A DNA stretch of 64,000 nt from Collinsella sp. An268 (GTDB lineage Bacteria > Actinomycetota > Coriobacteriia > Coriobacteriales > Coriobacteriaceae), in the NCBI RefSeq assembly GCF_002159765.1, contig NZ_NFJH01000002.1, positions 124,001-188,000 on the forward strand, read 5' to 3'. Position 1 is the first letter of the stretch. Each line of letters opens with the position of its first letter. Below are positions 1 through 64,000 of the stretch, piece after piece. Below the pieces are notes generated by a model. The model had not been told where the DNA came from, made no database searches, and saw only the letters and a list, made by a program, of their open reading frames with translations. A program made the position numbers and the translations under genes.

Positions 1-2
1 AC

Positions 3-938
3 CAGCTGGGCATCGATTCTTTTGACTTGGCGGATGCCGAGGGCCCGCGCCGCGAGCACATGGCGAGCGCCGATTTGCGCGCGTGGATGGCCACGCACCA
101 CCTCGACCTCACGCTCCGCCCCGGCAACGTGGGCTTTGCCGCCGGCGCCGAGGCGCCCTTCGGCGTGGCGGACACCTTCAACCCGCGCGACGCCTTTGGC
201 TCGCACTCCGACAGCGACCACGTCTACAACACCCCGCGGGCCTGGTACATGCAGCGCTGCCTGAACCCGCACGACCGTTGGGACGGCCCGGGCGCCGCGC
301 ACACGCCGGAGTCCGACACCATCCCCTGGTGCCGCGTGCCGGAGCGCAAGCTCACCATCGAGGACGTCAAGTACGTGCTCTCGGCCCACTACCAGGGCAC
401 CCCGTACGACCCGTACGGCAAGCTCGGCACCGAGGCCACGCGCGGTCTCTACCGGCCCATCGGCATCAACCGCAACGGCCAGCTCGCCGTGCTGCAGATC
501 AGGCCGGACCGCCCCGAGAGCTGCCGCGGCGTGCAGTGGATGGCCTTCGGCTCCAACGTCTTCAACGCGCTCGTGCCCTTCTACACCAACGTGGACGAGG
601 CGCCGGCGTATCTGGAGAACACCACCGAGCGCGTGACGAGCGAGAGCTTCTACTGGGCGAACCGCCTGATCGCCGCGCTTGCCGACGCGCGCTTCCGCGA
701 GAACTCCGCGCACATCGAGCGGTATCAGGAGAAGGTGGGCGCCCTCGGGCACCGCATGCTCAACGAGACGGACGCGGCGGTGGCCGAGCTCGAGGCCGAG
801 GCGGCGCCCTACCTGCTGAAGGATGCCAACGAGCGCATGGCGGCCACGCTCAAGACCGAGACGGAGAAGCTCCTCGGCAGCGTGCTCTACACCACGAGTC
901 TCGCTATGAAGAACGCCTTCGCCATGTCCGACAACTAG
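3..938 (+). CDS. C69 family dipeptidase, C-terminal part (5' end outside window)
   Basis: This is the C-terminal portion of a C69 (U34) dipeptidase, an Ntn-hydrolase-type enzyme that cleaves dipeptides. The reading frame is open from base 3, so the true start and the N-terminal nucleophile cysteine lie outside the window. The visible 300 or so residues contain the family-like stretch HYQGTPYDPYG near residue 132 of the visible frame, and end in a helical region with alternating Ala/Glu. No transmembrane segment is seen in the visible part. A hairpin follows the stop codon, so the gene probably ends its own transcript. The family assignment is from pattern recognition; the substrate is not known. 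Confidence 0.8.
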   Translation, partial: QLGIDSFDLADAEGPRREHMASADLRAWMATHHLDLTLRPGNVGFAAGAEAPFGVADTFNPRDAFGSHSDSDHVYNTPRAWYMQRCLNPHDRWDGPGAAHTPESDTIPWCRVPERKLTIEDVKYVLSAHYQGTPYDPYGKLGTEATRGLYRPIGINRNGQLAVLQIRPDRPESCRGVQWMAFGSNVFNALVPFYTNVDEAPAYLENTTERVTSESFYWANRLIAALADARFRENSAHIERYQEKVGALGHRMLNETDAAVAELEAEAAPYLLKDANERMAATLKTETEKLLGSVLYTTSLAMKNAFAMSDN

Positions 939-942
939 CGCG

Positions 943-978
943 CCAAGGCGGTGTCCCGGGTGCGGGGCGCCGCCTTGG
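943..978 (+). terminator. hairpin after C69 dipeptidase, possible terminator
   Basis: A 9-bp perfect stem (CCAAGGCGG at 943-951 with CCGCCTTGG at 970-978) lies 4 bases after the stop codon. There is no T-run after it, so termination function is likely but not certain. Confidence 0.45.
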
Positions 979-1079
979 GGCATCTGTGGCCGCCCGGTAC
1001 CAAAGACGCACCGGGTAACTAAGATGCGCCCGAGCGGGTAGAAGAGGGGCAACGATTCGTCAGCGGGAAAGGTGGACCC

Positions 1080-1547
1080 ATGGCCCAGTCATTTGAGGAT
1101 ATCGTCAACAACATGGTGAACATCGGCCTCGGCGTGGCCGCCACGGCGGCCGAGAAGGGCAAGGAAGTCCTGGACGACTTTGCCGCCAAGGGCTCCGAGG
1201 TGCGCGGCGAGGCCCGGCAGAGCGACTTCGCCCGCTCGATGGCCGACGTCTTTGAACAGGCGGGCGGCGCCTTTACCGACGCGACCGCGCGCTTCAGCTC
1301 CACGGGCGCCAGCGTGGCCGAGCGCATCCTGGACGAGCTCATCCTCGCCCGCGTGCGCCCCATGACCAAGACCGAGCGCATCGACTACCTCGCCCACGTG
1401 CGCGACCTCGTCGACTCCGTGGACGAGCGCACCGTGACCGTCGAGGTTGAGGTGGACGAGCCCGCCGGCGCGGACGCCCCGGCAGACGAGGTCGCCGCCG
1501 AGCCCGCGGACGCCCCCGCCGCCGACGCGTCGGATGCGAAGGCATAG
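1080..1547 (+). CDS. phasin-like small helical protein
   Basis: This 155-residue protein has an amphipathic helical N-terminal half beginning MAQSFEDIVNNMVNIGLGVA, which resembles phasin-family or granule-associated proteins, and an acidic Ala/Pro/Asp-rich C-terminal tail from about residue 120. The start ATG has an AAAGG purine stretch about 10 bases upstream. It lies 7 bp before an ABC1/UbiB-type kinase gene, so the two are almost certainly co-transcribed; similar phasin-like/ABC1 pairs occur in other Gram-positive bacteria. No PHA synthase is visible here, so a storage-granule role is not supported. A membrane- or lipid-surface role with the kinase is inference. Confidence 0.7.
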   Translation: MAQSFEDIVNNMVNIGLGVAATAAEKGKEVLDDFAAKGSEVRGEARQSDFARSMADVFEQAGGAFTDATARFSSTGASVAERILDELILARVRPMTKTERIDYLAHVRDLVDSVDERTVTVEVEVDEPAGADAPADEVAAEPADAPAADASDAKA

Positions 1548-1554
1548 CGCCCCC

Positions 1555-3345
1555 ATGCCGAAGGACAGCGCAGGGCAGGACCACGCAGCGGCCTTTGAGC
1601 CGCTCGTGCCCGAGGATACGGTGTATACCGAGGGTGCGCCCGCGGAGGAGGACCCGGTGCCGAGCCGCACCGCCCGCCGCCGCGAGCGCGCCGTCGACAC
1701 GGTGCCCGCCGAGCCGGAGGTCATGGCCGATACGGAGAAGTACCAGCTGACCCCCATTGGCCGCCGCCGGCGCATCGCGACCATCTTCCACATCGCGCGC
1801 AAGTACGAGGTGTGGAACAACATCACGCCTGTGCGCCTGCGCTGCATGCTGGAGGAGCTCGGCCCCATGTTCGTCAAGATGGGGCAGATCCTCGCCAACC
1901 GCTCCGAGATCCTCCCGCAGCGCTTCTGCGACGAGCTCCGGCGTCTCCGCACCGAGGTCGACCCCGTGCCCTACCGCGTGGTGCTCGAGTGCCTCGAGGC
2001 GGAGTACGGCCACAAGCTCGGCGAGATCTTTGACGCCGTCGACCCCAACCCGCTCGGCAGCGCCTCGCTCGCCCAGGTGCACCGCGCCCGCCTCGTGACG
2101 GGGGAGGACGTCGCCATCAAGGTGCAGCGCCCCGGTGCCCAGCAGGTCATGGCGCAGGACATCGACATCATGCGGTCGCTGGTGCGCCACATCTCGCGCT
2201 TTGTGAAGACCGACCAGTTCATCGATCTGCACGACGTGGTGGAGGAGCTCTGGCAGTCTTTCCGCGAGGAGACGAACTTCCTTATGGAGGCGCGGAACCT
2301 CGACGAGTTCTACGCCTACCACGCGAGCACGCCCGGCGTGTCGTGTCCGCGCTCCTACCTCGCCCTCTGCACCGAGCACGTCGTGGTGATGGACTATATC
2401 GAGGGCATCTCCATCGCCGAGCCCGACGAGCTCGTGGCGGCGGGCTACGAGCTTCGCGACGTGGGCGAGCGCATCGTCGACGACTATGCGACGCAGGTGC
2501 TCGACCATGGCTTCTTCCATGCGGACCCGCATGCGGGCAACATCATCCTGCGCGACGGCGTCATCTACTTCATCGACCTCGGCATGGTGGGACGCATGTC
2601 CAGCCACGACCGGCGTCTCGTGAAGGACATCGTCTTCGCCGTGGCGGAAAACGACGTGCCCAAGCTCAAGGACTCGCTCATGCGGTTCGCCGTGACGCGC
2701 GGCAACAACTCCGAGATCGACCACACGTCGTTTCTCTCGGACCTCGACTTCATCGTGGAGGACTTCGGCAGCCTCGACCTGCGCGACCTCGATATCGGTA
2801 AGTTTCTCACGGCGCTCATCAACCTGGCGCGCAAAAACGACGTCGAGCTGCCGAGCGTGGTCACGATGTTCGCACGCGGCATGGTGACGCTCGAGGGCCT
2901 GCTCACCGAGTATCTGCCCGACGTCAACATGATCGAGATCATCACCGCACATATCAAGCGCGAGAAGAGCAGCTACGCCCGCGCCCGCGAGCTGGCGGGC
3001 GATCTGGCGCGCAGCTCCGTGCGGGCGACCAAGGGCACGCTGGAGGCCGCCGAGCACCTCGGGCTCGCGTCGCGCATGCTCACGCGCGGTCAGCTCAAGC
3101 TCAACACCGAGGTCATCGGCTCGGAGGAGGTTCTGCGGCGCGTGGGCGCCATCGTGGACCGCCTGTCGATGTCGATGGTCATCGCCGGCCTCTTCATCGG
3201 GTCGTCCGTGGTGTACTACGCGCGCATCGAACCGGTCATCTTCGGTATCCCCGTCATCGGCTTTCTAGGCTACCTTGCGGCGCTGGTGCTCGCGCTCATG
3301 CTCGGGCGCGAGATCTGGCGGAACAGCCACGGCAAGCACCGGTAG
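1555..3345 (+). CDS. ABC1/UbiB (AarF) family atypical kinase
   Basis: The 596-residue protein is an ABC1/ADCK/UbiB-type atypical protein kinase. It shows the family KxGQ motif (VKMGQ at about 107-111), a VAIK lysine at about 189, a catalytic-loop-like HADPHAGN at about 322-329, and IDLG in place of DFG at about 340. Two hydrophobic segments near the C-terminus (about 540-590) should anchor it in the membrane. ATG at 1555 was chosen because the first in-frame region upstream overlaps the preceding gene. In respiratory bacteria relatives support ubiquinone synthesis; no quinone genes are visible here, so the role in this organism is unknown. It follows the phasin-like gene by 7 bp. Confidence 0.88.
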   Translation: MPKDSAGQDHAAAFEPLVPEDTVYTEGAPAEEDPVPSRTARRRERAVDTVPAEPEVMADTEKYQLTPIGRRRRIATIFHIARKYEVWNNITPVRLRCMLEELGPMFVKMGQILANRSEILPQRFCDELRRLRTEVDPVPYRVVLECLEAEYGHKLGEIFDAVDPNPLGSASLAQVHRARLVTGEDVAIKVQRPGAQQVMAQDIDIMRSLVRHISRFVKTDQFIDLHDVVEELWQSFREETNFLMEARNLDEFYAYHASTPGVSCPRSYLALCTEHVVVMDYIEGISIAEPDELVAAGYELRDVGERIVDDYATQVLDHGFFHADPHAGNIILRDGVIYFIDLGMVGRMSSHDRRLVKDIVFAVAENDVPKLKDSLMRFAVTRGNNSEIDHTSFLSDLDFIVEDFGSLDLRDLDIGKFLTALINLARKNDVELPSVVTMFARGMVTLEGLLTEYLPDVNMIEIITAHIKREKSSYARARELAGDLARSSVRATKGTLEAAEHLGLASRMLTRGQLKLNTEVIGSEEVLRRVGAIVDRLSMSMVIAGLFIGSSVVYYARIEPVIFGIPVIGFLGYLAALVLALMLGREIWRNSHGKHR

Positions 3346-3354
3346 ACGCGGGAA

Positions 3355-3990
3355 CTACGCCCGGGGTTGCGCCGCGCCCTCGAGCGCGCCCGGCTCCGCC
3401 ACGTTGACGATCTGGGTGTTGGCGAAGGTCCCGGTCGCCGGGTCGTAGGCAAACGTGAGGATGCAGCAGTTGGCGAGCTTCACGTCCTGCTCGCAGCGGG
3501 CGTACGCGGCCATCGTCGTCTTGAACAGCGTGATGATAGAACCGTGCGCCACCGCGAGCACGTCGCCGCCGTCGGCCTCCGCCATGAGGCGGCGCAGCGC
3601 TCCCACCATGCGGGCGCGGGCGCTCTCCTCCGAGTCGCCGCCCTCCGCCACGAGCGCGTCGCCCGGCTCCCACGGGTTCACGGGGAACTCGCTCATGGGA
3701 CGCCCCTCGTAGATTCCGTAGCAGCGCTCCATGAGGCCGTCCTCGTCGGTGCGGGGGAGCGCGGCGAAGCCCGGGTTCTCCTCGATGACGATATCGAGCG
3801 TGCGGTGCGCGCGGCCGAGGGGCGACGAGGCCAGGCGCGCGGGCCGTACATCGTGCTCGCGGTACCAGGCGGCCGCCCGGCGCGCCTGCTCGACGCCGAG
3901 CTCCGTGAGCGGGGCGTCGCAGCGGCCCTGTACGAGCTTGCGCACGTTGAACTCCGTCTGTCCGTGGCGCATCAGGTAGAGCATTGCCAT
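3355..3990 (-). CDS. histidine phosphatase family protein
   Basis: This 211-residue protein belongs to the histidine phosphatase (phosphoglycerate-mutase-like) superfamily. The catalytic RHGQTEFN motif sits at about residues 8-15 and a second conserved His region (VAHGS) at about 165. The substrate cannot be told from sequence; relatives act on phosphosugars, nucleotides or cofactors. It begins 2 bp after the stop of the upstream GNAT gene on the same strand, so the two form an operon. It converges on the ABC1 kinase gene, with 9 bp between stops. Confidence 0.85.
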   Translation of the reverse strand: MAMLYLMRHGQTEFNVRKLVQGRCDAPLTELGVEQARRAAAWYREHDVRPARLASSPLGRAHRTLDIVIEENPGFAALPRTDEDGLMERCYGIYEGRPMSEFPVNPWEPGDALVAEGGDSEESARARMVGALRRLMAEADGGDVLAVAHGSIITLFKTTMAAYARCEQDVKLANCCILTFAYDPATGTFANTQIVNVAEPGALEGAAQPRA

Positions 3991-3992
3991 AG

Positions 3993-4532
3993 CTAGAGCA
4001 CCTTCTCGTAAGCGACGCGGATGGGGTCGGGGTCATCGCGGGTGAGCAGGATGGTGCCGCACGCCGTGAAGCCCTTGCGCTCGAGCAGCCCGCGCATGGG
4101 GGTGTTGCCGGGATGGGTGTCCGCGCGCATGCTCTCGCAGCCCGCAGCGCGCGAGAGGCGCTCCGCCTCGGCAAAGAGGGCGCTCATAACGCCGCGGCGT
4201 GCGGCGGCACGGTTGACTGCCGTGCGGTGGATGGTGGCATAGCGGGCGTTAGCGCTCGTCGTCTGCGTGAACCAGGCGCCGTCGATGGCGTCGTATGTGG
4301 GGTCGCCGTCAAACGAGAGGGCGATGGTGCCGAGCGCGGCGCCGGTCTCGTCCTCCGCAAGGTAGCAGTGCCCCTGCGCGACGTCGCGCGCCACATCCTC
4401 ATGGTTGGGGTAGGTGCCGTGCTGCCACTGCGAGATGCCCAGCTCGGCGATAGCGGCCTTGCCCTCGCGGAGCACGTGCTCGACGGACGGGATGTCCCCC
4501 TCGTGCGCCCGGCGGATAGCGATATCTGCCAT
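3993..4532 (-). CDS. GNAT family N-acetyltransferase
   Basis: A 179-residue GNAT-fold acetyltransferase. The acetyl-CoA binding region is visible as a Arg-rich stretch followed by RGVMSALFAEAERLSRAAG (about 112-130), and the C-terminal part contains the usual ERKGF sequence. It is probably cytoplasmic and transfers an acetyl group from acetyl-CoA to an unknown amine. It is the first gene of a two-gene unit with the histidine phosphatase. The region upstream holds an inverted-repeat element. Confidence 0.85.
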   Translation of the reverse strand: MADIAIRRAHEGDIPSVEHVLREGKAAIAELGISQWQHGTYPNHEDVARDVAQGHCYLAEDETGAALGTIALSFDGDPTYDAIDGAWFTQTTSANARYATIHRTAVNRAAARRGVMSALFAEAERLSRAAGCESMRADTHPGNTPMRGLLERKGFTACGTILLTRDDPDPIRVAYEKVL

Positions 4533-4757
4533 AAAACCCCCTCATGGTTGCCTATCAACAGAAACGCCCCCGTAACGCGATGTCCACCGCGCGTCAGGGG
4601 CGAGCTGAAACACTATACCCCAAGTGGGGCCCCGCTCATTCAGCGTATCGTAAGGGTTTTATGGGCCTTCGGTGGGGGTTTCGGCGGGCCGCGCGGCAAA
4701 ACCCCGGGCGATAGTAGGGCATGGCGCCCGTCGGGGGCGATTCACGCGCCCGAAATC
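4533..4757. other. intergenic region upstream of GNAT gene
   Basis: No supported gene. This is the 5' region of the GNAT/phosphatase pair. It contains G-rich stretches and a run of T near 4657, but no clear promoter could be assigned. Confidence 0.4.
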
Positions 4758-4910
4758 AGGGGGTTATTAATTCTAGTGCCTGGTTTAAGGTGTATCTTGA
4801 ATGTAGCCGCAAAACCGGCCGGCGCTCTGACCTGCCCTTTTGCAAACAGGAAGCGCCCCCTCTACTTCAGAAGAGGGGGCGCAACTAGGCACTAGAATGA
4901 ATAACCCCCT
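4758..4910. repeat. 153-bp inverted-repeat (MITE-like) element, copy 1
   Basis: The element starts AGGGGGTTATTAATTCTAG at 4758 and ends with the near-perfect inverted copy finishing at 4910; the first 24 bases of the two ends differ at one position. Near the right end an 11-bp GC-rich stem (4853-4863 with 4872-4882) could also act as a terminator. It has no coding capacity. A copy of exactly the same length lies at 44186-44338 and shares the internal words TCTGACCTGC and CTCTACTTC. A decayed relative lies at 18491-18615. Confidence 0.85.
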
Positions 4911-5029
4911 GGCATGCCCATGGGCTGGGGGAGGAGCCTGGCACCGCGAAAGAAGGAGCCGGGCTCCCAAGCGGCAGACAATCAGCAGGTCAAGGCCCCG
5001 CAGGGCCGCTGCGGCGCCCACTCGGTCCG

Positions 5030-7093
5030 TTAGAACGCAAAGAAGTCGAAGCGCGGCGGAAGCTCCTTCACGCCATGGGTGCCCGGCTCCTCGCCGAGCG
5101 CGCGCACCAGCTCGTCGGTCGTATCGAAGATGTGCTCCCAGCTGAAGAACACGTCCGGATCCATGGCGAAGTGCTCGCAGATGAGCTCGCAGCCGCGCGG
5201 CACCACGGGGTGCATGAGCACGGTTGCGACGCGGAGCTCGGCGAACGCGTCCACGAGCGCCTGGTGCATGAGGGCGTCTCCGCCGGCCTGGTCCTCTTTC
5301 TGCGCCGCCTTGGCGGCCTTGCTCGCATCGCTCCAGCGCTTGTTGGCGGCGCGCAGGTACGCGTCGCACACGCCGAGGGCATGGTGAAACGCGAAGCGGT
5401 GGACGTCCTCCTCAAAGGAGCGGATGGCCTCCTCGGCGGCTGCGCGCACCTCGGGCGTCGCCTCGCCGGCGGGGATGCAGCCCGTGCGCACGCTGCTGGG
5501 GTCGCCCTCTTTGATCGCCACGCCGTAGAAGCAGGAGCGCGCGAGGCGGTTGAACACGCCCGTGAGCAGGGCGCCCTCTTTGAGGACGGGGTCGATGACG
5601 CGCTTGTCGTCGCGCGCGAGGAGCGGCGTGCCGTCCGGGTTCTTGCCGGTCTCGCGCAGGTCGTAGGCCTTCGGCGAGAAACTCACCGGCTTCTCGCCCA
5701 GGCCGAGCGAGAGGAAGTGCGCGCGCAGCTGCTCGGCATCGTAGTGCTCGAGCAGCTCAGAAGCGGGCGGCGGCGGCGTCTTGGAGCTCGAGCTCGCCTT
5801 CTTGCCCATGTAGAGCACGTGATAGTTGGCCACGAGCGTCGATTGCTGCATGTTGCAGCCGAGCGCCTCCCAGAGCGCCGTCTGCGCGATGCCGTAGAAG
5901 TAGATGTTGTCCTGCCCGATGAACTGGTAGGCGTGCGCGTCCGGCGTGCACCACCAGTCGTGCCAGTCGAGGGACGAGTAGCGCGCGTCGTCGCCGGCGC
6001 GCTCGGCCTCTGCGAGCGCGGTGCGGGTGAAGCTGATGGGCGCCCAGAGGCTCTCCGGCCACACCCAGCAGGTGAGCCCGCTGCAGCCGCAGGAATCGTC
6101 CACCGGCACGCCCCAGCTGATGTTGCCCGTGATGCGGAAGGGCACGAGCGCCTTGCCCGAGCGGAAGCGCACCCCGCCGCGCGCGAGCACGGCATGGGCC
6201 TCGTCGCGCTCGCGCCACGAGGGGAATACCACGGTAAACGAGCTCTTGTTGCCCTCGGGCTCCACCACGGTGTGGGCGGGGAGCTCGCCCTCGACGGCGT
6301 CGAACGCCTCGCGGAACTTGTTCTGGATGTAGAGGACGGGGTCGCCCAGCCACTCCTCCATCGTCTTCACCACCACGGGGCGGACGGTGTCGTCGTCCTC
6401 GAGCCCGTCGGTGTAGCGCGTGAGGTAGTCGCGGTAGGCGGGAAGGTCGAAGTAGAGGTTCTCGACGGGGCGGAGCTCGGGGGTCTCGCCCGTGAGCGCC
6501 GAGACGGGGGCGATGAGCTCCTCGGGCTCGAACTGGTGCCCGAGGTCGCACTCGTCGGCATAGGCCTTCTCGGACTTGCAACCCTGGATGGGGCAGCGGC
6601 CGACCACCTGGCGGCCGTTCAGGAACTGGCCGGCGCGCGGGTCGTAGAACTGCAGCGTCGAGCGGCGGGTGAGCACGCCCGCGTCCTTCAGGCGGTGGAG
6701 GATCTCGTCGGTCACCTGCTCGTGGACCTTGGCGGCGGGGGCGAGGGCGCTGCCGCCAAAGAAGTCGCATGCCACGTCGTAGCCGGCAAGGGTCGCCGCC
6801 TGACGGTCGTGGTTCTCCTCCACGTACTCCTCGATGGACTTGGCGTACCCCTCGTCGCAGAGCTTGCGGTAGCTCTCCATGATGGGCGAGCCGTAGCAAT
6901 CCGTGCCGGAGACGAAGAGGACGTTCTTGGCGCCGATGCGGTCGCGCAGGAAGCGCGCGAAGAAATCGGCGGGAACAAAGACGCCGCCGACGTGCCCGAA
7001 GTGCAGGTTCTTGTTGCCGTAGGGCATGCCCGCCGTTACGATGGCGCGGCGTGGCCACGTGGGGCGCGTTTGAGGGGTGGAGGTCTTGGCCAT
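5030..7093 (-). CDS. metG: methionyl-tRNA synthetase, variant KMSKS motif
   Basis: This 687-residue class I aminoacyl-tRNA synthetase charges tRNA with methionine. Visible features are the HIGH-type motif HFGH at 31-34, a zinc-type Cys/His knuckle region containing CPIQGC and CDLGH at about 165-190, and the domain just before the catalytic loop (ISWGVPV, FIGQDNI). The place of KMSKS is taken by KKASSSSKT at about 431-439, an unusual reading of this loop. No C-terminal tRNA-binding (EMAP-like) domain is present. The start at 7093 is supported by AAGGAG 11 bases upstream. It is divergent from the DUF3267 gene. Whether another MetRS exists elsewhere in the genome cannot be seen. Confidence 0.85.
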   Translation of the reverse strand: MAKTSTPQTRPTWPRRAIVTAGMPYGNKNLHFGHVGGVFVPADFFARFLRDRIGAKNVLFVSGTDCYGSPIMESYRKLCDEGYAKSIEEYVEENHDRQAATLAGYDVACDFFGGSALAPAAKVHEQVTDEILHRLKDAGVLTRRSTLQFYDPRAGQFLNGRQVVGRCPIQGCKSEKAYADECDLGHQFEPEELIAPVSALTGETPELRPVENLYFDLPAYRDYLTRYTDGLEDDDTVRPVVVKTMEEWLGDPVLYIQNKFREAFDAVEGELPAHTVVEPEGNKSSFTVVFPSWRERDEAHAVLARGGVRFRSGKALVPFRITGNISWGVPVDDSCGCSGLTCWVWPESLWAPISFTRTALAEAERAGDDARYSSLDWHDWWCTPDAHAYQFIGQDNIYFYGIAQTALWEALGCNMQQSTLVANYHVLYMGKKASSSSKTPPPPASELLEHYDAEQLRAHFLSLGLGEKPVSFSPKAYDLRETGKNPDGTPLLARDDKRVIDPVLKEGALLTGVFNRLARSCFYGVAIKEGDPSSVRTGCIPAGEATPEVRAAAEEAIRSFEEDVHRFAFHHALGVCDAYLRAANKRWSDASKAAKAAQKEDQAGGDALMHQALVDAFAELRVATVLMHPVVPRGCELICEHFAMDPDVFFSWEHIFDTTDELVRALGEEPGTHGVKELPPRFDFFAF

Positions 7094-7238
7094 GTGCGAG
7101 AAGCTCCTTGGATGCGGAGGGTGGTGATTGCCGAGGGCGGTGCGCGCGTGCGCGCCGTGCGCGACGCTTACGGACGCGGAGGTACCGCCGCCCCACATTA
7201 TCGCACAGGTGCCCGTGCGTGCGGGTACACTGGTCGAC

Positions 7239-7883
7239 ATGAGAAGAATCGGTGACATACACACGTTTGAGGACCGCGCCCTGCAGCGGTGGATGACGCG
7301 CGCGTCGTTTGCGGTGCTCGGCGCGACTGCGGCTCTTTCGGTCGGCCTCATGGTCGCCCTCGGCGCCTGCGCGCCCGAGGCGCTCGACCGGCCGCTCGCC
7401 GGCGTGCTCGGCATCCGCCCTATGGACTGGTTTGGCATGTGCGGTTGGTTCGCGGCGTTTGCCGCGGTCACGTTTGCGCTGCTTGCGGTGCACGAGCTCG
7501 TGCACGCCGCGCTCTTTAAACTCTTCGCGCCGCGCGGGGTGCACATCACGTTTGGCGCCAACTGGAAGGCGGGCATGCTCTACGCGTGCGCCGAGGGCGT
7601 CGTCTACACCCGCCGCCAGTACCTCGTGATCGCGCTCGGACCGAGCGTGGCGGTGACGGCTGCGGTGCTTATCGGCGCGATTGCGGCGGGCTGTCCTGTG
7701 CTTGCGGTCGGGCTCGCCGGCGTGCACCTGTGCGGGTGTACGGGCGACTGGTATTATGTGCGGACCATCCTCAGCGACCCGGCCATCACGCACTGCGAGG
7801 ACACCACGTGGGGCATGCGTCTCTTTGGGGCGGGGGAGGATCCGGGCGCCGACGACGTTGACGATAGGGAGGCCGCTGCGTGA
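7239..7883 (+). CDS. DUF3267 membrane protein with HExxH motif
   Basis: A 214-residue integral membrane protein of the DUF3267 family. It has four or so hydrophobic segments (about 27-50, 64-84, 128-150, 155-175) and an HELVH motif at 85-89, the zinc-metalloprotease signature, next to a membrane segment. Proteolytic activity is plausible but unproven for this family. Its last codon overlaps the GTG start of queH by 4 bp, so the genes are translationally coupled. ATG 7239 is preferred over upstream in-frame starts because those lie in the metG promoter region. Confidence 0.75.
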   Translation: MRRIGDIHTFEDRALQRWMTRASFAVLGATAALSVGLMVALGACAPEALDRPLAGVLGIRPMDWFGMCGWFAAFAAVTFALLAVHELVHAALFKLFAPRGVHITFGANWKAGMLYACAEGVVYTRRQYLVIALGPSVAVTAAVLIGAIAAGCPVLAVGLAGVHLCGCTGDWYYVRTILSDPAITHCEDTTWGMRLFGAGEDPGADDVDDREAAA

Positions 7884-8470
7884 CGCGTCTTCTGCTGCAT
7901 GCCTGCTGCGCGCCGTGCTCGCTCGAGCCGGTGCGCCTGCTTACCGATGAGGGCTTCGAGCCCACCATCTGCTGGACCAATCCCAACATCCAGCCCGCAG
8001 ACGAGCACGACCGGCGCCTCGCCGAGCTCAGGCGCTGGTGCGCGGCTGAGGGCATCCCGCTCATCGAGGCCGCCGAGGACACCGCCCGCTGGGAGGCGAC
8101 CGTGGCGCCCATCGGGGCGCTCCGGCGCGAGATGCGCTGCAGGGCCTGCTACGCGCTGCGCCTTGCCGAGGCGTGCCGGGTGGCCGTGGACGAGGGCTTC
8201 ACCCATATCGCCACCACGCTCGCCGTATCGCCCTACCAGCTCTTCGATACCTGTAACGATGTGCTCGAGCGCCTGGCGCGCGCCCACGGGCTCATCCCCG
8301 TCGTCCGCGATTTTCGCCCGTGGTACCCCGAGGCCACACGCCGCTCGCGCGAGCTCGGCATGTACCGTCAGAACTACTGCGGATGCCGCTTCTCGGCAGC
8401 CGAGGCCGCGCTCGACCGCGCCCGCCTGCGCGACGAGCGCCGCGCCCAGCATCAGCGCGGCGACACCTAG
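7880..8470 (+). CDS. queH: epoxyqueuosine reductase QueH
   Basis: QueH (former DUF208) reduces epoxyqueuosine to queuosine in tRNA, the last step of Q synthesis, and is an iron-sulfur and metal enzyme unrelated to QueG. The 196-residue protein has the expected cysteines: CC at 9-10 and C13 in HACCAPC, C87 and C90 in CRAC, and C167/C169 in NYCGC. The start is GTG overlapping the DUF3267 stop. queA, which makes the substrate precursor, follows after 152 bp, and tgt lies at 15809. Confidence 0.9.
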   Translation: MTRLLLHACCAPCSLEPVRLLTDEGFEPTICWTNPNIQPADEHDRRLAELRRWCAAEGIPLIEAAEDTARWEATVAPIGALRREMRCRACYALRLAEACRVAVDEGFTHIATTLAVSPYQLFDTCNDVLERLARAHGLIPVVRDFRPWYPEATRRSRELGMYRQNYCGCRFSAAEAALDRARLRDERRAQHQRGDT

Positions 8471-8622
8471 GCCGGCTCCCCGCTCCCGGCTCTCGGCTCG
8501 CGCCGCTCGCCCTGCGCGGCGGGGCCGCCACCTTGCGCGACGGGGCCGCCGGGCGCGCGCTGCGGCGGCTGGCGGGGCGTGGTAAGCTGTCATGCGGAAA
8601 AACCGCGAGAAAGGCCCCATCC

Positions 8623-9843
8623 ATGCGCACCGATGATTTTGATTACGAGCTTCCCGACGAGCTCATCGCCCAGGCTCCGGCCGAGCCGCGCGATTCGTGC
8701 CGGCTGCTGGTCCTCCACCGCGGCGAGCCCGTCCAGACGACGGGAGAGACCGTGCCGCTCGCACACGGCGGCAGCGTCGAGCACCGGCACTTCTACGACG
8801 TGATCGACTACATCGAGCCGGGCGACCTGCTCGTCATCAACCAGACGCGCGTCATGCCGGCGCGCCTCATCGGGCGCAAGCCCACGGGCGGCATGGCCGA
8901 GACGCTGCTGCTCCGTCGCCGCGAGGACGTCGATCCTTTGGGCCACGTGTGGGAGTGCCTCGTCAATCCCGGCAAGCGCCTGAAGCCGGGCGCCGTCATC
9001 GAGTACCGCGCGGGCGGGCCGCATGCGCCCGCGGACGCGCCCGTCGTGCTGACGGGCGAGGTGCTCGACTTCGTGCCCGAGAGCCGCGGCGGCCGTCTCG
9101 TGCGCTTTGCGCCGGAGGGCGCCGACGCGTCGGGCGAGCCGCGCACGCTCGACGCCGCCATCCACGCCGCGGGGCATGTGCCGCTGCCGCCCTACATCAC
9201 CCAGTACGAGGGCGACCCCGAGAAGTACCAGACCGTGTACGCCATGAAGGAGGAGCACTCCGCGGCGGCGCCGACGGCAGGCCTGCACTTCACCCCCGAG
9301 CTCATGCGCCGCATCGAGGAGAAGGGCGCGCGCTTTGCCGCGGTCGAGCTCGAGGTGGGCATCGATACGTTTCGCCTGGTGGAGGAGGACGACCCCACGC
9401 AGCACGTCATGCACACCGAGCGCTACCACGTGCCGGCCGAGGTGATCGACGCCGTGCATGAGACGAAGCGCGCGGGCAAGCGCGTCATCGCGGTGGGTAC
9501 GACGGCGGTGCGCTCGCTCGAGAGCGCCTTCGACCCCGAGGCGCCCGCGGCCGACCCCGCCTTGGTGGCACGCCGCTTTGAGGGGCGCGCGGACGGCGCC
9601 GACACGCGCGGGCGCGGCGACGTGGTGGTGCGCGCCGACGCCACGACGAACCTCTACCTCATGCCTGGGTCGACGTATCACGTGGTCGACGCGCTCATCA
9701 CCAACTTCCATGTGCCGCGCTCCACGCTCATGATGCTCGTCTCCGCCTTCGCCACACGCGACCAGATCATGGATGCCTACGCCGAGGCCGTGCGCGAGCG
9801 CTACCGCTTCTTCTCGTTTGGCGACGCGATGCTGATCGAGTAG
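8623..9843 (+). CDS. queA: S-adenosylmethionine:tRNA ribosyltransferase-isomerase QueA
   Basis: QueA transfers and rearranges the ribose of S-adenosylmethionine onto 7-aminomethyl-7-deazaguanine in tRNA, giving epoxyqueuosine. The protein has the family N-terminus (DFDYELPDELIAQ), the core PTAGLHFTPEL at about 223-233, and the C-terminal TNFHVPRSTLMMLVSAF. At 406 residues it is longer than the usual 340-350; the extra length is in insertions, one around 130-175 and one around 305-330 rich in Ala/Asp/Arg. It follows queH, and the RNA-like region follows it. Confidence 0.92.
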   Translation: MRTDDFDYELPDELIAQAPAEPRDSCRLLVLHRGEPVQTTGETVPLAHGGSVEHRHFYDVIDYIEPGDLLVINQTRVMPARLIGRKPTGGMAETLLLRRREDVDPLGHVWECLVNPGKRLKPGAVIEYRAGGPHAPADAPVVLTGEVLDFVPESRGGRLVRFAPEGADASGEPRTLDAAIHAAGHVPLPPYITQYEGDPEKYQTVYAMKEEHSAAAPTAGLHFTPELMRRIEEKGARFAAVELEVGIDTFRLVEEDDPTQHVMHTERYHVPAEVIDAVHETKRAGKRVIAVGTTAVRSLESAFDPEAPAADPALVARRFEGRADGADTRGRGDVVVRADATTNLYLMPGSTYHVVDALITNFHVPRSTLMMLVSAFATRDQIMDAYAEAVRERYRFFSFGDAMLIE

Positions 9844-9903
9844 GCTGCCTGCGGGCTGTATGCGCGCGTCCCGCGGCATCCGTTCGACGGGGTGCGCGCC
9901 GTA

Positions 9904-9940
9904 ACCGTTCGCGGGCCGGTATCGACCGTTCGCGGACCGG
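9904..9940. repeat. tandem 16-bp repeat with 21-bp period
   Basis: ACCGTTCGCGGGCCGG at 9904 recurs at 9925 with one change. It lies just upstream of the putative promoter of the noncoding RNA, so it may be an operator, but no protein can be named. Confidence 0.5.
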
Positions 9941-9963
9941 CGGCATTTGTCGGTCCGTTGTGG

Positions 9964-10301
9964 TATAGGACGTGTGAGCTGCGGGAACAACAGCAGTGAA
10001 AAGAAAGTTCGTCGCTTCGAGTACAAGCGGCCGACCGAGGAGGTGGTTCCGATGGGCACAGAAGAGATAGCGAAGGCCGGCGGGACCAGCGCCTGCGAGA
10101 CCGAGGTCGCGTAGTTTCGAGGGTTTCCTGGTTGGTGGTCCGACGTTCGCCCCGCGTGAGATTGGGTTTCGACCGTTGACGTGGTCGCAGGGGTCACCCG
10201 CCGGTATGCATACGGTTCCGTTCCTTCGGGAGTGGTTTGGAGGAGAGTCCACCGTAATAGATAGTTGCCGGGGAGGCACCGCAAACGAGGCGGTGCCTCC
10301 C
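9964..10301 (+). ncRNA. candidate structured noncoding RNA
   Basis: Between queA and a convergent gene lies about 340 bp with no long ORF, a TATAGG -10-like hexamer at 9964 and a very strong terminator at 10271-10301. Local folds are easy to see: GCTG/CAGC near 9977-9993, CGACC/GGTCG near 10169-10186, and a 7-bp stem closed by a TTCG tetraloop near 10219-10236. AGGAGG at 10038-10043 sits 8 bases before a 20-codon ORF (10052-10114), so a leader-peptide transcript is an alternative. It could belong to a known class such as the raiA-type RNAs reported from Firmicutes and Actinobacteria, but this was not tested. Confidence 0.5.
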
Positions 10302-10307
10302 TTGGGT
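10271..10307 (+). terminator. intrinsic terminator of candidate ncRNA
   Basis: A perfect 12-bp GC-rich stem (10271-10282 with 10290-10301) with a 7-base loop is followed by TTGGGTT. It ends transcription coming from queA or the candidate RNA. Confidence 0.8.
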
Positions 10308-10310
10308 TGT

Positions 10311-10351
10311 ATGCGACCCGCTGCCCCGGGCGAAAGGGCGGCGGGTCGCAT
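10311..10351 (-). terminator. 16-bp inverted repeat, probable terminator of the coiled-coil gene
   Basis: A 16-bp stem (10311-10326 with 10336-10351, one G-T pair) with a 9-base loop lies just downstream of the minus-strand coiled-coil gene. It has no T-run on either side. Confidence 0.55.
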
Positions 10352-10365
10352 GCTCGTGTGAGGCG

Positions 10366-11853
10366 CTACAGGGCGAAGATGAGCACGAGGGCCACGATCA
10401 CCACGACGATGATGCCGGCGACCGCGGCGCCAAAGCGCAGGCGCGAGGCGCGGGTGCGCTCGCGCACGTCGCTCTCCGCTGCGGCGAGGGCGTCCACCTC
10501 CTGCTGCTGCTCGGCACGCTCGGCGCGGTCCGCCTCGAGCCGGGCGGCGATGGTCTCGGTAACCTCGGGGTGCGCGTGGATGTCCTCCGCCTCGTCGATA
10601 GTCTGCTGCGCGGCGGTAATTTCGTCGCCCGCATCCTGCTCGGCCTGCTCTTGGGCGCGCTTGGCGTTTTCCTCGGCGGAAATCTTCGCCTTGAGGTCGC
10701 GCTGGCGCCCCTGGGCCTCGTCGCGCGCGGTCTGATAGGCCTCGCGCGCCGCATCCGCCGCCTGCGAAATCTCGGCAAACGATGCCTTCGCCGTCTCGAT
10801 GGGCTTCTCGTTCTCGGTCACGGCGCGCTCGGCGCGCTCCAGGGCGTCGGCGAGCTCGGCTGTCACGCGGGGCAGGTCCTCTTGGGCTCGGCGCAGGGCG
10901 TCGGCGGCGTCGGCGATGTCGAGCTCGAGCTCTTGGGCGCGCACGCTGTAGTTGGCGGAGTTAGCGGAGGGGTTGCGCTGGACCTCGGCGAATTCCGCCT
11001 TGAGGGTGTCGAGCCGCTCCTGGGCGCTCTTGACGGCCTCCTTGGCTGCGGCGGCTCCGGTCTCGTGCTCCGCCTTGGTGCGCTCGAGGTTGCGCTTGGC
11101 GTCATCGAGGCGGCGCTGCAGGCGCTGACCCTGCTCGCGGGCGCTCGTCTCGGATGCCTCCGCCGCGTCGACGGCGGCCTTCAGGCGCTTCTCGGTCTGC
11201 GCGTCGGCATCCTTCATGCGCTGCAGCTCTTCTTTGAGCGAGTCGATGGTGCGCTGGATCTCCTGCTGCTTGGCCTGGGCGGCGGTGCGGGCCTCCTCTG
11301 CGGCGGCGATGCGGTCGCGTCCCTCGGCGAGGATGTCCTCGTAGCGAGCGGCGATGTCGCGACGGTGGGCGAGCTCGGCCTCTGCGCCGGCGATGGTGCG
11401 CTCGAGGCCCTCCAGGTGCTCGCGCGCCTCGGCATGGGCGCGACGGGCGGCGCTCATCTCGCGTACGGCGCCGACGCCCTCGGAGAAGAAGGCGCCCACG
11501 GCGCTCGCGGCTCCGGCCGCCGCCTCGGCGACGCTGTGCTCCGGGTCGTGCGAAGCCTCCTGCCCGCTCGGGGCAGGCTCGGCCTGCCCGCCTGAGGTGG
11601 GCGCGGACTCCTCGGCGCGCGCCTGCGCCGCGACGAGAAACGATGGGATGGTGCCCGTATCGGTCGCGGGGGCGCCTTCGGCACCCGTCGCTTCCGCTGC
11701 GGCGGCCGCCTCGGGCGCGTCTCCCTCATCGGGTGCGCCGGCGGTTGCGCTATCCGGCACGTCGGCGTGGGGACGGTCTGCCTCGGCAGGGGCGGGGGCT
11801 GCGGCCTCGTTCTGATCTGTTTCTCTATCGAGCATGCTCTCGTTCTCGTCCAT
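10366..11853 (-). CDS. tail-anchored coiled-coil protein
   Basis: A 495-residue protein of unknown function in three parts: an acidic Ala/Pro/Glu-rich low-complexity N-terminus (about 1-100), a long Ala/Glu/Arg/Lys coiled coil (about 120-450) rich in heptad-like repeats, and a single hydrophobic segment at the very C-terminus (FGAAVAGIIVVVIVALVLIF). This arrangement predicts a tail-anchored protein with most of its mass in the cytoplasm. The start at 11853 is set by GGGAGG seven bases upstream; a longer in-frame start lacks such a site. It may act in cell envelope organisation or chromosome/division structure, but nothing in the sequence proves that. Confidence 0.75.
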   Translation of the reverse strand: MDENESMLDRETDQNEAAAPAPAEADRPHADVPDSATAGAPDEGDAPEAAAAAEATGAEGAPATDTGTIPSFLVAAQARAEESAPTSGGQAEPAPSGQEASHDPEHSVAEAAAGAASAVGAFFSEGVGAVREMSAARRAHAEAREHLEGLERTIAGAEAELAHRRDIAARYEDILAEGRDRIAAAEEARTAAQAKQQEIQRTIDSLKEELQRMKDADAQTEKRLKAAVDAAEASETSAREQGQRLQRRLDDAKRNLERTKAEHETGAAAAKEAVKSAQERLDTLKAEFAEVQRNPSANSANYSVRAQELELDIADAADALRRAQEDLPRVTAELADALERAERAVTENEKPIETAKASFAEISQAADAAREAYQTARDEAQGRQRDLKAKISAEENAKRAQEQAEQDAGDEITAAQQTIDEAEDIHAHPEVTETIAARLEADRAERAEQQQEVDALAAAESDVRERTRASRLRFGAAVAGIIVVVIVALVLIFAL

Positions 11854-12085
11854 CGTATCCTCCCAAAGCGCCGATGCAGCGCCTCCTGCGATTTCGTATG
11901 TCCCCATGATACTTGCTCGCGCGGACAAAGGTTAGGTGGAATTGTGTTCCGCCCCGCCATGTCCGCGGCCCGCCCTTGCCTTGGAGCGCGCTCAAACTAT
12001 TACACTCGTGCGCACGTTACGATCTTGTATGGCACTGCGTTCGGTTTCGCCGCCGAGCGGGTGCCCGACAGCAGGGGAGGCACCT

Positions 12086-13222
12086 TTGATCTACCGCGAC
12101 TTTCAGGATCTCAAGCTCTCGGCCCTCGGCTTTGGTGCCATGCGCCTGCCCGTGGTCGACGGCGACGACAGCGCCATCGACGAGCCCCGGGCGCTCGCGA
12201 TGGTCGATTACGCCATGGAGCATGGCATCAATTACTACGACACCGCGTGGGGCTACCACAACGGCAACTCCGAGCTCGTGATGGGCCGCGCGCTTGCCCG
12301 TCACCCGCGCGAGAGCTTCTACGTGGCAACCAAGTTCCCGGGCTACGACCTTGCCAACATGGACAAGGTGGCCGGGATCTTCGAGCGCCAGCTCGAGAAG
12401 ACGGGGCTGGACTACTTCGATTTCTATCTGTTCCACAACGTGTGCGAGATGAACATCGACGCCTACCTCGATCCCAAGTTTGGCATCCACGACTACCTCA
12501 TGAAGCAGAAGGAGGCAGGGCGCATCCGGCATCTGGGCTTCTCTGCCCACGGCTCGATCCCGGTGATGGAGCGCTTCCTCGAGGCGTATGGCAAGGACAT
12601 GGAGTTCTGCCAGATCCAGCTGAACTACCTCGATTGGGAGTTCCAGGACGCGCGCGGCAAGGTGGAGCTTCTGAAGAAGTGGAACATCCCCGTGTGGGTC
12701 ATGGAGCCCGTGCGCGGAGGCAAGCTTGCCAACCTCTCTGAGGCAAACGCGGCAAAGCTTACCGCGGCGCGTCCGGACGAGGAGCCGGTGGCTTGGGCGT
12801 TCCGTTTCCTGCAGGGCATCCCCGAGGTTGTGGTGACGCTTTCCGGTATGTCCAATATGGAGCAGCTGAAGGCAAACATCGCCACCTTTGAGGAGGAGCG
12901 TCCGCTGAGCGATGCCGACCGTGCGGTGCTCGCCGAGGTGGTTACCGATATGCTCGGGCAGGGGACGGTACCGTGCACGGCGTGCCACTATTGCACAAGC
13001 CATTGTCCTCAGGGTCTCGACATCCCCACGCTACTGTCCATGTACAACCAGATGAAGCTCACGGGCAAGGGCGACTTTATCTCGAGCATGCTTGTGGGGG
13101 CGCTCCCGGACGACAAGAAGCCGAGCGCCTGCATCGGTTGCGGTGCGTGCGCCGCGGTCTGCCCACAGCAGATCGACATCCCCGGCACGCTTGCCGAGTT
13201 TGCCGAGGCACTCGGGCTTTAG
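12086..13222 (+). CDS. aldo/keto reductase with C-terminal 4Fe-4S ferredoxin domain
   Basis: A 378-residue fusion of an NAD(P)H-dependent aldo/keto reductase barrel (FGAMRLP near 16-22, YYDTAWGY near 50-57) with a ferredoxin domain holding two CxxCxxCxxxCP motifs (CTACHYCTSHCP near 295 and CIGCGACAAVCP near 350). The second domain suggests electron transfer through iron-sulfur clusters in an anaerobe. The start is TTG with GGGAGG five bases before it; no in-frame ATG fits better. It is a single-gene unit with an inverted repeat downstream. The substrate is unknown. Confidence 0.88.
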   Translation: MIYRDFQDLKLSALGFGAMRLPVVDGDDSAIDEPRALAMVDYAMEHGINYYDTAWGYHNGNSELVMGRALARHPRESFYVATKFPGYDLANMDKVAGIFERQLEKTGLDYFDFYLFHNVCEMNIDAYLDPKFGIHDYLMKQKEAGRIRHLGFSAHGSIPVMERFLEAYGKDMEFCQIQLNYLDWEFQDARGKVELLKKWNIPVWVMEPVRGGKLANLSEANAAKLTAARPDEEPVAWAFRFLQGIPEVVVTLSGMSNMEQLKANIATFEEERPLSDADRAVLAEVVTDMLGQGTVPCTACHYCTSHCPQGLDIPTLLSMYNQMKLTGKGDFISSMLVGALPDDKKPSACIGCGACAAVCPQQIDIPGTLAEFAEALGL

Positions 13223-13287
13223 GTGCTAGCGGCGTTCATATTCTGGAGTCGATTAGCGTGCGGCCTTTTCGGCAGATAGCGTGTTTA

Positions 13288-13325
13288 GGTGCCCGTACCG
13301 CCTCTTCTTAAGCGGTGCGGGCACC
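13288..13325. terminator. 14-bp inverted repeat between convergent genes
   Basis: GGTGCCCGTACCGC at 13288 pairs with 13312-13325 with one mismatch. It lies between the AKR gene and the convergent HTH gene and may stop transcription from either side. Confidence 0.55.
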
Positions 13326-13363
13326 GTTGCTATGAACGCATGATTGCTTTTATAACCGTGCGA

Positions 13364-14041
13364 TTATGGCTGCTGCTTCTTTTTTTGCCGCTTTCTCAGG
13401 AACCAACCTCCGACCATGAAAACGATGGCAAAGGCCGTCAGCACCATAATCTCGTTTCGGTATGCTTCATTCAACGCGATGCCCAAAGAGCATACGAGCA
13501 AAACTCCCGCAGTGTAAGAGATGTAATCATGCTCAATAAGGAAGCGCATGGCGCGCGTGCGCCACGTATCCTCCGACAACGCGTGATCGATAAGATAGCG
13601 GTTGATCTCGGCTGTGGTTTGGAGATTATGGCGCCGTCTTATGCGCGTGTCGAGTGCTGACGCAAGCACCGTAACACCGCAGATAAACCAATAGAGCCAC
13701 CAAAGGAGGTCGGATGCAAGCGGGCCAAGTTCATCGCTCCTGATGAGTATTATGCCTGCCTCGATGAAGCTGCCGCACGTATACAAGCTGTTCACAAGCA
13801 GAAAGTCACGCGCCTCATCGTCCACGCGCTGAGCGATTTCGGGGGCATCGTCGCCTATGAGGGCATCTACCGTGGTGCCAAAGGTGCCCGCGATGCGTTT
13901 TAGGCTCTCGATATCGGGAAGCGTGCGGTTGCGCTCCCAGTTCGAGATGGTTTGCCGGCTGACGTAGCAGGATTTTGCCAGGTCGTCCTGTAGAAGTCCT
14001 GCCGCTTCGCGGTGCTCGCGTATGCGTTGTCCAACGTTCAT
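13364..14041 (-). CDS. XRE-family HTH regulator with membrane domain
   Basis: A 225-residue protein with an N-terminal HTH_3 (Cro/CI-type) DNA-binding domain (about 4-60; SYVSRQTISNWER-type recognition helix near 28-40) and a C-terminal half with about four hydrophobic segments ending in a KKKQQP basic tail. It is thus a membrane-anchored transcription regulator. MNVGQ at 14041 was chosen because GAGGAGG lies just upstream. A second gene with the same design lies at 18604-19371. The divergent intergenic region holds two palindromes; TTTGACATTGTCAAA (14134-14148) is a likely operator for it. GC content looks lower than in neighbours. Confidence 0.82.
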   Translation of the reverse strand: MNVGQRIREHREAAGLLQDDLAKSCYVSRQTISNWERNRTLPDIESLKRIAGTFGTTVDALIGDDAPEIAQRVDDEARDFLLVNSLYTCGSFIEAGIILIRSDELGPLASDLLWWLYWFICGVTVLASALDTRIRRRHNLQTTAEINRYLIDHALSEDTWRTRAMRFLIEHDYISYTAGVLLVCSLGIALNEAYRNEIMVLTAFAIVFMVGGWFLRKRQKKKQQP

Positions 14042-14133
14042 GCGCGCCTCCTCGCAATTGAGGTTCCGCATTGCCTGACCTCAGCATACCCCCCCCAGGC
14101 CGCACGGCAGCTTGCGGCGTCGCGTCAAAAGGC

Positions 14134-14148
14134 TTTGACATTGTCAAA
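14134..14148. promoter_or_regulatory. palindrome TTTGACATTGTCAAA, likely operator
   Basis: A perfect 7-1-7 palindrome in the region between the HTH-membrane gene and the toxin-antitoxin pair. It contains a TTGACA -35-like hexamer on the + strand, so a protein bound here would cover a promoter. Confidence 0.55.
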
Positions 14149-14173
14149 ATGGGGGACATAGCTCCCATTCACC

Positions 14174-14195
14174 TTCTGTATACTTGTATACAGAA
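14174..14195. promoter_or_regulatory. 22-bp perfect palindrome, likely toxin-antitoxin operator
   Basis: TTCTGTATAC, two bases, GTATACAGAA: a perfect 10-2-10 palindrome ending 15 bases before the antitoxin ATG. It overlaps a TATACT -10-like hexamer. Antitoxins of this kind repress their own operon by binding such sites. Confidence 0.7.
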
Positions 14196-14209
14196 GGGAA
14201 GTGGTCGGT

Positions 14210-14497
14210 ATGGCGACATCGGTTGTGTCCGGAAGGGTGGACGATACGGTGCGGGCGCGGGCGGACGCGGTTATTCGCGCGGCGGGTTTTTCTGTGGCGG
14301 ATGTAATCCGAGTCGTATGGGAGAACATTGCGCGCACGGGCGTTGTTCCCGCCGCGGAAGATGTCGCGCAAGATTCTCCGGCCACTGATCCATGGGACGC
14401 GTTCATGGCGTTCCGCTCGGCGCTTCCCGAGTCCCCGTGGCTAGTGACGCTCTCTGACCAAGAGATGAAAGACGTGATTGCGAGCAGGTATGAGTAG
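14210..14497 (+). CDS. RelB/DinJ-type antitoxin
   Basis: A 95-residue protein with the RelB/DinJ ribbon-helix-helix pattern: a strand SVVSGRVDDTVRARAD followed by helices containing GFSVADVIRVVWENIARTG. Such antitoxins dimerise, bind operator DNA and neutralise a partner toxin through their C-terminal part. ATG 14210 is preferred over GTG 14201 because AAGGGA is too close to the GTG. The gene overlaps the PIN toxin gene by 8 bp. RelB-type antitoxins usually pair with RelE-like toxins, so the PIN partner is notable. Confidence 0.8.
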   Translation: MATSVVSGRVDDTVRARADAVIRAAGFSVADVIRVVWENIARTGVVPAAEDVAQDSPATDPWDAFMAFRSALPESPWLVTLSDQEMKDVIASRYE

Positions 14498-14987
14498 GCG
14501 GGATGGGTTTCGCATCCTGCTTGATACGAACATCATTTTGGATGCGGTGTGTCCCGCCCGCCCTCAGTCAAAGGAGGCTTGCCTCGTTCTCAGACGATGC
14601 AGTAGCGAGGGTGACATGGGGTTTGTGACCTCGGGCTCGCTCAAAGATGCCTACTATGTCCTGTCCAAGCAATATGGGGAGCCTGCTGCGCGTGCAGCGG
14701 TGCACCACCTAATGGGCCTTCTGATAGTTGCTCCCACGAGTACAGAAGACTGCCTCATGTCGCTTGAGTCCAATGAACCGGACTTTGAGGACGGGCTCAT
14801 TCGTGCTTGTGCGGAACTGAACGACATGGATTTCATCATCACGCGGGATGAAGCGGCCTTTCGCAAGTCAAAGGTCCGCGCCGTAGACTGCGCGGAGTTC
14901 CTTTCTATCTGCGACGAGGCTGATGCCGATTTGCTCGCGAGGCTTGGATTCAGCCCTAACGCCCTTGTGCAGAACGACGCTCAGTAG
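14490..14987 (+). CDS. PIN-domain toxin (VapC-like RNase)
   Basis: A 165-residue PIN-domain protein. The first acidic residue lies in LLDTNIILD at about 11-19, and further acidic positions lie in the DFEDGLIRACAELNDMDFIITRD stretch split at about 98-120. PIN toxins are Mg-dependent ribonucleases that cut RNA and stop translation. The ATG overlaps the antitoxin stop (ATGAGTAG), so the pair is coupled. An upstream in-frame ATG (14478) is possible. Its stop overlaps the convergent LUD gene by a few bases. Confidence 0.82.
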   Translation: MSRRDGFRILLDTNIILDAVCPARPQSKEACLVLRRCSSEGDMGFVTSGSLKDAYYVLSKQYGEPAARAAVHHLMGLLIVAPTSTEDCLMSLESNEPDFEDGLIRACAELNDMDFIITRDEAAFRKSKVRAVDCAEFLSICDEADADLLARLGFSPNALVQNDAQ

Positions 14988-15631
14988 CCGAGTTCCTCGC
15001 CAATAAGGACGACCTTGATACGGCCGGGGTGGCGCGAATGGCGCGTGACCACGACGTTGCAGCACATGCACTTGCGTGCGTGGCAGTCGATGCAGGCGCC
15101 CGTGAGCTCACAGGGCGTGCTCGTGTGAAGCCGCTCGGCGTTGAGCGGGCAGACGGTGGTGTGGATGCGTTTGATGCCGGCGTCCACGTCTGCCACGATC
15201 TTGTTCATTCCTACCAGCACCACCACGTGCTCGGGCCCGTGCAGAAGAAGCGAGCAGCGGTCGGAGTTGCCGTCGATATTCACGAGCTCGCCGTTTAAGG
15301 TGAGGGCGTTGGCGCTCATGAAGAACCAGTCCGCCGTGGTGCGCGCCTGCCACATGGCGCGCTTCTCGTCAGCGGTGGTCGCGCGCGTGCGGTCGAGCAT
15401 GCGGTAGGTGCTCGCACGGACAAGTGCGGCCTTCATGCCCGATTCGGTAAAGGTCTCGCTGCCACCCCAGGTGATCGAATCGCCATCGTGCAGCCACGGG
15501 CGGACGATGTCGATGGCGTCTGCGCGCGATGCGGCCCAATAGCCCTCCATGTTGTTGCGCTCAAGTTTCTTAATGACGACCTTCGCCGTCTTTTTCCACG
15601 ATGCAAGGGTCGTGCTGGTGCGCTCTGCCAT
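14981..15631 (-). CDS. LUD-domain protein (lactate utilization family, DUF162)
   Basis: A 216-residue LUD-domain protein. It has the family's N-terminal helical part (WKKTAKVVIKKLERNNMEG) and the core with TWGGSET, DRTR and GPEHVVVLVGMNKIV. The C-terminus carries a cysteine group (CELTGACIDC, CMCC) that could bind a metal or an iron-sulfur cluster. Related LutC-type proteins take part in lactate oxidation, but lutA/lutB are not next to it, so the role is unknown. The start at 15631 follows GGAGGGAG. Confidence 0.85.
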   Translation of the reverse strand: MAERTSTTLASWKKTAKVVIKKLERNNMEGYWAASRADAIDIVRPWLHDGDSITWGGSETFTESGMKAALVRASTYRMLDRTRATTADEKRAMWQARTTADWFFMSANALTLNGELVNIDGNSDRCSLLLHGPEHVVVLVGMNKIVADVDAGIKRIHTTVCPLNAERLHTSTPCELTGACIDCHARKCMCCNVVVTRHSRHPGRIKVVLIGEELGY

Positions 15632-15808
15632 ACCTGCTCCCTCCGGGGTCGCGCAACGCCCGGAGGGTGGGCGGCCCGTAGTTGCGATAGGTGCATATAG
15701 GCATATCCTACCCAGCTCGCTATACTGGAATGCCAATCAAACCGGTAAACGGGCCAGCGGCAGGATGCAAGCCGGCACGCGGCAACCCTGCCATCTTGAG
15801 AGGAACCC

Positions 15809-16948
15809 ATGGACCAGTTGCTTTTCCGCTACGACGTTATCGCCGAGGACCCCGAGACCCACGCGCGCGCGGGTGTGCTTCACACGCCGCACGGCGATAT
15901 CGAGACCCCCATCTTCATGCCTGTGGGAACCAAGGCCACGGTCAAGGGCATCCCGTGGGAGACGGTGCACGACCTCGGTGCGCAGATCGTGCTCTCCAAC
16001 ACCTACCATCTCGCCATGCGCCCTGGGGCTGACCTCATCGCCGAGATGGGCGGCCTGCACGCGTTCATGAACTGGCACCACCCGATCCTCACCGATTCGG
16101 GCGGGTTCCAGGTATTCAGCCACGGAGACGCGGTCAAGCTTTCCAACGAGGGCGTACGCTTCATTGCTACCGACTACGACGGCAGCCATGTCTTCTGGAC
16201 GCCTGAGGACAACATGGCCATCGCCCAGAAGCTGGGAAGCGACATCTGCATGCAGCTCGACCAGTGCATCGGCTATCCTGCCGAGCGCCGCGACGTGGAG
16301 CGCGCCATGGATTTGTCGAGCCGCTGGGCGGAGCGCTGCTATAAGGCGCATACCCGCCCCGACCAGGCGCTCTTTGGCATCGTGCAGGGCGGCATGCATC
16401 TTGATTTGCGCGTACGCTCGCTCGAGCGTCTGGAGGAGATGGGCGACTTCCCGGGCTACGGCATCGGCGGCTATTCGGTGGGCGAGGACCACGAGACCAT
16501 GTTCGAGTCGCTCGAGCCGCTCGCTGCCGAGTACATGCCGCGCACCAAGCCGCGCTACCTCATGGGGGTGGGCAACCCCACCACGCTCGTGCGCGGCGTG
16601 GCCTGCGGCATCGACATGTTCGACTGCGTGCTGCCCACGCGCACGGGCCGCATGGGGTCGGCCTTCAGCCACGAGGGGCGCCTGAACTTCCGCAACGCGC
16701 GCTTCGCCAAGGATCCGGGCCCCATCGATCCTGCGTGCACCTGCCCCGTCTGCACGGGCGGTTACAGTCGGGCGCATATCCGCCACATGGTGACGCAGCA
16801 CGAGATGCTCGGCGGCATCTTGCTTTCGATGCACAACATCTACTTCCTGCTGAACCTTATGCGCGAGGCGCGTGCCGCCATCATCGAGGGCCGCTACGGC
16901 GCCTTTGTGCGCGCGTGGATGGATTCTCCCGCGGCCAACGACTACTGA
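15809..16948 (+). CDS. tgt: queuine tRNA-ribosyltransferase
   Basis: TGT exchanges guanine at the wobble position of GUN tRNAs for preQ1 (bacterial type). The 379-residue protein has DSGGFQV at about 95-101, the substrate loop CMQLDQC, VQGG, GVGNP, the nucleophile region MFDCVLPTRTGR, and a zinc site of C-x-C-x2-C followed by a His near 311-340. TRTG replaces the common TRNG. GAGAGG precedes the ATG. With queA and queH in the same window, the organism can place and finish queuosine; genes for preQ1 synthesis are not visible here. Confidence 0.93.
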   Translation: MDQLLFRYDVIAEDPETHARAGVLHTPHGDIETPIFMPVGTKATVKGIPWETVHDLGAQIVLSNTYHLAMRPGADLIAEMGGLHAFMNWHHPILTDSGGFQVFSHGDAVKLSNEGVRFIATDYDGSHVFWTPEDNMAIAQKLGSDICMQLDQCIGYPAERRDVERAMDLSSRWAERCYKAHTRPDQALFGIVQGGMHLDLRVRSLERLEEMGDFPGYGIGGYSVGEDHETMFESLEPLAAEYMPRTKPRYLMGVGNPTTLVRGVACGIDMFDCVLPTRTGRMGSAFSHEGRLNFRNARFAKDPGPIDPACTCPVCTGGYSRAHIRHMVTQHEMLGGILLSMHNIYFLLNLMREARAAIIEGRYGAFVRAWMDSPAANDY

Positions 16949-17000
16949 TCGACGCGGCGGGAGCCGGCGGCTCCCGCCGCCCCGAGCGGGGAGGAACACG

Positions 17001-18476
17001 ATGGAGCTTACGGGCGCGCAGCAAAAACCTCGGGTCTCGCCGGACCGGCGCGAGCGCGGGACGCGCGAGGAGCGCATGGCGCGCGGTCGGGAGGCTGCCG
17101 GCGCGTGCCCGGTCGCGGGGCTTGCGGCCTGGAGGCCCGAGGCGGCCCGCGCGGGCGCCGTGGCGCTTCTCGAGGAGCAGTCGGCGACGCGGGTGGCCGA
17201 GCTCATCCCCATCCGGTACGCGCGCATGAGTGCCTCTGCCTTCGCCTTCTTTCGCGGGTCTGCCATCATACAGGCGGCGGACCTCGCCTGCCGTCCGGTG
17301 TCGGGCATCGAGGTGCAGGCGGTGGGCGACGCGCACATCGCCAACTTCGGCATGTTTTTGAGCCCCACCCGGCACCTCGTCTTCGATATCAACGATTTTG
17401 ACGAGACGGCCCCCGGACCCTGGGAATGGGATATCTGCCGGCTCGTCTCCAGCGTGGAGATCTGCGGGCGCGAGCGCGGCTTCTCGCGGCACGACCGGCG
17501 CGCCGCGGTGCGCGCGTGCGCGAAGGCCTACGCGCGTGCGATGATGGAGTTTGCCGAGATGGGCGAGCTCGACGTGTGGTATGCGCACCTCGATCTCGAT
17601 CAGGTGGTCGCGCGCTTTGAGGACGAGATGAGCGGCAGGCAGAGCCGCACGCTCCGCCGCGCCATGAGCAAGGCGCGCGCCAAGACGAGCGCCCGCGCCG
17701 TCGAGAAGCTCGCGCGCCTCGAGGGCGGGCGCCTGCGCTTCGAGATGCGCCCGCCCGAGCTCGTGCCGCTCTCGGAGCACCACGGCTACCGCGACACGGT
17801 GGAGCTCTCCCGCGCGCTCGTGGAGCTCATGGGCCGGTACTTCGACAGCCTCCCGTACGATCGGCGCTTCCTTTTGAACCGCTACCGCTATCAGGACGCC
17901 GCGCAGAAGGTGGTGGGCGTGGGGAGCGTCGGCACGCGCGCGTGGGCGGTGCTGCTTGCGGGCAAGGATGCCGACGACCCGCTGGTCATGCAGGTAAAAG
18001 AGGCCCAGCAATCCGTGGTCGAGCGCTTCTGGCGGCCCAGCGGCTTCGCGCACGCGGGGGAGCGCGTGGTGCAGGGGCAGCGGCTCATCCAATCGACGAG
18101 CGATATCCTGCTGGGCTGGACGAGCGTCGAGAACCCCCTCGGCGAGCGGCGCGACTACTACGTGCGGCAGCTGTGGAACGGCAAGGGCTCGATCGACCTC
18201 GAGGACATTGGCGAGGAGGGGCTGCGCTCGACGGCGCGCCTTTGCGCTTGGGCGCTCGCGCACGCGCATGCGCGCACGGGCGACAGCGTGGCCATCGCGG
18301 CGTATCTGGGGCTCGGTCTTCCCAAGAAGGACGCGCACGAAGCCGAGGGCGCCTTTGCCGACGCGCTCGCGGACTTTGCGGACGCCTACGCCGATCAGAA
18401 CGAGGAGGATTACCGCCTCTTCTGCGAGAAGATAGCCGCCGGCGAGCTCCCGTGCGCCGCCGTGCCGGGCGCGTAG
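17001..18476 (+). CDS. DUF2252 family protein
   Basis: A 491-residue DUF2252 protein of unknown function. Family hallmarks are the GDAHIANFG motif near 114-122 and FDINDFDE near 130-137, which resemble the catalytic loops of kinase-like phosphotransferase folds. No membrane segment or signal peptide is seen. GGGAGG lies six bases before the ATG. It follows tgt by 52 bp and may be co-transcribed. An inverted-repeat remnant follows it. Confidence 0.85.
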   Translation: MELTGAQQKPRVSPDRRERGTREERMARGREAAGACPVAGLAAWRPEAARAGAVALLEEQSATRVAELIPIRYARMSASAFAFFRGSAIIQAADLACRPVSGIEVQAVGDAHIANFGMFLSPTRHLVFDINDFDETAPGPWEWDICRLVSSVEICGRERGFSRHDRRAAVRACAKAYARAMMEFAEMGELDVWYAHLDLDQVVARFEDEMSGRQSRTLRRAMSKARAKTSARAVEKLARLEGGRLRFEMRPPELVPLSEHHGYRDTVELSRALVELMGRYFDSLPYDRRFLLNRYRYQDAAQKVVGVGSVGTRAWAVLLAGKDADDPLVMQVKEAQQSVVERFWRPSGFAHAGERVVQGQRLIQSTSDILLGWTSVENPLGERRDYYVRQLWNGKGSIDLEDIGEEGLRSTARLCAWALAHAHARTGDSVAIAAYLGLGLPKKDAHEAEGAFADALADFADAYADQNEEDYRLFCEKIAAGELPCAAVPGA

Positions 18477-18490
18477 GCCGGGTTTGGAAA

Positions 18491-18615
18491 TCTAGTGCCT
18501 AGTTGCGGCGGCATCTCGCAGGTAGGCGTCTTTTGTGGCAAGCGCCCTACCTGCATGTTTGATGGGACGACGCCATCGGTCTACTCGCCGGGGGCGCTCT
18601 CAACTATTCCCTAGA
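18491..18615. repeat. decayed copy of the inverted-repeat element, copy 3
   Basis: Left end TCTAGTGCCTAGTTGCGG (18491) and right end GGGGGCGCTCTCAACTA to CTAGA (about 18590-18615) match the inner parts of the 153-bp elements at 4758 and 44186, but the outer GGGGGTTATTAAT ends are lost and the right arm has several changes. The middle has its own hairpin (18518-18554, GCAGGTAGG with CCTACCTGC). The right arm overlaps the end of the following minus-strand gene. Confidence 0.65.
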
Positions 18616-19371
18616 TTGTCCCGTCCGCGCATTTCGCGCGTTTGAGCGCTCCCATGTGTAGGGAATCGTCCCGATGAGGAGCATGAACGCGGGCGCGATG
18701 AGGCTCGACGCGTCCGTCTGGCCGCGTGCGATGCCGATGCCGCTGCCGAGGGCGTACATGAGCGCGGAGAGCGCGAACCAGAGCGTCCAGAACCAGCGTG
18801 ACGTGAAGCGCAGGGCCCGATCCCCCCAGCTGCCGGGGTGCGTCGAGGCGAGGCTCGCGAAGTCGATCATCTGCCGCACGGTCGCGAGTCCCTCGCGGCG
18901 GGCGATGCACCAGAGCCAGATCCCGCCGACGACGCATATCCCGAGACGGAAGGCGGCGAAGCCCGTGCTCGAGGCGGGCGCGGGGCCACCGATGGCGGCG
19001 CCGTCGATCGCCATGGCGATGAACTGCAGGGCGAGCACGATGCCGGCGACCGTGCAGAGCTCGCGCCGCGCGGCGAGGGCGCGGTCGCGCGCGGCGGGGC
19101 CCGGGGAGGTCAGGAGCGCGTCGGCGGTGGTGTTGAGCGCCCGTGCGATGTCGCGCAGGGAGAGCGCATCGGGGATGGTGCGCGCGCACTCCCAGTTGGA
19201 TACGGTCTGACGCGTCACGCCGAGCGCGCGGGCGAGGGCGTCCTGGCTGAGTCCGCACGTCTGGCGCCGCGCCTTGATGCGCGCGGCGATGTCTTGGGAC
19301 AGGGGCGCGATGCGCGGCGCCGTGCGCCGGGCATCGCCGGGGACGGGGCTGGTGCGGTGCGGTGCGTCCAT
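18604..19371 (-). CDS. XRE-family HTH regulator with membrane domain
   Basis: A 255-residue protein with an HTH_3 domain at about 28-85 (SQDALARALGVTRQTVSNWE) followed by a C-terminal half with about four hydrophobic segments. It has the same design as the gene at 13364-14041. Its last codons and stop lie inside the right arm of a decayed inverted-repeat element, so the element fixed its C-terminus. The start at 19371 was chosen because it is nearest the HTH domain; no strong ribosome site is seen. A 28-bp palindrome 57 bp upstream is a likely autoregulatory operator. Confidence 0.8.
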   Translation of the reverse strand: MDAPHRTSPVPGDARRTAPRIAPLSQDIAARIKARRQTCGLSQDALARALGVTRQTVSNWECARTIPDALSLRDIARALNTTADALLTSPGPAARDRALAARRELCTVAGIVLALQFIAMAIDGAAIGGPAPASSTGFAAFRLGICVVGGIWLWCIARREGLATVRQMIDFASLASTHPGSWGDRALRFTSRWFWTLWFALSALMYALGSGIGIARGQTDASSLIAPAFMLLIGTIPYTWERSNARNARTGQSRE

Positions 19372-19427
19372 GGTTCGCTCGCAATCGTCGGGTGCGTTTC
19401 CCCCATCGTACCCGTTTGTTTGGCCCC

Positions 19428-19455
19428 GACCGTGCAAAACATGTTTGACACGGTC
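19428..19455. promoter_or_regulatory. 28-bp near-perfect palindrome, likely operator
   Basis: GACCGTG and CACGGTC flank the palindromic core AAACATGTTT; only two symmetric positions break the dyad. It lies upstream of the HTH-membrane gene and contains TTTGACA, also present at 14134 before the related regulator. Confidence 0.6.
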
Positions 19456-19504
19456 GCTACGCAGGGGAAACGATGGTTGCCGGAGGAGCGCCGGGCGCGA
19501 GCGG

Positions 19505-20962
19505 CTAGCGGTCGAGGTCGGCGAGCTCGCCCAAGTCGGCGAGGTCGAGGCCGCCCGCGTCTACGAGCGTGCCCGGCGCGGCGGCCTGACCCGCCTGCGT
19601 GGTGGGGATCGCCCCCGAGAGCTGTCCCGCGATGCTCTCGGCCCTGAGGGAGCAAAACGTCTCGAGCGCGTCGACGCCTGCAAGCCATTCGTCATAGGTC
19701 ACATAGGCGGTCGGGTCGGGCGCCACGTAGGGCGCGATGAGCTCGCGGGCGCGCCCGACGGTCCTCGCGAGCCTGCCCGCCCCCACAAAGCCATCGACGA
19801 GTTCCTGCAGGTAGGCATGGTACCGGGCACGGTAGCCGTCACGCTCCATGAGGCGGCTGAAGAGCGGGCGCCTGGCAAGGATGTCTGCCGCCGCCGGTTC
19901 GTCGATGGGGAGGTTGACGTAGGTGCCCGCGTCGTCCGCGAGCTCCGGGCGGCCGAGGGCATAGGTTCCAAAGGCGAGGTTGTAATCCCAAGGGAGCATC
20001 TGGATGCGCCCCTCGTCCTCATACAGTAGGTAATTGTGACCCGTGTGGCCGAGGTAGCTGTCGAGGTTCGCCACGAATACCTGCGCTGCGAAGTAGCGAA
20101 GCGTAGCGTCCACATCGACGGCGGCCTCGACCTCGCCCGCGTCGAGCAGCCTGAGCGCGCGGATGAGCCGCGCCTCGGCCCCGGCGTCGACGGGGGTGAG
20201 GGCCTCGTCGAAGATGCCAGGGTAGCGCGCAGGGTCATCACCCAGGTAGCAGAGCGCGACGTCGGCGTTCTCAGCTTCAAGCGAGCGGTAGTCCGGCTTG
20301 TAGAGCACGCCGTGGGACGGTCCCCATATGCGCCGCGCAAAGGCGTCCTCGGGTTCCTCAATGGCGAGGTAGAGGCCGATGCGCGTGCCGTTTGCGCGCA
20401 CCTCGGTAAAGCTCGTCGCCGGTGCGGGCACGCCGAGGTGGCGCATGAGGGCGAACGCGAGAGGGGTCTTGAGGTAGCTGTTGTCCTGAAACGAGGCGTC
20501 GAGCGAGAGCTTGTCGAGCCCGTGGTACGTGAGGCCTGCGCGGTAGTGGTCGAATTCGATCTTCATGCTGAAACGCGTGAGACCCCGGCGGGTCACGTGG
20601 GAAAGGGAGTTGTTGCCCTTGGCGCGCAGCCCCACGCCCTCGAGGCGCTCGCCGTCGATGACCGCATCGACCTCGACGTATTCCTCCGCGCTGGCGTTTG
20701 CCAGAAAGGCGTCCCAGTCGGCGACGGCAAGGTCGATGGTGTGGACGCGCTCGGCGGTAAAGAGCCGCTCGAGATAGCCCGTGTTGCGCGCGGGTCGGAC
20801 GATGCCGGCTGCCCCGGCGGCGGCGAGCGCCGCGGTGAGGCCGAGGCCCGCGGCGAGGGCGAGAAACGCCGCGCGATCGAGCGCGCGCTCGCGGGGCCGG
20901 GCGGCGCCTCCCGGGCGGGGGCGGGCGCTTTGGGCGCCGGGGCTGTCGCGGTCCACCGTCAA
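19505..20962 (-). CDS. CotH kinase family protein
   Basis: A 485-residue CotH-type protein kinase-like enzyme. After a basic N-terminus with one hydrophobic segment (about 32-52), it shows the family pattern: GNNSLSHVTRRG near 120, KLSLDASFQDNSYLK near 150, and GHNYLLYED followed by MLPWDYNLAFG near 325. Known CotH kinases phosphorylate secreted or surface proteins; here the single segment suggests an extracytoplasmic domain. The C-terminus is Asp/Leu/Gly-rich. Its ATG overlaps the DUF4956 stop. It closes a four-gene operon with VTC and a secreted Tyr/Asp-rich protein, which is a candidate substrate (inference). Confidence 0.88.
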   Translation of the reverse strand: MTVDRDSPGAQSARPRPGGAARPRERALDRAAFLALAAGLGLTAALAAAGAAGIVRPARNTGYLERLFTAERVHTIDLAVADWDAFLANASAEEYVEVDAVIDGERLEGVGLRAKGNNSLSHVTRRGLTRFSMKIEFDHYRAGLTYHGLDKLSLDASFQDNSYLKTPLAFALMRHLGVPAPATSFTEVRANGTRIGLYLAIEEPEDAFARRIWGPSHGVLYKPDYRSLEAENADVALCYLGDDPARYPGIFDEALTPVDAGAEARLIRALRLLDAGEVEAAVDVDATLRYFAAQVFVANLDSYLGHTGHNYLLYEDEGRIQMLPWDYNLAFGTYALGRPELADDAGTYVNLPIDEPAAADILARRPLFSRLMERDGYRARYHAYLQELVDGFVGAGRLARTVGRARELIAPYVAPDPTAYVTYDEWLAGVDALETFCSLRAESIAGQLSGAIPTTQAGQAAAPGTLVDAGGLDLADLGELADLDR

Positions 20963-21633
20963 CCCTGGTAGTCGCCGTTGTAGGACACAAGCAGCGCCTC
21001 GGTCACCGCGGGCAGCGCGTCGAGCGCGGCCACGATGTCGGTCTTGCCGTCTGCGAGGCGCACCTCGTACGTGAGGTCGAGCGCGCCCGCTGCGACCTGC
21101 TTAGCCTTGAGGCTCTGGGCGCGCGTGCCCGCCTGGATGAGCGCGGTTACCTCCGCCTCGTCCGCATCGGCACCGCAGCGCACGACGAGAAGGTAGGGTC
21201 GGTCGTTGGCGGCGCGCCCCGTGAGCAGGAGCAGCGCGAGTCCGATGAAGATGCAGCCAAAGATCGCGAGGAACAGAAGCCCTGCGGCGAGCACGATGCC
21301 CGTGGCGATGCACCAGAACAGAAAGACGATGTCGAGCGGCTCTTTGACCGGCGTGCGGAAGCGCACGATGGAGAGCGCACCCACCATGCCGAGCGAGAGC
21401 AGCACGTTGCTCGAGACCGCGAGGATGACGAGCGTCGTCACGAGCGTGATCACCACGAGGCAGACCCCAAAGGTCGAGGAGTAGAGGATGCCGGTGGTGG
21501 TCCTGCGGTAGATGAGGAAGATGAAGAGGCCGAGCGCGCCGGCGAGCACCATCGCCACGATCATGTCGATGAGGGGGACGGCGGTCATGCGGTCGAGAAA
21601 GGCGGAGGTGAAGATGTCGTTGAAGGTGGTCAT
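20959..21633 (-). CDS. DUF4956 membrane protein
   Basis: A 224-residue DUF4956 protein with about four membrane segments in the first 135 residues, including the family-like SLGMVGALSIVRFRTPVKEPLDI loop split across about 84-106, and a cytoplasmic-type domain of about 85 residues. DUF4956 genes are regularly found next to VTC-domain and CotH genes; the shared role is not established. It overlaps CotH by 4 bp and follows VTC by 40 bp. Confidence 0.87.
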   Translation of the reverse strand: MTTFNDIFTSAFLDRMTAVPLIDMIVAMVLAGALGLFIFLIYRRTTTGILYSSTFGVCLVVITLVTTLVILAVSSNVLLSLGMVGALSIVRFRTPVKEPLDIVFLFWCIATGIVLAAGLLFLAIFGCIFIGLALLLLTGRAANDRPYLLVVRCGADADEAEVTALIQAGTRAQSLKAKQVAAGALDLTYEVRLADGKTDIVAALDALPAVTEALLVSYNGDYQG

Positions 21634-21673
21634 GGATAATCCTCAGGGTCGGGGGCGCTGGCAGGGCGGGCGT

Positions 21674-22384
21674 CTACTCGAGGCGGCGGGCGAGGGCGTA
21701 CTTGGACCATGCCGTGCGGGCTGTGCCCGGCCGGACGGCGTCGGCGACCCACGCGGGCAGGAAGGCGTCGTACTTCACCTCGACGACGGCCTCGCCGGGT
21801 GCGACGGGTACGAGTAGGTGCGCCGGGTCGAACAGGGCATCCGGGTGCGGGTGGGCGCGCACGTCTGTGTCGAGCGTGATGCGGGCGTTGCCCGCGCGGT
21901 GGAGATAGGCCTCACGCTCGTAGACGACGACGGTGCGCGCGACGAGGGGCTCGGCTGCCGTGAGGGCGCAGAACTCGGCGAGCACGGGGTCGAGCGGGCT
22001 GTCGGGAGGGTTGAGCGCCGCCATGAGGGAGGCCTCGGTGGGGCCCGGTGCGGCGAGCACGTAGGCCTGCTCGGGCGTGAGCGCCGCCTTCGCCTTGGTT
22101 CCCAGGCCCGCGCGCTTCATCTTCTTCTCGAGCACGAAGGCGCGGGGTGCGTCGTCGGCGCCATCCGTGTACGTTCGCAGCCGCCATTTGGCGCGCCGGG
22201 AATAGCCCTCGTGGCCGGCGCGGAGCGCGCCGTCTGCCGGCGTGTCGAAATAGAGGCTCCTCACGGTGTAGCGGCCGTCCGCTCCGGCGTGCGGGTCGCG
22301 GGGGAGCAGCGCGCCGAGGCGCCGTGAGAGCACGAGCGCCTCGGTGGCGGGAACCGCGAACTTGAGCTCATGGCGCGGGGTCAT
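21674..22384 (-). CDS. VTC-domain polyphosphate polymerase-like protein
   Basis: A 236-residue VTC (CYTH-like tunnel) domain protein. The charged residues that line the polyphosphate tunnel in the family are present: HELKF at the N-terminus, SLYFDTP near 47, RRAKWRLR near 65-72, LEKKMK near 86, VVYERE, RITLDTD, VVEVKYD and SKYALARR at the end. Such domains polymerise ATP phosphate into polyphosphate. No membrane segment is present, so DUF4956 may supply the membrane partner (inference). Spacing is 18 bp from the upstream secreted-protein gene. Confidence 0.87.
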   Translation of the reverse strand: MTPRHELKFAVPATEALVLSRRLGALLPRDPHAGADGRYTVRSLYFDTPADGALRAGHEGYSRRAKWRLRTYTDGADDAPRAFVLEKKMKRAGLGTKAKAALTPEQAYVLAAPGPTEASLMAALNPPDSPLDPVLAEFCALTAAEPLVARTVVVYEREAYLHRAGNARITLDTDVRAHPHPDALFDPAHLLVPVAPGEAVVEVKYDAFLPAWVADAVRPGTARTAWSKYALARRLE

Positions 22385-22402
22385 CGGCGTGCGGGTTCCG
22401 CG

Positions 22403-23251
22403 CTAGTCATCGTAGCCGGAGTAGCCCGAGGCGCTGTCGTATCCGGAGTTGCTGTCGTAGCCGGAGTAGCCCGAGTTGCCGCCGGATGGGGCAGGGGCAG
22501 GCGTGGGCGCCGGGGTGTGCGTGGCGCCGCCGGACGTGGTGCCCGTCGTCGCGGGTGCCGAGCTCGCGGGCGCCGATGCGGCGGGCGCCGAGGTAGCAGG
22601 TGCGCTCGCGGCGGGCTCGACGTAGTCGGTCACGCCGTCGTTCAGCGCGCCGTAGTCGGAGTCGTAGTAGTCGGTCACGCCGTCGTTGTCGGGGCCGTAG
22701 TCGGTGTCACCGTAATCGGTCCAGCCGTAGTTGCTCGCCCCGGTGACCGTCATGGGCGCCGTGAGGTTCTGGCTCACCACGTAGGACTGCGAATCATGCA
22801 CGATGTTGCGCAAGAAGTCGCTTGAGGGCAGGCTCGAGCCCTGCTCGACCTCGAGGCCGATGGCGTTTGTGCCCGCACCCTCGATCTCCTCCACAAAGTA
22901 GCCGGCCTCGCGGATCTTGGTGACGAGCGCCTGCACGGCGGCGCGGCACTCCTGCCCCTCATAGGAGGCGAGGTCGAGCGCCATTGCGCGGGCGTCGTCG
23001 TTGAGCTCCTCGACGCCCACGACCTTGCCCTGGGCATCGTAGTGAATGGCGAACTCGGGGTTCACGCGCAGGATGAGGGTGCCGCCGCCCTCGGGATAGG
23101 GCAGCTGCTCCTCGGTGACGGCCGTGGCGTCCGCGGAGGCGGCCGGTGCGGCGATGAGGCCCGTGCCCTGCGCGAGGGCGAAGCCGGCGCCGCCTCCCAC
23201 AATCAAAGCGAGCAGCGTGGCGAGCAGGACGGTTAAGTTCTTGTTCGTCAT
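22403..23251 (-). CDS. secreted or anchored protein with RsgI-like domain and Tyr/Asp/Gly-rich repeats
   Basis: A 282-residue protein with an N-terminal hydrophobic segment (about 7-28, LTVLLATLLALIVGGGAGFA) and then a domain resembling the RsgI/anti-sigma extracellular middle region (LILRVNPEF, VVGVEELNDDARAMALDL, about 60-110). The rest is low-complexity: TDYGDTDYGPDNDG-type repeats (about 170-205), an Ala/Pro/Ser linker, and Gly/Tyr/Ser/Asp repeats such as SGYSGYDSNSGYD at the C-terminus. The exposed Ser/Tyr/Asp repeats could be modified or bind cations. It is the first gene of the VTC/DUF4956/CotH operon. Exact function is unknown. Confidence 0.7.
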   Translation of the reverse strand: MTNKNLTVLLATLLALIVGGGAGFALAQGTGLIAAPAASADATAVTEEQLPYPEGGGTLILRVNPEFAIHYDAQGKVVGVEELNDDARAMALDLASYEGQECRAAVQALVTKIREAGYFVEEIEGAGTNAIGLEVEQGSSLPSSDFLRNIVHDSQSYVVSQNLTAPMTVTGASNYGWTDYGDTDYGPDNDGVTDYYDSDYGALNDGVTDYVEPAASAPATSAPAASAPASSAPATTGTTSGGATHTPAPTPAPAPSGGNSGYSGYDSNSGYDSASGYSGYDD

Positions 23252-23392
23252 GGTGGTCCCCTAGGTCCGGATAAAGCGTCGAGGCGGAGTGCCTCCTTGT
23301 CGATCGGCTCCCCGCGTGCGGGAGTCGGTCGCCCGGAAGGGGAGCCTGACACTCTTGTACCATGCCGCCGCCGGCATATTGACGAAAACGCC

Positions 23393-23446
23393 GTAAGTGT
23401 TATGTAAGGTGCGGCGCTCATTCTGTAAGGTTCGCGTAAGGTGTGC
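23393..23446. promoter_or_regulatory. four GTAAG repeats, two pairs of 11-bp period (Pho-box-like)
   Basis: GTAAG occurs at 23393, 23404, 23425 and 23436: spacings 11, 21 and 11. An 11-bp period is typical of binding sites for PhoB/PhoP (OmpR-family) regulators. The region before pstS (33902) has a similar series. The site lies between the VTC operon and the LOG gene and could serve either one. Confidence 0.55.
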
Positions 23447-23630
23447 GTTCGCCGGGCGAAAGCGACCGTTTGCCGATTTGGCAAGCGGGCACGAGCGCGC
23501 GGCTGCGGGCATCCGGCGCGGTCGCTGAGGGTGCGGAGGGCGGCGCCCGTGGGTACCATGAGGGCAACGCATGCGCCGCGCGCGGACGCAAGGTCCTCGG
23601 CGCGGCAGGTTTCGACAGGAGGGCTCGCCC

Positions 23631-24383
23631 ATGGCAGACAACGACACCCACGAGGCGGGGGAGCGCACCTACTACCGCGGTCCCGTGATGATGCGCGGCC
23701 GCATGATCCCCACCGACAACACCTACGCCAACCTGCTCGCCCCGGAGAAATCGACCGACTGGCTGCACATGGACCCCTGGCGGGTGCTGCGGATCCAGGC
23801 GGAGTTCGTGGACGGCTTCGGCGCGCTCGCCGAGGTGGGCCCCGCGGTCGTCATCTTCGGCTCGGCGCGCACGCAGCCGGACGACCCCATGTACGCGGCC
23901 GCGCGCGAGACGGGGCGGCTTCTTGCCGAGCGGGGAGTTGCCACCATGACGGGCGGCGGCCCCGGCATCATGGAGGCGGCCAACCGCGGCGCGGCGGAGG
24001 CGGACGGCACCTCCATCGGTCTGGGGATCGAGCTCCCGCACGAGCAGGAGCTCAACCGCTGGGTCAACCTCGGCATGACCTTCCGCTACTTCTTCGTCCG
24101 CAAGACCATGTTCGTCAAGTACTCGGACGGCGCCATCGTCTTCCCGGGCGGCTTCGGCACGCTCGACGAGCTCTTCGAGCTCCTCACCCTCGTTCAGACG
24201 CACAAGGTCGCCCGCACGCCGGTGGTGCTTATGGGGTCCGACTACTGGCGGGGGCTCTTCGATTGGATCGACGGGGTGCTCCGCGGCGAGGGTATGATCT
24301 CTGAGCTCGACCCCAAGCTCGTGCATATTACCGATGAGGTCGCCGAGGCCGTCGCGCTCGCCACGAGCGGCATCGGGCGGTAG
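23631..24383 (+). CDS. LOG family protein (TIGR00730-type Rossmann fold)
   Basis: A 250-residue LOG-family protein with TGGGPGIMEAANRGA near 106-120 and the PGGFGTLDE signature near 171-179. Family members hydrolyse nucleoside 5'-monophosphates such as AMP, or cytokinin ribotides, to base plus ribose phosphate. The larger size and N-terminal extension match the bacterial type II group. AGGAGG lies eight bases before ATG 23631. It is followed by a PARG-like gene in the same direction. Confidence 0.88.
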   Translation: MADNDTHEAGERTYYRGPVMMRGRMIPTDNTYANLLAPEKSTDWLHMDPWRVLRIQAEFVDGFGALAEVGPAVVIFGSARTQPDDPMYAAARETGRLLAERGVATMTGGGPGIMEAANRGAAEADGTSIGLGIELPHEQELNRWVNLGMTFRYFFVRKTMFVKYSDGAIVFPGGFGTLDELFELLTLVQTHKVARTPVVLMGSDYWRGLFDWIDGVLRGEGMISELDPKLVHITDEVAEAVALATSGIGR

Positions 24384-24569
24384 GCGCGCGGCCGGGCGCT
24401 CGCGCGGCAGGCCGCCATGGCGCCGGCGCTCACGCCGCCGCGGCCGTTGCGGAGGGCGGCGCGCCGCGGGCGACGGTGCCTTGGCCAAAGGCCGATTTCT
24501 CGGTCGGATGCCGGGCGGTTTGGCCTACGATGGATGCCGAACGCGATACCGACGGCGAAAGGTGAGGCT

Positions 24570-25559
24570 ATGGCTGACGAAAGAAGCGGACGGCGACAGG
24601 GCGGCAGGCAGAACCCGCGGCGCGAGGGGCGCGCCCGCGCGGCTGAGCGGCATACGGCCGAGGTCGCCGAGCGTCTGGCGAAAGACATCGAGCGCTCGCT
24701 CGGCGGGGTCAAGCACTATGACGGCGCGCCCAAGGTGAAGGCGCCGGCCGCGCCCGTCACCGAGGAGCCGGCTGAGGAAGCGGCGCCCGAGACGGCCGCG
24801 CCCGCGTTGCCCCAGGTGAGCGTCGTCGACGCCGATTCCGTGGCGGCCGTGCTCGAGAACGGTCGCGGGTACGCGCAGTTCTGCGACCTCGCGCTCCTCG
24901 ACTTCGCGAGCTTCGTCAACCCGGGCGGCGGCTATATCCGCGGCGCCTGGGCGCAGGAGGAGGCGCTCTGCGCGGAGTCGTACCTCTACAACGTGCTCGA
25001 TGAGCAGCGCGCGTGGTACCAGGAGAACCGCCGCCGCAACATCAACTGCGAGCTCTACCGCGACCGCGCGCTCGTCGTGCCGGCCGTGCGCTTCGAGCGG
25101 AGCAAGATGCACGCCTACGCCGACGTCATCGTCGCCGCGGCGCCCAACGCCCGGCGCGCCCGCGAGGAGTACCACGTGACCGACGAGCAGCTCGAGCGCG
25201 CTCTGCGCGACCGGATCCGCCTCGTGCTCGCCATCGTCGACGACTTGGGGCGCGAGAAGGTCGTGCTCGGCGCATGGGGCTGCGGCGTCTTTGGATGGGA
25301 TGCCGAGCAGGTGGCCGAGGCCTTCCGCCAAGAGCTCGCCTCTGGCCGGTGGGGCGTCAAGCAGGTGATCTTCGCCGTGCCGCAGACGCGCTACGACGAC
25401 AACCTCGCCCAGTTCCGCCATGTTCTCGGCGCCTTCCCCGCTGCGCCGGCGCAAAGCTATGCCGAGGCCTCTGCCAAGGCCGCCCAGGCGCGCGCCGCCG
25501 AGGAGGCCGCCCGCGCGGACGACGAGGATGAAGACGACGATTGGCGCAAGTATCTCTAA
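24570..25559 (+). CDS. TIGR02452 family PARG-like protein
   Basis: A 329-residue protein of the TIGR02452 (DUF2263) family, a microbial poly(ADP-ribose) glycohydrolase-like macrodomain. It carries the PARG signature GGG-x6-QEE (NPGGGYIRGAWAQEEAL, about 119-135) and GAWGCGVFGW near 233. The first 85 residues are a basic then Ala/Pro/Glu-rich extension and the C-terminus is an acidic DDEDEDDDW tail. It probably removes ADP-ribose from macromolecules or frees it. ATG 24570 has AAAGGTGAGG before it. It lies downstream of the LOG gene. Confidence 0.85.
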   Translation: MADERSGRRQGGRQNPRREGRARAAERHTAEVAERLAKDIERSLGGVKHYDGAPKVKAPAAPVTEEPAEEAAPETAAPALPQVSVVDADSVAAVLENGRGYAQFCDLALLDFASFVNPGGGYIRGAWAQEEALCAESYLYNVLDEQRAWYQENRRRNINCELYRDRALVVPAVRFERSKMHAYADVIVAAAPNARRAREEYHVTDEQLERALRDRIRLVLAIVDDLGREKVVLGAWGCGVFGWDAEQVAEAFRQELASGRWGVKQVIFAVPQTRYDDNLAQFRHVLGAFPAAPAQSYAEASAKAAQARAAEEAARADDEDEDDDWRKYL

Positions 25560-25581
25560 CCTGTCTGCCGCCTAACGGAGA

Positions 25582-25615
25582 ATCGGCGCATCCCCCGTGG
25601 TGGAGATGCGCCGAT
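25582..25615. terminator. 11-bp inverted repeat between convergent genes
   Basis: ATCGGCGCATC (25582-25592) pairs perfectly with 25605-25615 over a 12-base loop. It sits between the PARG-like gene and the convergent DUF308 gene. Confidence 0.6.
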
Positions 25616-25691
25616 AACAGGGCTTCCATATGCCGATGCCCCCGCGGAGCGGCCGCAACGGTAGGTGGCCGCCCCCGTGCTTGTCCCGCGT

Positions 25692-26282
25692 TTAGCGGTC
25701 GATGCGCTTGATGGCGATGCCCTCGACCGTAAGGGTGATTCCCGCCACGATGAGATAGGCGGCGATGAGGTAGCTCAAGACCACGCTCGAGATGAGCGGC
25801 ATGAAGATGAACGCGATGCCCAGGATGATGTTGAGTACGCCCGTCGCCGTCCCCATGGACGAGGTGGGGATCTGGTAGTAGCGCATCTGCCGTGCGAACG
25901 AGATGCGCTCGACGCCCGTCATGATGAGCATGAACGCCAGCAGGTAGATGATGGACCCGGCGAGCACGCTCGTGGGGAGCATGAAGAGCAGCAGCGCCAG
26001 GATGGCGTTGAGGATGCCCGCGGCGAGCTGCGCGCCGTTGCGGAAGAACTCGGGCGTCTGCGCGTAGGTCGCGATCTGCCCGATGCCGTGGACGAGAAGG
26101 ACCGTCACGATGACGCCCTGCACGAAGGAGTACGTGCTGAGCGGTGCCACCATCGCCGCCACGCCGGCGAGCGCGAGCACGATGCCGAAGACGATCATGC
26201 CGGCCTTGGCGCGCCCGGTCATGCGGTTCCACTGTTCGATATAGTCGCTGATGTAATCGTGATCTGCGTCGTACCACTTCAT
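25692..26282 (-). CDS. DUF308 (HdeD-like) membrane protein
   Basis: A 196-residue integral membrane protein with six hydrophobic segments arranged as pairs, the DUF308/HdeD pattern. HdeD in enterobacteria is linked to acid resistance; the role here is unknown. The N-terminus is hydrophilic (MKWYDADHDYISDYIEQWN). It stands alone; thiD is upstream on the same strand with 230 bp between. Confidence 0.82.
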   Translation of the reverse strand: MKWYDADHDYISDYIEQWNRMTGRAKAGMIVFGIVLALAGVAAMVAPLSTYSFVQGVIVTVLLVHGIGQIATYAQTPEFFRNGAQLAAGILNAILALLLFMLPTSVLAGSIIYLLAFMLIMTGVERISFARQMRYYQIPTSSMGTATGVLNIILGIAFIFMPLISSVVLSYLIAAYLIVAGITLTVEGIAIKRIDR

Positions 26283-26512
26283 GGTGCAACCTCCATCTGA
26301 AAAGCCCCCAGCCGATTGTCCGGTAGGGGCATGGTGTTACTCCATATCTACCCGCGGCAGCGTGGATTAAGCTCCGCGTATGCAAGGGGACCAAAGCTTA
26401 AGTCGGCCCTAAGGAAGCGCCGGGCGGTCCCGGGGGAGCGCCGGGTCCGCGTGCCAGCGCCCGTCGCTCCTTTTGGGTATACACAGCTTTCTGATTTGCG
26501 TATACAGCGACC

Positions 26513-27334
26513 CTAATACTGCCACATGTGGTCGAGGGGGCCGGAGCCCTGGCCGAGGTCGAGGCCGGCGGCGAGTGCGCCCGTCAGGTACGTCTTTGCC
26601 TGGTTGATGGCGTCCGTGAGGGGCATGCCCTGGGCAAGACCGCAGGCGATGGCGCTCGAGAGGGTGCAGCCGGTGCCATGGGTGTTCGCCGTCTCGATGC
26701 GCGTGTGGCGAAACCACGTGGTGTTTGGCCGGGCGGCGGGGTCGGCTGCGGGCTCGGCGAGCACGTCGTTGGCGTCGTTAACGTTGTGGCCGCCTTTGAG
26801 GAGAACGGCGCAGCCAAAGCGCCGCACGAGTGCGCAGGCGAGCTCCTCTTGGTCGTGCGCGGTGGATACGGGGTCGTCGACCTCGGCAAGCGCCTGGGCC
26901 TCGAGGATGTTGGGTGTGATGACGGTGGCGAGGCCAAAGAGCCTTCCGGTCAGGGCGGCGACGGCGTCCTCGCTGATGAGCCTGGCGCCCGACGTGGCGA
27001 CCATCACGGGGTCGACGACGACGTTTTTCGCCTGCCAATGGCAGAGCCTGTCGGCGATGGCCTCGATGATGCCCGCCTGCGACACCATGCCAATTTTGAC
27101 GGCCGCGGGCGGGATGTCCTCGAAGACGGCGTCGATCTGGGCGGCGACGAACTCCGGCGTGGCGTCGAGCACGGAGCGCACGCCCGTGGTGTTCTGCGCG
27201 GTGAGCGCGGTGATGGCCGTCTCGGCAAACAGGTGGTGCGCGGCGATGGTTTTGATGTCCGCCTGGATGCCCGCCCCTCCGCTCGAATCGGAGCCGGCGA
27301 TGGAAAGGACGGCGGGTAGGGTCTTGGTCTGCAT
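26513..27334 (-). CDS. thiD: hydroxymethylpyrimidine/phosphomethylpyrimidine kinase
   Basis: ThiD phosphorylates HMP and HMP-P in thiamine synthesis. The 273-residue protein has the ribokinase-fold motifs SIAGSDSSGGAGIQAD at 11-26, VDPVMVATSG near 107, LLKGGH near 176 and the C-terminal THGTGCTLSSAIA anion hole with the catalytic Asp region replaced as usual in the family by C/T-rich sequence. It lies downstream of thiC, but a strong hairpin stands between them, so partial read-through or a separate promoter is likely. Confidence 0.94.
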   Translation of the reverse strand: MQTKTLPAVLSIAGSDSSGGAGIQADIKTIAAHHLFAETAITALTAQNTTGVRSVLDATPEFVAAQIDAVFEDIPPAAVKIGMVSQAGIIEAIADRLCHWQAKNVVVDPVMVATSGARLISEDAVAALTGRLFGLATVITPNILEAQALAEVDDPVSTAHDQEELACALVRRFGCAVLLKGGHNVNDANDVLAEPAADPAARPNTTWFRHTRIETANTHGTGCTLSSAIACGLAQGMPLTDAINQAKTYLTGALAAGLDLGQGSGPLDHMWQY

Positions 27335-27373
27335 GGCTGCCTCGGCAATCTGGCGCTATGCGCCCGAGAGTGG

Positions 27374-27406
27374 AAACGGGACCGGCCGGCGTGGCCGGTC
27401 CCGTTT
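27374..27406. terminator. 14-bp stem between thiC and thiD
   Basis: AAACGGGACCGGCC (27374-27387) pairs perfectly with 27393-27406 over a 5-base loop; A and T tracts end both arms. It should limit transcription from thiC into thiD. Confidence 0.75.
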
Positions 27407-27472
27407 GTCGTACCCAGCCGAGGCGATGGGCATACATCCGTCGACGGGACGGTGGTGCCGGCCGCGTGCGGC

Positions 27473-28828
27473 CTACTCGGCGTCGAGGTCGATGGTCGTC
27501 CCCTCAAAGATCTTGTTGACGGTGCGGACGGCGCACATCTTGCCGCACATGGTGCAGGTGCCCTCGGTGGACGCGGGGGACGCCTCGTAGCGCGCCTTGG
27601 ACGTCACGGGGTCGAGCGCGTACCGCCACATCTCGTCCCAGGCGAGGCGGCGCCGCGCGTCGCCCATGCGGTCGTCGGCCTCGCGCGCACCGGGCACGCC
27701 CTTGGCGATGTCGGCGGCGTGGGCGGCGATGCGCGTGGCGATAAGGCCGTCGAGCACGTCTTTGGCGTCGGGCAGGCACAGGTGCTCGGCAGGCGTCACG
27801 TAGCAGAGGAAGTCCGCGCCCGCGCTCGCCGAGATGGCGCCGCCGATAGCTGCGGTGATGTGGTCGTAGCCCACGCCGAGGTCCGTCACGAGCGGGCCCA
27901 GTACGTAGTAGGGGGCGCCATGGCAGAGGCTCTTCTCAAGACGGACGTTCGCCTCGATCTCGTTGATGGGCATGTGGCCCGGCCCCTCAATCATCACCTG
28001 CACGCCGGCGTCCCAGGCACGGCGGGTGAGCTTGCCGAGCTCGATCATCTCGGCCGTCTCGGCGGCGTCGTTGGCGTCGAAGAGGCAGCCCGGCCGGCAG
28101 GAGTCGCCGAGCGAGATCGTGACGTCGAACTCGTGGCAGATCTTGAGGACCTCGTCGTAGAACTCGAAGAACGGGTTCTCGTTGCCCGTGACCTCCATCC
28201 AGCCGAAGAGGAGCGACCCGCCGCGACTGACGATGTTCATGAGGCGGCCGGTCTCCTTGAACGTCTTGATGACGGAGCGGTTGATGCCGCAGTGGATGGT
28301 GAGGAAGTCGACGCCGTCCTCGGCGTGCGCGCGCACGGTGGCGAGCAGGTCCTCGGCCGTGAGCTTGACGAGCGGCTTTTCCATATAGCCGATGGCGTCG
28401 TACATGGGGACGGTTCCCACCATGAGCGGGGTCTTCTGGACGAGCTCCTGGCGGAAGAACCTGGTCTTGCCGGAGTTGGAGAGGTCCATGATGGCGTCTG
28501 CCCCAAACTTCTCCGCGGTGGCGACCTTCTCCCACTCCACGTCGGCGTTTGCCACGTCGCCGGAGATGCCGAGGTTCACGTTCACCTTGGTGGAGAGCCC
28601 CGCACCCACGCCGCGAGGCTCGAGGCCCTGGGCGAGATGGCGGATGTTCGCCGGGATGGCGATGCGTCCGGCGGCGACGCCCTCGCGGATGAACTCGGGG
28701 TCGCGATGCTCGCGGGCGGCCACGGCGCGCATGGCGTCGGTTATGATGCCCGCGCGCGCGAAATCAAGCTGGGTCACCGGCGCGCCGGCGGTGGTGGGGG
28801 TCGAGTCGGTATGCGATGATGCGGTCAT
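27473..28828 (-). CDS. thiC: phosphomethylpyrimidine synthase
   Basis: ThiC is a radical-SAM-type enzyme that turns aminoimidazole ribotide into HMP-P. The 451-residue protein is of the short bacterial/archaeal type, with STKVNVNLGISGD near 79, SRGGS, SLGDSCRPG, EGPGHMP and the C-terminal cluster motif CTMCGKMC (about 424-431). The start at 28828 follows GGAGGGAG, which is part of the 3' edge of the TPP riboswitch. ThiC supplies the ThiD substrate; thiE/thiG are not visible. Confidence 0.95.
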   Translation of the reverse strand: MTASSHTDSTPTTAGAPVTQLDFARAGIITDAMRAVAAREHRDPEFIREGVAAGRIAIPANIRHLAQGLEPRGVGAGLSTKVNVNLGISGDVANADVEWEKVATAEKFGADAIMDLSNSGKTRFFRQELVQKTPLMVGTVPMYDAIGYMEKPLVKLTAEDLLATVRAHAEDGVDFLTIHCGINRSVIKTFKETGRLMNIVSRGGSLLFGWMEVTGNENPFFEFYDEVLKICHEFDVTISLGDSCRPGCLFDANDAAETAEMIELGKLTRRAWDAGVQVMIEGPGHMPINEIEANVRLEKSLCHGAPYYVLGPLVTDLGVGYDHITAAIGGAISASAGADFLCYVTPAEHLCLPDAKDVLDGLIATRIAAHAADIAKGVPGAREADDRMGDARRRLAWDEMWRYALDPVTSKARYEASPASTEGTCTMCGKMCAVRTVNKIFEGTTIDLDAE

Positions 28829-28834
28829 GTTAAC

Positions 28835-28924
28835 TCCCTCCGTTGGCATTACCCACATCAGGTTCCTCGGGTCGGGGCGGGCGCGCCCCCTCTCAGCCTG
28901 CCGTCCTGCCCTGCAAGCTCCCCG
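28835..28924 (-). ncRNA. TPP riboswitch upstream of thiC
   Basis: Read on the minus strand it has the THI-element order: GGGGAGC, GGCTGAGAGGG, then GAACCTGATGTGG, TAATGCCAACGGAGGGA. The CTGAGA and ACCTGAT words are diagnostic. The 3' edge overlaps the ribosome site of thiC, pointing to control of translation start by thiamine pyrophosphate. Confidence 0.95.
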
Positions 28925-29097
28925 TATGTCGGCGCGGATGTCCGCGCTGCTTAGATTATAGCCTCTGGCACCGGTAGGCTATAGCCCCGTGGTCCCGCGG
29001 AGATGACGGCGGTCCTGCCGCGTGCCGCCCGGCCATATACAGCGGCGTCTCACGGAGCCATTCGCTTGCGCGATGCTGCCGCGCCGCCTATTACTAA

Positions 29098-29138
29098 CCC
29101 CCTATGGACAAAAACCTCCGCGATTTTTGTCCAAGGGG
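29098..29138. terminator. inverted repeat with A/T tracts between thiC leader and HAD gene
   Basis: TGGACAAAAA (29105-29114) pairs with TTTTTGTCCA (29124-29133), extended by CCCC/GGGG outside. On the minus strand it lies directly after the HAD gene and has the shape of its terminator. Confidence 0.75.
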
Positions 29139-29139
29139 C

Positions 29140-29928
29140 TCAGTGCCCGACGGACGTGTCCTGCACGATGTCGAGGAGGCGTCGCTCGGCGTATGCGGCA
29201 AAGCGCTCCTCCACCTCGTCAAATGACCGTGCGAACTCCTCCATGGAGCCCGCCCAAGTCGCGCGCACGGGGCGGCGGCCGTGGCCCACGTAGGCGGTTT
29301 GGATGCCGCAGTCCGGGGTGGGGAAGTCGCGCTTGGGGTCGTTGCCCACCATGAGGATCTCCTCGGGGGCGAAGCCCAGGGTCTCGGCGCAAGCGAGGTA
29401 ATAGGTGGGACTCGGCTTCACGCGGGTGGTGTTCTCCATATAGGTGACGAGCTTGAACGGGATGTCGGTCAGGCTGCCCCATCCCATGCGGGTGCGGATG
29501 CAAGCCTCGCTGAAGCTCGGGTTGGTGAGGAGCGCCACGGTATAGCCGCGGTCGAGCGCCCGATCGACGGCCTCGAGCGCGCCGGGGCGCGGGCGCGCCG
29601 CGATGATCGCGTCGTTTCTGCCGGGGAGGACCTCGCGCTCGTAATAGGTGAAGGCGTCCGCCACCACGGGGTCGGCGAGGGCGACGCCGCAGCGCCGCTC
29701 GATCTCCGCGTCGAAGAAGGCGCGGTTGGTGCGCGTGTCGTCGTCGGACCGGGAGTTGTTGTTGAGGTCGAGCATGACGCCCGTGAGCGAGGCGAACGTC
29801 GCGAGCGGGTTCTTGCGTCCCACGTCGGCCAAAAGCGTCGCCTCGTCTTTGGCGAACACGGCGATAAACGCGCTCAGGTTGATGCTGAGCAGCGTGTCGT
29901 CCATATCGAATGCGATGCACTTGAGCAC
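29140..29928 (-). CDS. HAD family hydrolase
   Basis: A 262-residue haloacid-dehalogenase-type phosphatase. Motif I is FDMDDTL at about 6-12, motif II LLTNPS near 127, motif III lysine region RVKPSP near 165 and motif IV GNDPKRDF near 187. The insert between motifs I and II is a helical cap (C1 type). The substrate is unknown. The start is GTG with AGGAGG seven bases before it, judged better than far-upstream in-frame codons. Confidence 0.85.
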   Translation of the reverse strand: MLKCIAFDMDDTLLSINLSAFIAVFAKDEATLLADVGRKNPLATFASLTGVMLDLNNNSRSDDDTRTNRAFFDAEIERRCGVALADPVVADAFTYYEREVLPGRNDAIIAARPRPGALEAVDRALDRGYTVALLTNPSFSEACIRTRMGWGSLTDIPFKLVTYMENTTRVKPSPTYYLACAETLGFAPEEILMVGNDPKRDFPTPDCGIQTAYVGHGRRPVRATWAGSMEEFARSFDEVEERFAAYAERRLLDIVQDTSVGH

Positions 29929-30394
29929 GGGGGCACCTCCTCGCTGGTAGAACCGGGTTTTGGGGCGACGCGGACGGGTCGGCCGCCGGGTCGCGTATGG
30001 GTGGGTGTACCCAGAGGCGGCGGATAATGCGCCGGGGCGCGCGCATCGACACGCCAAGCACATGACCGCCGAGAGAAACGGGCGGGGAGCGGGCTTGCCG
30101 ACGATGCCGCCTGCGGCGCCGGGCGTCCCGTGGACGCGCGACCGTCCGCCGTCTGAGGGGGACCGTCTACCGCGCGGATGCGCGAATTTTCGCACCGAAG
30201 GTAAATTTGCGCAAGTCATTCTTGAAAAACCGGCGGCAACAACGTATTCTTTACTTCCGTGAGTTTCTATCGAAGCTCACGTCCGTATCTGTCGGCCCCC
30301 GAGTGTTCCCAACCGGTGGGTGACGGCCCCGAGCGGGTCGGCTCCTGTCGTAGGTCTAGCGGTCGGGGCCCCGTACATCGAAAGGGGTCCACCT
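29929..30394. other. long upstream region and leader of rpsA
   Basis: No gene is supported in these 466 bases. The last 175 hold the rpsA promoter (30222-30250) and a GC-rich leader with possible hairpins; the first 290 show nothing recognisable. The length of the leader is compatible with feedback control of S1, but no known motif was seen. Confidence 0.5.
30222..30250 (+). promoter_or_regulatory. sigma-70-type promoter for rpsA
   Basis: TTGAAA (30222-30227) and TATTCT (30245-30250) are separated by 17 bases, a strong vegetative promoter in a GC-rich genome. It lies about 145 bases before the rpsA start codon. Confidence 0.8.
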
Positions 30395-31558
30395 TTGAGT
30401 GAGATTCAGAACGCGTCCATCTTCTCTCTTGACGATGTGAATGAAGAGGAGATGAACAGCCTTATCGACGGTACCATCACCGACTTCGATGAGGGTGATC
30501 TTGTCAGCGGCACCGTTGTCAAGATCGAGAAGGACGAGGTCCTCGTTGACATCGGATTCAAGTCCGAGGGCGTCATCCCGGTCCGCGAGCTCTCCATCCG
30601 CAAGGACGCTAACCCGGCCGACATCGTCAACCTCGGCGACTCCATCGAGGCCCTCGTCCTTCAGAAGGAGGACAAGGACGGTCGTCTCGTGCTCTCCAAG
30701 AAGCGTGCCGAGTACGAGCGCGCCTGGAACCGCATCGAGGAGAAGTTCAACTCCGGCGAGAACGTCGAGGGCGAGGTCATCGAGGTCGTCAAGGGCGGTC
30801 TCATCCTCGACATCGGCCTGCGCGGCTTCTTGCCCGCCTCCCTCGTTGACCTGCGCCGCGTGAAGGACCTCAGCTCCTACCTCGGCACCCGCATCGAGGC
30901 CCGCGTCATCGAGATGGACCGCAACCGCAACAACGTCGTGCTCTCCCGCCGCGTGGTGCTCGAGGAGTCCCGCAAGGCCGAGCGCACCGAGATCCTCTCC
31001 AAGCTCAAGGCCGGCATGCGCCTCAAGGGCACGGTCTCCTCGATCGTGGACTTCGGCGCCTTCGTGGATCTGGGCGGCATCGACGGCCTCATCCACATTT
31101 CCGAGCTCTCCTGGAACCACGTCAACCATCCCTCCGAGGTCGTCAAGGTCGGCCAGGAGGTCGAGGTCGAGGTGCTCGACGTCGATCTCAACCGCGAGCG
31201 CATCTCGCTCGGCCTCAAGCAGACCACCGAGGATCCGTGGCGTTCGCTCGTCAAGAAGTACCCCGTGGGCGCTATCGTCGAGGGTACCGTCACCAAGCTC
31301 GTGCCGTTCGGCGCGTTCGTCGACCTCGGCGAGGGTATCGAGGGCCTCGTGCACATCTCCGAGATGGCCAACAAGCACGTGGACCAGCCCGCTCAGGTCA
31401 CGCATGTGGGCGCTAAGGTGCAGGTCAAGGTCATGGAGATTGACCTCGACCGTCGTCGCATCTCGCTCTCGATGAAGTCCGCCGCCGAGACCCTCGGCGT
31501 GGAGATTGAGGTCGCCCCGCTCGACAAGCCGGAGGAGAAGGCCGAGGACGCCGAGTAA
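30395..31558 (+). CDS. rpsA: 30S ribosomal protein S1
   Basis: A 387-residue S1 protein with four S1 RNA-binding domains (about 30-105, 120-190, 205-280, 290-365), each with the GxVxxIxxFGAFVDLG-type signature; the last two match it best. It binds mRNA and helps its loading on the ribosome. Four domains fit Gram-positive S1. The start is TTG after AAGGGG; MSEIQNASIF is the expected N-terminus. Codon use is strongly biased, as expected for a highly expressed gene. A terminator follows. Confidence 0.95.
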   Translation: MSEIQNASIFSLDDVNEEEMNSLIDGTITDFDEGDLVSGTVVKIEKDEVLVDIGFKSEGVIPVRELSIRKDANPADIVNLGDSIEALVLQKEDKDGRLVLSKKRAEYERAWNRIEEKFNSGENVEGEVIEVVKGGLILDIGLRGFLPASLVDLRRVKDLSSYLGTRIEARVIEMDRNRNNVVLSRRVVLEESRKAERTEILSKLKAGMRLKGTVSSIVDFGAFVDLGGIDGLIHISELSWNHVNHPSEVVKVGQEVEVEVLDVDLNRERISLGLKQTTEDPWRSLVKKYPVGAIVEGTVTKLVPFGAFVDLGEGIEGLVHISEMANKHVDQPAQVTHVGAKVQVKVMEIDLDRRRISLSMKSAAETLGVEIEVAPLDKPEEKAEDAE

Positions 31559-31583
31559 GCGTTCCCGTCATCTCGAGTTTGCC

Positions 31584-31614
31584 AGGCCCGTCGCTTCTGC
31601 GGCGGGCCTTTTGC
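31584..31614 (+). terminator. intrinsic terminator after rpsA
   Basis: AGGCCCGTCGC, loop TTCT, GCGGCGGGCCT, then TTTT: an 11-bp stem with T-run 25 bases after the stop codon. Confidence 0.85.
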
Positions 31615-31638
31615 GTCATGGCAGAAGGAGGAACTGGT

Positions 31639-32322
31639 ATGGTCATCGATACGGTGAGCGCATCTGTTGCGGACCGCCCCGCCGTGCTCTTCGATTTCGA
31701 TGGGACGCTCGCCAACACCGGCAACGCGGTCGTGACGACGGTGCGCCGCGTGCTGGGCGCGCATGGGTTCACGCCCGAGGAGATGGGCGACCTGCGCCGC
31801 TTCATCGGGCCGCCGCTCGTTGACTGCTTTCGCGACACCTGTGGGTTTGCCCAGGCGGAGGCAGAACGCGTCACCGAGGAATACCGTGCGGTCTTCGCCG
31901 AGCTCGGTCCCGCCGATTGGCCGCTCATGCCCGGAATGGCCGAGCTCGTGGCGGACCTCGCATCGGCCGGCAAGCGTCTCGCGGTCGCGACGTCGCGCAA
32001 GGAGTCGAGCGCGCGGTCCATGGTCGCCGCTCTCGGCCTCACCGAGTTCGAGGCCGTCATCGGCATGAACGAGGCCGCGGGTCGCCACACGAAGGCGGAC
32101 TCGGTGCGTGACGCCCTAGCTGCCCTCGGCCTCGGGGCGGATGACGCCGTTCTCGTGGGCGATACGGCGCACGATATCCGCGGCGCCCACGCCGAGGGGG
32201 TGCCCTGCATCTGCGTCACGTTTGGCGCCGGTGCGACGGCGGATCTCCGTGCGGCGGGGGCCGACGGCATTTGCACGGACGCGCCTGCCCTTCGGGCCGC
32301 CCTGCTGGGATATGATGGATAA
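31639..32322 (+). CDS. HAD family hydrolase (phosphoglycolate phosphatase-like)
   Basis: A 227-residue HAD phosphatase with motif I FDFDGTLANT near 18-27, cap helices with FIGPPL, motif II ATSRKESS near 120, lysine near 153 and motif IV VGDTAHDIRGA near 170-180. This pattern fits Gph/PpaX-type enzymes acting on phosphoglycolate or pyrophosphate. AGAAGGAGG lies upstream of ATG 31639. It is followed 46 bp later by the M20 dipeptidase gene. Confidence 0.88.
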   Translation: MVIDTVSASVADRPAVLFDFDGTLANTGNAVVTTVRRVLGAHGFTPEEMGDLRRFIGPPLVDCFRDTCGFAQAEAERVTEEYRAVFAELGPADWPLMPGMAELVADLASAGKRLAVATSRKESSARSMVAALGLTEFEAVIGMNEAAGRHTKADSVRDALAALGLGADDAVLVGDTAHDIRGAHAEGVPCICVTFGAGATADLRAAGADGICTDAPALRAALLGYDG

Positions 32323-32368
32323 ACATGCGGATGGCGGTGTCCTGCCGCCGACAAGAGATGGGAGATCC

Positions 32369-33787
32369 ATGGACAAGATGCTCGAATCCAAGATCGATGC
32401 CTACATCGACGAGGTATGGGACGATGTCATCCGCGACATCGAGGCGCTCGTCGCCCACCCCTCGGTGTCCGATGCGTCGAAGGCGCAGCCCGGCGCTCCC
32501 TTTGGCCCCGAGGTTCGTGCCGCGCTCGACGAGGCCCTCGGTATCGCCCGCAGGCTCGGATACGAGACGGGCGAGGACGAGGGCTACATCGGTTGGGGAG
32601 ACCTTGCCGGTGAGGAGTCGGCGCAGGTCGCGACGATCGCCCACATCGATGTGGTCCCGGCGGGCCCCGGCTGGACGGGCGATCCCTTTACCGTGCGCCA
32701 TCGCGAGGGCTGGCTCATCGGCCGCGGCGTCTCCGACGACAAGGGGCCTGCCGTGCTCTCGCTCTATGCGGGCGCGTTCTTCAAGCACGAGGGCATCACC
32801 CCGCGGTACGCGTTCCGCGCGCTTCTGGGCTGCGACGAGGAAGTCGGCATGACCGACGTCCATCATTATCTCGAGACGCATGAGAACCCGGCCTTCCTTT
32901 TTACGCCGGACGCCGAGTTCCCGCTCTGCAACGCCGAGAAGGGCCTCTTTGGCTGCACGTTTGCGAGCGCGCCCATCGAGGGCGGCCTCATTCTCTCTTG
33001 GTCGGGCGCCGAGGCGACGAACGCCATCCCGAGCGAGTCCGTCGTGGAGCTCGCCATCGACGCCGCCGAGCTGCCCCAGCCCCGGGCGCACGCCGACCGC
33101 CTCACCATCGAGGCCGTGCGGCCCGGCGTGGCGCGCGTGACGGCGCACGGCATCGGCGGGCACGCCGCCATGCCCGAGGGCACGCTTAACGCGGTCGGCC
33201 TCATCGTCGGCTACCTGCGCGAGCTCACGGGCGTGCTTGCGGCGGGGGAGGAGCGCTTCCTCGAGCTTCTCGCGCTCGTGCACGACGGTACGGACGGCGC
33301 CGCCATGGGCATCGCGAGCGCGGACGAGGCCTTCGGCCCCCTCACCTCCAATGCCGGCGTCATCGCCGTCGTAGACGGGCGCATCACCCAGTCGCTCGAC
33401 TGCCGCTGCCCGGCGAGCATCACCGCCGATGAGATCGAGGCGACGCTCTGCGAGCTCGCCTCCCGCTATGGCGCCACGGTCGAGGACGTCTCAACCAAGG
33501 TGCCGTTCTCGGTCGACGCCGCGCACCCCGCCGTCCAGACGCTCATCGACGTCTACCGCGAGGTGACGGGCGATACCGAGGCGAAGCCCTTCTCCATGGG
33601 GGGAGGAACGTACGCGCGCAACTTCGCCTGCGCGGTCTCCTTCGGTCCCGAGGAGCCCATGGCGAACGCCCCGGCATGGGTCGGCCCCATGCACGGGCCC
33701 GACGAGGGTGCGAGCGAGGCGGCGCTGCGCCGTGCGCTCAAGATCTACATTCTGGCGCTCGTGCGCTTGCAGGAGATCGACCTGTAG
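32369..33787 (+). CDS. M20 family dipeptidase (PepV-like)
   Basis: A 472-residue di-zinc metallopeptidase of the M20 family, PepV type. Metal ligands lie in AHIDVVPAG (about 90-98), GVSDDKG (about 123-129), CDEEVGM (about 157-163), TPDAEFP (about 182-188), and a C-terminal PMHGPDE (about 443-449). SMGGGTYARN near 410 is the PepV oxyanion region. It splits dipeptides and some tripeptides in the cytoplasm. The start has GGGAG five bases before it. Confidence 0.9.
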   Translation: MDKMLESKIDAYIDEVWDDVIRDIEALVAHPSVSDASKAQPGAPFGPEVRAALDEALGIARRLGYETGEDEGYIGWGDLAGEESAQVATIAHIDVVPAGPGWTGDPFTVRHREGWLIGRGVSDDKGPAVLSLYAGAFFKHEGITPRYAFRALLGCDEEVGMTDVHHYLETHENPAFLFTPDAEFPLCNAEKGLFGCTFASAPIEGGLILSWSGAEATNAIPSESVVELAIDAAELPQPRAHADRLTIEAVRPGVARVTAHGIGGHAAMPEGTLNAVGLIVGYLRELTGVLAAGEERFLELLALVHDGTDGAAMGIASADEAFGPLTSNAGVIAVVDGRITQSLDCRCPASITADEIEATLCELASRYGATVEDVSTKVPFSVDAAHPAVQTLIDVYREVTGDTEAKPFSMGGGTYARNFACAVSFGPEEPMANAPAWVGPMHGPDEGASEAALRRALKIYILALVRLQEIDL

Positions 33788-34122
33788 ACGGGCGGCGAGC
33801 CGGCGCGCGGGCGCCGCACCCGTCTCGCGGACGGTGCGCGACGCTCCGCGCGGTGCCTTGCCGGTGTGTTTCAAGCGCGCGTCATGAGGGAGGGGTCATT
33901 TGTAAACCCTCCGTAAACCTGACGTAGCGAAGCAGTAACGTTTGATAAGAGGTGCGTAATGGCTCGCCTGCGAGCCGTGGCGCACCTCTTTTGTGGGCGT
34001 AACCTTCCTAATCGAAGTTCGAGCGGGCCGTATGTGACCAAAGGTCGGGTGCGGCAGCATGCGCATGCGAAAGCCTCTCATGCGCTCCGCCGAAAGCCAT
34101 CGTGTTCTTTGGAAGGAGAACC
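33788..34122. other. intergenic region with pst control signals
   Basis: The first 110 bases contain only GC-rich inverted segments that may end the dipeptidase transcript. From 33902 on come the 11-bp repeats and a GATAAG -10-like hexamer at 33944, then a leader of about 170 bases to the pstS start. Confidence 0.6.
33902..33945 (+). promoter_or_regulatory. Pho-box-like array: four GTA(A/G) repeats of exact 11-bp period
   Basis: GTAAACCCTCC, GTAAACCTGAC, GTAGCGAAGCA and GTAACGTTTGA follow each other at 33902, 33913, 33924 and 33935. The array runs into a GATAAG -10-like hexamer. This is the form of a PhoB/PhoP-activated promoter, expected before pst genes. Confidence 0.75.
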
Positions 34123-35055
34123 ATGCTCGCATTTGATTGCTCTCGTCGTCAGTTCCTCGGCCTCGCCGGTGGCGTGGCCGCCTTCGCCGGCCTCGGCCTC
34201 GCCGGCTGCGGTTCTGAGCCCGCTGCCACGGGTTCCGCCGCGGGCGATGCCGCCGCCAGCCTCTCCGGCTCCGTGACCTACGACGGCGCCTCCTCGTTCC
34301 AGGCCCTCGTCGAGGCTGCCGCCGAGCAGTTCATGACCGAGAACCCCGATGTCTCCATCACCGGTTCCGGCAACGGTTCGGGCACCGGCCTTACCGCTGT
34401 CGCCGACGGCACCGTGAACATCGGCAACTCCGACGTCTTCGCCGAGACCAAGCTCGAGGCCGACCAGTGCGAGACCCTCGTCGACCATGAGGTCGCCGTC
34501 GTGGGCATGGGCCCCGTGGTCTCCATGAACGTCACCGTCGACGACCTCACCCTGGAGCAGCTCGCCGGCATCTTCTCCGGCGAGATCACCAACTGGTCCG
34601 AGGTCGGCGGCGAGGACGCCGAGATCCATGTCCTCAACCGCAAGGCCGGCTCCGGCACCCGCGCCACCTTCGAGGCCGCCGTCTTCGGCGCCGATGTGCC
34701 CGACTTCGCCGGCGAGGCCGAGCTCGATAAGTCCGGCGACGTTCAGACCCAGATGGGCTCCACCGACAACGCCATCTCCTATCTCGACTTCTCGCACTTC
34801 GACGAGGAGAGCTTCAAGGCCATCAAGGTCAACGGCGTCGAGCCGACGTCCGAGAACGTCGCGGACAACTCCTTCCCCATCTGGGCCACCGAGCACATGT
34901 ACTGCCAGGAGGACGCCGACGAGGTCACCAAGGCGTTCCTCGAGTACATGCTTTCCGATGCCGTCCAGGGCTCGCTCGTTGAGGAGCAGGGCTTCATCCC
35001 CGTGTCCTCGATGACCGTCGTGAAGGACGCCGAGGGTAACGTCACCGAGAAGTAA
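34123..35055 (+). CDS. pstS: phosphate ABC transporter substrate-binding lipoprotein
   Basis: PstS binds phosphate outside the membrane and delivers it to PstCA. The 310-residue protein has a signal peptide with both a twin-arginine pattern (SRRQFLG at 7-13) and a lipobox ending at Cys29 (GLAGC), so it is probably exported by Tat and lipid-anchored. Binding-site words are YDGASSFQ near 50, GSGTGLTAVADG near 86 and KAGSGTRATFE near 177. GGAAGGAG precedes the ATG. First gene of pstSCAB. Confidence 0.93.
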   Translation: MLAFDCSRRQFLGLAGGVAAFAGLGLAGCGSEPAATGSAAGDAAASLSGSVTYDGASSFQALVEAAAEQFMTENPDVSITGSGNGSGTGLTAVADGTVNIGNSDVFAETKLEADQCETLVDHEVAVVGMGPVVSMNVTVDDLTLEQLAGIFSGEITNWSEVGGEDAEIHVLNRKAGSGTRATFEAAVFGADVPDFAGEAELDKSGDVQTQMGSTDNAISYLDFSHFDEESFKAIKVNGVEPTSENVADNSFPIWATEHMYCQEDADEVTKAFLEYMLSDAVQGSLVEEQGFIPVSSMTVVKDAEGNVTEK

Positions 35056-35108
35056 TCTCGCTTCGAAGCGACTGTACGCCTGTACTAAAACTGTTCGAAA
35101 GGTGCGCC

Positions 35109-36020
35109 ATGGCAAAGCAAATGCCAAAACGCAACCTTGAGAAGGTCGGCTTGAGTGTCACGGGCGCCTGCGTAGCGCTCGTGACACTTGTCGTAGTGGC
35201 GCTTATCTTCATGGTTGCGCAGCGCGGTCTCTCCACCTTCTTCAAGGATGGCGTTAGTGTCCTAGAGTTCTTCACCGGTACCAAGTGGAACCTCGCCCAG
35301 ACCAACGAGGCGACCGGCCTTCCCTTTACCGGCGCCCTGCCGCTCATCATCACGTCGTTTGCGGTAACGATCTTCTCCACCGTCATCGCCGTGCCGATCG
35401 CCATCGGCGCCGCCATCTACGTGGTCGAGATCTCGCCCAAGTTCGGCCAGAAGTACTTCCAGCCGCTCATCGAGCTGCTCGTGGGCATCCCCTCGGTCGT
35501 CTTCGGCCTCATCGGCTTCCACGTGATCGTGCGCGCGGTGCGCGTGATCTTTAACGTCGAGCTCGGACTCGGTATCCTGCCGGGCTCCATCGTGCTCGCC
35601 CTCATGATCTTGCCGACCATCACCACGCTCGCCATCGACGCCCTGCGCGCCGTGCCGCAGAGCTACCGCGAGGGCTCGCTCGCGCTCGGCTACACCCGCT
35701 GGCAGACCATCTGGCACGTGGTGCTCAAGTCCGCCACCCCCTCGCTCATGACCGCGGTCATCCTCGGCATGACGCGCGCCTTCGGCGAGACGCTCGCCGT
35801 CCGCATGGTCATCGGCGGCGTCGAGAACATGCCTGCCGGCCTCATCGACTCTGCGTCCACCATCACCACCACGCTCACGACCTCTATGGCCGTGTACGCG
35901 ACGGGTTCGGTCCAAAACGACGCCCTGTGGACGCTCGGCCTGCTCCTCATGGGCATGTCGCTCATCTTCATCCTGATCATCCACCTCATCGGCGCAAAGG
36001 GGGCGAAGGCTCGTGGCTAA
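35109..36020 (+). CDS. pstC: phosphate ABC transporter permease PstC
   Basis: A 303-residue membrane permease with six membrane segments and the EAA loop (EGSLALGYTRWQTIWHVVL, about 195-213). It forms the phosphate channel with PstA. The C-terminus overlaps the pstA start by 8 bp. GAAAGGTGCG precedes the ATG. Confidence 0.94.
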   Translation: MAKQMPKRNLEKVGLSVTGACVALVTLVVVALIFMVAQRGLSTFFKDGVSVLEFFTGTKWNLAQTNEATGLPFTGALPLIITSFAVTIFSTVIAVPIAIGAAIYVVEISPKFGQKYFQPLIELLVGIPSVVFGLIGFHVIVRAVRVIFNVELGLGILPGSIVLALMILPTITTLAIDALRAVPQSYREGSLALGYTRWQTIWHVVLKSATPSLMTAVILGMTRAFGETLAVRMVIGGVENMPAGLIDSASTITTTLTTSMAVYATGSVQNDALWTLGLLLMGMSLIFILIIHLIGAKGAKARG

Positions 36021-36969
36021 CACAACGGTCGCTCAGGCGACGTCCGGCGGCGCGCACGCGCCGGCGCAGGACGCGCGCATCCGCCGCGCCATGCGCAACG
36101 ACAAGATCGCGACGGGCGTGCTCGGTGCCATCGTCGCCATCGTGATGGCTATCGTCGTGGCGATGGTCGTCTACATCCTCTTCCAGGGTGTGGGGCAGCT
36201 GTTCCAGCCCGGCTTCCTCACCGAGGCCAGCCGTTCCAACGGTACCGAGGGCGGTATCGCCTATCAGCTGTTCGATTCGTTCTACCTGCTGATCCTCACG
36301 CTCATCATCTCGCTGCCGATCTCGCTGTTCGGCGCGGTCTTTCTGGTGGAGTACGCACCCGAGGGCCCGGTGACCAAGATCGCATCGACCGCTATCGAGA
36401 CGCTGTCCTCGCTGCCGTCGATCGTCGTAGGCATGTTCGGCTTCCTCATGTTCTCCGTCAACTTCGGGTGGGGCTACTCGCTCATCTCGGGCGCCATCGC
36501 GCTCACCATGTTCAACATCCCCATCTTGACGCGCGTCATCACCCAGGCGCTTGAGGACGTGCCGGCGAGCCAGCGCGATGCCTGCCTCGCCATGGGCCTC
36601 ACCCGGTGGGAGACGACGCTCCACGTCCTCATCCCCGCGGCCATGCCCGCCATCGTGACGGGCGTCGTGCTCTCGGCCGGCCGCGTGTTTGGTGAGGCGG
36701 CGGCGCTGCTCTTCACCTCCGGCATGTCGAGCCCGGCGCGCCTGAACTTCCTGTCGCTCAACTTCTCGAGCCCCACGTGCGCCTGGAACATCTTCCGTCC
36801 CGGCGAATCGCTCGCCGTGCACATCTACAAGATCTACGGCGAGGGCAGCCCCGAGGCGCAGCACATCGTCTGGGGCACCGCCGCAGTGCTGATGATTTGC
36901 GTGCTTCTGTTCAACGTGCTTTCCCGTATCGCCGGTAAGGCCCTCGCGAGGAGGATGACGGCCGAATGA
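36013..36969 (+). CDS. pstA: phosphate ABC transporter permease PstA
   Basis: A 318-residue permease, partner of PstC, with six membrane segments and an EAA loop (ACLAMGLTRWETTLHVLIP, about 192-210). It starts with GTG inside the pstC end and overlaps pstB by 4 bp. The N-terminal 35 residues are hydrophilic and Ala-rich. Confidence 0.94.
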   Translation: MANTTVAQATSGGAHAPAQDARIRRAMRNDKIATGVLGAIVAIVMAIVVAMVVYILFQGVGQLFQPGFLTEASRSNGTEGGIAYQLFDSFYLLILTLIISLPISLFGAVFLVEYAPEGPVTKIASTAIETLSSLPSIVVGMFGFLMFSVNFGWGYSLISGAIALTMFNIPILTRVITQALEDVPASQRDACLAMGLTRWETTLHVLIPAAMPAIVTGVVLSAGRVFGEAAALLFTSGMSSPARLNFLSLNFSSPTCAWNIFRPGESLAVHIYKIYGEGSPEAQHIVWGTAAVLMICVLLFNVLSRIAGKALARRMTAE

Positions 36970-37802
36970 GTAACACCACCGATGCGTTTCTCGCGAGTGT
37001 TGACTCGAGCGAGCGCGCGCCCCGCGTGACGGGCCGGGCGATCTCTGACGAGGTCATGCTCGAGACGCACGACGTCAACGTCTACTACGGCGACAACCAT
37101 GCCCTGCACGACACGTCGCTTAAGTTCCACACGGGCGAGATCACGGCCCTCATCGGCCCGTCCGGCTGCGGCAAGTCCACGTTTCTGCGCTCGCTGAACC
37201 TCATGAACCGCGAGATTAAGGGCTGCCGCGTCACGGGCGAGATCGTCTACGAGGGCCGCAACATCAACACCAAGACCGAGAACCTCTACGAGCTGCGCCG
37301 CTCCATCGGCATGGTGTTCCAGCAGCCGAACCCGTTCCACAAGTCCATCCGCGAGAACATCACGTTCGCGCCCAAGCGCCACGGCCTCAAGGACAAGGAC
37401 GCCCTCGACCAGCTCGTGGAGGAGAGCCTCCGCGGCGCGGCGCTGTGGGACGAGGTCAAGGACAAGCTGGATGAGAGCGCCTTCGCCCTCTCCGGCGGCC
37501 AGCAGCAGCGCCTCTGCATCGCGCGCACGCTCGCCATGCATCCGGACGTCATCCTGTTTGACGAGCCCTGCTCGGCGCTCGACCCCATCTCGACCCTCGC
37601 CATCGAGGACCTCATGCTCTCCATCGTGGAGAACCGCGCGATCGTGATCGTGACGCACAACATGGAGCAGGCGTCGCGCGTGTCGAACCGCACCGCCTTC
37701 TTCTACATGGGCGACATGGTCGAGTACGGCGAGACGGAGCAGATCTTCCAGCGCCCGAACGACAAGCGCCTGAACGACTATCTGACGGGCATGTTCTCGT
37801 AG
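36966..37802 (+). CDS. pstB: phosphate ABC transporter ATP-binding protein
   Basis: A 278-residue ATPase that drives PstCA. Walker A is GPSGCGKST (about 61-69), signature LSGGQQQR (about 177-184) and Walker B ILFDEP (about 197-202). The first 30 residues are an extension. phoU and the phoR/phoB pair do not follow it, so phosphate sensing genes lie elsewhere. A bidirectional terminator follows. Confidence 0.95.
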   Translation: MSNTTDAFLASVDSSERAPRVTGRAISDEVMLETHDVNVYYGDNHALHDTSLKFHTGEITALIGPSGCGKSTFLRSLNLMNREIKGCRVTGEIVYEGRNINTKTENLYELRRSIGMVFQQPNPFHKSIRENITFAPKRHGLKDKDALDQLVEESLRGAALWDEVKDKLDESAFALSGGQQQRLCIARTLAMHPDVILFDEPCSALDPISTLAIEDLMLSIVENRAIVIVTHNMEQASRVSNRTAFFYMGDMVEYGETEQIFQRPNDKRLNDYLTGMFS

Positions 37803-37890
37803 CTGCCGCCGGTATCGGCTACGGCGCCCCTCTGCCGGGGCGCATCAACGCGGTATCGCCGCTCGTGCGCGAGCGTGCATTCCTTCCAGA

Positions 37891-37924
37891 AAAAGGGCGA
37901 CCCTTGCGAGCGGGTCGCCCTTTT
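37891..37924. terminator. bidirectional intrinsic terminator between pstB and ABC-F gene
   Basis: AAAAGGGCGACCC (37891-37903) and GGGTCGCCCTTTT (37912-37924) form a perfect 13-bp stem with an 8-base loop; A and T tracts allow it to stop transcripts from both sides. Confidence 0.92.
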
Positions 37925-37963
37925 GCGTTGTCCGGGTGCACGGCTCGCCTTTGGCTCGGTGCG

Positions 37964-39787
37964 CTAGCCCTCGAGCTGTTCGGATACCTCGAGCCACTGC
38001 GTCTCGAGCTCGTCCACGGCCTCACGCGCCGCGGCGATTTTTACCTGCTGATCCTGCAGGGCCTGATAATCGGTGGGGTCTACCTCGTCCATCGCTGCCT
38101 CGAGCTCCTCGGCGCGCGTGCGCGCGGTGGCGATGCGCCTCTCGAGCGAGGCCACCTCGCGACGGAGGCGCTGGCGTTCGGCGTTGCTGAGGCCGGAGGA
38201 GGGTCCGGCGGGCGCGGCGTCTGCGGAAGGCTCGCTTGCGGGCGCGACGCCGCCCGTCGTGCCGCCCTGGGCGCCCTTGGCGCGGGCTGCCTCAACCAGG
38301 CGCAGGTACTCGTCCACCCCGCCCGGCACGTGGCGGAGGTGCCCGTCGATTAGGGCGTACTGCGAATCGGTCACGCGCTCCATCAGGTAGCGGTCGTGGG
38401 TGACGAGGATGAGCGTGCCCGGCCACCCGTCGAGCAGGTCCTCGACGATCGCGAGCATATCCGTGTCGAGGTCGTTGCCCGGCTCGTCCAAGATGAGGAC
38501 GTTGGGCTCGTCGAGAATGGTGAGCAGCAGCATGAGGCGGCGGCGCTGACCGCCGGAGAGGTCGGCGATGCGGCTCCAGAGCTGCTGGGTCGTGAAGCCG
38601 AGCCGCTCGAGGAGCTTCTCGGGGCTCGTCTCCTTGCCGTCGATCAGGTAGGAGCGCTTGTAGTGCGACAGCACCTCGCGGATGGTGCTGTCGAGATACG
38701 GCGTGAGCTCGTCGAGCTGCTGCGAGAGCACGCCGAAGCGCACCGTCTGGCCGATTTTGACGCGGCCGGCGGTGGGGGCGAGCTTGCCCTGGATGACGTC
38801 GATCATGGTCGATTTGCCCGCGCCGTTCTCGCCGAGCAGGCCGAAGCGGTCGCCCGCGCCGATGAGCCAGGTGACGTCCTCGAGGACCGGATGGTCGGGG
38901 TAGCCGGCGTCCACGTCGATCACGTCGATCACCTGCTTGCCGAGGCGCGCGACGGCGAGGCGCTTGAGCTCGAGGTCGTTGCGCAGCGGCGGCACGTCGG
39001 CGATGAGCGCGCGGGCCGCCTCGACCCTGAACTTCGGCTTGGTGCTGCGCGCCTGGGCGCCGCGGGAGAGCCAGGCGAGCTCCTTGCGCGCCATGTTGCG
39101 CCGGCGCTCCTCGGCCACCTGGGCGAGACGGTCGCGCTCGACGCGCTGCAGGATGTAGGCTGAGTAGCCGCCCTCGAAGGGCTCGACGGCGCGGTCGTGC
39201 ACCTCCCACATGGACAGGCAGACCTCGTCCAAGAACCAGCGGTCGTGGGTGACGACGAGAAGCGCGCCCGCACCGGCCTGCCAGCGGGTCTTCAGGTGGT
39301 GCGCGAGCCAGTTGATGGAGCGCATATCCAGGTGGTTGGTGGGCTCGTCGAGCATGAGGACGTCCCAGTCGCCGATGAGCAGGCGGGCGAGGTCGACGCG
39401 GCGGCGCTGACCGCCGGATAGCGACCCGACCGTCGCCTCCCACGGCACGTCGGAGATCAGCCCGTCGAGGATGCTGCGGATGCGCGGCGAGGCCGCCCAT
39501 TCGTAAGCGGGCATGTCGCCCACGACGGCCGTGTGGACCGTCTGCGCGTCGTCGAGGGCATCGCGCTGGCCGAGGAGGCCCACGGCGAGGTCGCGGCGGT
39601 GCGTGACGCGCCCCTCGTCGGGCTCGAGGGCTCCGGCGAGAAGCGCCAGCAGGGTGGACTTGCCGTCGCCGTTCTTGCCGACGATGCCGATGCGGTCGCC
39701 CTCGTCCACGCCGAGGGTGACGTCATGAAAGACCTGTTTGGTGGGAAAATCGAGCGTGAGCGCGTCGCAGCCGAGCAAGATCGCCAT
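37964..39787 (-). CDS. ABC-F family ATPase (Uup-like)
   Basis: A 607-residue soluble protein with two ABC ATPase domains and no membrane segments. First domain: Walker A GKNGDGKST (about 37-45) and LSGGQRRRVDLARL (about 123-136). Second domain: GENGAGKST (about 322-330) and LSGGQRRRLMLLL. The C-terminal 90 residues are an Ala/Ser/Pro linker and a coiled coil ending in LEVSEQLEG, as in Uup. ABC-F proteins act on the ribosome in translation rescue or antibiotic protection. It stands alone. Confidence 0.9.
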   Translation of the reverse strand: MAILLGCDALTLDFPTKQVFHDVTLGVDEGDRIGIVGKNGDGKSTLLALLAGALEPDEGRVTHRRDLAVGLLGQRDALDDAQTVHTAVVGDMPAYEWAASPRIRSILDGLISDVPWEATVGSLSGGQRRRVDLARLLIGDWDVLMLDEPTNHLDMRSINWLAHHLKTRWQAGAGALLVVTHDRWFLDEVCLSMWEVHDRAVEPFEGGYSAYILQRVERDRLAQVAEERRRNMARKELAWLSRGAQARSTKPKFRVEAARALIADVPPLRNDLELKRLAVARLGKQVIDVIDVDAGYPDHPVLEDVTWLIGAGDRFGLLGENGAGKSTMIDVIQGKLAPTAGRVKIGQTVRFGVLSQQLDELTPYLDSTIREVLSHYKRSYLIDGKETSPEKLLERLGFTTQQLWSRIADLSGGQRRRLMLLLTILDEPNVLILDEPGNDLDTDMLAIVEDLLDGWPGTLILVTHDRYLMERVTDSQYALIDGHLRHVPGGVDEYLRLVEAARAKGAQGGTTGGVAPASEPSADAAPAGPSSGLSNAERQRLRREVASLERRIATARTRAEELEAAMDEVDPTDYQALQDQQVKIAAAREAVDELETQWLEVSEQLEG

Positions 39788-39960
39788 GGGTGTCCCTTCC
39801 GTTTGTGTCTGAGATATCCTAGCACGTGCGGGCGGCGGTGCCGGGCGGCGCGGCGGGCGGGGCCCATGCTACACTGTCGGGGGATTTCTGCCGCCACGCG
39901 GCGCGATGGCGCGCGCCGGGTGGCCGAGGGGCGGCGCGTGCGCGCCGAGGGAGGATGACT

Positions 39961-40728
39961 ATGATCAAAGCGGCGTTTTTCGATATCGACGGTACGCTCC
40001 TGAGTTTTGAGACGCACGCCATGCCGCCCTCGACCGTGCGCGCCCTCGCGGCGCTGCGCGCCCAGGGGATCCGCTGCGTCATCTCGTCGGGGCGCCCCAC
40101 CTATCAGCTGCCGCCGGAGCTCCGCGAGGGCTTTGACGCGTACGTCACCCTAAACGGCCAGCTCTGCTATGACGCGGAGGGCACCTATCGCAGCTGCCCC
40201 ATCGCCGAGGCCGATGTGCGCGCCATCGTCGGCCAGGTGGAGGAGGGTGTCTTTGACGCCCTCGTCCTCCAGCGCGAGCGCTCGTTTGTCAACGCGCTCA
40301 CCCCGCGGGTGCAGGCGGTGGCGCGCCAGGCGAACCTCGTGTACGAGCCCGATGACATCGCGCGCGCCTTCGACGCGCCCGTCTACCAGTTCTGCGTCTT
40401 CGTCGAGCCGGGGGAGGAGGGCGTCTTTCTCGACAAGACGACCTCCGTCGCGGCGACGCGCTGGACCAACCTCTTCTGCGACGTGGTCCCGCGCGAGGGC
40501 GGCAAGGCCTTCGGTGTGGAGGCGACGCTCGCGCGCTTTGGGCTGGGGCCCGAGGAGGCGGTGGCCTTTGGCGACGGCGAGAACGACCTCAGCATGTTTG
40601 GCGCCGTGGGGACGAGCGTGGCGATGGGGAACGCGTGGGACAGCGTGAAGGAGCGCGCGACGCACGTGACGACCGGCGTTGACGACGACGGCATCTGGAA
40701 CGCCTGCCGCGCACTCGGTCTGATCTAG
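39961..40728 (+). CDS. Cof-type HAD-IIB phosphatase
   Basis: A 255-residue HAD hydrolase of the Cof (IIB cap) type: motif I FDIDGTLLS (about 7-15), motif II SSGRPTYQ (about 43-50), lysine near 182 (GGKAFGVEA) and motif IV FGDGENDLSMF (about 204-214). Such enzymes dephosphorylate sugar phosphates, FMN or pyridoxal phosphate. GGGAGG precedes the start. The region after it holds the inverted repeat array. Confidence 0.88.
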   Translation: MIKAAFFDIDGTLLSFETHAMPPSTVRALAALRAQGIRCVISSGRPTYQLPPELREGFDAYVTLNGQLCYDAEGTYRSCPIAEADVRAIVGQVEEGVFDALVLQRERSFVNALTPRVQAVARQANLVYEPDDIARAFDAPVYQFCVFVEPGEEGVFLDKTTSVAATRWTNLFCDVVPREGGKAFGVEATLARFGLGPEEAVAFGDGENDLSMFGAVGTSVAMGNAWDSVKERATHVTTGVDDDGIWNACRALGLI

Positions 40729-40775
40729 GGGCAGGGGCGCCGGCGTCCCGCGCGTTCGCGCATCGCCTGCCCGCG

Positions 40776-41127
40776 AGGGGACGGCGTCCGCCCGCGAGGG
40801 GAGAGAAGCACCAGATTGGATGCCTGGGCCCTGAGGGGACAAAAGCGGCCGATGGGCGTCCGGGTCGCTGCGGGGACAACGTGGGCGGATTGCATGTCGG
40901 CTCTCCTGCGGGGAGAAAGCCAGCAGATTGTATAGGCAGATTGTATATTCTGACCTCATAGCGGCGAAAGCCCAGCTCAGCGAGGTGCAAAGAACGGGCG
41001 GAATGTATAGAAAGATACAATCCGCCCCATCTTTACCCTGGTGTTCATACAATCTGCCGCATCTCTCCCATTCTGCGCGAACATACAATCTGCCACGTTT
41101 CCCCCACCATCTTCGGGGCATGCCATC
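40776..41127. repeat. two opposed arrays of degenerate ~37-bp repeats
   Basis: On the + strand, units starting (A/C)GGGGA begin at 40776, 40797, 40834, 40871 and 40909 (spacing 21, 37, 37, 38); most carry GATTG(T/C/G)AT about 17 bases in (40814, 40888, 40926, plus an extra copy at 40939; the 40834 unit has GATGGGCG). On the minus strand the same core reads at 41014-41022, 41046-41054, 41082-41090 and 41119-41127 (spacing 32, 36, 37). The two arms face each other around about 41000. It fills the 577-base gap between the Cof gene and the DtxR-type gene. No ORF or known element explains it. Confidence 0.75.
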
Positions 41128-41239
41128 CGCTGCTTTCGGCCCTTCGCTTCGGTGTGTTCAGTCTGGGACGCTGCGCGGCACTTTGAATAGGCGCCGATTT
41201 TGGGCAGCCTCGTGGCGCAATGCGCCGCAATGGGGTAAA

Positions 41240-41256
41240 GTAAGCGCAAGCTAACT
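41240..41256. promoter_or_regulatory. possible metal-regulator operator
   Basis: GTAAGCGCAAGCTAAC is an imperfect dyad 50 bp upstream of the DtxR/MntR-type gene. Autoregulation at such a site is common in the family, but the match is weak. Confidence 0.3.
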
Positions 41257-41305
41257 CATATCGTCGCCCCAAGCGGTGCGACGTGCCCGTCAAGAAAGGC
41301 ATCCC

Positions 41306-41701
41306 ATGGCTCATGAGCTGCACGAATCCGGCGAAGACTACCTCGAGGCCATCCTCATGATTGAGAACGAGCGCGGGCTCGCCCGCTCCGTCGACGTGGC
41401 GGAGCGGCTCGGGGTAACCAAGGCGAGCGTGTCCAAGGCGATGGGAATCCTGGAAGGGCGCGGTTACATCGAGATGGCGCGCCGGCAGGTCAGGCTCACC
41501 GAGGCGGGGCGCGCCGTGGCAGAGCGCATGCTGGAGCGGCACGAGTACTTTCGCGGGTTGCTCGTGCGCGCCGGGGTGACACCGGAGGTCGCGGCGGCGG
41601 AGGCCTGTCACATGGAGCACTGCCTCTCGAGCGATTCCTTCGCCAAGCTGCGCGCCCACTTGGAGGGCATCGATGCGCGTTGCGCTATGCGCCCTTCTTG
41701 A
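41306..41701 (+). CDS. DtxR/MntR-type metal-dependent regulator
   Basis: A 131-residue protein with an N-terminal winged helix (SVDVAERLGVTKASVSKAM, about 26-44) and a short dimerisation/metal domain; no SH3-like domain. Metal ligands appear to be a mix: Asp and Glu in GEDYLEA (MntR type) and Cys/Glu/His in EACHMEHCLS (as in DtxR Cys102, Glu105, His106). It should sense Fe(II) or Mn(II). The gene ends inside the convergent dedA-like gene (17-bp overlap). The start follows AGAAAGG. Confidence 0.82.
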   Translation: MAHELHESGEDYLEAILMIENERGLARSVDVAERLGVTKASVSKAMGILEGRGYIEMARRQVRLTEAGRAVAERMLERHEYFRGLLVRAGVTPEVAAAEACHMEHCLSSDSFAKLRAHLEGIDARCAMRPS

Positions 41702-42314
41702 GGTTGGGGATGATGCGCTTCACGATCCAGAAGATCGCGACCACGACGACGAGCGCGATGATGACGTACTTCACGATGTCGGAGACCCACTCCGCCTGTT
41801 CGGAGACCTGCATCCACGCGCTGCCGGCCGCGGCGCCGAGCGAGCAGAGCACCGTGTTCCAGACGGCGGAGCCGACGAGCGTGAAGAGCGTGAACTTTGC
41901 CGGGTTCATGCGCGCGGTGCCGGCGGGGATGGATATGAGGCTGCGCACGACGGGGATGCAGCGGCAGATGAGGACCGTCGCCTGCCCCTTGCGGTCGAAC
42001 CAGTCGATGGCGCTGGCAATGTCGGATCCCTTGAAGCCGAGCAGGCGCATGGGGCGCGTCTCGAAGAAGCGCATGAGGCGTTCGCGCGAGAGCACCCAGC
42101 CGATGCCGTACAGGATGTAGGCGCCGAGGACCGAGCCCGCCGTCGCCGAGATGATGACGAGGGGCAGCACCATGTCGGTCGTGGTGGTGAAAAATCCCGA
42201 GAGCGGCAGGATGACCTCGCTGGGGATGGGCGGGAAGACGTTCTCGATGAAGATGAGGGCGCCCACGGCGAAGTAGCCGAACTGGTTGATGAAATCGAAG
42301 AAGAGGGTGTCCAT
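41685..42314 (-). CDS. DedA family membrane protein
   Basis: A 209-residue DedA-family protein with about five hydrophobic segments and the family motifs ENVFPPIPSEVILPLSGF (about 24-41) and FDRKGQATVLICRCIPVVRSLIS (split, about 104-126). DedA proteins are membrane flippase-like proteins linked to undecaprenyl phosphate recycling and proton balance. It is preceded on the same strand by an acyltransferase gene. Confidence 0.9.
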   Translation of the reverse strand: MDTLFFDFINQFGYFAVGALIFIENVFPPIPSEVILPLSGFFTTTTDMVLPLVIISATAGSVLGAYILYGIGWVLSRERLMRFFETRPMRLLGFKGSDIASAIDWFDRKGQATVLICRCIPVVRSLISIPAGTARMNPAKFTLFTLVGSAVWNTVLCSLGAAAGSAWMQVSEQAEWVSDIVKYVIIALVVVVAIFWIVKRIIPNLKKGA

Positions 42315-42477
42315 GGGGGACCTTTCTGCGGCCGGCGCGCGGGCCTGACCGTTTGGGGACGTTGCGAATCCGTGAGCCAGTGTAGCCGATGGGCGCACCG
42401 GTGCGGAGGGCCCGCCCCGCTTTCCATGGAGAATCGAGAAGTGGACGGGTCGCCCGCGACCGCGGCGGAAGGGGCGG

Positions 42478-43536
42478 TTAGGAGCGCTTGGGGGATGCGG
42501 GCAGCCACGTGACCTTGAGCACGCCCGAGAGCGGCCGCGCGATGGCGGGGAGCGCGCCAAGCGCCGTTGCGCCGGCGGTGACGAGGGCGACGGCGAGCGT
42601 GCCGAAGACGGGGTCGAGCATGAAGGCGGGGTCGTAGAAGGGCGTGTGGAACGTGAGCCAGGCACGGACGAGCCGGTGGACCACGTAGACGGGAAGCGTG
42701 CGGCGGCCCAGTGTGGTGAGCCATGAGTCGCCTGCCGGGGCGATCTTGAGCAGGGCGAGCGAGAAGATGCCCGCGATAGCCCACGTGATGAGGCGCGCGG
42801 CGATGCCGTCGGCGACGACGGTGCCGATGGGGCCTCTCCCGAGCCCGGGATAGGGGTTGTCGCCGTATACGAGGGTGAAGAAGCCATCGAAGGCATGGGC
42901 GTCCATGAGGCGCAGCGCACCGATCGCTGCCGCCGCCCCGACGCACAGCCAGAGGATGCGCCTTGCGCGCAGGCGCTCGAGTGCGGTGGGCGTGAGGTAG
43001 TAGCCCAGGGCGAACCAGGGGAGAAACGCGAGCGCGCGCCCCAGGGCGAGGATGCCGCTCGAGAGGTCGATGCAGCCGCTTGCGAGAGCGATGAGCGCCG
43101 TGAGGGCGATCCCGCGCGCCGGTTTCATGTGCGCGAGGACGGGTGTGGCGAGGTACCACCAGGCCATGGCGATGAGGTACCACGGCGCCGAGGTGAAGCG
43201 CAGCAGGCGCTCCGGATGGGCGAGAAGCACGCCGTTTACGGCGAGCAGCGCCGCCTGAAAGGCGAGCCCGAGTACGGCAAACGAGATGATGCGGTTGACG
43301 TTCAGCCGTCCCGCCCGATACGCGCCCTTGGCGAAGAGGCCGGACGTGAGCACGAAGAGCGGCATGTGGAAGAGGTAGATGATGTCGAAGGCGGCCGAGA
43401 GCGCGGCGTTGTCGTTGTGGATGGGATGCGCGATGTGGCCGAAGACGACCAAGATGATGAGCATCCCCTTGAGATTGTCGAACAGCGCGATGCGCGCCCG
43501 TCGCGGCGATGCCGCGGCCGTGGCTTCAGCTCCCAT
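42478..43536 (-). CDS. acyltransferase family 3 membrane protein
   Basis: A 352-residue multi-spanning (about ten segments) acyltransferase-3 protein. The family His lies in VFGHIAHP near 31-38, after FDNLKGMLI. Such proteins O-acetylate surface sugars or lipids. The substrate is unknown. The start was placed at 43536 (GAGGGG upstream) because the in-frame extension has no such site. It is divergent from luxS. Confidence 0.82.
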   Translation of the reverse strand: MGAEATAAASPRRARIALFDNLKGMLIILVVFGHIAHPIHNDNAALSAAFDIIYLFHMPLFVLTSGLFAKGAYRAGRLNVNRIISFAVLGLAFQAALLAVNGVLLAHPERLLRFTSAPWYLIAMAWWYLATPVLAHMKPARGIALTALIALASGCIDLSSGILALGRALAFLPWFALGYYLTPTALERLRARRILWLCVGAAAAIGALRLMDAHAFDGFFTLVYGDNPYPGLGRGPIGTVVADGIAARLITWAIAGIFSLALLKIAPAGDSWLTTLGRRTLPVYVVHRLVRAWLTFHTPFYDPAFMLDPVFGTLAVALVTAGATALGALPAIARPLSGVLKVTWLPASPKRS

Positions 43537-43616
43537 AGAACCCCTCGGTTGTACCTTCCCCAGCCGGTGCGCGCGGGGTTGCAGCGTGCCCGCGCCCATC
43601 CGGGCAAACCGGTATG

Positions 43617-43656
43617 ATAGCAGGGTTGGAACCGTAATAGCAGGGTTGGAACCGTA
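43617..43656. repeat. perfect 20-bp tandem duplication in the luxS leader
   Basis: ATAGCAGGGTTGGAACCGTA occurs twice in a row at 43617 and 43637, just upstream of luxS. The first copy also forms part of a TATGAT -10-like hexamer. It may change transcript leader length or spacing. Confidence 0.85.
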
Positions 43657-43675
43657 TGAGAGGATGAGGAGCACC

Positions 43676-44158
43676 ATGGACAAGATCGCGAGCTTCACCG
43701 TCGACCATCTGACGCTCGAGCCGGGGCTCTACGTGTCGCGCGTCGACCGCGACCCGGCGACCGGCGCCGCGGTGACGACGTTCGATATCCGCGTCACCGC
43801 CCCAAACCGCGAGCCGGTCATGAATACGGCCGAGGTGCACACCATCGAGCACCTGGGGGCGACGTACGTGCGCAACGACGCCGCGTGGGCATCCCGCGTG
43901 GTCTACTTTGGCCCCATGGGATGCCGCACGGGGTTCTACCTCGTGGTGTTTGGCGAGGTGGGGTCGCGGGAGGTGCTGCCACTCGTTCAGGGGCTCTTCC
44001 GGTTCGTGACGGGTTTTGAGGGAGAGATCCCCGGCGCGCGCCCGGAGGAGTGCGGCAACTACCTCGACCAGAATCTTGCCGCGGCTCAGTGGTGGGCGCG
44101 CCGGTACCTCGGCGTGCTCGACGGCATCGACGAGGCGCATCTCGCATACGGTGTTTGA
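43676..44158 (+). CDS. luxS: S-ribosylhomocysteine lyase LuxS
   Basis: LuxS splits S-ribosylhomocysteine to homocysteine and DPD, the precursor of autoinducer 2, in the activated methyl cycle. The 160-residue protein has the metal motif HTIEHL (about 55-60) and the C-terminal CGNYLDQN (about 124-131). GATGAGGAGCACC precedes the start. It is a single gene here; pfs (mtnN) is not visible. Confidence 0.95.
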   Translation: MDKIASFTVDHLTLEPGLYVSRVDRDPATGAAVTTFDIRVTAPNREPVMNTAEVHTIEHLGATYVRNDAAWASRVVYFGPMGCRTGFYLVVFGEVGSREVLPLVQGLFRFVTGFEGEIPGARPEECGNYLDQNLAAAQWWARRYLGVLDGIDEAHLAYGV

Positions 44159-44185
44159 TTGCGCACGAGGGATCCCCGCGTTTTC

Positions 44186-44338
44186 AGGGGGTTATTAATT
44201 CTAGTGCCTAGTTGGCGGCGGGTCTTGTGAGTAGCGGCGAACGTGCGCGGTCTTCTGACCTGCGGGATCTTTAGCGAGGCGCCCTCTCTCTACTTCGACT
44301 TGGGGCGCGCAACTAGGCACTAGATTGAATGACCCCCC
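44186..44338. repeat. 153-bp inverted-repeat (MITE-like) element, copy 2
   Basis: Left end AGGGGGTTATTAATTCTAG at 44186 and right end AACTAGGCACTAGATTGAAT to 44338. Length is identical to copy 1 at 4758-4910, and the internal words TCTGACCTGC, CTCTACTTC and GGGGCGC are shared, while the rest differs. It sits between luxS and a convergent gene. Confidence 0.85.
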
Positions 44339-44418
44339 CAATCTGCCCGTTGAGATCGGGGGAGAGCGGTCGGGGCCGGCTGAGCGGGCCGGGTCGGGGC
44401 TGTCGGCCGCCCGCGGCG

Positions 44419-44946
44419 CTATGCCGCGGGGCCCGGGACGAACGAGATGAGCGCGCAGGCGCCCGGCATGACGACGTCGGGCACCAGCACGAGCGCTGCG
44501 GCGCCCGGGTTGAACGATACGTCCTCGCCCGTGAGCCAGGCGGTCAGCCGGTTCATGAACGGGATGTGCCCGCAGGCGACGACCGTCTGCGCGCCCGCGG
44601 CGGCGACCCCGTCGAGAAACGCCACGTCGTCCTGCTCCCAGAGAGCCTCGCAGTCTTGGGGTGCGCCGGCGGCCACCCCGAGGCCCTCGAGTGCGCGGTG
44701 CGCCTCCTCGGCCGTCGCGCGCGCACGGTCGGCGGGGCTGGTCCAGAGCGCGATGGGGCCCGCCGCGTCGAGCGCGCCGAGTCCGCAGGCGTCCGCCGCC
44801 GCGGCGAGCTGGGCAAAGGTGGCGGGGAAGCCCGTCGGCGCCGCGAGGGCGGCGCGCCCCTCCGGCGTGAGCGCGCGCAGGGCGTCCGTAGCGGCCGCCT
44901 CGGGAGGCTCGGGCTTGCCGTGGCGGATGAGGATGAGCTGCTTCAC
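44419..44946 (-). CDS. SixA-like phosphohistidine phosphatase family protein
   Basis: A 175-residue small histidine phosphatase with an N-terminal IRHGKPEPPEAA (catalytic RHG at about 8-10) and a second His in VACGHIPFMNRL near 124. Size and the GHxPFMxxLTAWLTG segment match SixA-like proteins, which act on phosphohistidine proteins or small molecules. It follows upp by 22 bp on the same strand, so they form an operon. Confidence 0.83.
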   Translation of the reverse strand: MKQLILIRHGKPEPPEAAATDALRALTPEGRAALAAPTGFPATFAQLAAAADACGLGALDAAGPIALWTSPADRARATAEEAHRALEGLGVAAGAPQDCEALWEQDDVAFLDGVAAAGAQTVVACGHIPFMNRLTAWLTGEDVSFNPGAAALVLVPDVVMPGACALISFVPGPAA

Positions 44947-44968
44947 GGTGACTCCTTTGCCGTGGGGG

Positions 44969-45616
44969 CTAAAGCGTGCCGAAGATGCGGTCGCCCGCGT
45001 CGCCCAGGCCGGGCACGATGTAGGCGTTCTCGTTCAGGCACTCGTCGATGGCGCACGTGTAGATGTGCACGTCGGGGTCGGCCGCCTCGACCGCGGCGAT
45101 GCCCTCGGGCGCGGCGATGAGGACCATGAGCTTGAGGTCGCGCACGCCGCGGGCGCGCAGCGCGCGGATGGCGTCGATGGAGGAGCCGCCCGTGGCGAGC
45201 ATGGGGTCGACGATGAGGCAGGTGCGCTCGGCGATGTCACGCGGCATCTTGCAGTAGTACTCGTGCGGCTCGTGGGTGACCTCGTCGCGCTCCATGCCGA
45301 TGTGGCCTACGCGGGCGGACGGGATGAGGTCGAGCATGCCCTCGACCATGCCGAGGCCGGCGCGGAGGATGGGGATGATGGCGACCTTGCGCCCGGCGAT
45401 CTGCTTGCCCGTCGTGGCGCAGATGGGAGTCTCCACAGAAACGTCCTCGAGTGCGAAGTCGCGCGTCGCCTCGTAACCCTCGAAGATGGCGAGCTCGCGT
45501 ACCAGTTCGCGGAACTGCTTGGTGCCCGTGCGCTTGTCGCGCATGATGGTGAGCTTGTGCTGCACGAGCGGGTGGTCGATAACGGTCACGCGCGATGCGT
45601 CGAACGACTGTGCCAT
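44969..45616 (-). CDS. upp: uracil phosphoribosyltransferase
   Basis: Upp makes UMP from uracil and PRPP for pyrimidine salvage. The 215-residue protein has [14 protein letters not shown] (about 76-89), the PRPP loop DPMLATGGS (about 138-146) and the C-terminal [10 protein letters not shown]. It is the first gene of a unit with the SixA-like phosphatase. Confidence 0.95.
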
Positions 45617-45775
45617 GGGGTCTCCTAGCGTCGGTGGTGTGCGGTGCCGGTGGTGGGGCCGGTTACCGTTTGCGTCCGCTGTCGATTATCGCACGCGCGG
45701 CGGACCCTGTTCTGCTATATCTGCTAAGTGGTGTTTTTTGCGCGCCTGGGCGCGCGGGCGGAGGGAGTGGCTGCG

Positions 45776-46246
45776 ATGGCTATCGAGCGGGTGCGGGCGT
45801 ATTTTGAGGCCGAGGGGATCGCCGAGCGGATCCTCGAGTTTCCCACATCGAGCGCGACGGTGGAGCTCGCGGCGGCCGCGGTGGGCTGCGAGCCCGCGCG
45901 CATCGCCAAGACGCTCTCGTTTGCGGTGGGCGAGCGCGTGGCGCTCATCGTCGCCGCCGGCGACGCGCGCATCGACAACCCCAAGTTCAAGGCGCAGTTC
46001 CACACCAAGGCGAAGATGCTCGCCGCCGCGGACGCCGAGCGGCGCATCGGGCACGCGGTGGGCGGCGTCTGCCCCTTTGCCGTGAACGACGGGTGCGACG
46101 TCTACCTCGACGCGAGCCTGCGCCGGTTCGATACGGTCTATCCGGCGTGCGGGAGCGCCAACAGCGCCATCGGCCTCACCCTGGCGGAGCTCGAGCGCTA
46201 CGCCCGACCCGTCGCCTGGATCGACGTCTGCAAGCTCCCCGCCTAA
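45776..46246 (+). CDS. YbaK/EbsC-type aminoacyl-tRNA deacylase
   Basis: A 156-residue YbaK/ProX-type protein. It has the family core AKTLSFAVGERVALIVAAGD (about 43-62), the lysine-rich NPKFKAQF near 67 and GGVCPFAV near 97. Such proteins remove wrong amino acids from tRNA (Cys-tRNAPro, Ala-tRNA). GGAGGGAG lies 8 bases before ATG 45776. It converges on the metal ATPase gene with 5 bp between. Confidence 0.87.
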   Translation: MAIERVRAYFEAEGIAERILEFPTSSATVELAAAAVGCEPARIAKTLSFAVGERVALIVAAGDARIDNPKFKAQFHTKAKMLAAADAERRIGHAVGGVCPFAVNDGCDVYLDASLRRFDTVYPACGSANSAIGLTLAELERYARPVAWIDVCKLPA

Positions 46247-46251
46247 AGGCG

Positions 46252-48159
<1,908 letters not shown>

Positions 48160-48177
48160 GGGGACTCCAATTGCACT

Positions 48178-48195
48178 TATGAACACACGCTCATA
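48178..48195. promoter_or_regulatory. SmtB/ArsR-type operator before the metal ATPase
   Basis: TATGAAC-ACAC-GCTCATA, an imperfect 7-4-7 dyad, 18 bases before the ATPase ATG. The same TATGAAC-N4 form is found twice before the regulator gene. Confidence 0.65.
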
Positions 48196-48302
48196 TATAA
48201 GCGGGGAAAAAGGCCGCGCGGGCGGCCGGGGAGAGCCGGCGGGCGGTGTGCGCGGGGCCGTTAGGGGTGGTGCGCGCACCGCCGTCCGCCGGCGGTGGGG
48301 GG

Positions 48303-48521
48303 CTACCGGAGGATCTCGCAGTCGGGCTCGATGTCTGCGGTGAGCCTGACCACGCGCTCGAGCACGTCGTCGAAGACGTCGTCGGCGGCGGTGAGCGTGA
48401 GCTTCTGCGTCATGAAGTTGACGCGTGCGCTCTCGACGCCCTCGATCTTCATGATGGCGTCCTCGAGCTTCTGGGCGCAGTTGGCGCAATCGATTTCATC
48501 GAGCTTAAAAGACTTGCGCAT
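48303..48521 (-). CDS. HMA-domain metal-binding protein
   Basis: A 72-residue single heavy-metal-associated domain. The metal site is DEIDCANCAQKLE (Cys at about 12 and 15). It probably hands metal ions to the P1B ATPase encoded next to it, which has no such domain of its own. AAGGAACC lies before the ATG. The Asp before the CxxC is common in Zn/Cd-type HMA domains. Confidence 0.88.
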   Translation of the reverse strand: MRKSFKLDEIDCANCAQKLEDAIMKIEGVESARVNFMTQKLTLTAADDVFDDVLERVVRLTADIEPDCEILR

Positions 48522-48622
48522 GGGGGTTCCTTTCCTTCTTGCGGGCGCCCGCGGGGGGCGGTGATTGCCGATGGGGTGCGCGGCTGCGCGCATGGGCGCG
48601 CCGCGCGACTGCCCGGTCTCGC

Positions 48623-48952
48623 TTACTCGCAGATATGCGTCATGCCCTGGGCGAGCATGGTGTGCACGTGGTCGTCGGCGAGCGAATAGATGAGGCTTCT
48701 GCCGTCGCGATCGAACCGTACGAGGCGGGCTTGCTTCAAGATGCGCAGCTGGTGGCTGACGGCGCTCTGCGTGGCGCCGATGGTGTCGGCGATGTCGCCC
48801 ACGGAGCGGGGGGTGTCGAAGAGCGCGTAGAGGATCTTGATGCGGGTCGTGTCGGAGAAGACCTTGAAGAGGTCGGCGAGGTCGTAGAGGAGCTCCTCGT
48901 CGGGCATGCAGAGATCGTTGGCGGCGGGAGCCGCGGCGGTGGGTTCTTCCAT
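48623..48952 (-). CDS. SmtB/ArsR-family metal-sensing repressor
   Basis: A 110-residue ArsR-family regulator with the winged helix IADTIGATQSAVSHQLRILKQA (split, about 53-74). The C-terminal helix DDHVHTMLAQGMTHICE fits the alpha-5 zinc site DxHx10HxxE of SmtB/CzrA. A Cys near residue 16 (DLCMPDE) could add an N-terminal ligand. It is predicted to release its operators when Zn or Cd binds. Start at 48952 has AGGAGG only three bases away, so a slightly different start is possible. Confidence 0.88.
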   Translation of the reverse strand: MEEPTAAAPAANDLCMPDEELLYDLADLFKVFSDTTRIKILYALFDTPRSVGDIADTIGATQSAVSHQLRILKQARLVRFDRDGRSLIYSLADDHVHTMLAQGMTHICE

Positions 48953-48976
48953 GGCCCTCCTTTCAAATCTCAAACG

Positions 48977-49028
48977 TATGAACAATCGTTCATATAACTG
49001 AGTCTGATTATATGAACGCATGCGCATA
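48977..49028. promoter_or_regulatory. two SmtB/ArsR-type operators before the regulator gene
   Basis: TATGAAC-AATC-GTTCATA (48977-48994) is a perfect 7-4-7 dyad. A second site, TATGAAC-GCAT-GCGCATA (49011-49028), keeps the left half. They overlap the AT-rich promoter region of the regulator gene and indicate autorepression. Confidence 0.82.
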
Positions 49029-49229
49029 CGTCAAGAGGAATCTGTGAGTTTTCGGTAAGAGGTCGGATGGGTTGGGGGAGGGGTGCCGTGCGGGATGCCG
49101 TTGCCCGCGAGATCGCTCGATGCGCGCGATGTGCCACGGGTCCATAAGAGGGATGCGCCGCCGCCGCGCGTTGCGGTAGGATACCTAACGGACGTCGACG
49201 CGCGGCCGTGGCCGCAGGAAGGGGAGCAC

Positions 49230-50132
49230 ATGATCATCGAGGAGCACGCCCTGTGGGGCGAGGAGCCCACTGAGGAGCATCCGGCGACTTACACGGCGTA
49301 TCTCGCCGATCCGCTCACCGCCGCGCCCGACGCACGGCGTCCCGCGATGGTCGTGTGCGGGGGCGGCGGCTTCGATCATGTGGTCTCCCACGAGAAGGAG
49401 CCGGTGGCCCTCGCGTACCTCAACAGCGGCTACCAGGTGTTTGTGCTCGAGTACGTGACGATGTCCACCGGAGACGTCGCCTACCCCGCGCCCGAGGCCG
49501 ACCTCGCCCGCATGGTCGCCACGGTTCGCGCCAACGCCGACGCGTGGCGCGTCGATCCCGGGCGCGTGGCGGTCGTCGGGTTCTCGGCGGGCGGCTTCGT
49601 ATGCGCGGCGCTCGCCGCCGGCTGGAAGACCGGTCCGTTTGCCGCCCTCGCCGGCGCCCGCCCCGAGCAGGTGCGCCCCGACGCGGCCGTGCTCTGCTAC
49701 CCGCTTCTCGACCTGCGCGTGGTGCGCGACGAGCAGCTGCGCGACCCGCGCATCGACCTGCGCGTGCCCAAGACGGGCGGCAAGACGGGGCGCGACCTCG
49801 TGATGGATTACCTGGCGCGCGTCGCCGGGGAGGCGACCGAGGAACGCCTGGCGGAGATCGCTCCGGTCAACCATGTCGACCGGTACATGGCGCCGACGTT
49901 TGTCTGGGGCGTCGCCGATGATAAGACGTGCCCGATCGTGCAGGTGCACGAGTTCGCCTGCGCCATGGCGCGCACCGGCGTTACGCATGAGGTGCACGTG
50001 TTCGACCGGGGCGGCCACGGGCTTTCGATGGCGAACGTCAACACGCGGGTGGATAACGCGGCGGAGCAGGCGATCGTGCGCCCCTGGTTCGACCTCGCCG
50101 CGGCCTTCCTCGAGCGGTGCGGGGTCGCATAG
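49230..50132 (+). CDS. alpha/beta hydrolase (esterase, BD-FAE-like)
   Basis: A 300-residue alpha/beta hydrolase of the esterase/lipase kind. The oxyanion region is VVCGGGGFDHV near 48, the nucleophile Ser lies in VVGFSAGGF (about 120-128), the acid in GVADDKT near 236 and the His in GGHGLSM near 269. No signal peptide. It likely removes acetyl or acyl groups from sugars. GGAAGGGGAG precedes ATG 49230. Confidence 0.86.
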   Translation: MIIEEHALWGEEPTEEHPATYTAYLADPLTAAPDARRPAMVVCGGGGFDHVVSHEKEPVALAYLNSGYQVFVLEYVTMSTGDVAYPAPEADLARMVATVRANADAWRVDPGRVAVVGFSAGGFVCAALAAGWKTGPFAALAGARPEQVRPDAAVLCYPLLDLRVVRDEQLRDPRIDLRVPKTGGKTGRDLVMDYLARVAGEATEERLAEIAPVNHVDRYMAPTFVWGVADDKTCPIVQVHEFACAMARTGVTHEVHVFDRGGHGLSMANVNTRVDNAAEQAIVRPWFDLAAAFLERCGVA

Positions 50133-50163
50133 TCGAGATTCGCTCGCACGAAATACAAAACAA

Positions 50164-50187
50164 CGTATATATTAGTGAATATATACG
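50164..50187. promoter_or_regulatory. 24-bp AT-rich perfect palindrome
   Basis: CGTATATATT-AGTG-AATATATACG, a perfect 10-4-10 dyad in a very GC-rich context. It could be an operator or a protein-binding site with melting potential; the bound protein is unknown. Confidence 0.55.
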
Positions 50188-50319
50188 CAAATATGAAATG
50201 CGATGATTCGCGTGCATTTGCGCGTGGCCAAAAACCGCAGCGAAATAATGAAAGACCCCCCTCTAGGAGGGCTGATGAAGAGCGCCGTCCGGATGTCGAG
50301 GGGCTGCTCGACGCGATAT

Positions 50320-50347
50320 CCGCCCAAAACGGAGTCTTTTTGGGCGG
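50320..50347. terminator. hairpin with A/T arms, possible terminator
   Basis: CCGCCCAAAA (50320-50329) pairs with TTTTGGGCGG (50338-50347) over 8 bases. It could end the esterase transcript, although it lies 188 bases after the stop. Confidence 0.45.
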
Positions 50348-50554
50348 GCCTGCGCGGCTTGAGCGCGCGGCGATGGCGCATTGGCACGGCCGGGGCGCGC
50401 GTCGACGCGCCTCGCTCGCGATGCATAATTATTTCGGTGAGGATTTTGTCCACCGCGGTGCGCCGCGAGGTGCGCGGGCATCGTTTCTGCGGCACGGCGT
50501 CCCCGCGCGCGGCGGGGATGGGTGCTATGGTAGCTATCAAGAGGTGATGCATCC

Positions 50555-51610
50555 ATGCATACGTGGACATGGGCAGAGGGCGCGTTTGTGGGCGCGCATG
50601 CCCGGGAGGCGAGCGGCGACGCGGCGTCGGCGGGCGAGGGTGCGGCTCCCTTCCCCGGCACACGGGAGCCTGATGGGGTGCGGGGAGCTGACGGTGCGTG
50701 GGTGCGGGTCAGCGTCGGCGCCACGGCAGAGGTCGATCTAGACGAGGGCTCCCCGCTGGTGCGCGAGGTGCTGCGCGACATGCCCCATGCGGCCGTTTCG
50801 TATGGGGAGCGCGATGCGTCCAGCGCCTGCGGCATCGTGGTGGTGCCCGCCGGGATGGGCCGGCGGCGCGAGGCGGCGCGTTTCGCGTTCGTCCTGCGTC
50901 CTCACTGCCTGGCGCTGGTCGAAGACGGACCACTCGCCCGGCCTCTTATCGAGCGCCTGGCCGCCGAGGGGGCGCCCGTCGAGGGTCCCGCCGACGCGCT
51001 CATGGGACTCATCCGGCTTCTGCTCCGCGACCAGCCGGCGCTGCTCTCGGAGGTGCGCGAGGACCTCGAGCTCATCGAGGAGGCCGTGCTCGAGGGGCGC
51101 GAGCGCCCGAACCGTGCCCTCATGATGGAGGACGCGCGTCGCATGCTCGGGCTCGATACGTTCTACCAGGGCCTTTCGGATATCGTCGACAACCTCGCCG
51201 AGGAGGGGGAGGGCCTCGCGAGCCCGGCGGAACGGCTGCGGGCAAAGGCGCTCGCCCGTCAGCTCGACCGGCTCGCGACCCGGCTCGAGGCGCTGCAGCA
51301 GTACGGCCTCGAGGTGCACAGCCTCTACCAGGAGAGCATCGACGTGCACCAGAACCATGTGATGCAGTGGCTGACCGTCGTGACGACGATCGCGATGCCG
51401 CTCACGTTCATCACAGGCTGGTACGGGATGAACTTCCCGCATATGGCGCTCTTCGACGCGGCGTGGGGGTACCCGGCGGTCATCGTGGTCTGTCTTGCCA
51501 TCGTTGCGGCCGAGGTGCGCTTCTTTCATCGACGCGGGTGGCTGCGCTTCGGCGGCGGGCGCCCGCGGCGCGGGCGCCGGGATCGGCGGCGCGGCGGGGA
51601 TGCGGCCTGA
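50555..51610 (+). CDS. CorA-like divalent metal ion transporter
   Basis: A 351-residue CorA-family Mg2+/Co2+ transporter: a large cytoplasmic N-terminal domain with long helices (about 130-270), then two membrane segments near the C-terminus with the diagnostic YGMNF motif (about 291-295). The C-terminal tail is Arg/Gly-rich. The start has AAGAGGTG upstream. Followed 79 bp later by a GH13 gene in the same direction. Confidence 0.88.
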   Translation: MHTWTWAEGAFVGAHAREASGDAASAGEGAAPFPGTREPDGVRGADGAWVRVSVGATAEVDLDEGSPLVREVLRDMPHAAVSYGERDASSACGIVVVPAGMGRRREAARFAFVLRPHCLALVEDGPLARPLIERLAAEGAPVEGPADALMGLIRLLLRDQPALLSEVREDLELIEEAVLEGRERPNRALMMEDARRMLGLDTFYQGLSDIVDNLAEEGEGLASPAERLRAKALARQLDRLATRLEALQQYGLEVHSLYQESIDVHQNHVMQWLTVVTTIAMPLTFITGWYGMNFPHMALFDAAWGYPAVIVVCLAIVAAEVRFFHRRGWLRFGGGRPRRGRRDRRRGGDAA

Positions 51611-51689
51611 CGGCGGGCTCGCGTACCCGCACCGGCGCGCCACGCTATACTGTTGCCGATGACAGATCGTCAACAGGAAGGATGGCACC

Positions 51690-53081
51690 ATGTGGTCCTT
51701 TGAGAGCGTGTTCTATCAGATCTACCCCCTGGGCTTCTGCGGGGCGCCCCGTGCAAACGACGGCGTTTGCGCCCACCGCATCACCAAGGTGGCGGCATGG
51801 GCGGATTACCTGGCGGAGCTCGGGGTCGGCGCCGTGCTCCTCAACCCGGTGTTCGATTCGTCGACGCACGGGTACGACACGCGCGACCTCACCCGCGTCG
51901 ACTGTCGTCTAGGCACCAACGAGGATCTTGCGGACGTGGTGCGCGCCCTGCACGCGCGCGGCATCCGCGTGGTGCTCGATGCGGTGTTCAACCATGTCGG
52001 CCGCGAGTTCTGGGCGTTTCGCGACGTGCGCGAGCACCGGTGGGACTCGGCGTACCGCGACTGGTTCTGCCTCAACTTCGACGGGGACTCCGCCTTTGGC
52101 GACGGGTTCTGGTACGAGGGTTGGGAGGGCTGCTACGATCTCGTCAAGCTGAATCTCCGCAATCCCGCCGTCGTGGCGTACCTGCTCGACACGGTGCGCG
52201 GGTGGCGGCGGGAGTTTGGCATCGACGGGCTGCGCCTCGATGTCGCCTACTCCCTCGACCGTGACTTCCTGCGGAGCCTGCACGGCGTGGCGCGCGAGCT
52301 CTCGGCCACGGCGCCGGCGGCGGCGCCGCTTGGGGGCCCGCGCGCCGAGGACACGGCGTTCGTCCTCATCGGCGAGACGCTCCACGGCGACTACAGCCAG
52401 CTCGTCAACCCCGAGATGCTCGACTCGTGCACCAACTACGAGTGCTACAAGGGGCTGTACTCAAGCTTCAACAGTCAGAACATGTTCGAGATCGCCCACT
52501 CACTCCATCGGCAGTTCGGCGGGGACCCCTGGTGCATCTACCGCGGGCTCCATCTGCTCTCGTTTGCCGACAACCACGATGTGACCCGTTTGGCGAGCAT
52601 CCTCACCGACCCTGCCTGCGTGCGCCCCGCCTACGGGGTGCTCTTCGGCATGCCGGGGATACCCTGCCTCTACTACGGAAGCGAGTGGGGTGCGACGGGC
52701 GTCAAGGGCGCGCATGACGACTGGGACCTGCGCCCGGCGTTCGAGGCGCCCGTCCAAAACGAGCTCGCGGTCCATGTCGCGCGCCTCATCGCAGCGCGCA
52801 CCGCGGGACCCGGTGCACGGGCGCTCAGCTACGGCGCGTACCGCAACGTGCAGATCCAGAACAAGCAGCTCCTGTTCGAGCGGACGGTGGAGGCCGAGGG
52901 TGCGGAGCCGGCGGCGCGCGTGCTGGTGGCGGTCAACGCTGTGGCGGAGCCCTTCACGTTCTCGGCAGGCGAGCTCACAGGGACCTTCGCCGACCTTCTG
53001 GACGGGGACGGCGGGTCGGTCGAGCTCGCGGGGGCCCTTGAGCTCGCGCCGTACGAGGTGCGCTACCTGCTCGCCCGGTAA
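51690..53081 (+). CDS. GH13 alpha-amylase family glycoside hydrolase
   Basis: A 463-residue GH13 enzyme without signal peptide, so cytoplasmic. The four conserved regions are visible: DAVFNHVG (about 92-99), GLRLDVAY with the nucleophile Asp (about 180-187), IGET with the acid Glu (about 229-232) and FADNHDVTR (about 292-300). It acts on alpha-glucans such as maltodextrins or on cyclic substrates; the exact specificity is not clear. GGAAGGATGG precedes the start. No maltose regulator is next to it. Confidence 0.9.
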   Translation: MWSFESVFYQIYPLGFCGAPRANDGVCAHRITKVAAWADYLAELGVGAVLLNPVFDSSTHGYDTRDLTRVDCRLGTNEDLADVVRALHARGIRVVLDAVFNHVGREFWAFRDVREHRWDSAYRDWFCLNFDGDSAFGDGFWYEGWEGCYDLVKLNLRNPAVVAYLLDTVRGWRREFGIDGLRLDVAYSLDRDFLRSLHGVARELSATAPAAAPLGGPRAEDTAFVLIGETLHGDYSQLVNPEMLDSCTNYECYKGLYSSFNSQNMFEIAHSLHRQFGGDPWCIYRGLHLLSFADNHDVTRLASILTDPACVRPAYGVLFGMPGIPCLYYGSEWGATGVKGAHDDWDLRPAFEAPVQNELAVHVARLIAARTAGPGARALSYGAYRNVQIQNKQLLFERTVEAEGAEPAARVLVAVNAVAEPFTFSAGELTGTFADLLDGDGGSVELAGALELAPYEVRYLLAR

Positions 53082-53122
53082 GGGTGCGCGCCGCCCCCAC
53101 GCAGGGTGGCGGCGCGCCGGGG

Positions 53123-55357
53123 CTACATCACATGCGTCTCGGCGAGGCGCTCCTCGATGCACTCGTTTGCGCGCGCGAGGCGCCGGCGCAGCGCGAGGCC
53201 CAGTATGAGGGCGGGCACGAGGTAGGCGGCGAGGCGGCCGAGGGCCCACCAGAAGTCTCCCTGCCAGAGGCCGAACTGCGCCGCGCGGAACGCGTTCTCG
53301 GCGTGCACGAAGGGAAGCCACCGGTAGAGCGTCTGGAAGACGGGCGGCAGCATCTGCGACGGAAACGTGCCGCCCGAGCCCGCGACCTGCACGACCATCA
53401 GCACCACGGCGATGGCCTTGCCCACATCGCCGAAGGCGGCGGTGAGCGCGTAGATGATATTCACGAACACAAACGAGGCGACCCATCCGGTGAGGAAGAA
53501 CAGTACCGGGTGGGCGCACTGCACGCCCAGGTAGAAGAGGTCGCCGGCGCAGATGAGCGTCGCCTGCGCGAGGCCCACGGCCCCGAAGAACGCGAGGCGC
53601 CCCAGGTAGGCGCCGCCGACGCCGCAGCCGGTCTCGGCGAGGGCCCGCGCGCTCGGCGCGACTTTGACGAGGGCGGCGAGCACGACGCCGCCGATCCAGA
53701 TCGCGAGGGTGGTGTAGAACGGCGCCATGGCCGACCCGTTGTTCTCGACGGGGAAGACGGGCGTGCGGTCGAGCGTCACCGGTGCGGCCATGAAGGCGGC
53801 GAGCTCGGCCGGCTCCGCACCGAGAATCTGGCGTATCTGCGCAAGATCGCCTGCGGCGACGGCGCCCGCAAGCGTCTCGTGAAGCGCATCGAGGCGCGCG
53901 GCGGCCCCCTCGAGCGCGTCGGCAGATTCGGTGAGCGAGACGGCGGTTCCGGTGAGGCCGGTCTCGGCGGAGCCGGCGGCGGCGTCGACGGCGGCGAGCG
54001 TGTCGTCGAGCCGCGCGGCGAGGGAGCGGGCGTCCTCGGCGGCGGCGGAGACGGTCCGGGCGAGCTCGTCGAGCGAGGCGCGCACATCGCCCGTCGCGGC
54101 GCCCTTGAGCGAGGCGAGGTCACGGGCGGCGTCGTCGACGAGCCCTTCGAGCTCCTGCTTTGCCGCGGCGGCATCTTGGGCGCCCTGAGAGAGGTCGCCG
54201 GCGGCGGTGCCGAGGCCGGCGGACAGGTCGTCGAGCTCGGCTATGAGCGCGCCGAGGCGCTGGGAGAGGCCCTCGAGATCGCGCGCCACGGCGCCGGCGG
54301 CGCTGCCCGCGGACGTGCCCGCTGCGGCCTCCTCGAGACGGTGCGCGAGCTCGATCTGGCCTGCGAGGGAGTCGGCGAGCTGCTGCAGGCGCCCGCGATG
54401 CCCCTCGACCGTCTCCTTTGCCCGGGTAAGGCCGGCCGTGAGGTCGCCCACCTGCGCATCGGCCGCATCGAAGGCGCCGTCGATGGCGTCCTGCACATCG
54501 CCCATGCCCGCGGAGGCGCCCGCGATGGCGGTGTCCCACGCGGTGCCGGCGCCGGCAAGCGCGTCGGAAACGTCACCCACGCCCGCCGCGGCGGAACCGA
54601 GGGCACCTGCCGCCTCATCGGCGGGCGCGCCGGCGGCGCCGAGCGCGTCGCCGCCGCCTGCGACGAGCGCACCGGTGGAGGAGAGAAGCTCGGCGTAGGC
54701 GCGCGCGTCGCCCGCTGCACCCCTGAGACGGGCCGCGGCACCGGTGACGGCATCGTCGAGGCGGCCGGCGAGGCTCGCGAGCCCCTCGTCATCGAGCAGG
54801 CTCGATAGCTCGTCGAGGACGCCGGCGCCCACGTCCGTCACGGCGGCGGCGAAGCTCTTATCGATGTCGGCGCGCACGGCGGTGGCGGCTTTGTCGGTCA
54901 CGATCTGGGCGATGGCGTTGGCCTTCTGGTTCTGCAGGAACGTGACCTCGGCGGCGCCCGCGCCCGCGTCGTAGCCGCCGAGGATCCGCTCGGAGAAATC
55001 CTCGGGGATGATCAGCGCGGCGTAGTAGGCGCCGGAGCGCACGCCCTCGCGCGCGTCGTCTGCCGAGGTGGGCACGTAGCCGATGGCGGTCGACGTACGG
55101 AGCTCGTCGACGACGCGCTCGCCCACGTTGAGGGTCACGGGGACGAGCCCGCTCTCGTAACCAGCGTCCTCGCAGGCGACGGCGACCTTGAGGTTCGCGG
55201 TGTTGCCGTAGGGGTCCCAGCTGCCGGCGATGTTGAACCACGCGTAGAACGAGGGCACGACGATCATGCCCGCGACCACCACGAGGGTGACGGCGTTGCC
55301 GGTGGCGTGGCGGAAGTCGCGGCGGATGAGGGACCAGATGCGGGTGAGGGTGCTCAC
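53123..55357 (-). CDS. YhgE/Pip family membrane protein, second of pair
   Basis: A 744-residue YhgE/Pip-type protein. One membrane segment near the N-terminus (about 22-42, TLVVVAGMIVVPSFYAWFN), a long extracytoplasmic Ala/Gly/Asp-rich coiled-coil domain (about 140-530), and five or so segments at the C-terminus typical of ABC-2-like permeases. Starts with GTG overlapping the stop of the first YhgE gene by 4 bp; AAGGAGG lies upstream. The related phage infection protein and type VII secretion EsaA/YueB are distant relatives. Function unknown. Confidence 0.85.
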   Translation of the reverse strand: MSTLTRIWSLIRRDFRHATGNAVTLVVVAGMIVVPSFYAWFNIAGSWDPYGNTANLKVAVACEDAGYESGLVPVTLNVGERVVDELRTSTAIGYVPTSADDAREGVRSGAYYAALIIPEDFSERILGGYDAGAGAAEVTFLQNQKANAIAQIVTDKAATAVRADIDKSFAAAVTDVGAGVLDELSSLLDDEGLASLAGRLDDAVTGAAARLRGAAGDARAYAELLSSTGALVAGGGDALGAAGAPADEAAGALGSAAAGVGDVSDALAGAGTAWDTAIAGASAGMGDVQDAIDGAFDAADAQVGDLTAGLTRAKETVEGHRGRLQQLADSLAGQIELAHRLEEAAAGTSAGSAAGAVARDLEGLSQRLGALIAELDDLSAGLGTAAGDLSQGAQDAAAAKQELEGLVDDAARDLASLKGAATGDVRASLDELARTVSAAAEDARSLAARLDDTLAAVDAAAGSAETGLTGTAVSLTESADALEGAAARLDALHETLAGAVAAGDLAQIRQILGAEPAELAAFMAAPVTLDRTPVFPVENNGSAMAPFYTTLAIWIGGVVLAALVKVAPSARALAETGCGVGGAYLGRLAFFGAVGLAQATLICAGDLFYLGVQCAHPVLFFLTGWVASFVFVNIIYALTAAFGDVGKAIAVVLMVVQVAGSGGTFPSQMLPPVFQTLYRWLPFVHAENAFRAAQFGLWQGDFWWALGRLAAYLVPALILGLALRRRLARANECIEERLAETHVM

Positions 55358-57927
55358 GAGAGACCGCCTCCTTGTGCGGTGGGGTTGGGGGCAGGGTCGG
55401 TGGCGCTCTCCGGCACGGCGAGCGCCTCGCGCGCGCGGTCGTGGAGGTACGCCACCACGAGGAGATAGGCCGTTGTGGCCACGAGCGACACGATCCAGCA
55501 GACGAGGAGCGCGAACTTCGCCGGGAGCACAAAGAGCAGGAGCGTGCACGCGAGAGGGGCGGCGACGAGCGCCCCGATGCCCCGTCGCACGAGCGCGGGG
55601 TAGGCCCGCTCGAACCGGGCGGCGCGATCACGGGCGGCGGCGCGCTGCGCGGGCGTGGCGATGAGCGCCCGGAGGCGCCGCTCGAGGGCGCCGGCGGTAT
55701 CGGCGGGGATGGTGTGCTCGGCCACCATGAGGTCCGTCGCGGCGAGGCTGCGGTCGAAAAGGGCGTTTATGGGCACGAGCCGGCGACGCATGCCGAGCCC
55801 GATTACGGCCGCCGGCAGCAGGAAGACGGCGAGCATGAGGAGGTTTTTGGCGTAGAAGTCGCCGTAGAAGCCCGCCACCGCCTCGCGCATGGCGTCGATG
55901 CCGTAGGTGAAGGGGAGCCACGGCTCGAGCGCGCGGAAAAACGGCGGCTGCATCTGGATGGGGTAGAGGCCCGACGCGCCGGGGATCTGCAGCACGACGA
56001 GGAGCACGCCGAGCGCCTTGCCGACGTGTTTGAAGGCGACGGCGAGGGCGTAGACGATCGACACGTAGACAAACGAGGCGACAAGGCCGGCTCCGATGAA
56101 CGCGGCGGGCGAGACGCACTGCATGCCGAGGGCGATGTCGCCCGTGCAGCAGATGAGCGCCTGCACCTGCCCGAGCGCGGCGATGAGCGCCCCGCGGCCG
56201 AGGGTTGCCTGCCAGGGGGAGACGGCGCCGATGCCCTCCTCGTCCACCTCGAGCTTGTAGATGGCAACGAGCACGAAGCCGCCGACCCAGAGCGCGAGGT
56301 TGGTGTAGAAGGGGGCGACGCCCGAGCCGTAGTTGCGCACGGGGAAGACGGCCTCGTCGACCAGTGAGACGGGCGAGCCCATGAAGGCGCCCACCGTGGC
56401 GGGGTCCAGCGCGATGAGGTCCCGCACGACGGGCGTCTCGCGCGCGCTCTCTATAAGGGAGAGGTCGCGGGCAAGCGCGTCGACGTCGTCAGCCGCCGTC
56501 GTGACCGCGCCGGCGGTGCGGCCCACGGCGTCTGCCCCCTGGGCGAGAAGCCCGTCGAGCGTGGCGAGCGTGCCGTCCGCCTGGGCGATGAGCGCGCCCA
56601 CCGATCCGGCGGCGCCCGTGAGAGCGCCTCCGGCGTCCGCGAAGGCGTCGAGGCCGCTCGAGAGCGCGGGGAGCGTGGTGGTGAGAAGGTCCGCCTGCAG
56701 TCCGGCGAGCGACGCGGTTGCCTGCTGGATGGCGCCGTTGACGGTGGCTGACAGGCCGCGCATGCTCTCGGCGCCCGCCTTGATGTGGTCGGAGACCTGT
56801 TGGAGTGCGGCGATGTTGGCCGTGAGGTCGCCGATGGCGCCGTCGAGGGCGGCGACGGTGTCGTCCATGCGGTCGAGCAGGTCTTGGCGCACCGCGGCTG
56901 CCGCGCCTTCGACGCTTGCCGCCGCGATCTCGTCGCGCGCGCGGGCGAGGCTGTCGCGCATGCCCTGGAGGTCGCCTGCAACGCCGGTGAGCGCGGCGAG
57001 GGCGGCGTCGATCTTGCCCTGCGCCCAGCCCACGTCGCCGGCGAGGGCGCCGATATCGTAGGCGGCGGTGGATGAGATGCCGGCGACCGTACCCGAGGCG
57101 GCACCGACGGCGCCGGCAATATCAGCGGTGAGCTGCTGCGCGCCCGTGCGCGTCTGGGCGAGGTGCTGCCGGGCGCCGGCAAGCGCGTCGGCAAGGGATG
57201 TCGCCGTGCCGGAGAGCTCGGCCATGGTCGCGCGCGTGGCGCCGACGGCCGTGCGCGCGCCGCCCACGCTCTCGCCCGCCCGGGCGAGGCCGTCGCCGAG
57301 GTCGCGCAGGAGCCGGGCGCTCTCGGAGAGCTCGGACGCGGCGCCGGCGCGGGCGTCGTCGAGGGCCGTGGCGCCCGTATCCGCCGCCCCGCTGAGCCGC
57401 TCGGTCACGGTCTCGCCCACGAGCGCCGTGAAGCGTCCGGCGATCTCCTCCTCGAGCGTGCTCGCCCCCGTGTCGGTCACCTTGGGCGCCACGGCGTTCG
57501 CCTTCTCGTTCACCAGATAGGTGATGTGCGCCGGCTCGGTATCGCCGGTGAGAACGTCGGCGATCCCGGCGGTGAAGTCCGTGGGGATGATGAAGGCGGC
57601 GAAGTAGGTGCCGGCGCTCACGCCGTCTCGCGCCTCCTCGTCGCTGTCGACGAAAGTCCAGCCGAGCTGGTCGTTGTGCGCGAGCTCGTCGCGCAGCATC
57701 GAGCCGGCGTTGACGGTGCCCATACCGGGGATATCGGCGCCCTCGTCCGCGATGACGACGGCGATGGGTATGGTCGAGGTGTTCCGGTAGGGGTCGTCGT
57801 TGGCGATGATGTTCGTCCACGCGTAGAGCGAGGGGATGATGCACACGCCGATGGTGATGACGATGGCGACGGGATTTCTTGCGATGCGCTTGAGGTCGCG
57901 CACGAAGATGCGCGCAATGGTTCGCAC
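55354..57927 (-). CDS. YhgE/Pip family membrane protein, first of pair
   Basis: An 857-residue YhgE/Pip protein of the same design as the next gene: N-terminal segment (about 19-40, VAIVITIGVCIIPSLYAWTN), coiled-coil ectodomain (about 130-510), C-terminal permease-like segments. It also carries an extra C-terminal part with a basic helical stretch and two more hydrophobic segments (about 780-835). GTG start at 57927 with AAAGG upstream. It is divergent from a TetR gene that probably controls both. Confidence 0.86.
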   Translation of the reverse strand: MRTIARIFVRDLKRIARNPVAIVITIGVCIIPSLYAWTNIIANDDPYRNTSTIPIAVVIADEGADIPGMGTVNAGSMLRDELAHNDQLGWTFVDSDEEARDGVSAGTYFAAFIIPTDFTAGIADVLTGDTEPAHITYLVNEKANAVAPKVTDTGASTLEEEIAGRFTALVGETVTERLSGAADTGATALDDARAGAASELSESARLLRDLGDGLARAGESVGGARTAVGATRATMAELSGTATSLADALAGARQHLAQTRTGAQQLTADIAGAVGAASGTVAGISSTAAYDIGALAGDVGWAQGKIDAALAALTGVAGDLQGMRDSLARARDEIAAASVEGAAAAVRQDLLDRMDDTVAALDGAIGDLTANIAALQQVSDHIKAGAESMRGLSATVNGAIQQATASLAGLQADLLTTTLPALSSGLDAFADAGGALTGAAGSVGALIAQADGTLATLDGLLAQGADAVGRTAGAVTTAADDVDALARDLSLIESARETPVVRDLIALDPATVGAFMGSPVSLVDEAVFPVRNYGSGVAPFYTNLALWVGGFVLVAIYKLEVDEEGIGAVSPWQATLGRGALIAALGQVQALICCTGDIALGMQCVSPAAFIGAGLVASFVYVSIVYALAVAFKHVGKALGVLLVVLQIPGASGLYPIQMQPPFFRALEPWLPFTYGIDAMREAVAGFYGDFYAKNLLMLAVFLLPAAVIGLGMRRRLVPINALFDRSLAATDLMVAEHTIPADTAGALERRLRALIATPAQRAAARDRAARFERAYPALVRRGIGALVAAPLACTLLLFVLPAKFALLVCWIVSLVATTAYLLVVAYLHDRAREALAVPESATDPAPNPTAQGGGLS

Positions 57928-57993
57928 GATGCTGCCTTTCTCTCGCGGTGGCTCCTGAGAGTCAGACAGCGATAATACCCAATTAGTGATTAA

Positions 57994-58005
57994 CACACGC
58001 TTGTG
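57994..58005. promoter_or_regulatory. possible TetR operator CACACGCTTGTG
   Basis: A near-perfect 12-bp dyad inside an AT-rich stretch (57978-58016) between the divergent YhgE and TetR genes. Position fits control of both, but the match is short. Confidence 0.4.
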
Positions 58006-58072
58006 GAATAATTAACGGTGGCTAAGCCATGGAGACGGCCCTTGTGGGGAGTAACGGACAAAGGTGGGCGCA

Positions 58073-58906
58073 ATGGGGAGAAACGAGGGGCAGGCGCGTG
58101 CGATGCGGCGGGAAGCGACGGAGGCGGTCTCGCCGCACGGGGCTGCGTCCGGCGCGGACGCGCGTACGGCGCGACCGGCGGGCGTCGATCGGCGCGTCGT
58201 GCGGAGCCGCCGCGCCATCATACAGGCGTTTGAGGAGTTGCTTGCCGAGCGTCCGCTCGACAAGATCACGGTGAGCGCGATAGCCCAGCGCGCGGACGTG
58301 GACCGCAAGACGTTCTACCAGCACTTCGGGAGCATCTCGGGCCTCATCGACGCGCTTGCCGACGACTTCGCCGCCCGCGTGCTCGACGGTACGGCGGCAC
58401 CCGACGCGACGGGCATGCCGGGCAAGGCGTCCGGAGGCATGGAGGGCGGTCCCGAAGCCGCGGCTCTTGACACGGCGCCCGGCGCGCCCGCCCTGCACAT
58501 GTTCTTCACCGCCCTCGCGCGCAACCTGAGCGCGGGCCTTGTGCGGGAGCGCGGCTTTTTCGAGCACATGCCGGCAGATGTCCTCTACGACCGGCTCTAC
58601 GCCCCCTTTGAGCGGCAGATTCTCGCGCGCGGCCTCGTCGACGGACTCATCGCGCCCGATGCCGCCCGGCCCGCGCTCTCGTTCGTGCTCGGCGGCATGC
58701 TCTCGCTCATGCGCTGGTGGCTCGGGCACGGCGAGGCGCTCGAGCTCGACGAGGTGGTGGCGCTCGCCTCGGTGCTCACCGAACACGGGTTCGCGGGCGC
58801 GGCCGGCGGGCGAGGCGCCCCGTCGCCTGCCGCGCGGCAGGCGACGGGGCCGACCGGGCGGGAGGCGTGCCCGCGCACTCGATGCGCTCATCGATGCGAC
58901 GCTTGA
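58073..58906 (+). CDS. TetR/AcrR family regulator
   Basis: A 277-residue TetR-family repressor with a basic N-terminal extension (about 1-35) and the HTH at about 43-90 (IIQAFEELLAERPLDKITVSAIAQRADVDRKTFYQHFGS, split). The C-terminal half has the TetR_C-type helices. ATG 58073 is favoured over GTG 58064 because AAAGGTGG lies seven bases upstream of the ATG. It is divergent from the YhgE/Pip pair, the usual neighbour in Gram-positive bacteria. The C-terminal 30 residues are Arg/Pro/Gly-rich. Confidence 0.83.
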   Translation: MGRNEGQARAMRREATEAVSPHGAASGADARTARPAGVDRRVVRSRRAIIQAFEELLAERPLDKITVSAIAQRADVDRKTFYQHFGSISGLIDALADDFAARVLDGTAAPDATGMPGKASGGMEGGPEAAALDTAPGAPALHMFFTALARNLSAGLVRERGFFEHMPADVLYDRLYAPFERQILARGLVDGLIAPDAARPALSFVLGGMLSLMRWWLGHGEALELDEVVALASVLTEHGFAGAAGGRGAPSPAARQATGPTGREACPRTRCAHRCDA

Positions 58907-58953
58907 CGCCCTGTACGGGCGCTCACAGGACGGGAAGACCCAGGAGCGGGGGG

Positions 58954-59100
58954 ATGCAGGTGAATTAGGCGGGGGAGAGAGCGTCGCACCGCGGGTAGGC
59001 GCTGTTCGCCATCCTGTGCATGACGTTCATGGAGGTGCTTGACGGCACGATTGTGAACGTGGCACTGCCCACCATGCAGGTAGAGCTCGACGTCGAGGGG
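58954..59100 (+). pseudogene. N-terminal remnant of a DHA2-type MFS drug transporter
   Basis: The frame beginning ATG 58954 contains two TAG codons (58966 and 58996) and then ALFAILCMTFMEVLDGTIVN followed by VALPTMQ, which is the start of EmrB/QacA-type (14-segment) multidrug transporters. After about 30 recognisable residues the similarity stops, and a methyltransferase fragment begins in another frame. The gene lost its body by deletion. It follows the TetR gene, a common drug-transport neighbour. Confidence 0.7.
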
Positions 59101-59109
59101 GTCTTCGCC

Positions 59110-59620
59110 CAGGTACGCGCGCTGGCGCAGGAGACCGCCGCCAGCGCCCATGCGCGCCGTGCCGCGCGACTGGTTTCTGCCCGACATGCGCGGGGCGCGC
59201 GTGCTCGGCCCCTCCTCGGGCGGCGGCCAGCAGATGCCGCTGTTCGCCGCGATGGGCGCCGTGTGCACCGTGCTCGACTACTCGGAGAGGCAGATCGCGT
59301 CCGAGCGCATGGTGGCGGAGCGCGAGGGCTACGAGATCAGGTGCGTGCGCGCGGACATGACGCGCCCGCTGCTGTTCGAGGACGGGGAGTTCGACCTCAT
59401 CTTCCATCTCGTCTCCAACTGCTACGCGGAGGATGTCCTGCCGATCTGGCGCGAGTGCTTCTGCGTGCTGGCGCCGGGCGGCAGGCTGCTTGTCGGCCTC
59501 GACAACGGCTTCAACTACGTGGTCGACGACGAGGAGCGCGTCGTCCGCGGCCTTCCCTTCAACCCGCTGCGCGACCCGTCCCTCATCCCCGAAGACGAGC
59601 TCGGCATACCGACGTTTTGA
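59110..59620 (+). pseudogene. class I SAM-dependent methyltransferase remnant
   Basis: The frame of ATG 59150 encodes 156 residues with the SAM site RVLGPSSGGGQQ (about 17-28), a VLDYSERQI acidic loop, FDLIFHLVSN and VLAPGGRLLVGLDNG: a type 11-like methyltransferase. The N-terminal helices before VPRDWF are missing, and the protein stops early (DELGIPTF) where relatives continue for about 50-60 residues. It is joined to the MFS remnant, so it is taken as broken. A short functional protein cannot be excluded. Confidence 0.65.
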
Positions 59621-59807
59621 GCCACCTGCGCGCAGAAGCCCGTCTCCTGATGGGCCGGAAGGGCCCGGACGCCGGCCGGCCGGGTTCCCGCGTGCGGGGC
59701 GAGGGGTCGCCGTGACGCCGGCGATGCGTCCCGGCGGGTTCGTGCGGCATCCGGGCGGCGCACGGCCAATCCGGACAGGGCGTCTCTCGCACAACAGGTC
59801 GGAGCAA

Positions 59808-61136
59808 CTAGCCGAGGGCGTGGAGCTCCGGCGTCGCGGCGGCATGCACGTCGATGCGGTCCTCGAGCCCAAAGACCGCGTGGCTCAGCACATACTCGCC
59901 GTCGTTCACGTAGGTCTCGACCATGTTTGCGTCGACGAAGATGTCGAGACGATCGCCCTCGCGGACCTCGGGCGTCTCGGAGGTGAGGCGGCACTTGCCG
60001 TTGTGCGGGCACACAGCGCTGCGGTCGGCGACGATGCGACCGCCCGTGCGCGCGATGCGGTATCCGCCGAGGTCGAGCGACTCGCCCTCGTGCAGCTCGA
60101 TGGCTAGGTGGTAGCCGGTGCGCGCCGAGGCTTGCTCGGGGGACACCGGCAGGCGGTAGGCAGCGCGCACGTTGGGGTGGATGCGGAAGTAGATGTGGCC
60201 GCCTGCCACCTCAACCACGCGCGGCAGGCTCATCATCCCGCGCCAGGTGCCCTCGGCAGCCTCCACCGCGGCGGGCATGCGCAGCCAGGCGATGACGGTG
60301 CGGCGCCCCTCGGCGTCGAGTGCACTCTGCGGCGCGTAGAGATCGAGGCCGTAGTCGAAGAACTGGTAGCTGTCGGCAAGCGCCATGCGGCAGGTGTCCT
60401 CGTCGAAGTCCGCGAGCATGCAGATGGCCATGTCGGTGGGCGCCGCGCCGTCGTCGAGCAGGCCCATGGGGGAGACCATGAGGACGCCGGTACCGCCGAC
60501 CTCGAACCAGTCGGGGCACTCCCACATCCAGCCGAGACCGTCGCGCTCGACCGTGCCAGCGAGCTCCCAGGTAACAAGGTCGTCGCTGCGGTAGATGAGA
60601 AGGCGCCCCTCGCGGTGGACCGTCGTGCCGAGCACGAGGTGGTAGCCGTCGCGCCCGCGCCAGACCTTCGGGTCGCGCGTATGGGTGGCGTCGCCCAGCT
60701 CCGGATCGGTGATCGCCGGGATGATGACGCGCTTGGCGTCCAGGTTGTCGAAGTGCCGCCCGTCGGCGGAGACGAGCTCCATCTGGCAGGATTCGAACCG
60801 GTTGTTCAGGTGTTTGTGGATGTTCTCCGGGTCGGTCTCGAGGTAGCGGACGCCGGTGTAGAAGAGGTGCAGGCGCCCCGCGCGCTCTATGGCGCTGCCG
60901 GAGAAGCAGCCGTTTCGGTCGGCGAGCTTCGTGGGGAAGAGGGCGATTCCCTCGTGCTCCCAGTGGATGAGGTCGGGCGACACCGCGTGCCCCCAGTGCA
61001 TGGTTCCCCAGCTCGGGGCATAGGGGAAGTACTGATAGAACAGGTGGTACTGCCCGCGGTAGTAGATGAACCCATTGGGGTCGTTGATCCAGTTGAGCGG
61101 CGCCTTGAGGTGGCCCGTCTGCTCGATGCCGCGCAC
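59808..61136 (-). CDS. GH32 family sucrose-6-phosphate hydrolase / fructan hydrolase
   Basis: A 442-residue GH32 enzyme that releases fructose from sucrose phosphate or fructans. Catalytic blocks: nucleophile Asp in NWINDPNGF (about 15-23), FSGSA near 79, transition-state RDPKV near 154 and acid Glu in WECPDWF near 201. The C-terminal beta domain is present. GTG 61136 was chosen because AAAGGAG lies seven bases upstream; the in-frame region beyond it lacks similarity. No signal peptide, so cytoplasmic. It follows a truncated PTS gene, so its original promoter may be gone. Confidence 0.88.
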   Translation of the reverse strand: MRGIEQTGHLKAPLNWINDPNGFIYYRGQYHLFYQYFPYAPSWGTMHWGHAVSPDLIHWEHEGIALFPTKLADRNGCFSGSAIERAGRLHLFYTGVRYLETDPENIHKHLNNRFESCQMELVSADGRHFDNLDAKRVIIPAITDPELGDATHTRDPKVWRGRDGYHLVLGTTVHREGRLLIYRSDDLVTWELAGTVERDGLGWMWECPDWFEVGGTGVLMVSPMGLLDDGAAPTDMAICMLADFDEDTCRMALADSYQFFDYGLDLYAPQSALDAEGRRTVIAWLRMPAAVEAAEGTWRGMMSLPRVVEVAGGHIYFRIHPNVRAAYRLPVSPEQASARTGYHLAIELHEGESLDLGGYRIARTGGRIVADRSAVCPHNGKCRLTSETPEVREGDRLDIFVDANMVETYVNDGEYVLSHAVFGLEDRIDVHAAATPELHALG

Positions 61137-61203
61137 GTCGTGCTCCTTTACTCCGATGGTTGGCGGGGTCAGTCCGATATGGAGGTCGCTCCGTATCGCT
61201 GAT

Positions 61204-61243
61204 GTGCCGAAAGGCGACGGCACATCGGTCGTTGCCTTTCGGC
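61204..61243 (-). promoter_or_regulatory. inverted repeats between PTS remnant and GH32 gene
   Basis: GCCGAAAGGC (61206-61215) pairs with GCCTTTCGGC (61234-61243), and GTGCCG/CGGCAC (61204-61222) forms a nested alternative. CAGGGTTGC words repeat in the adjoining 61250-61300. This looks like an mRNA processing or attenuation hairpin. Confidence 0.5.
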
Positions 61244-61280
61244 TGCAGGGGTGCAACCTGCCAGGCGGCAGGGTTGCAGG

Positions 61281-61598
61281 CTACAGGGTTGCCAGCTGCT
61301 TGCGCCCGATGGTCTTGGCGAACACGAGGGTGATGACGAACGTGCACACGATCGCGATGACCGCCGAGACGAGGAACTGCAGCATGCAGTCGGGCCTGAT
61401 GCAGATGACGCCGATGATACCGCACGGGCCCTGCGAGACGGAGAGCACCTGCACCATGGTAGCGTAGGCCGCGCCGATGCCGCCACCGATGAGGGCCGCG
61501 TAGAACGGGAAGCGTAGCTTGAGGTTCACGCCGAAGATAGCGGGCTCGGTGATGCCCAGCCACGTGGAGACGCCCGATGCCGAGATGGAGGAGCGCAA
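61281..61598 (-). pseudogene. C-terminal remnant of a sucrose-type PTS EIIBC permease
   Basis: The last 105 codons of a PTS glucose/sucrose-family EIIC: WLGITEPAIFGVNLKLRFPF near the start is the signature before the last membrane segments. The EIIB domain and most of EIIC are missing. The sequence upstream turns into the end of a LacI-type gene on the opposite strand. Without the rest it cannot transport. Confidence 0.8.
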
Positions 61599-61680
61599 GA
61601 AGCGCCGGCCCCTGCCGCTCGGCGAGCCGGTCCATAAGACCGTGGAGCCGGTGCTGGTCCGCCGCGAGACGGCTCGCTAG
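61585..61680 (+). pseudogene. C-terminal remnant of a LacI-type regulator
   Basis: A + strand frame ends in LPLGEPVHKTVEPVLVRRETAR and a stop at 61678, which has the shape of LacI-family C-termini (arm ending in ...L.VRES..). Only about 31 codons remain. The ends of this and the PTS remnant meet back to back, so a deletion took the 5' parts of both divergent genes and the promoter between them. Its TAG shares the palindrome CTAG with the convergent aroF stop. Confidence 0.6.
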
Positions 61681-62705
61681 GCGCGCTCTGCCAGGTCGAG
61701 GATGAGCTGGGCGGTCTTTGCCCAACCGAGGCAGGGGTCGGTGATGGACTTGCCCCACACGCCGCCGTCGACAGGCTGGTTGCCGTCCTCGAGGTAGCTC
61801 TCGACCATGAAGCCGCGCACGATGCCGCGGATCTGGTCGTTGCGCCGGCAGGAGTCGAGCACCTCCTTGCAGATGCGCAGCTGCTCGAGCGGGCGCTTGC
61901 CGGAGTTGTCGTGGTTGCAGTCCACGATGACGGCGGGGTTGGCGTACTTGTCGGCCGTGTAGTTCTGGGCGAGGCGCTCGAGGTGCTCGTAGTGGTAGTT
62001 GGGGTACGTGCGCCCGTCGAGACCGATGTAGCCGCGCAGCACGGCGTGCGCGAGCGGGTTGCCGGGCGTCTCGACCTCCCAGTTGCGGTAGATGAAGGAC
62101 TGCTCCGCCTGGGCGGCGTAGATGGAGTTCAGCATGACGCTCGTCGAGCCGGCCGTCGGGTTCTTCATGCCCACGGGCACGGTCACGCCCGAGGCGACGA
62201 GGCGGTGCTCCTGGTTCTCGACGGAGCGCGCGCCCACCGCGACGTAGGACAGCAGGTCGATCAGGTACTGGAAGTTGGTGGGGTAGAGCATCTCGTCGGC
62301 GGTGAACATGCCCGTCTCCTCGATGACGCGCAGGTGCATCCGACGGATGGCCTTCACGCCCTCGAGCAGGTCGTCAGGCGCCTCGGGGTCGGGGTTGTGG
62401 AGGAGCCCCTTGTAGCCCGTGCCCTTGGTGCGGGGCTTGTTGGTGTAGACGCGCGGGATGATGACGATCTTCTCGCTGACCTCTTGGGCGATGGCGGCGA
62501 GGCGCTCCATGTAGGCGAGGACCGAGTCCTCGCGGTCCGCCGAGCAGGGGCCGATGATGAGGAGCTTGCGCGGGTCCTCGCCCGTAAAGATGCGGGCGAC
62601 CTCCGCGTCGAAGGCGGCCTTCTTCTCGACCAGGTCGGGGGAAAGCGGCATCTCCTCGCGGATGTCCTTGGGGATGGGCAGCAGGCGCTTGAACTTCATC
62701 GGCAT
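61677..62705 (-). CDS. 3-deoxy-7-phosphoheptulonate synthase (class I, AroFGH type)
   Basis: DAHP synthase joins phosphoenolpyruvate and erythrose 4-phosphate, the first step of aromatic amino acid synthesis. The 342-residue protein has IIGPCSADRED near 52-62 (metal Cys), PRTKGTGYKG near 91-100 (PEP/E4P binding), GARSVENQEHR near 155, VGMKNPTAGS near 172, and DCNHDNSGK near 256. It is the class I beta/alpha barrel without a separate regulatory domain. AAGGACC lies upstream of ATG 62705. Stands alone. Confidence 0.93.
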   Translation of the reverse strand: MPMKFKRLLPIPKDIREEMPLSPDLVEKKAAFDAEVARIFTGEDPRKLLIIGPCSADREDSVLAYMERLAAIAQEVSEKIVIIPRVYTNKPRTKGTGYKGLLHNPDPEAPDDLLEGVKAIRRMHLRVIEETGMFTADEMLYPTNFQYLIDLLSYVAVGARSVENQEHRLVASGVTVPVGMKNPTAGSTSVMLNSIYAAQAEQSFIYRNWEVETPGNPLAHAVLRGYIGLDGRTYPNYHYEHLERLAQNYTADKYANPAVIVDCNHDNSGKRPLEQLRICKEVLDSCRRNDQIRGIVRGFMVESYLEDGNQPVDGGVWGKSITDPCLGWAKTAQLILDLAERA

Positions 62706-62837
62706 GACGGGTCCTTCGGTCGGGATTCTCATGTTGGGGAGATGCTACCAAAAGGCGCCCGCGGCCCGCGGGCGGGCGCGGGCGCGTAACCGATTTGTGA
62801 CAGAGGGGCGGACCCGCGCCCGCCCCGGCTGCGGCGG

Positions 62838-64000
62838 CTACTCGCTCACGAGGCTCACAAAGCCGTCGAGGGTGTACTCGCCCGAGATGCGCACGCGGGG
62901 GAGCGACCGCAGGTCGTCGCCCGGCGTGGCCCAGCGGTTCTCCGTGGTGAAGGCACAGAGGATCCCGGCGTCGTCCACCGCGGCGCGCGCGTCGTCGGTC
63001 ACGTCGCCATACGGGTAGGCGAGGGCCTCGTGCGTGCCGAGGACGGCCTGCGCCTGCTTGAGGTCGTCGACGATCTCGGCGCGGCTGAGGGCGCTCACGA
63101 TGCCGCCGTGGCCGATGGTGCCGCCGGCGCGGTGCATGTTGTAGCTGTGCGACTGGAACGTCACGTACGGGCTCGCGTGCGCGACGACGCGCTCGCCGGC
63201 ATCGGGCTCGCTCGCGATGATGAACGACGTCGCGGGGACCTGGTACTCCTCCAGAAGCTCGATGCCGCGGGAGAGGAAGCCCGCCTCGCCGTCGTCGAAC
63301 GTGAGCACGATGCTCTTGGCCGGGAGGCTGTGCGTGCCCGCGAGGTAGGCGCGGACTTCCTCGTAGGAGGGGAAGTAGAACTCGTTCTCGGTGAGGTAGG
63401 CGAGCTGCTCGGCGAGCTTGGTGTCGAGCAGGTAGTTGCCGTTGAGGTTCTCGGGAGGGGCGTCCGCCGTGTAGACGTAGTGGTACATGAGCACGGGGAC
63501 GCCCGTCTGCATGGTCTCCATGGTGTCGACCACGTGCACGCAGCGCTCGGCGGTGGCCGTGCCGCCGTCAGGGTCCGCCACGGTGTAGGTGACGGTGTAG
63601 TCGCCCGCCTTGGTTGTGTCCACCTCGCCCGCGGCGGTCACCTCGCTGTTCAGGATGCCGTGGACGGGGTCGGTCGCGTGCGCGCCGGCCTCGAGGTACT
63701 CCTCGCCGGTGAGCACGTAGGTGTCCGCATCGCCGTTCAGGCCGATGACGATATCGCTCTTCGCCGCGGCGGCGGAATCCGCTATCACCGCGGGGTCCGT
63801 CGGGGCGGGCGCGTCATGTCCGGCGCCCGTCACCGCGCCGATGAGGGCTCCCGCCAAGGTGACGACGCCCCAGAGCGCGATGCCGATGACGGCGAGGGCG
63901 GCGAGCCCCCACAGCCAGGGCACCTGGCGTCGCCGGAGCGCTGCCGGGTGCCGGGGCGGGCGCGCGGTGCGCGTGCGCGGTGTGCGTGCCGGCTGCCGCA
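62838..64000 (-). CDS. polysaccharide deacetylase family protein (5' end outside window)
   Basis: An envelope deacetylase. The frame is open to the window edge; a basic Arg/Pro-rich cytoplasmic N-terminus is followed by one membrane segment (LWGLAALAVIGIALWGVVTL), an Ig-like domain (DADTYVLTGEEYLEAGAHAT ... AGDYTVTYTVAD), then the NodB fold: VLMYHYVY, VLTFDDGEAGF (catalytic Asp/metal), FQSHSYNMH (metal His) and AYPYGD. It likely trims acetyl groups from peptidoglycan or a surface polymer outside the cell. A GTG at 63923 is a less likely internal start. Confidence 0.87.
   Translation of the reverse strand, partial: RQPARTPRTRTARPPRHPAALRRRQVPWLWGLAALAVIGIALWGVVTLAGALIGAVTGAGHDAPAPTDPAVIADSAAAAKSDIVIGLNGDADTYVLTGEEYLEAGAHATDPVHGILNSEVTAAGEVDTTKAGDYTVTYTVADPDGGTATAERCVHVVDTMETMQTGVPVLMYHYVYTADAPPENLNGNYLLDTKLAEQLAYLTENEFYFPSYEEVRAYLAGTHSLPAKSIVLTFDDGEAGFLSRGIELLEEYQVPATSFIIASEPDAGERVVAHASPYVTFQSHSYNMHRAGGTIGHGGIVSALSRAEIVDDLKQAQAVLGTHEALAYPYGDVTDDARAAVDDAGILCAFTTENRWATPGDDLRSLPRVRISGEYTLDGFVSLVSE

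Follow-up and report, generated by a model that had tools for sequence, protein, structure and literature searches.

In Bacillus, the spore-coat kinase CotH phosphorylates the Ser-rich repeats of CotB and CotG (PMC7821199). CotH-type genes also occur in other settings. Pel exopolysaccharide clusters carry accessory genes for CotH, a polyphosphate polymerase, DUF4956, and DUF4832 (PMC7112168), and in C. thermocellum SigI6 also controls the CotH-dockerin gene cseP (PMC4711584). In C. perfringens, the NELoc-2 stretch CP4_0458-0465 comprises SigI, a 348-aa cell-wall protein, VTC, a membrane protein annotated as tubulin/FtsZ, and CotH (PMC2879425, Table 4). These genes were printed there without a functional link and were not recognised as a system.

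The locus described here lies in a 64,000-nucleotide stretch of Collinsella sp. An268 (hereafter the window). As in the CotH-CotB-CotG module, its kinase gene stands beside repeat-rich disordered proteins and the catalytic Asp is conserved in both. Unlike that module, CotH is membrane-anchored here and joined by VTC, DUF4956, and SigI/RsgI. Moreover, the Bacillus substrates are basic Ser/Lys/Arg repeats, whereas the tails here are strongly acidic with [ST]-x-Y motifs, a difference that counts against a kinase model. The VTC-DUF4956-CotH trio is common to the Pel clusters, but an RsgI-domain tail protein takes the place of the pel genes and DUF4832. No pel genes were found next to the window operon, which sets it apart from Pel-type accessory clusters, and no DUF4832 was found next to the locus. 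The membrane protein of NELoc-2 is DUF4956-sized, and, judged from the published gene list, that stretch very probably represents a locus of this type. Yeast Vtc4 (3g3q, 8i6v, 7ytj) shares its catalytic domain and tunnel residues with the window VTC, which differs in having no SPX domain and in having DUF4956 as membrane partner instead of the Vtc 3-TM domain. The SigI/RsgI systems of C. thermocellum and B. subtilis (PMC12203970, PMC10575876) are alike in their SigI-type factor, SEAL-type autocleaved RsgI domain, and CGWA-type -10 element. Their sensors are mostly carbohydrate-binding; here, in contrast, the sensor is an [ST]-x-Y tail common to a companion lipoprotein.

A conserved four-gene unit

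The initial annotation described four minus-strand genes at 19505-23251, encoding an RsgI-like repeat protein, VTC, DUF4956, and CotH. Reanalysis confirmed the open reading frames and their coordinates (Table 1), and every domain assignment exceeded its curated Pfam cut-off (bit scores: CotH 188, VTC 100, RsgI_M 41, DUF4956 37). Gene spacing is 18 bp, 40 bp, and then a 4-bp overlap, which presumes a TTG start for CotH, a GTG start at 20956 being equally possible. Genes for DUF2252, LOG, PARG, DUF308, and HTH proteins flank the operon. Four features presented below go beyond that annotation: the association with SigI/RsgI and its promoters, the [ST]-x-Y regularity, receptors at other genomic sites that bear this tail, and the Pho-type repeats.

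Table 1. Positions of the operon genes and associated features in the window
Feature	Position	Strand	Basis or remark
CotH-type kinase gene	19505..20962	-	Pfam CotH 3.5e-55
DUF4956 membrane protein gene	20959..21633	-	Pfam DUF4956 2.7e-9
VTC domain protein gene	21674..22384	-	Pfam VTC 1.7e-28
Exported repeat protein gene, 282 aa	22403..23251	-	Pfam RsgI_M 4e-10
Tail-coding part: Ca-loop-like DYGPDNDGVTDY repeats, Pro/Ala linker, C-terminal SGYD block	22406..22732	-	Alignments, [ST]-x-Y statistics
Putative -10 element TACAAG (TATAAG in relatives)	23354..23359	-	Sequence and upstream alignment; between boxes and leader
11-bp direct repeat box CTTACATAACACTTACG, Pho-box-like	23392..23408	-	~150 bp upstream of operon
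Second box CTTACGCGAACCTTACA	23424..23440	-	
Weaker reversed repeat upstream of pstS	33901-33917		Box score 13.9, above the 99th percentile of shuffles
pstS-pstC-pstA-pstB phosphate transporter operon	34123..37802	+	Same window

Relatives of the repeat protein were collected from 80 loci in Coriobacteriia and gut Firmicutes. In 69 of these, the repeat protein, VTC, DUF4956, and CotH occur together, nearly always in the same order, and this recurrence bears out the earlier proposal of one functional unit. Among the remaining 11, six have a repeat ORF truncated by the contig end, one is cut before CotH, and four hold the repeat protein and CotH without VTC/DUF4956. These four loci mark CotH as the tightest partner of the tail, and they make the initially proposed building of a polymer with polyphosphate a tentative idea. 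CotH is found beside the repeat protein wherever the contig is long enough, and repeat proteins lacking CotH are practically not encountered. In the relatives, vtc overlaps the preceding repeat gene by a median of 11 nt. By gene neighbourhood, the four genes thus form one conserved unit, and the system is widespread rather than a local oddity, and apparently undescribed.

The expectation that the repeat protein would accompany most VTC/DUF4956/CotH loci held only in part. It is present in 11 of about 31 CotH-linked VTC loci of Coriobacteriia, the others including Pel-type exopolysaccharide loci. Given this minority and the near-constant presence of CotH with the repeat protein, the latter defines one subtype, as read from gene content, of a broader VTC-DUF4956 core. 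VTC/DUF4956 also occur without CotH, beside Cthe_2159-type proteins. Phage collections held no related CotH; plasmid collections contained one on a Paenibacillus megaplasmid, with the other operon genes absent.

CotH is signal-anchored and predicted to be extracytoplasmic. Its profile matches the CotH structure 5jd9 (E 2e-21), and the motifs N299-x-D301 and P324-W-D326-x-N328 are invariant, including the catalytic and metal-binding Asp residues of the kinase-like fold (D301, D326). The suggestion that it acts outside the cell agrees with this prediction. VTC, present as a single copy in the genome, is of the triphosphate-tunnel/polyphosphate-polymerase type and predicted to be cytoplasmic. A profile search matched the Vtc4 structure 3g3q (E 1e-11), whereas a single-sequence search of the PDB gave no match. 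Loss of VTC active-site residues would have counted against the initial annotation; they are kept in the alignment. The tunnel Lys/Arg and the metal-binding Glu are invariant or near-invariant across 21 diverse sequences, the invariant positions being R4 E6 K8, K66/R68/R70, K88/K90, R157, R168, D172, E202, and K228. The DUF4956 protein (AlphaFold2 pLDDT 80.6) combines a membrane part with a C-terminal ACT/ferredoxin-like domain. Its best Foldseek match is the MgtC C-terminal domain 2lqj (E 0.0038). No fold comparison reached E <=0.001, and the matches listed by the structural aligner cover mainly residues 142-224, which tells little about the fold outside the ACT-like domain; on this model, the protein is possibly MgtC-related.

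Tails with [ST]-x-Y repeats and the SigI/RsgI link

The repeat protein consists of an N-terminal membrane anchor, an RsgI_M/SEAL domain (aa 57-171) with conserved Asn64-Pro65, and an acidic, disordered tail that carries [ST]-x-Y repeats and terminates in ...NSGYSGYDSNSGYDSASGYSGYDD. The domain matches RsgI structure 8t9n by profile (E 1e-5) and by Foldseek (E 3e-5). AlphaFold2 pLDDT exceeds 90 over most of 57-171 and falls below 50 over much of 175-282. Relatives in Firmicutes are lipoproteins, as indicated by their lipoprotein signal. A role as anti-sigma factor was rejected: the RsgI autoproteolytic (SEAL) domain is present, but no cytoplasmic SigI-binding N-terminal domain was found, the window protein having only ~5 residues ahead of its membrane anchor.

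The Ser/Tyr/Asp/Gly repeats noted initially do exist, but the motif is more exactly [ST]-x-Y. Ser or Thr stands two residues before Tyr at 896 of 928 tail tyrosines (96.6%), compared with 18.5% after shuffling. The rule also holds without the units that seeded the search (473/505) and in nine loci found without seeding (64/66). No Phe or Trp replaces Tyr in the motif count of the tails. In 60 of the 74 tail proteins, Ser is encoded by codons of both families, which indicates that the residue was selected and not merely copied as DNA. A nucleotide pattern for the C-terminal GYDD returned mostly chance matches, apart from the tail-bearing loci. Retention of the final GYDD only through overlap with the vtc start codon is possible in many Firmicutes, but fails here, where an 18-bp gap intervenes, and in RsgI.

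A SigI/RsgI sigma/anti-sigma pair adjoins the gene set in 62 loci. SigI-type promoters (ACCCC-N19/20-CGTA) precede the repeat gene in 55 of these and sigI in 44, against ~0.2 expected per set, the pattern having been tuned on divergent loci with tandem loci as the independent test. Such promoters occur at two of the 19 loci lacking an adjacent sigI, both in Firmicutes, and none was found upstream of the Coriobacteriia loci, window included. The Firmicutes unit is thereby linked, by position and promoter sequence, to sigI-rsgI.

The SigI-linked RsgI has a cytoplasmic N-terminal region, and its tail follows [ST]-x-Y at 299 of 367 tyrosines; disordered tails of this predicted kind are common to RsgI and the repeat protein. 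At orthologous SigI-RsgI loci, the tail is [ST]-x-Y in four operon-bearing genomes (one genus) and poly-Asp in 22 genomes without the operon, so that this Coriobacteriia tail swap rests mainly on one genus. Exceptions are one genome with the operon and poly-Asp RsgI tails (G015) and one with no detected operon and two [ST]-x-Y motifs (G226). Operon-bearing genomes also carry such tails at unlinked loci, where one histidine-kinase sensor and further lipoproteins have them; Enorma massiliensis has an unlinked tail-bearing lipoprotein as well as the histidine-kinase sensor.

Upstream repeats of the Pho type

The 11-bp repeat is kept upstream in eight of nine Coriobacteriia loci. Phosphate control of the operon is suggested by the match of these direct repeats to those before pst, pit, and pstB-phoBR. 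A PWM built from the operon boxes recovers every pst/pit site tested in Coriobacteriia, and a PhoB/PhoR-like pair is present. In Firmicutes, Pho-type repeats with 11-bp period lie upstream of the operon or sigI, and before pstS in several of the same genomes. An Rfam search of the conserved leader for a riboswitch returned nothing, and consensus folding of the leader gave little covariation.

Candidate roles of the operon

The reading we favour, with moderate confidence, casts the operon as the effector arm of a system that modifies the cell surface, in which CotH phosphorylates tails, VTC-DUF4956 handles polyphosphate, and the tail feeds back on SigI. Membrane-anchored CotH, with its kinase domain outside, would phosphorylate Ser/Thr (possibly Tyr) of the [ST]-x-Y tails, much as CotH acts on CotB/CotG; we infer this choice of substrate from sequence. 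The motif would serve as a substrate tag in cis, on the operon lipoprotein, and in trans, on further surface proteins including RsgI. With the tag on RsgI, an anti-sigma factor, changes in how the tail is modified or in its tension could feed back on SigI via the autoproteolysed SEAL domain. Cytoplasmic VTC and membrane DUF4956 may make and/or move polyphosphate, either for tail modification or for a second surface modification running in parallel. SigI-type promoters are absent from the window organism, where control may have passed to a PhoB-type regulator via the 11-bp repeats.

Several points weigh on this scheme, among them the acidity of the tails, the tail swap resting mainly on one genus, and the VTC/DUF4956 loci that do without CotH. 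Tyr is as invariant as Ser/Thr, which leaves room for Tyr as the modified residue or for a structural motif. An extracellular kinase would have no ATP unless a donor were exported, which counts against the CotH model. A more speculative version, which we regard as improbable, would have exported polyphosphate drive the kinase: VTC would make it in the cytoplasm, DUF4956 pass it across the membrane, and CotH use it in place of ATP, on the outer side, to phosphorylate the [ST]-x-Y tails of lipoproteins, anti-sigma factors, and the histidine-kinase sensor.

A structural or ligand-binding role for the tails (calcium, cell wall, mucin, or self-association as in low-complexity Tyr-rich domains) is a tentative alternative. 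CotH and VTC-DUF4956 would then modify a separate surface polymer, of the sort suggested at Pel-type loci, to which the tails only bind. The central repeats resemble DxDxDG calcium loops, a plain polyanion seems enough in genomes without the operon, where orthologous tails are poly-acidic, and Pel exopolysaccharide loci have CotH/VTC/DUF4956 but no such tails (PMC7112168). However, no polysaccharide genes were seen adjoining the window operon, four loci are reduced to tail protein and CotH, and neither a polyanion nor a calcium loop requires that almost every Tyr have Ser/Thr precisely two residues before it. It is rather doubtful that VTC-DUF4956 serves intracellular polyphosphate storage under Pho control, with CotH and the repeat protein as a phosphate or polyphosphate sensor for SigI; the Pho-type repeats before the operon or sigI and before pstS, and the PWM result, fit this account, which leaves the kinase and the [ST]-x-Y requirement of the tail unexplained. 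A chance neighbourhood without functional coupling, in whose favour nothing was found, is refuted to near certainty by the 69/80 co-occurrence across two phyla, the repeat gene-vtc overlap, and the shared SigI-type promoters.

With the surface-modification reading, the widespread, unexplained VTC-DUF4956-CotH trio gains a testable partner: [ST]-x-Y tails as candidate substrates, SigI/RsgI as regulator, and phosphate as the likely input. The NELoc-2 stretch of C. perfringens, until now separate genes in a list, gains a reading as well. How an extracellular bacterial kinase obtains phosphate would become experimentally approachable. Were the polyphosphate-driven version true, the receptors of the cell itself would be reading a phosphorylation code on its surface, one that depends on phosphate supply. 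If the favoured reading is true, extracellular protein phosphorylation would feed back to transcription in many gut Firmicutes and Coriobacteriia, and the operon may let these bacteria phosphorylate their own surface and sense it.

The four-gene unit and its distribution

The window sequence bears out the initial annotation of a tightly spaced operon (gaps of 18 and 40 bp, then a 4-bp overlap) encoding an exported repeat protein, VTC, DUF4956 and CotH, and each of the four ORFs passes its Pfam cut-off. The 2.37-Mb genome (G000), which carries a single VTC, is a Collinsella/Enorma-like member of Coriobacteriia close to 'Candidatus Coprousia avicola', with 93% identity between the two repeat proteins. 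By Pfam, the genes around the operon encode DUF2252, LOG-type, PARG-type and DUF308 proteins as well as an HTH membrane protein; no neighbour has an obvious relation to the operon.

Coordinates of features in the window and in compared loci
Feature	Location	Strand	Remark
Four-gene operon	window 19505-23251	-	repeat-protein gene, vtc, DUF4956 gene, cotH
Two related HTH membrane proteins	window 13364-14041 and 18604-19437	-	one immediately downstream of the operon
Leader GGCTnCCC...AGGGCGACCGACTyCC...GGGGAGCC	window 23302-23347	-	conserved in six Coriobacteriaceae loci
Perfect CTTACA-N5-CTTACA, third unit adjacent	L159:8549; L160:8913		flanked by pstS and a divergent gene pair
Locus with tyrosine-motif lipoprotein, Enorma massiliensis	L408:1181-4480		upstream of a two-component system

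The four-gene unit is a genuine one and widely distributed. Of 298 Coriobacteriia genomes sampled, 95 carry VTC, and in 61 examined VTC loci a DUF4956 gene lies within the region, nearly always adjoining VTC (in the exceptional L054 it is not adjacent). The complete set was present in nine Coriobacteriia loci from three families before any seeded search, and two more were added later. Scanning named genomes with the repeat protein found 173 relatives, of which 80 were kept, a single set rich in gut metagenomes: mostly gut Lachnospiraceae, Oscillospiraceae and Erysipelotrichaceae, plus Coriobacteriia. All four genes stand together in 69 of these 80 loci. Among the other 11, the repeat gene runs off the contig in six, one locus is truncated ahead of CotH, and four (L262, L310, L313, L319) have the repeat lipoprotein gene followed directly by cotH, with VTC and DUF4956 not found in the remainder of the fetched loci. 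Given the full sets and these four loci, the tail protein has CotH as its invariable partner and VTC-DUF4956 as a nearly invariable one. The genes are tightly packed, with a vtc ATG overlapping the final codons of the repeat gene in most loci (median overlap 11 nt). At L036, L045 and L076 (genomes G021, G144 and G060), VTC or DUF4956 is split or interrupted by in-frame stops, probably through gene decay or sequencing error.

In Coriobacteriia, the VTC-DUF4956 pair and CotH also occur in Pel-type loci, a link already published (PMC7112168); PelG and a DUF3492/group-1 glycosyltransferase were confirmed in one of them (L041). Two further loci (L052, L053) combine VTC-DUF4956 with Cthe_2159-type carbohydrate-binding proteins, without CotH. 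The tail-protein type makes up 11 of about 31 CotH-linked VTC loci in the Coriobacteriia sample. A CotH at 44% identity is encoded on a Paenibacillus cellulosilyticus megaplasmid (L387), with VTC, DUF4956 and an RsgI-type protein absent nearby. No prior description of the system was found in the open-access literature; a listing of C. perfringens NELoc-2 (SigI - 348-aa cell-wall protein - VTC - 'tubulin/FtsZ' - ... - CotH) passes over the genes without comment as a set (PMC2879425).

The tail motif and the enzymes

The repeat protein carries an RsgI SEAL domain, supported by a profile match and a fold match to 8t9n. The domain's Asn-Pro pair is invariant across 38 sequences, and chain B of a second RsgI-type structure, 8hep, starts at the matching Pro. 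An anti-sigma role for the repeat protein itself was rejected because it lacks the cytoplasmic sigma-binding part and its Firmicutes relatives are lipoproteins.

The last ~110 residues are predicted to be disordered. In 74 proteins, counted over the C-terminal 110 residues, Ser or Thr precedes Tyr by two positions in 896 of 928 cases (shuffled, 18.5%); no other position between -5 and +5 approaches this value, and neither Phe nor Trp replaces Tyr in this count. Since the scan for relatives was seeded with TDY-containing peptides, the motif was recounted without such units and held for 473 of 505 tyrosines; in the nine proteins obtained by unseeded searching it held for 64 of 66. The motifs of 60 of the 74 proteins draw on both unrelated Ser codon families. 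SigI-linked RsgI tails keep the rule in 299 of 367 cases. When all ORFs of at least 80 aa in 161 loci were compared with a [ST]-x-Y tail criterion, 115 qualified: 103 RsgI-family matches by script, the remaining 12 being Coriobacteriia system proteins, a lipoprotein of L147 and two contig-edge fragments.

VTC keeps its tunnel residues and matches Vtc4, and CotH retains both catalytic Asp residues. DUF4956 has an ACT-like C-terminal domain and matches MgtC best (E 0.004), a weak lead that is noteworthy given the action of MgtC on phosphate uptake in Salmonella (PMC6658541).

SigI linkage and possible phosphate control

A SigI-type sigma factor and its RsgI anti-sigma factor belong to the system: they adjoin the four-gene set in 62 of 80 loci, either in tandem upstream or divergently. 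Three examples match NCBIfam SigI models at 1e-48 to 1e-51, below the models' strict cut-offs. A SigI-type promoter, ACCCC-N19/20-CGTA, consistent with the published CGWA -10 element of SigI (PMC10575876), precedes the repeat gene in 17 of 18 divergent and 38 of 44 tandem loci, and sigI in 16 of 18 and 28 of 44, respectively, against a chance expectation of about 0 to 0.25. It was not found in the Coriobacteriia loci, the window operon included; in G000 the SigI-RsgI pair lies on a different contig (L147) from the operon.

Putative Pho-type repeats suggest a link between the operon and phosphate. Direct repeats CTTACA-N5-CTTACA lie upstream of the operon in eight of nine Coriobacteriia loci. 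A matrix built from the operon sites alone scores higher than the 99th percentile of shuffles in each of the 12 tested upstream regions of pst, pit and pstB-phoBR; shuffles are the fair control here, as own-genome background regions were partly picked by pattern. A PhoB/PhoR-like pair is present, and the window contains a pstSCAB phosphate transporter 11 kb from the operon. In Firmicutes, the hexamer recurs with an 11-bp period, and no other from 7 to 16, between divergent units or upstream of sigI, exceeding its own 95th percentile in 16 of 18 and 25 of 44 cases, respectively, against 1 of 44 for an internal control region. TTTACA-N5-TTAACA-like pairs precede several pstS genes in the same genomes, only some exceeding their own 95th percentile.

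The perfect repeats at L159 and L160 come from two genomes of group f2, one being Olsenella sp. An188, and the divergent pair consists of a gene for 612-617 aa and the gene following it. The conserved leader of the window is probably transcribed; it has no Rfam match and covaries weakly.

Tails in trans and a proposed mechanism

In the operon-bearing genus g1, an unlinked RsgI and a PepSY lipoprotein also end in [ST]-x-Y tails. Their orthologues in 22 genomes without the tail operon (21 with no VTC-linked CotH found, plus G282 with a Pel-type CotH) end in poly-Asp/Trp, with virtually no such motif. There are two exceptions: genome G015 has the operon, yet poly-Asp tails, and G226 (L380) has an RsgI with two motifs and no VTC or CotH found; its locus lies at a contig edge and the assembly may be incomplete. 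The swap in Coriobacteriia was probably one evolutionary event, and the tail-operon correlation is therefore weak on its own. In Enorma massiliensis, a 173-aa lipoprotein that lacks an RsgI domain has all 13 of its tyrosines in the motif; its gene precedes genes for an OmpR-type regulator and for a histidine kinase, and the kinase has six motifs, including a block in its sensor region. A kinase substrate motif would be expected to recur, as this tag does, on receptors of unrelated types in genomes with the operon.

The favoured reading is that the tails are CotH substrates, a step inferred from their strict co-occurrence and the constraint on the motif. Acting outside the membrane, CotH would phosphorylate the [ST]-x-Y tails both on the operon lipoprotein and on receptors; RsgI would read this phosphorylation and set SigI, which would drive the operon in Firmicutes. 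VTC-DUF4956 would supply or move polyphosphate; both the phosphate donor and the purpose are guesses. Finding poly-Asp in place of the tail in genomes without the operon would fit phosphorylation as a source of negative charge.
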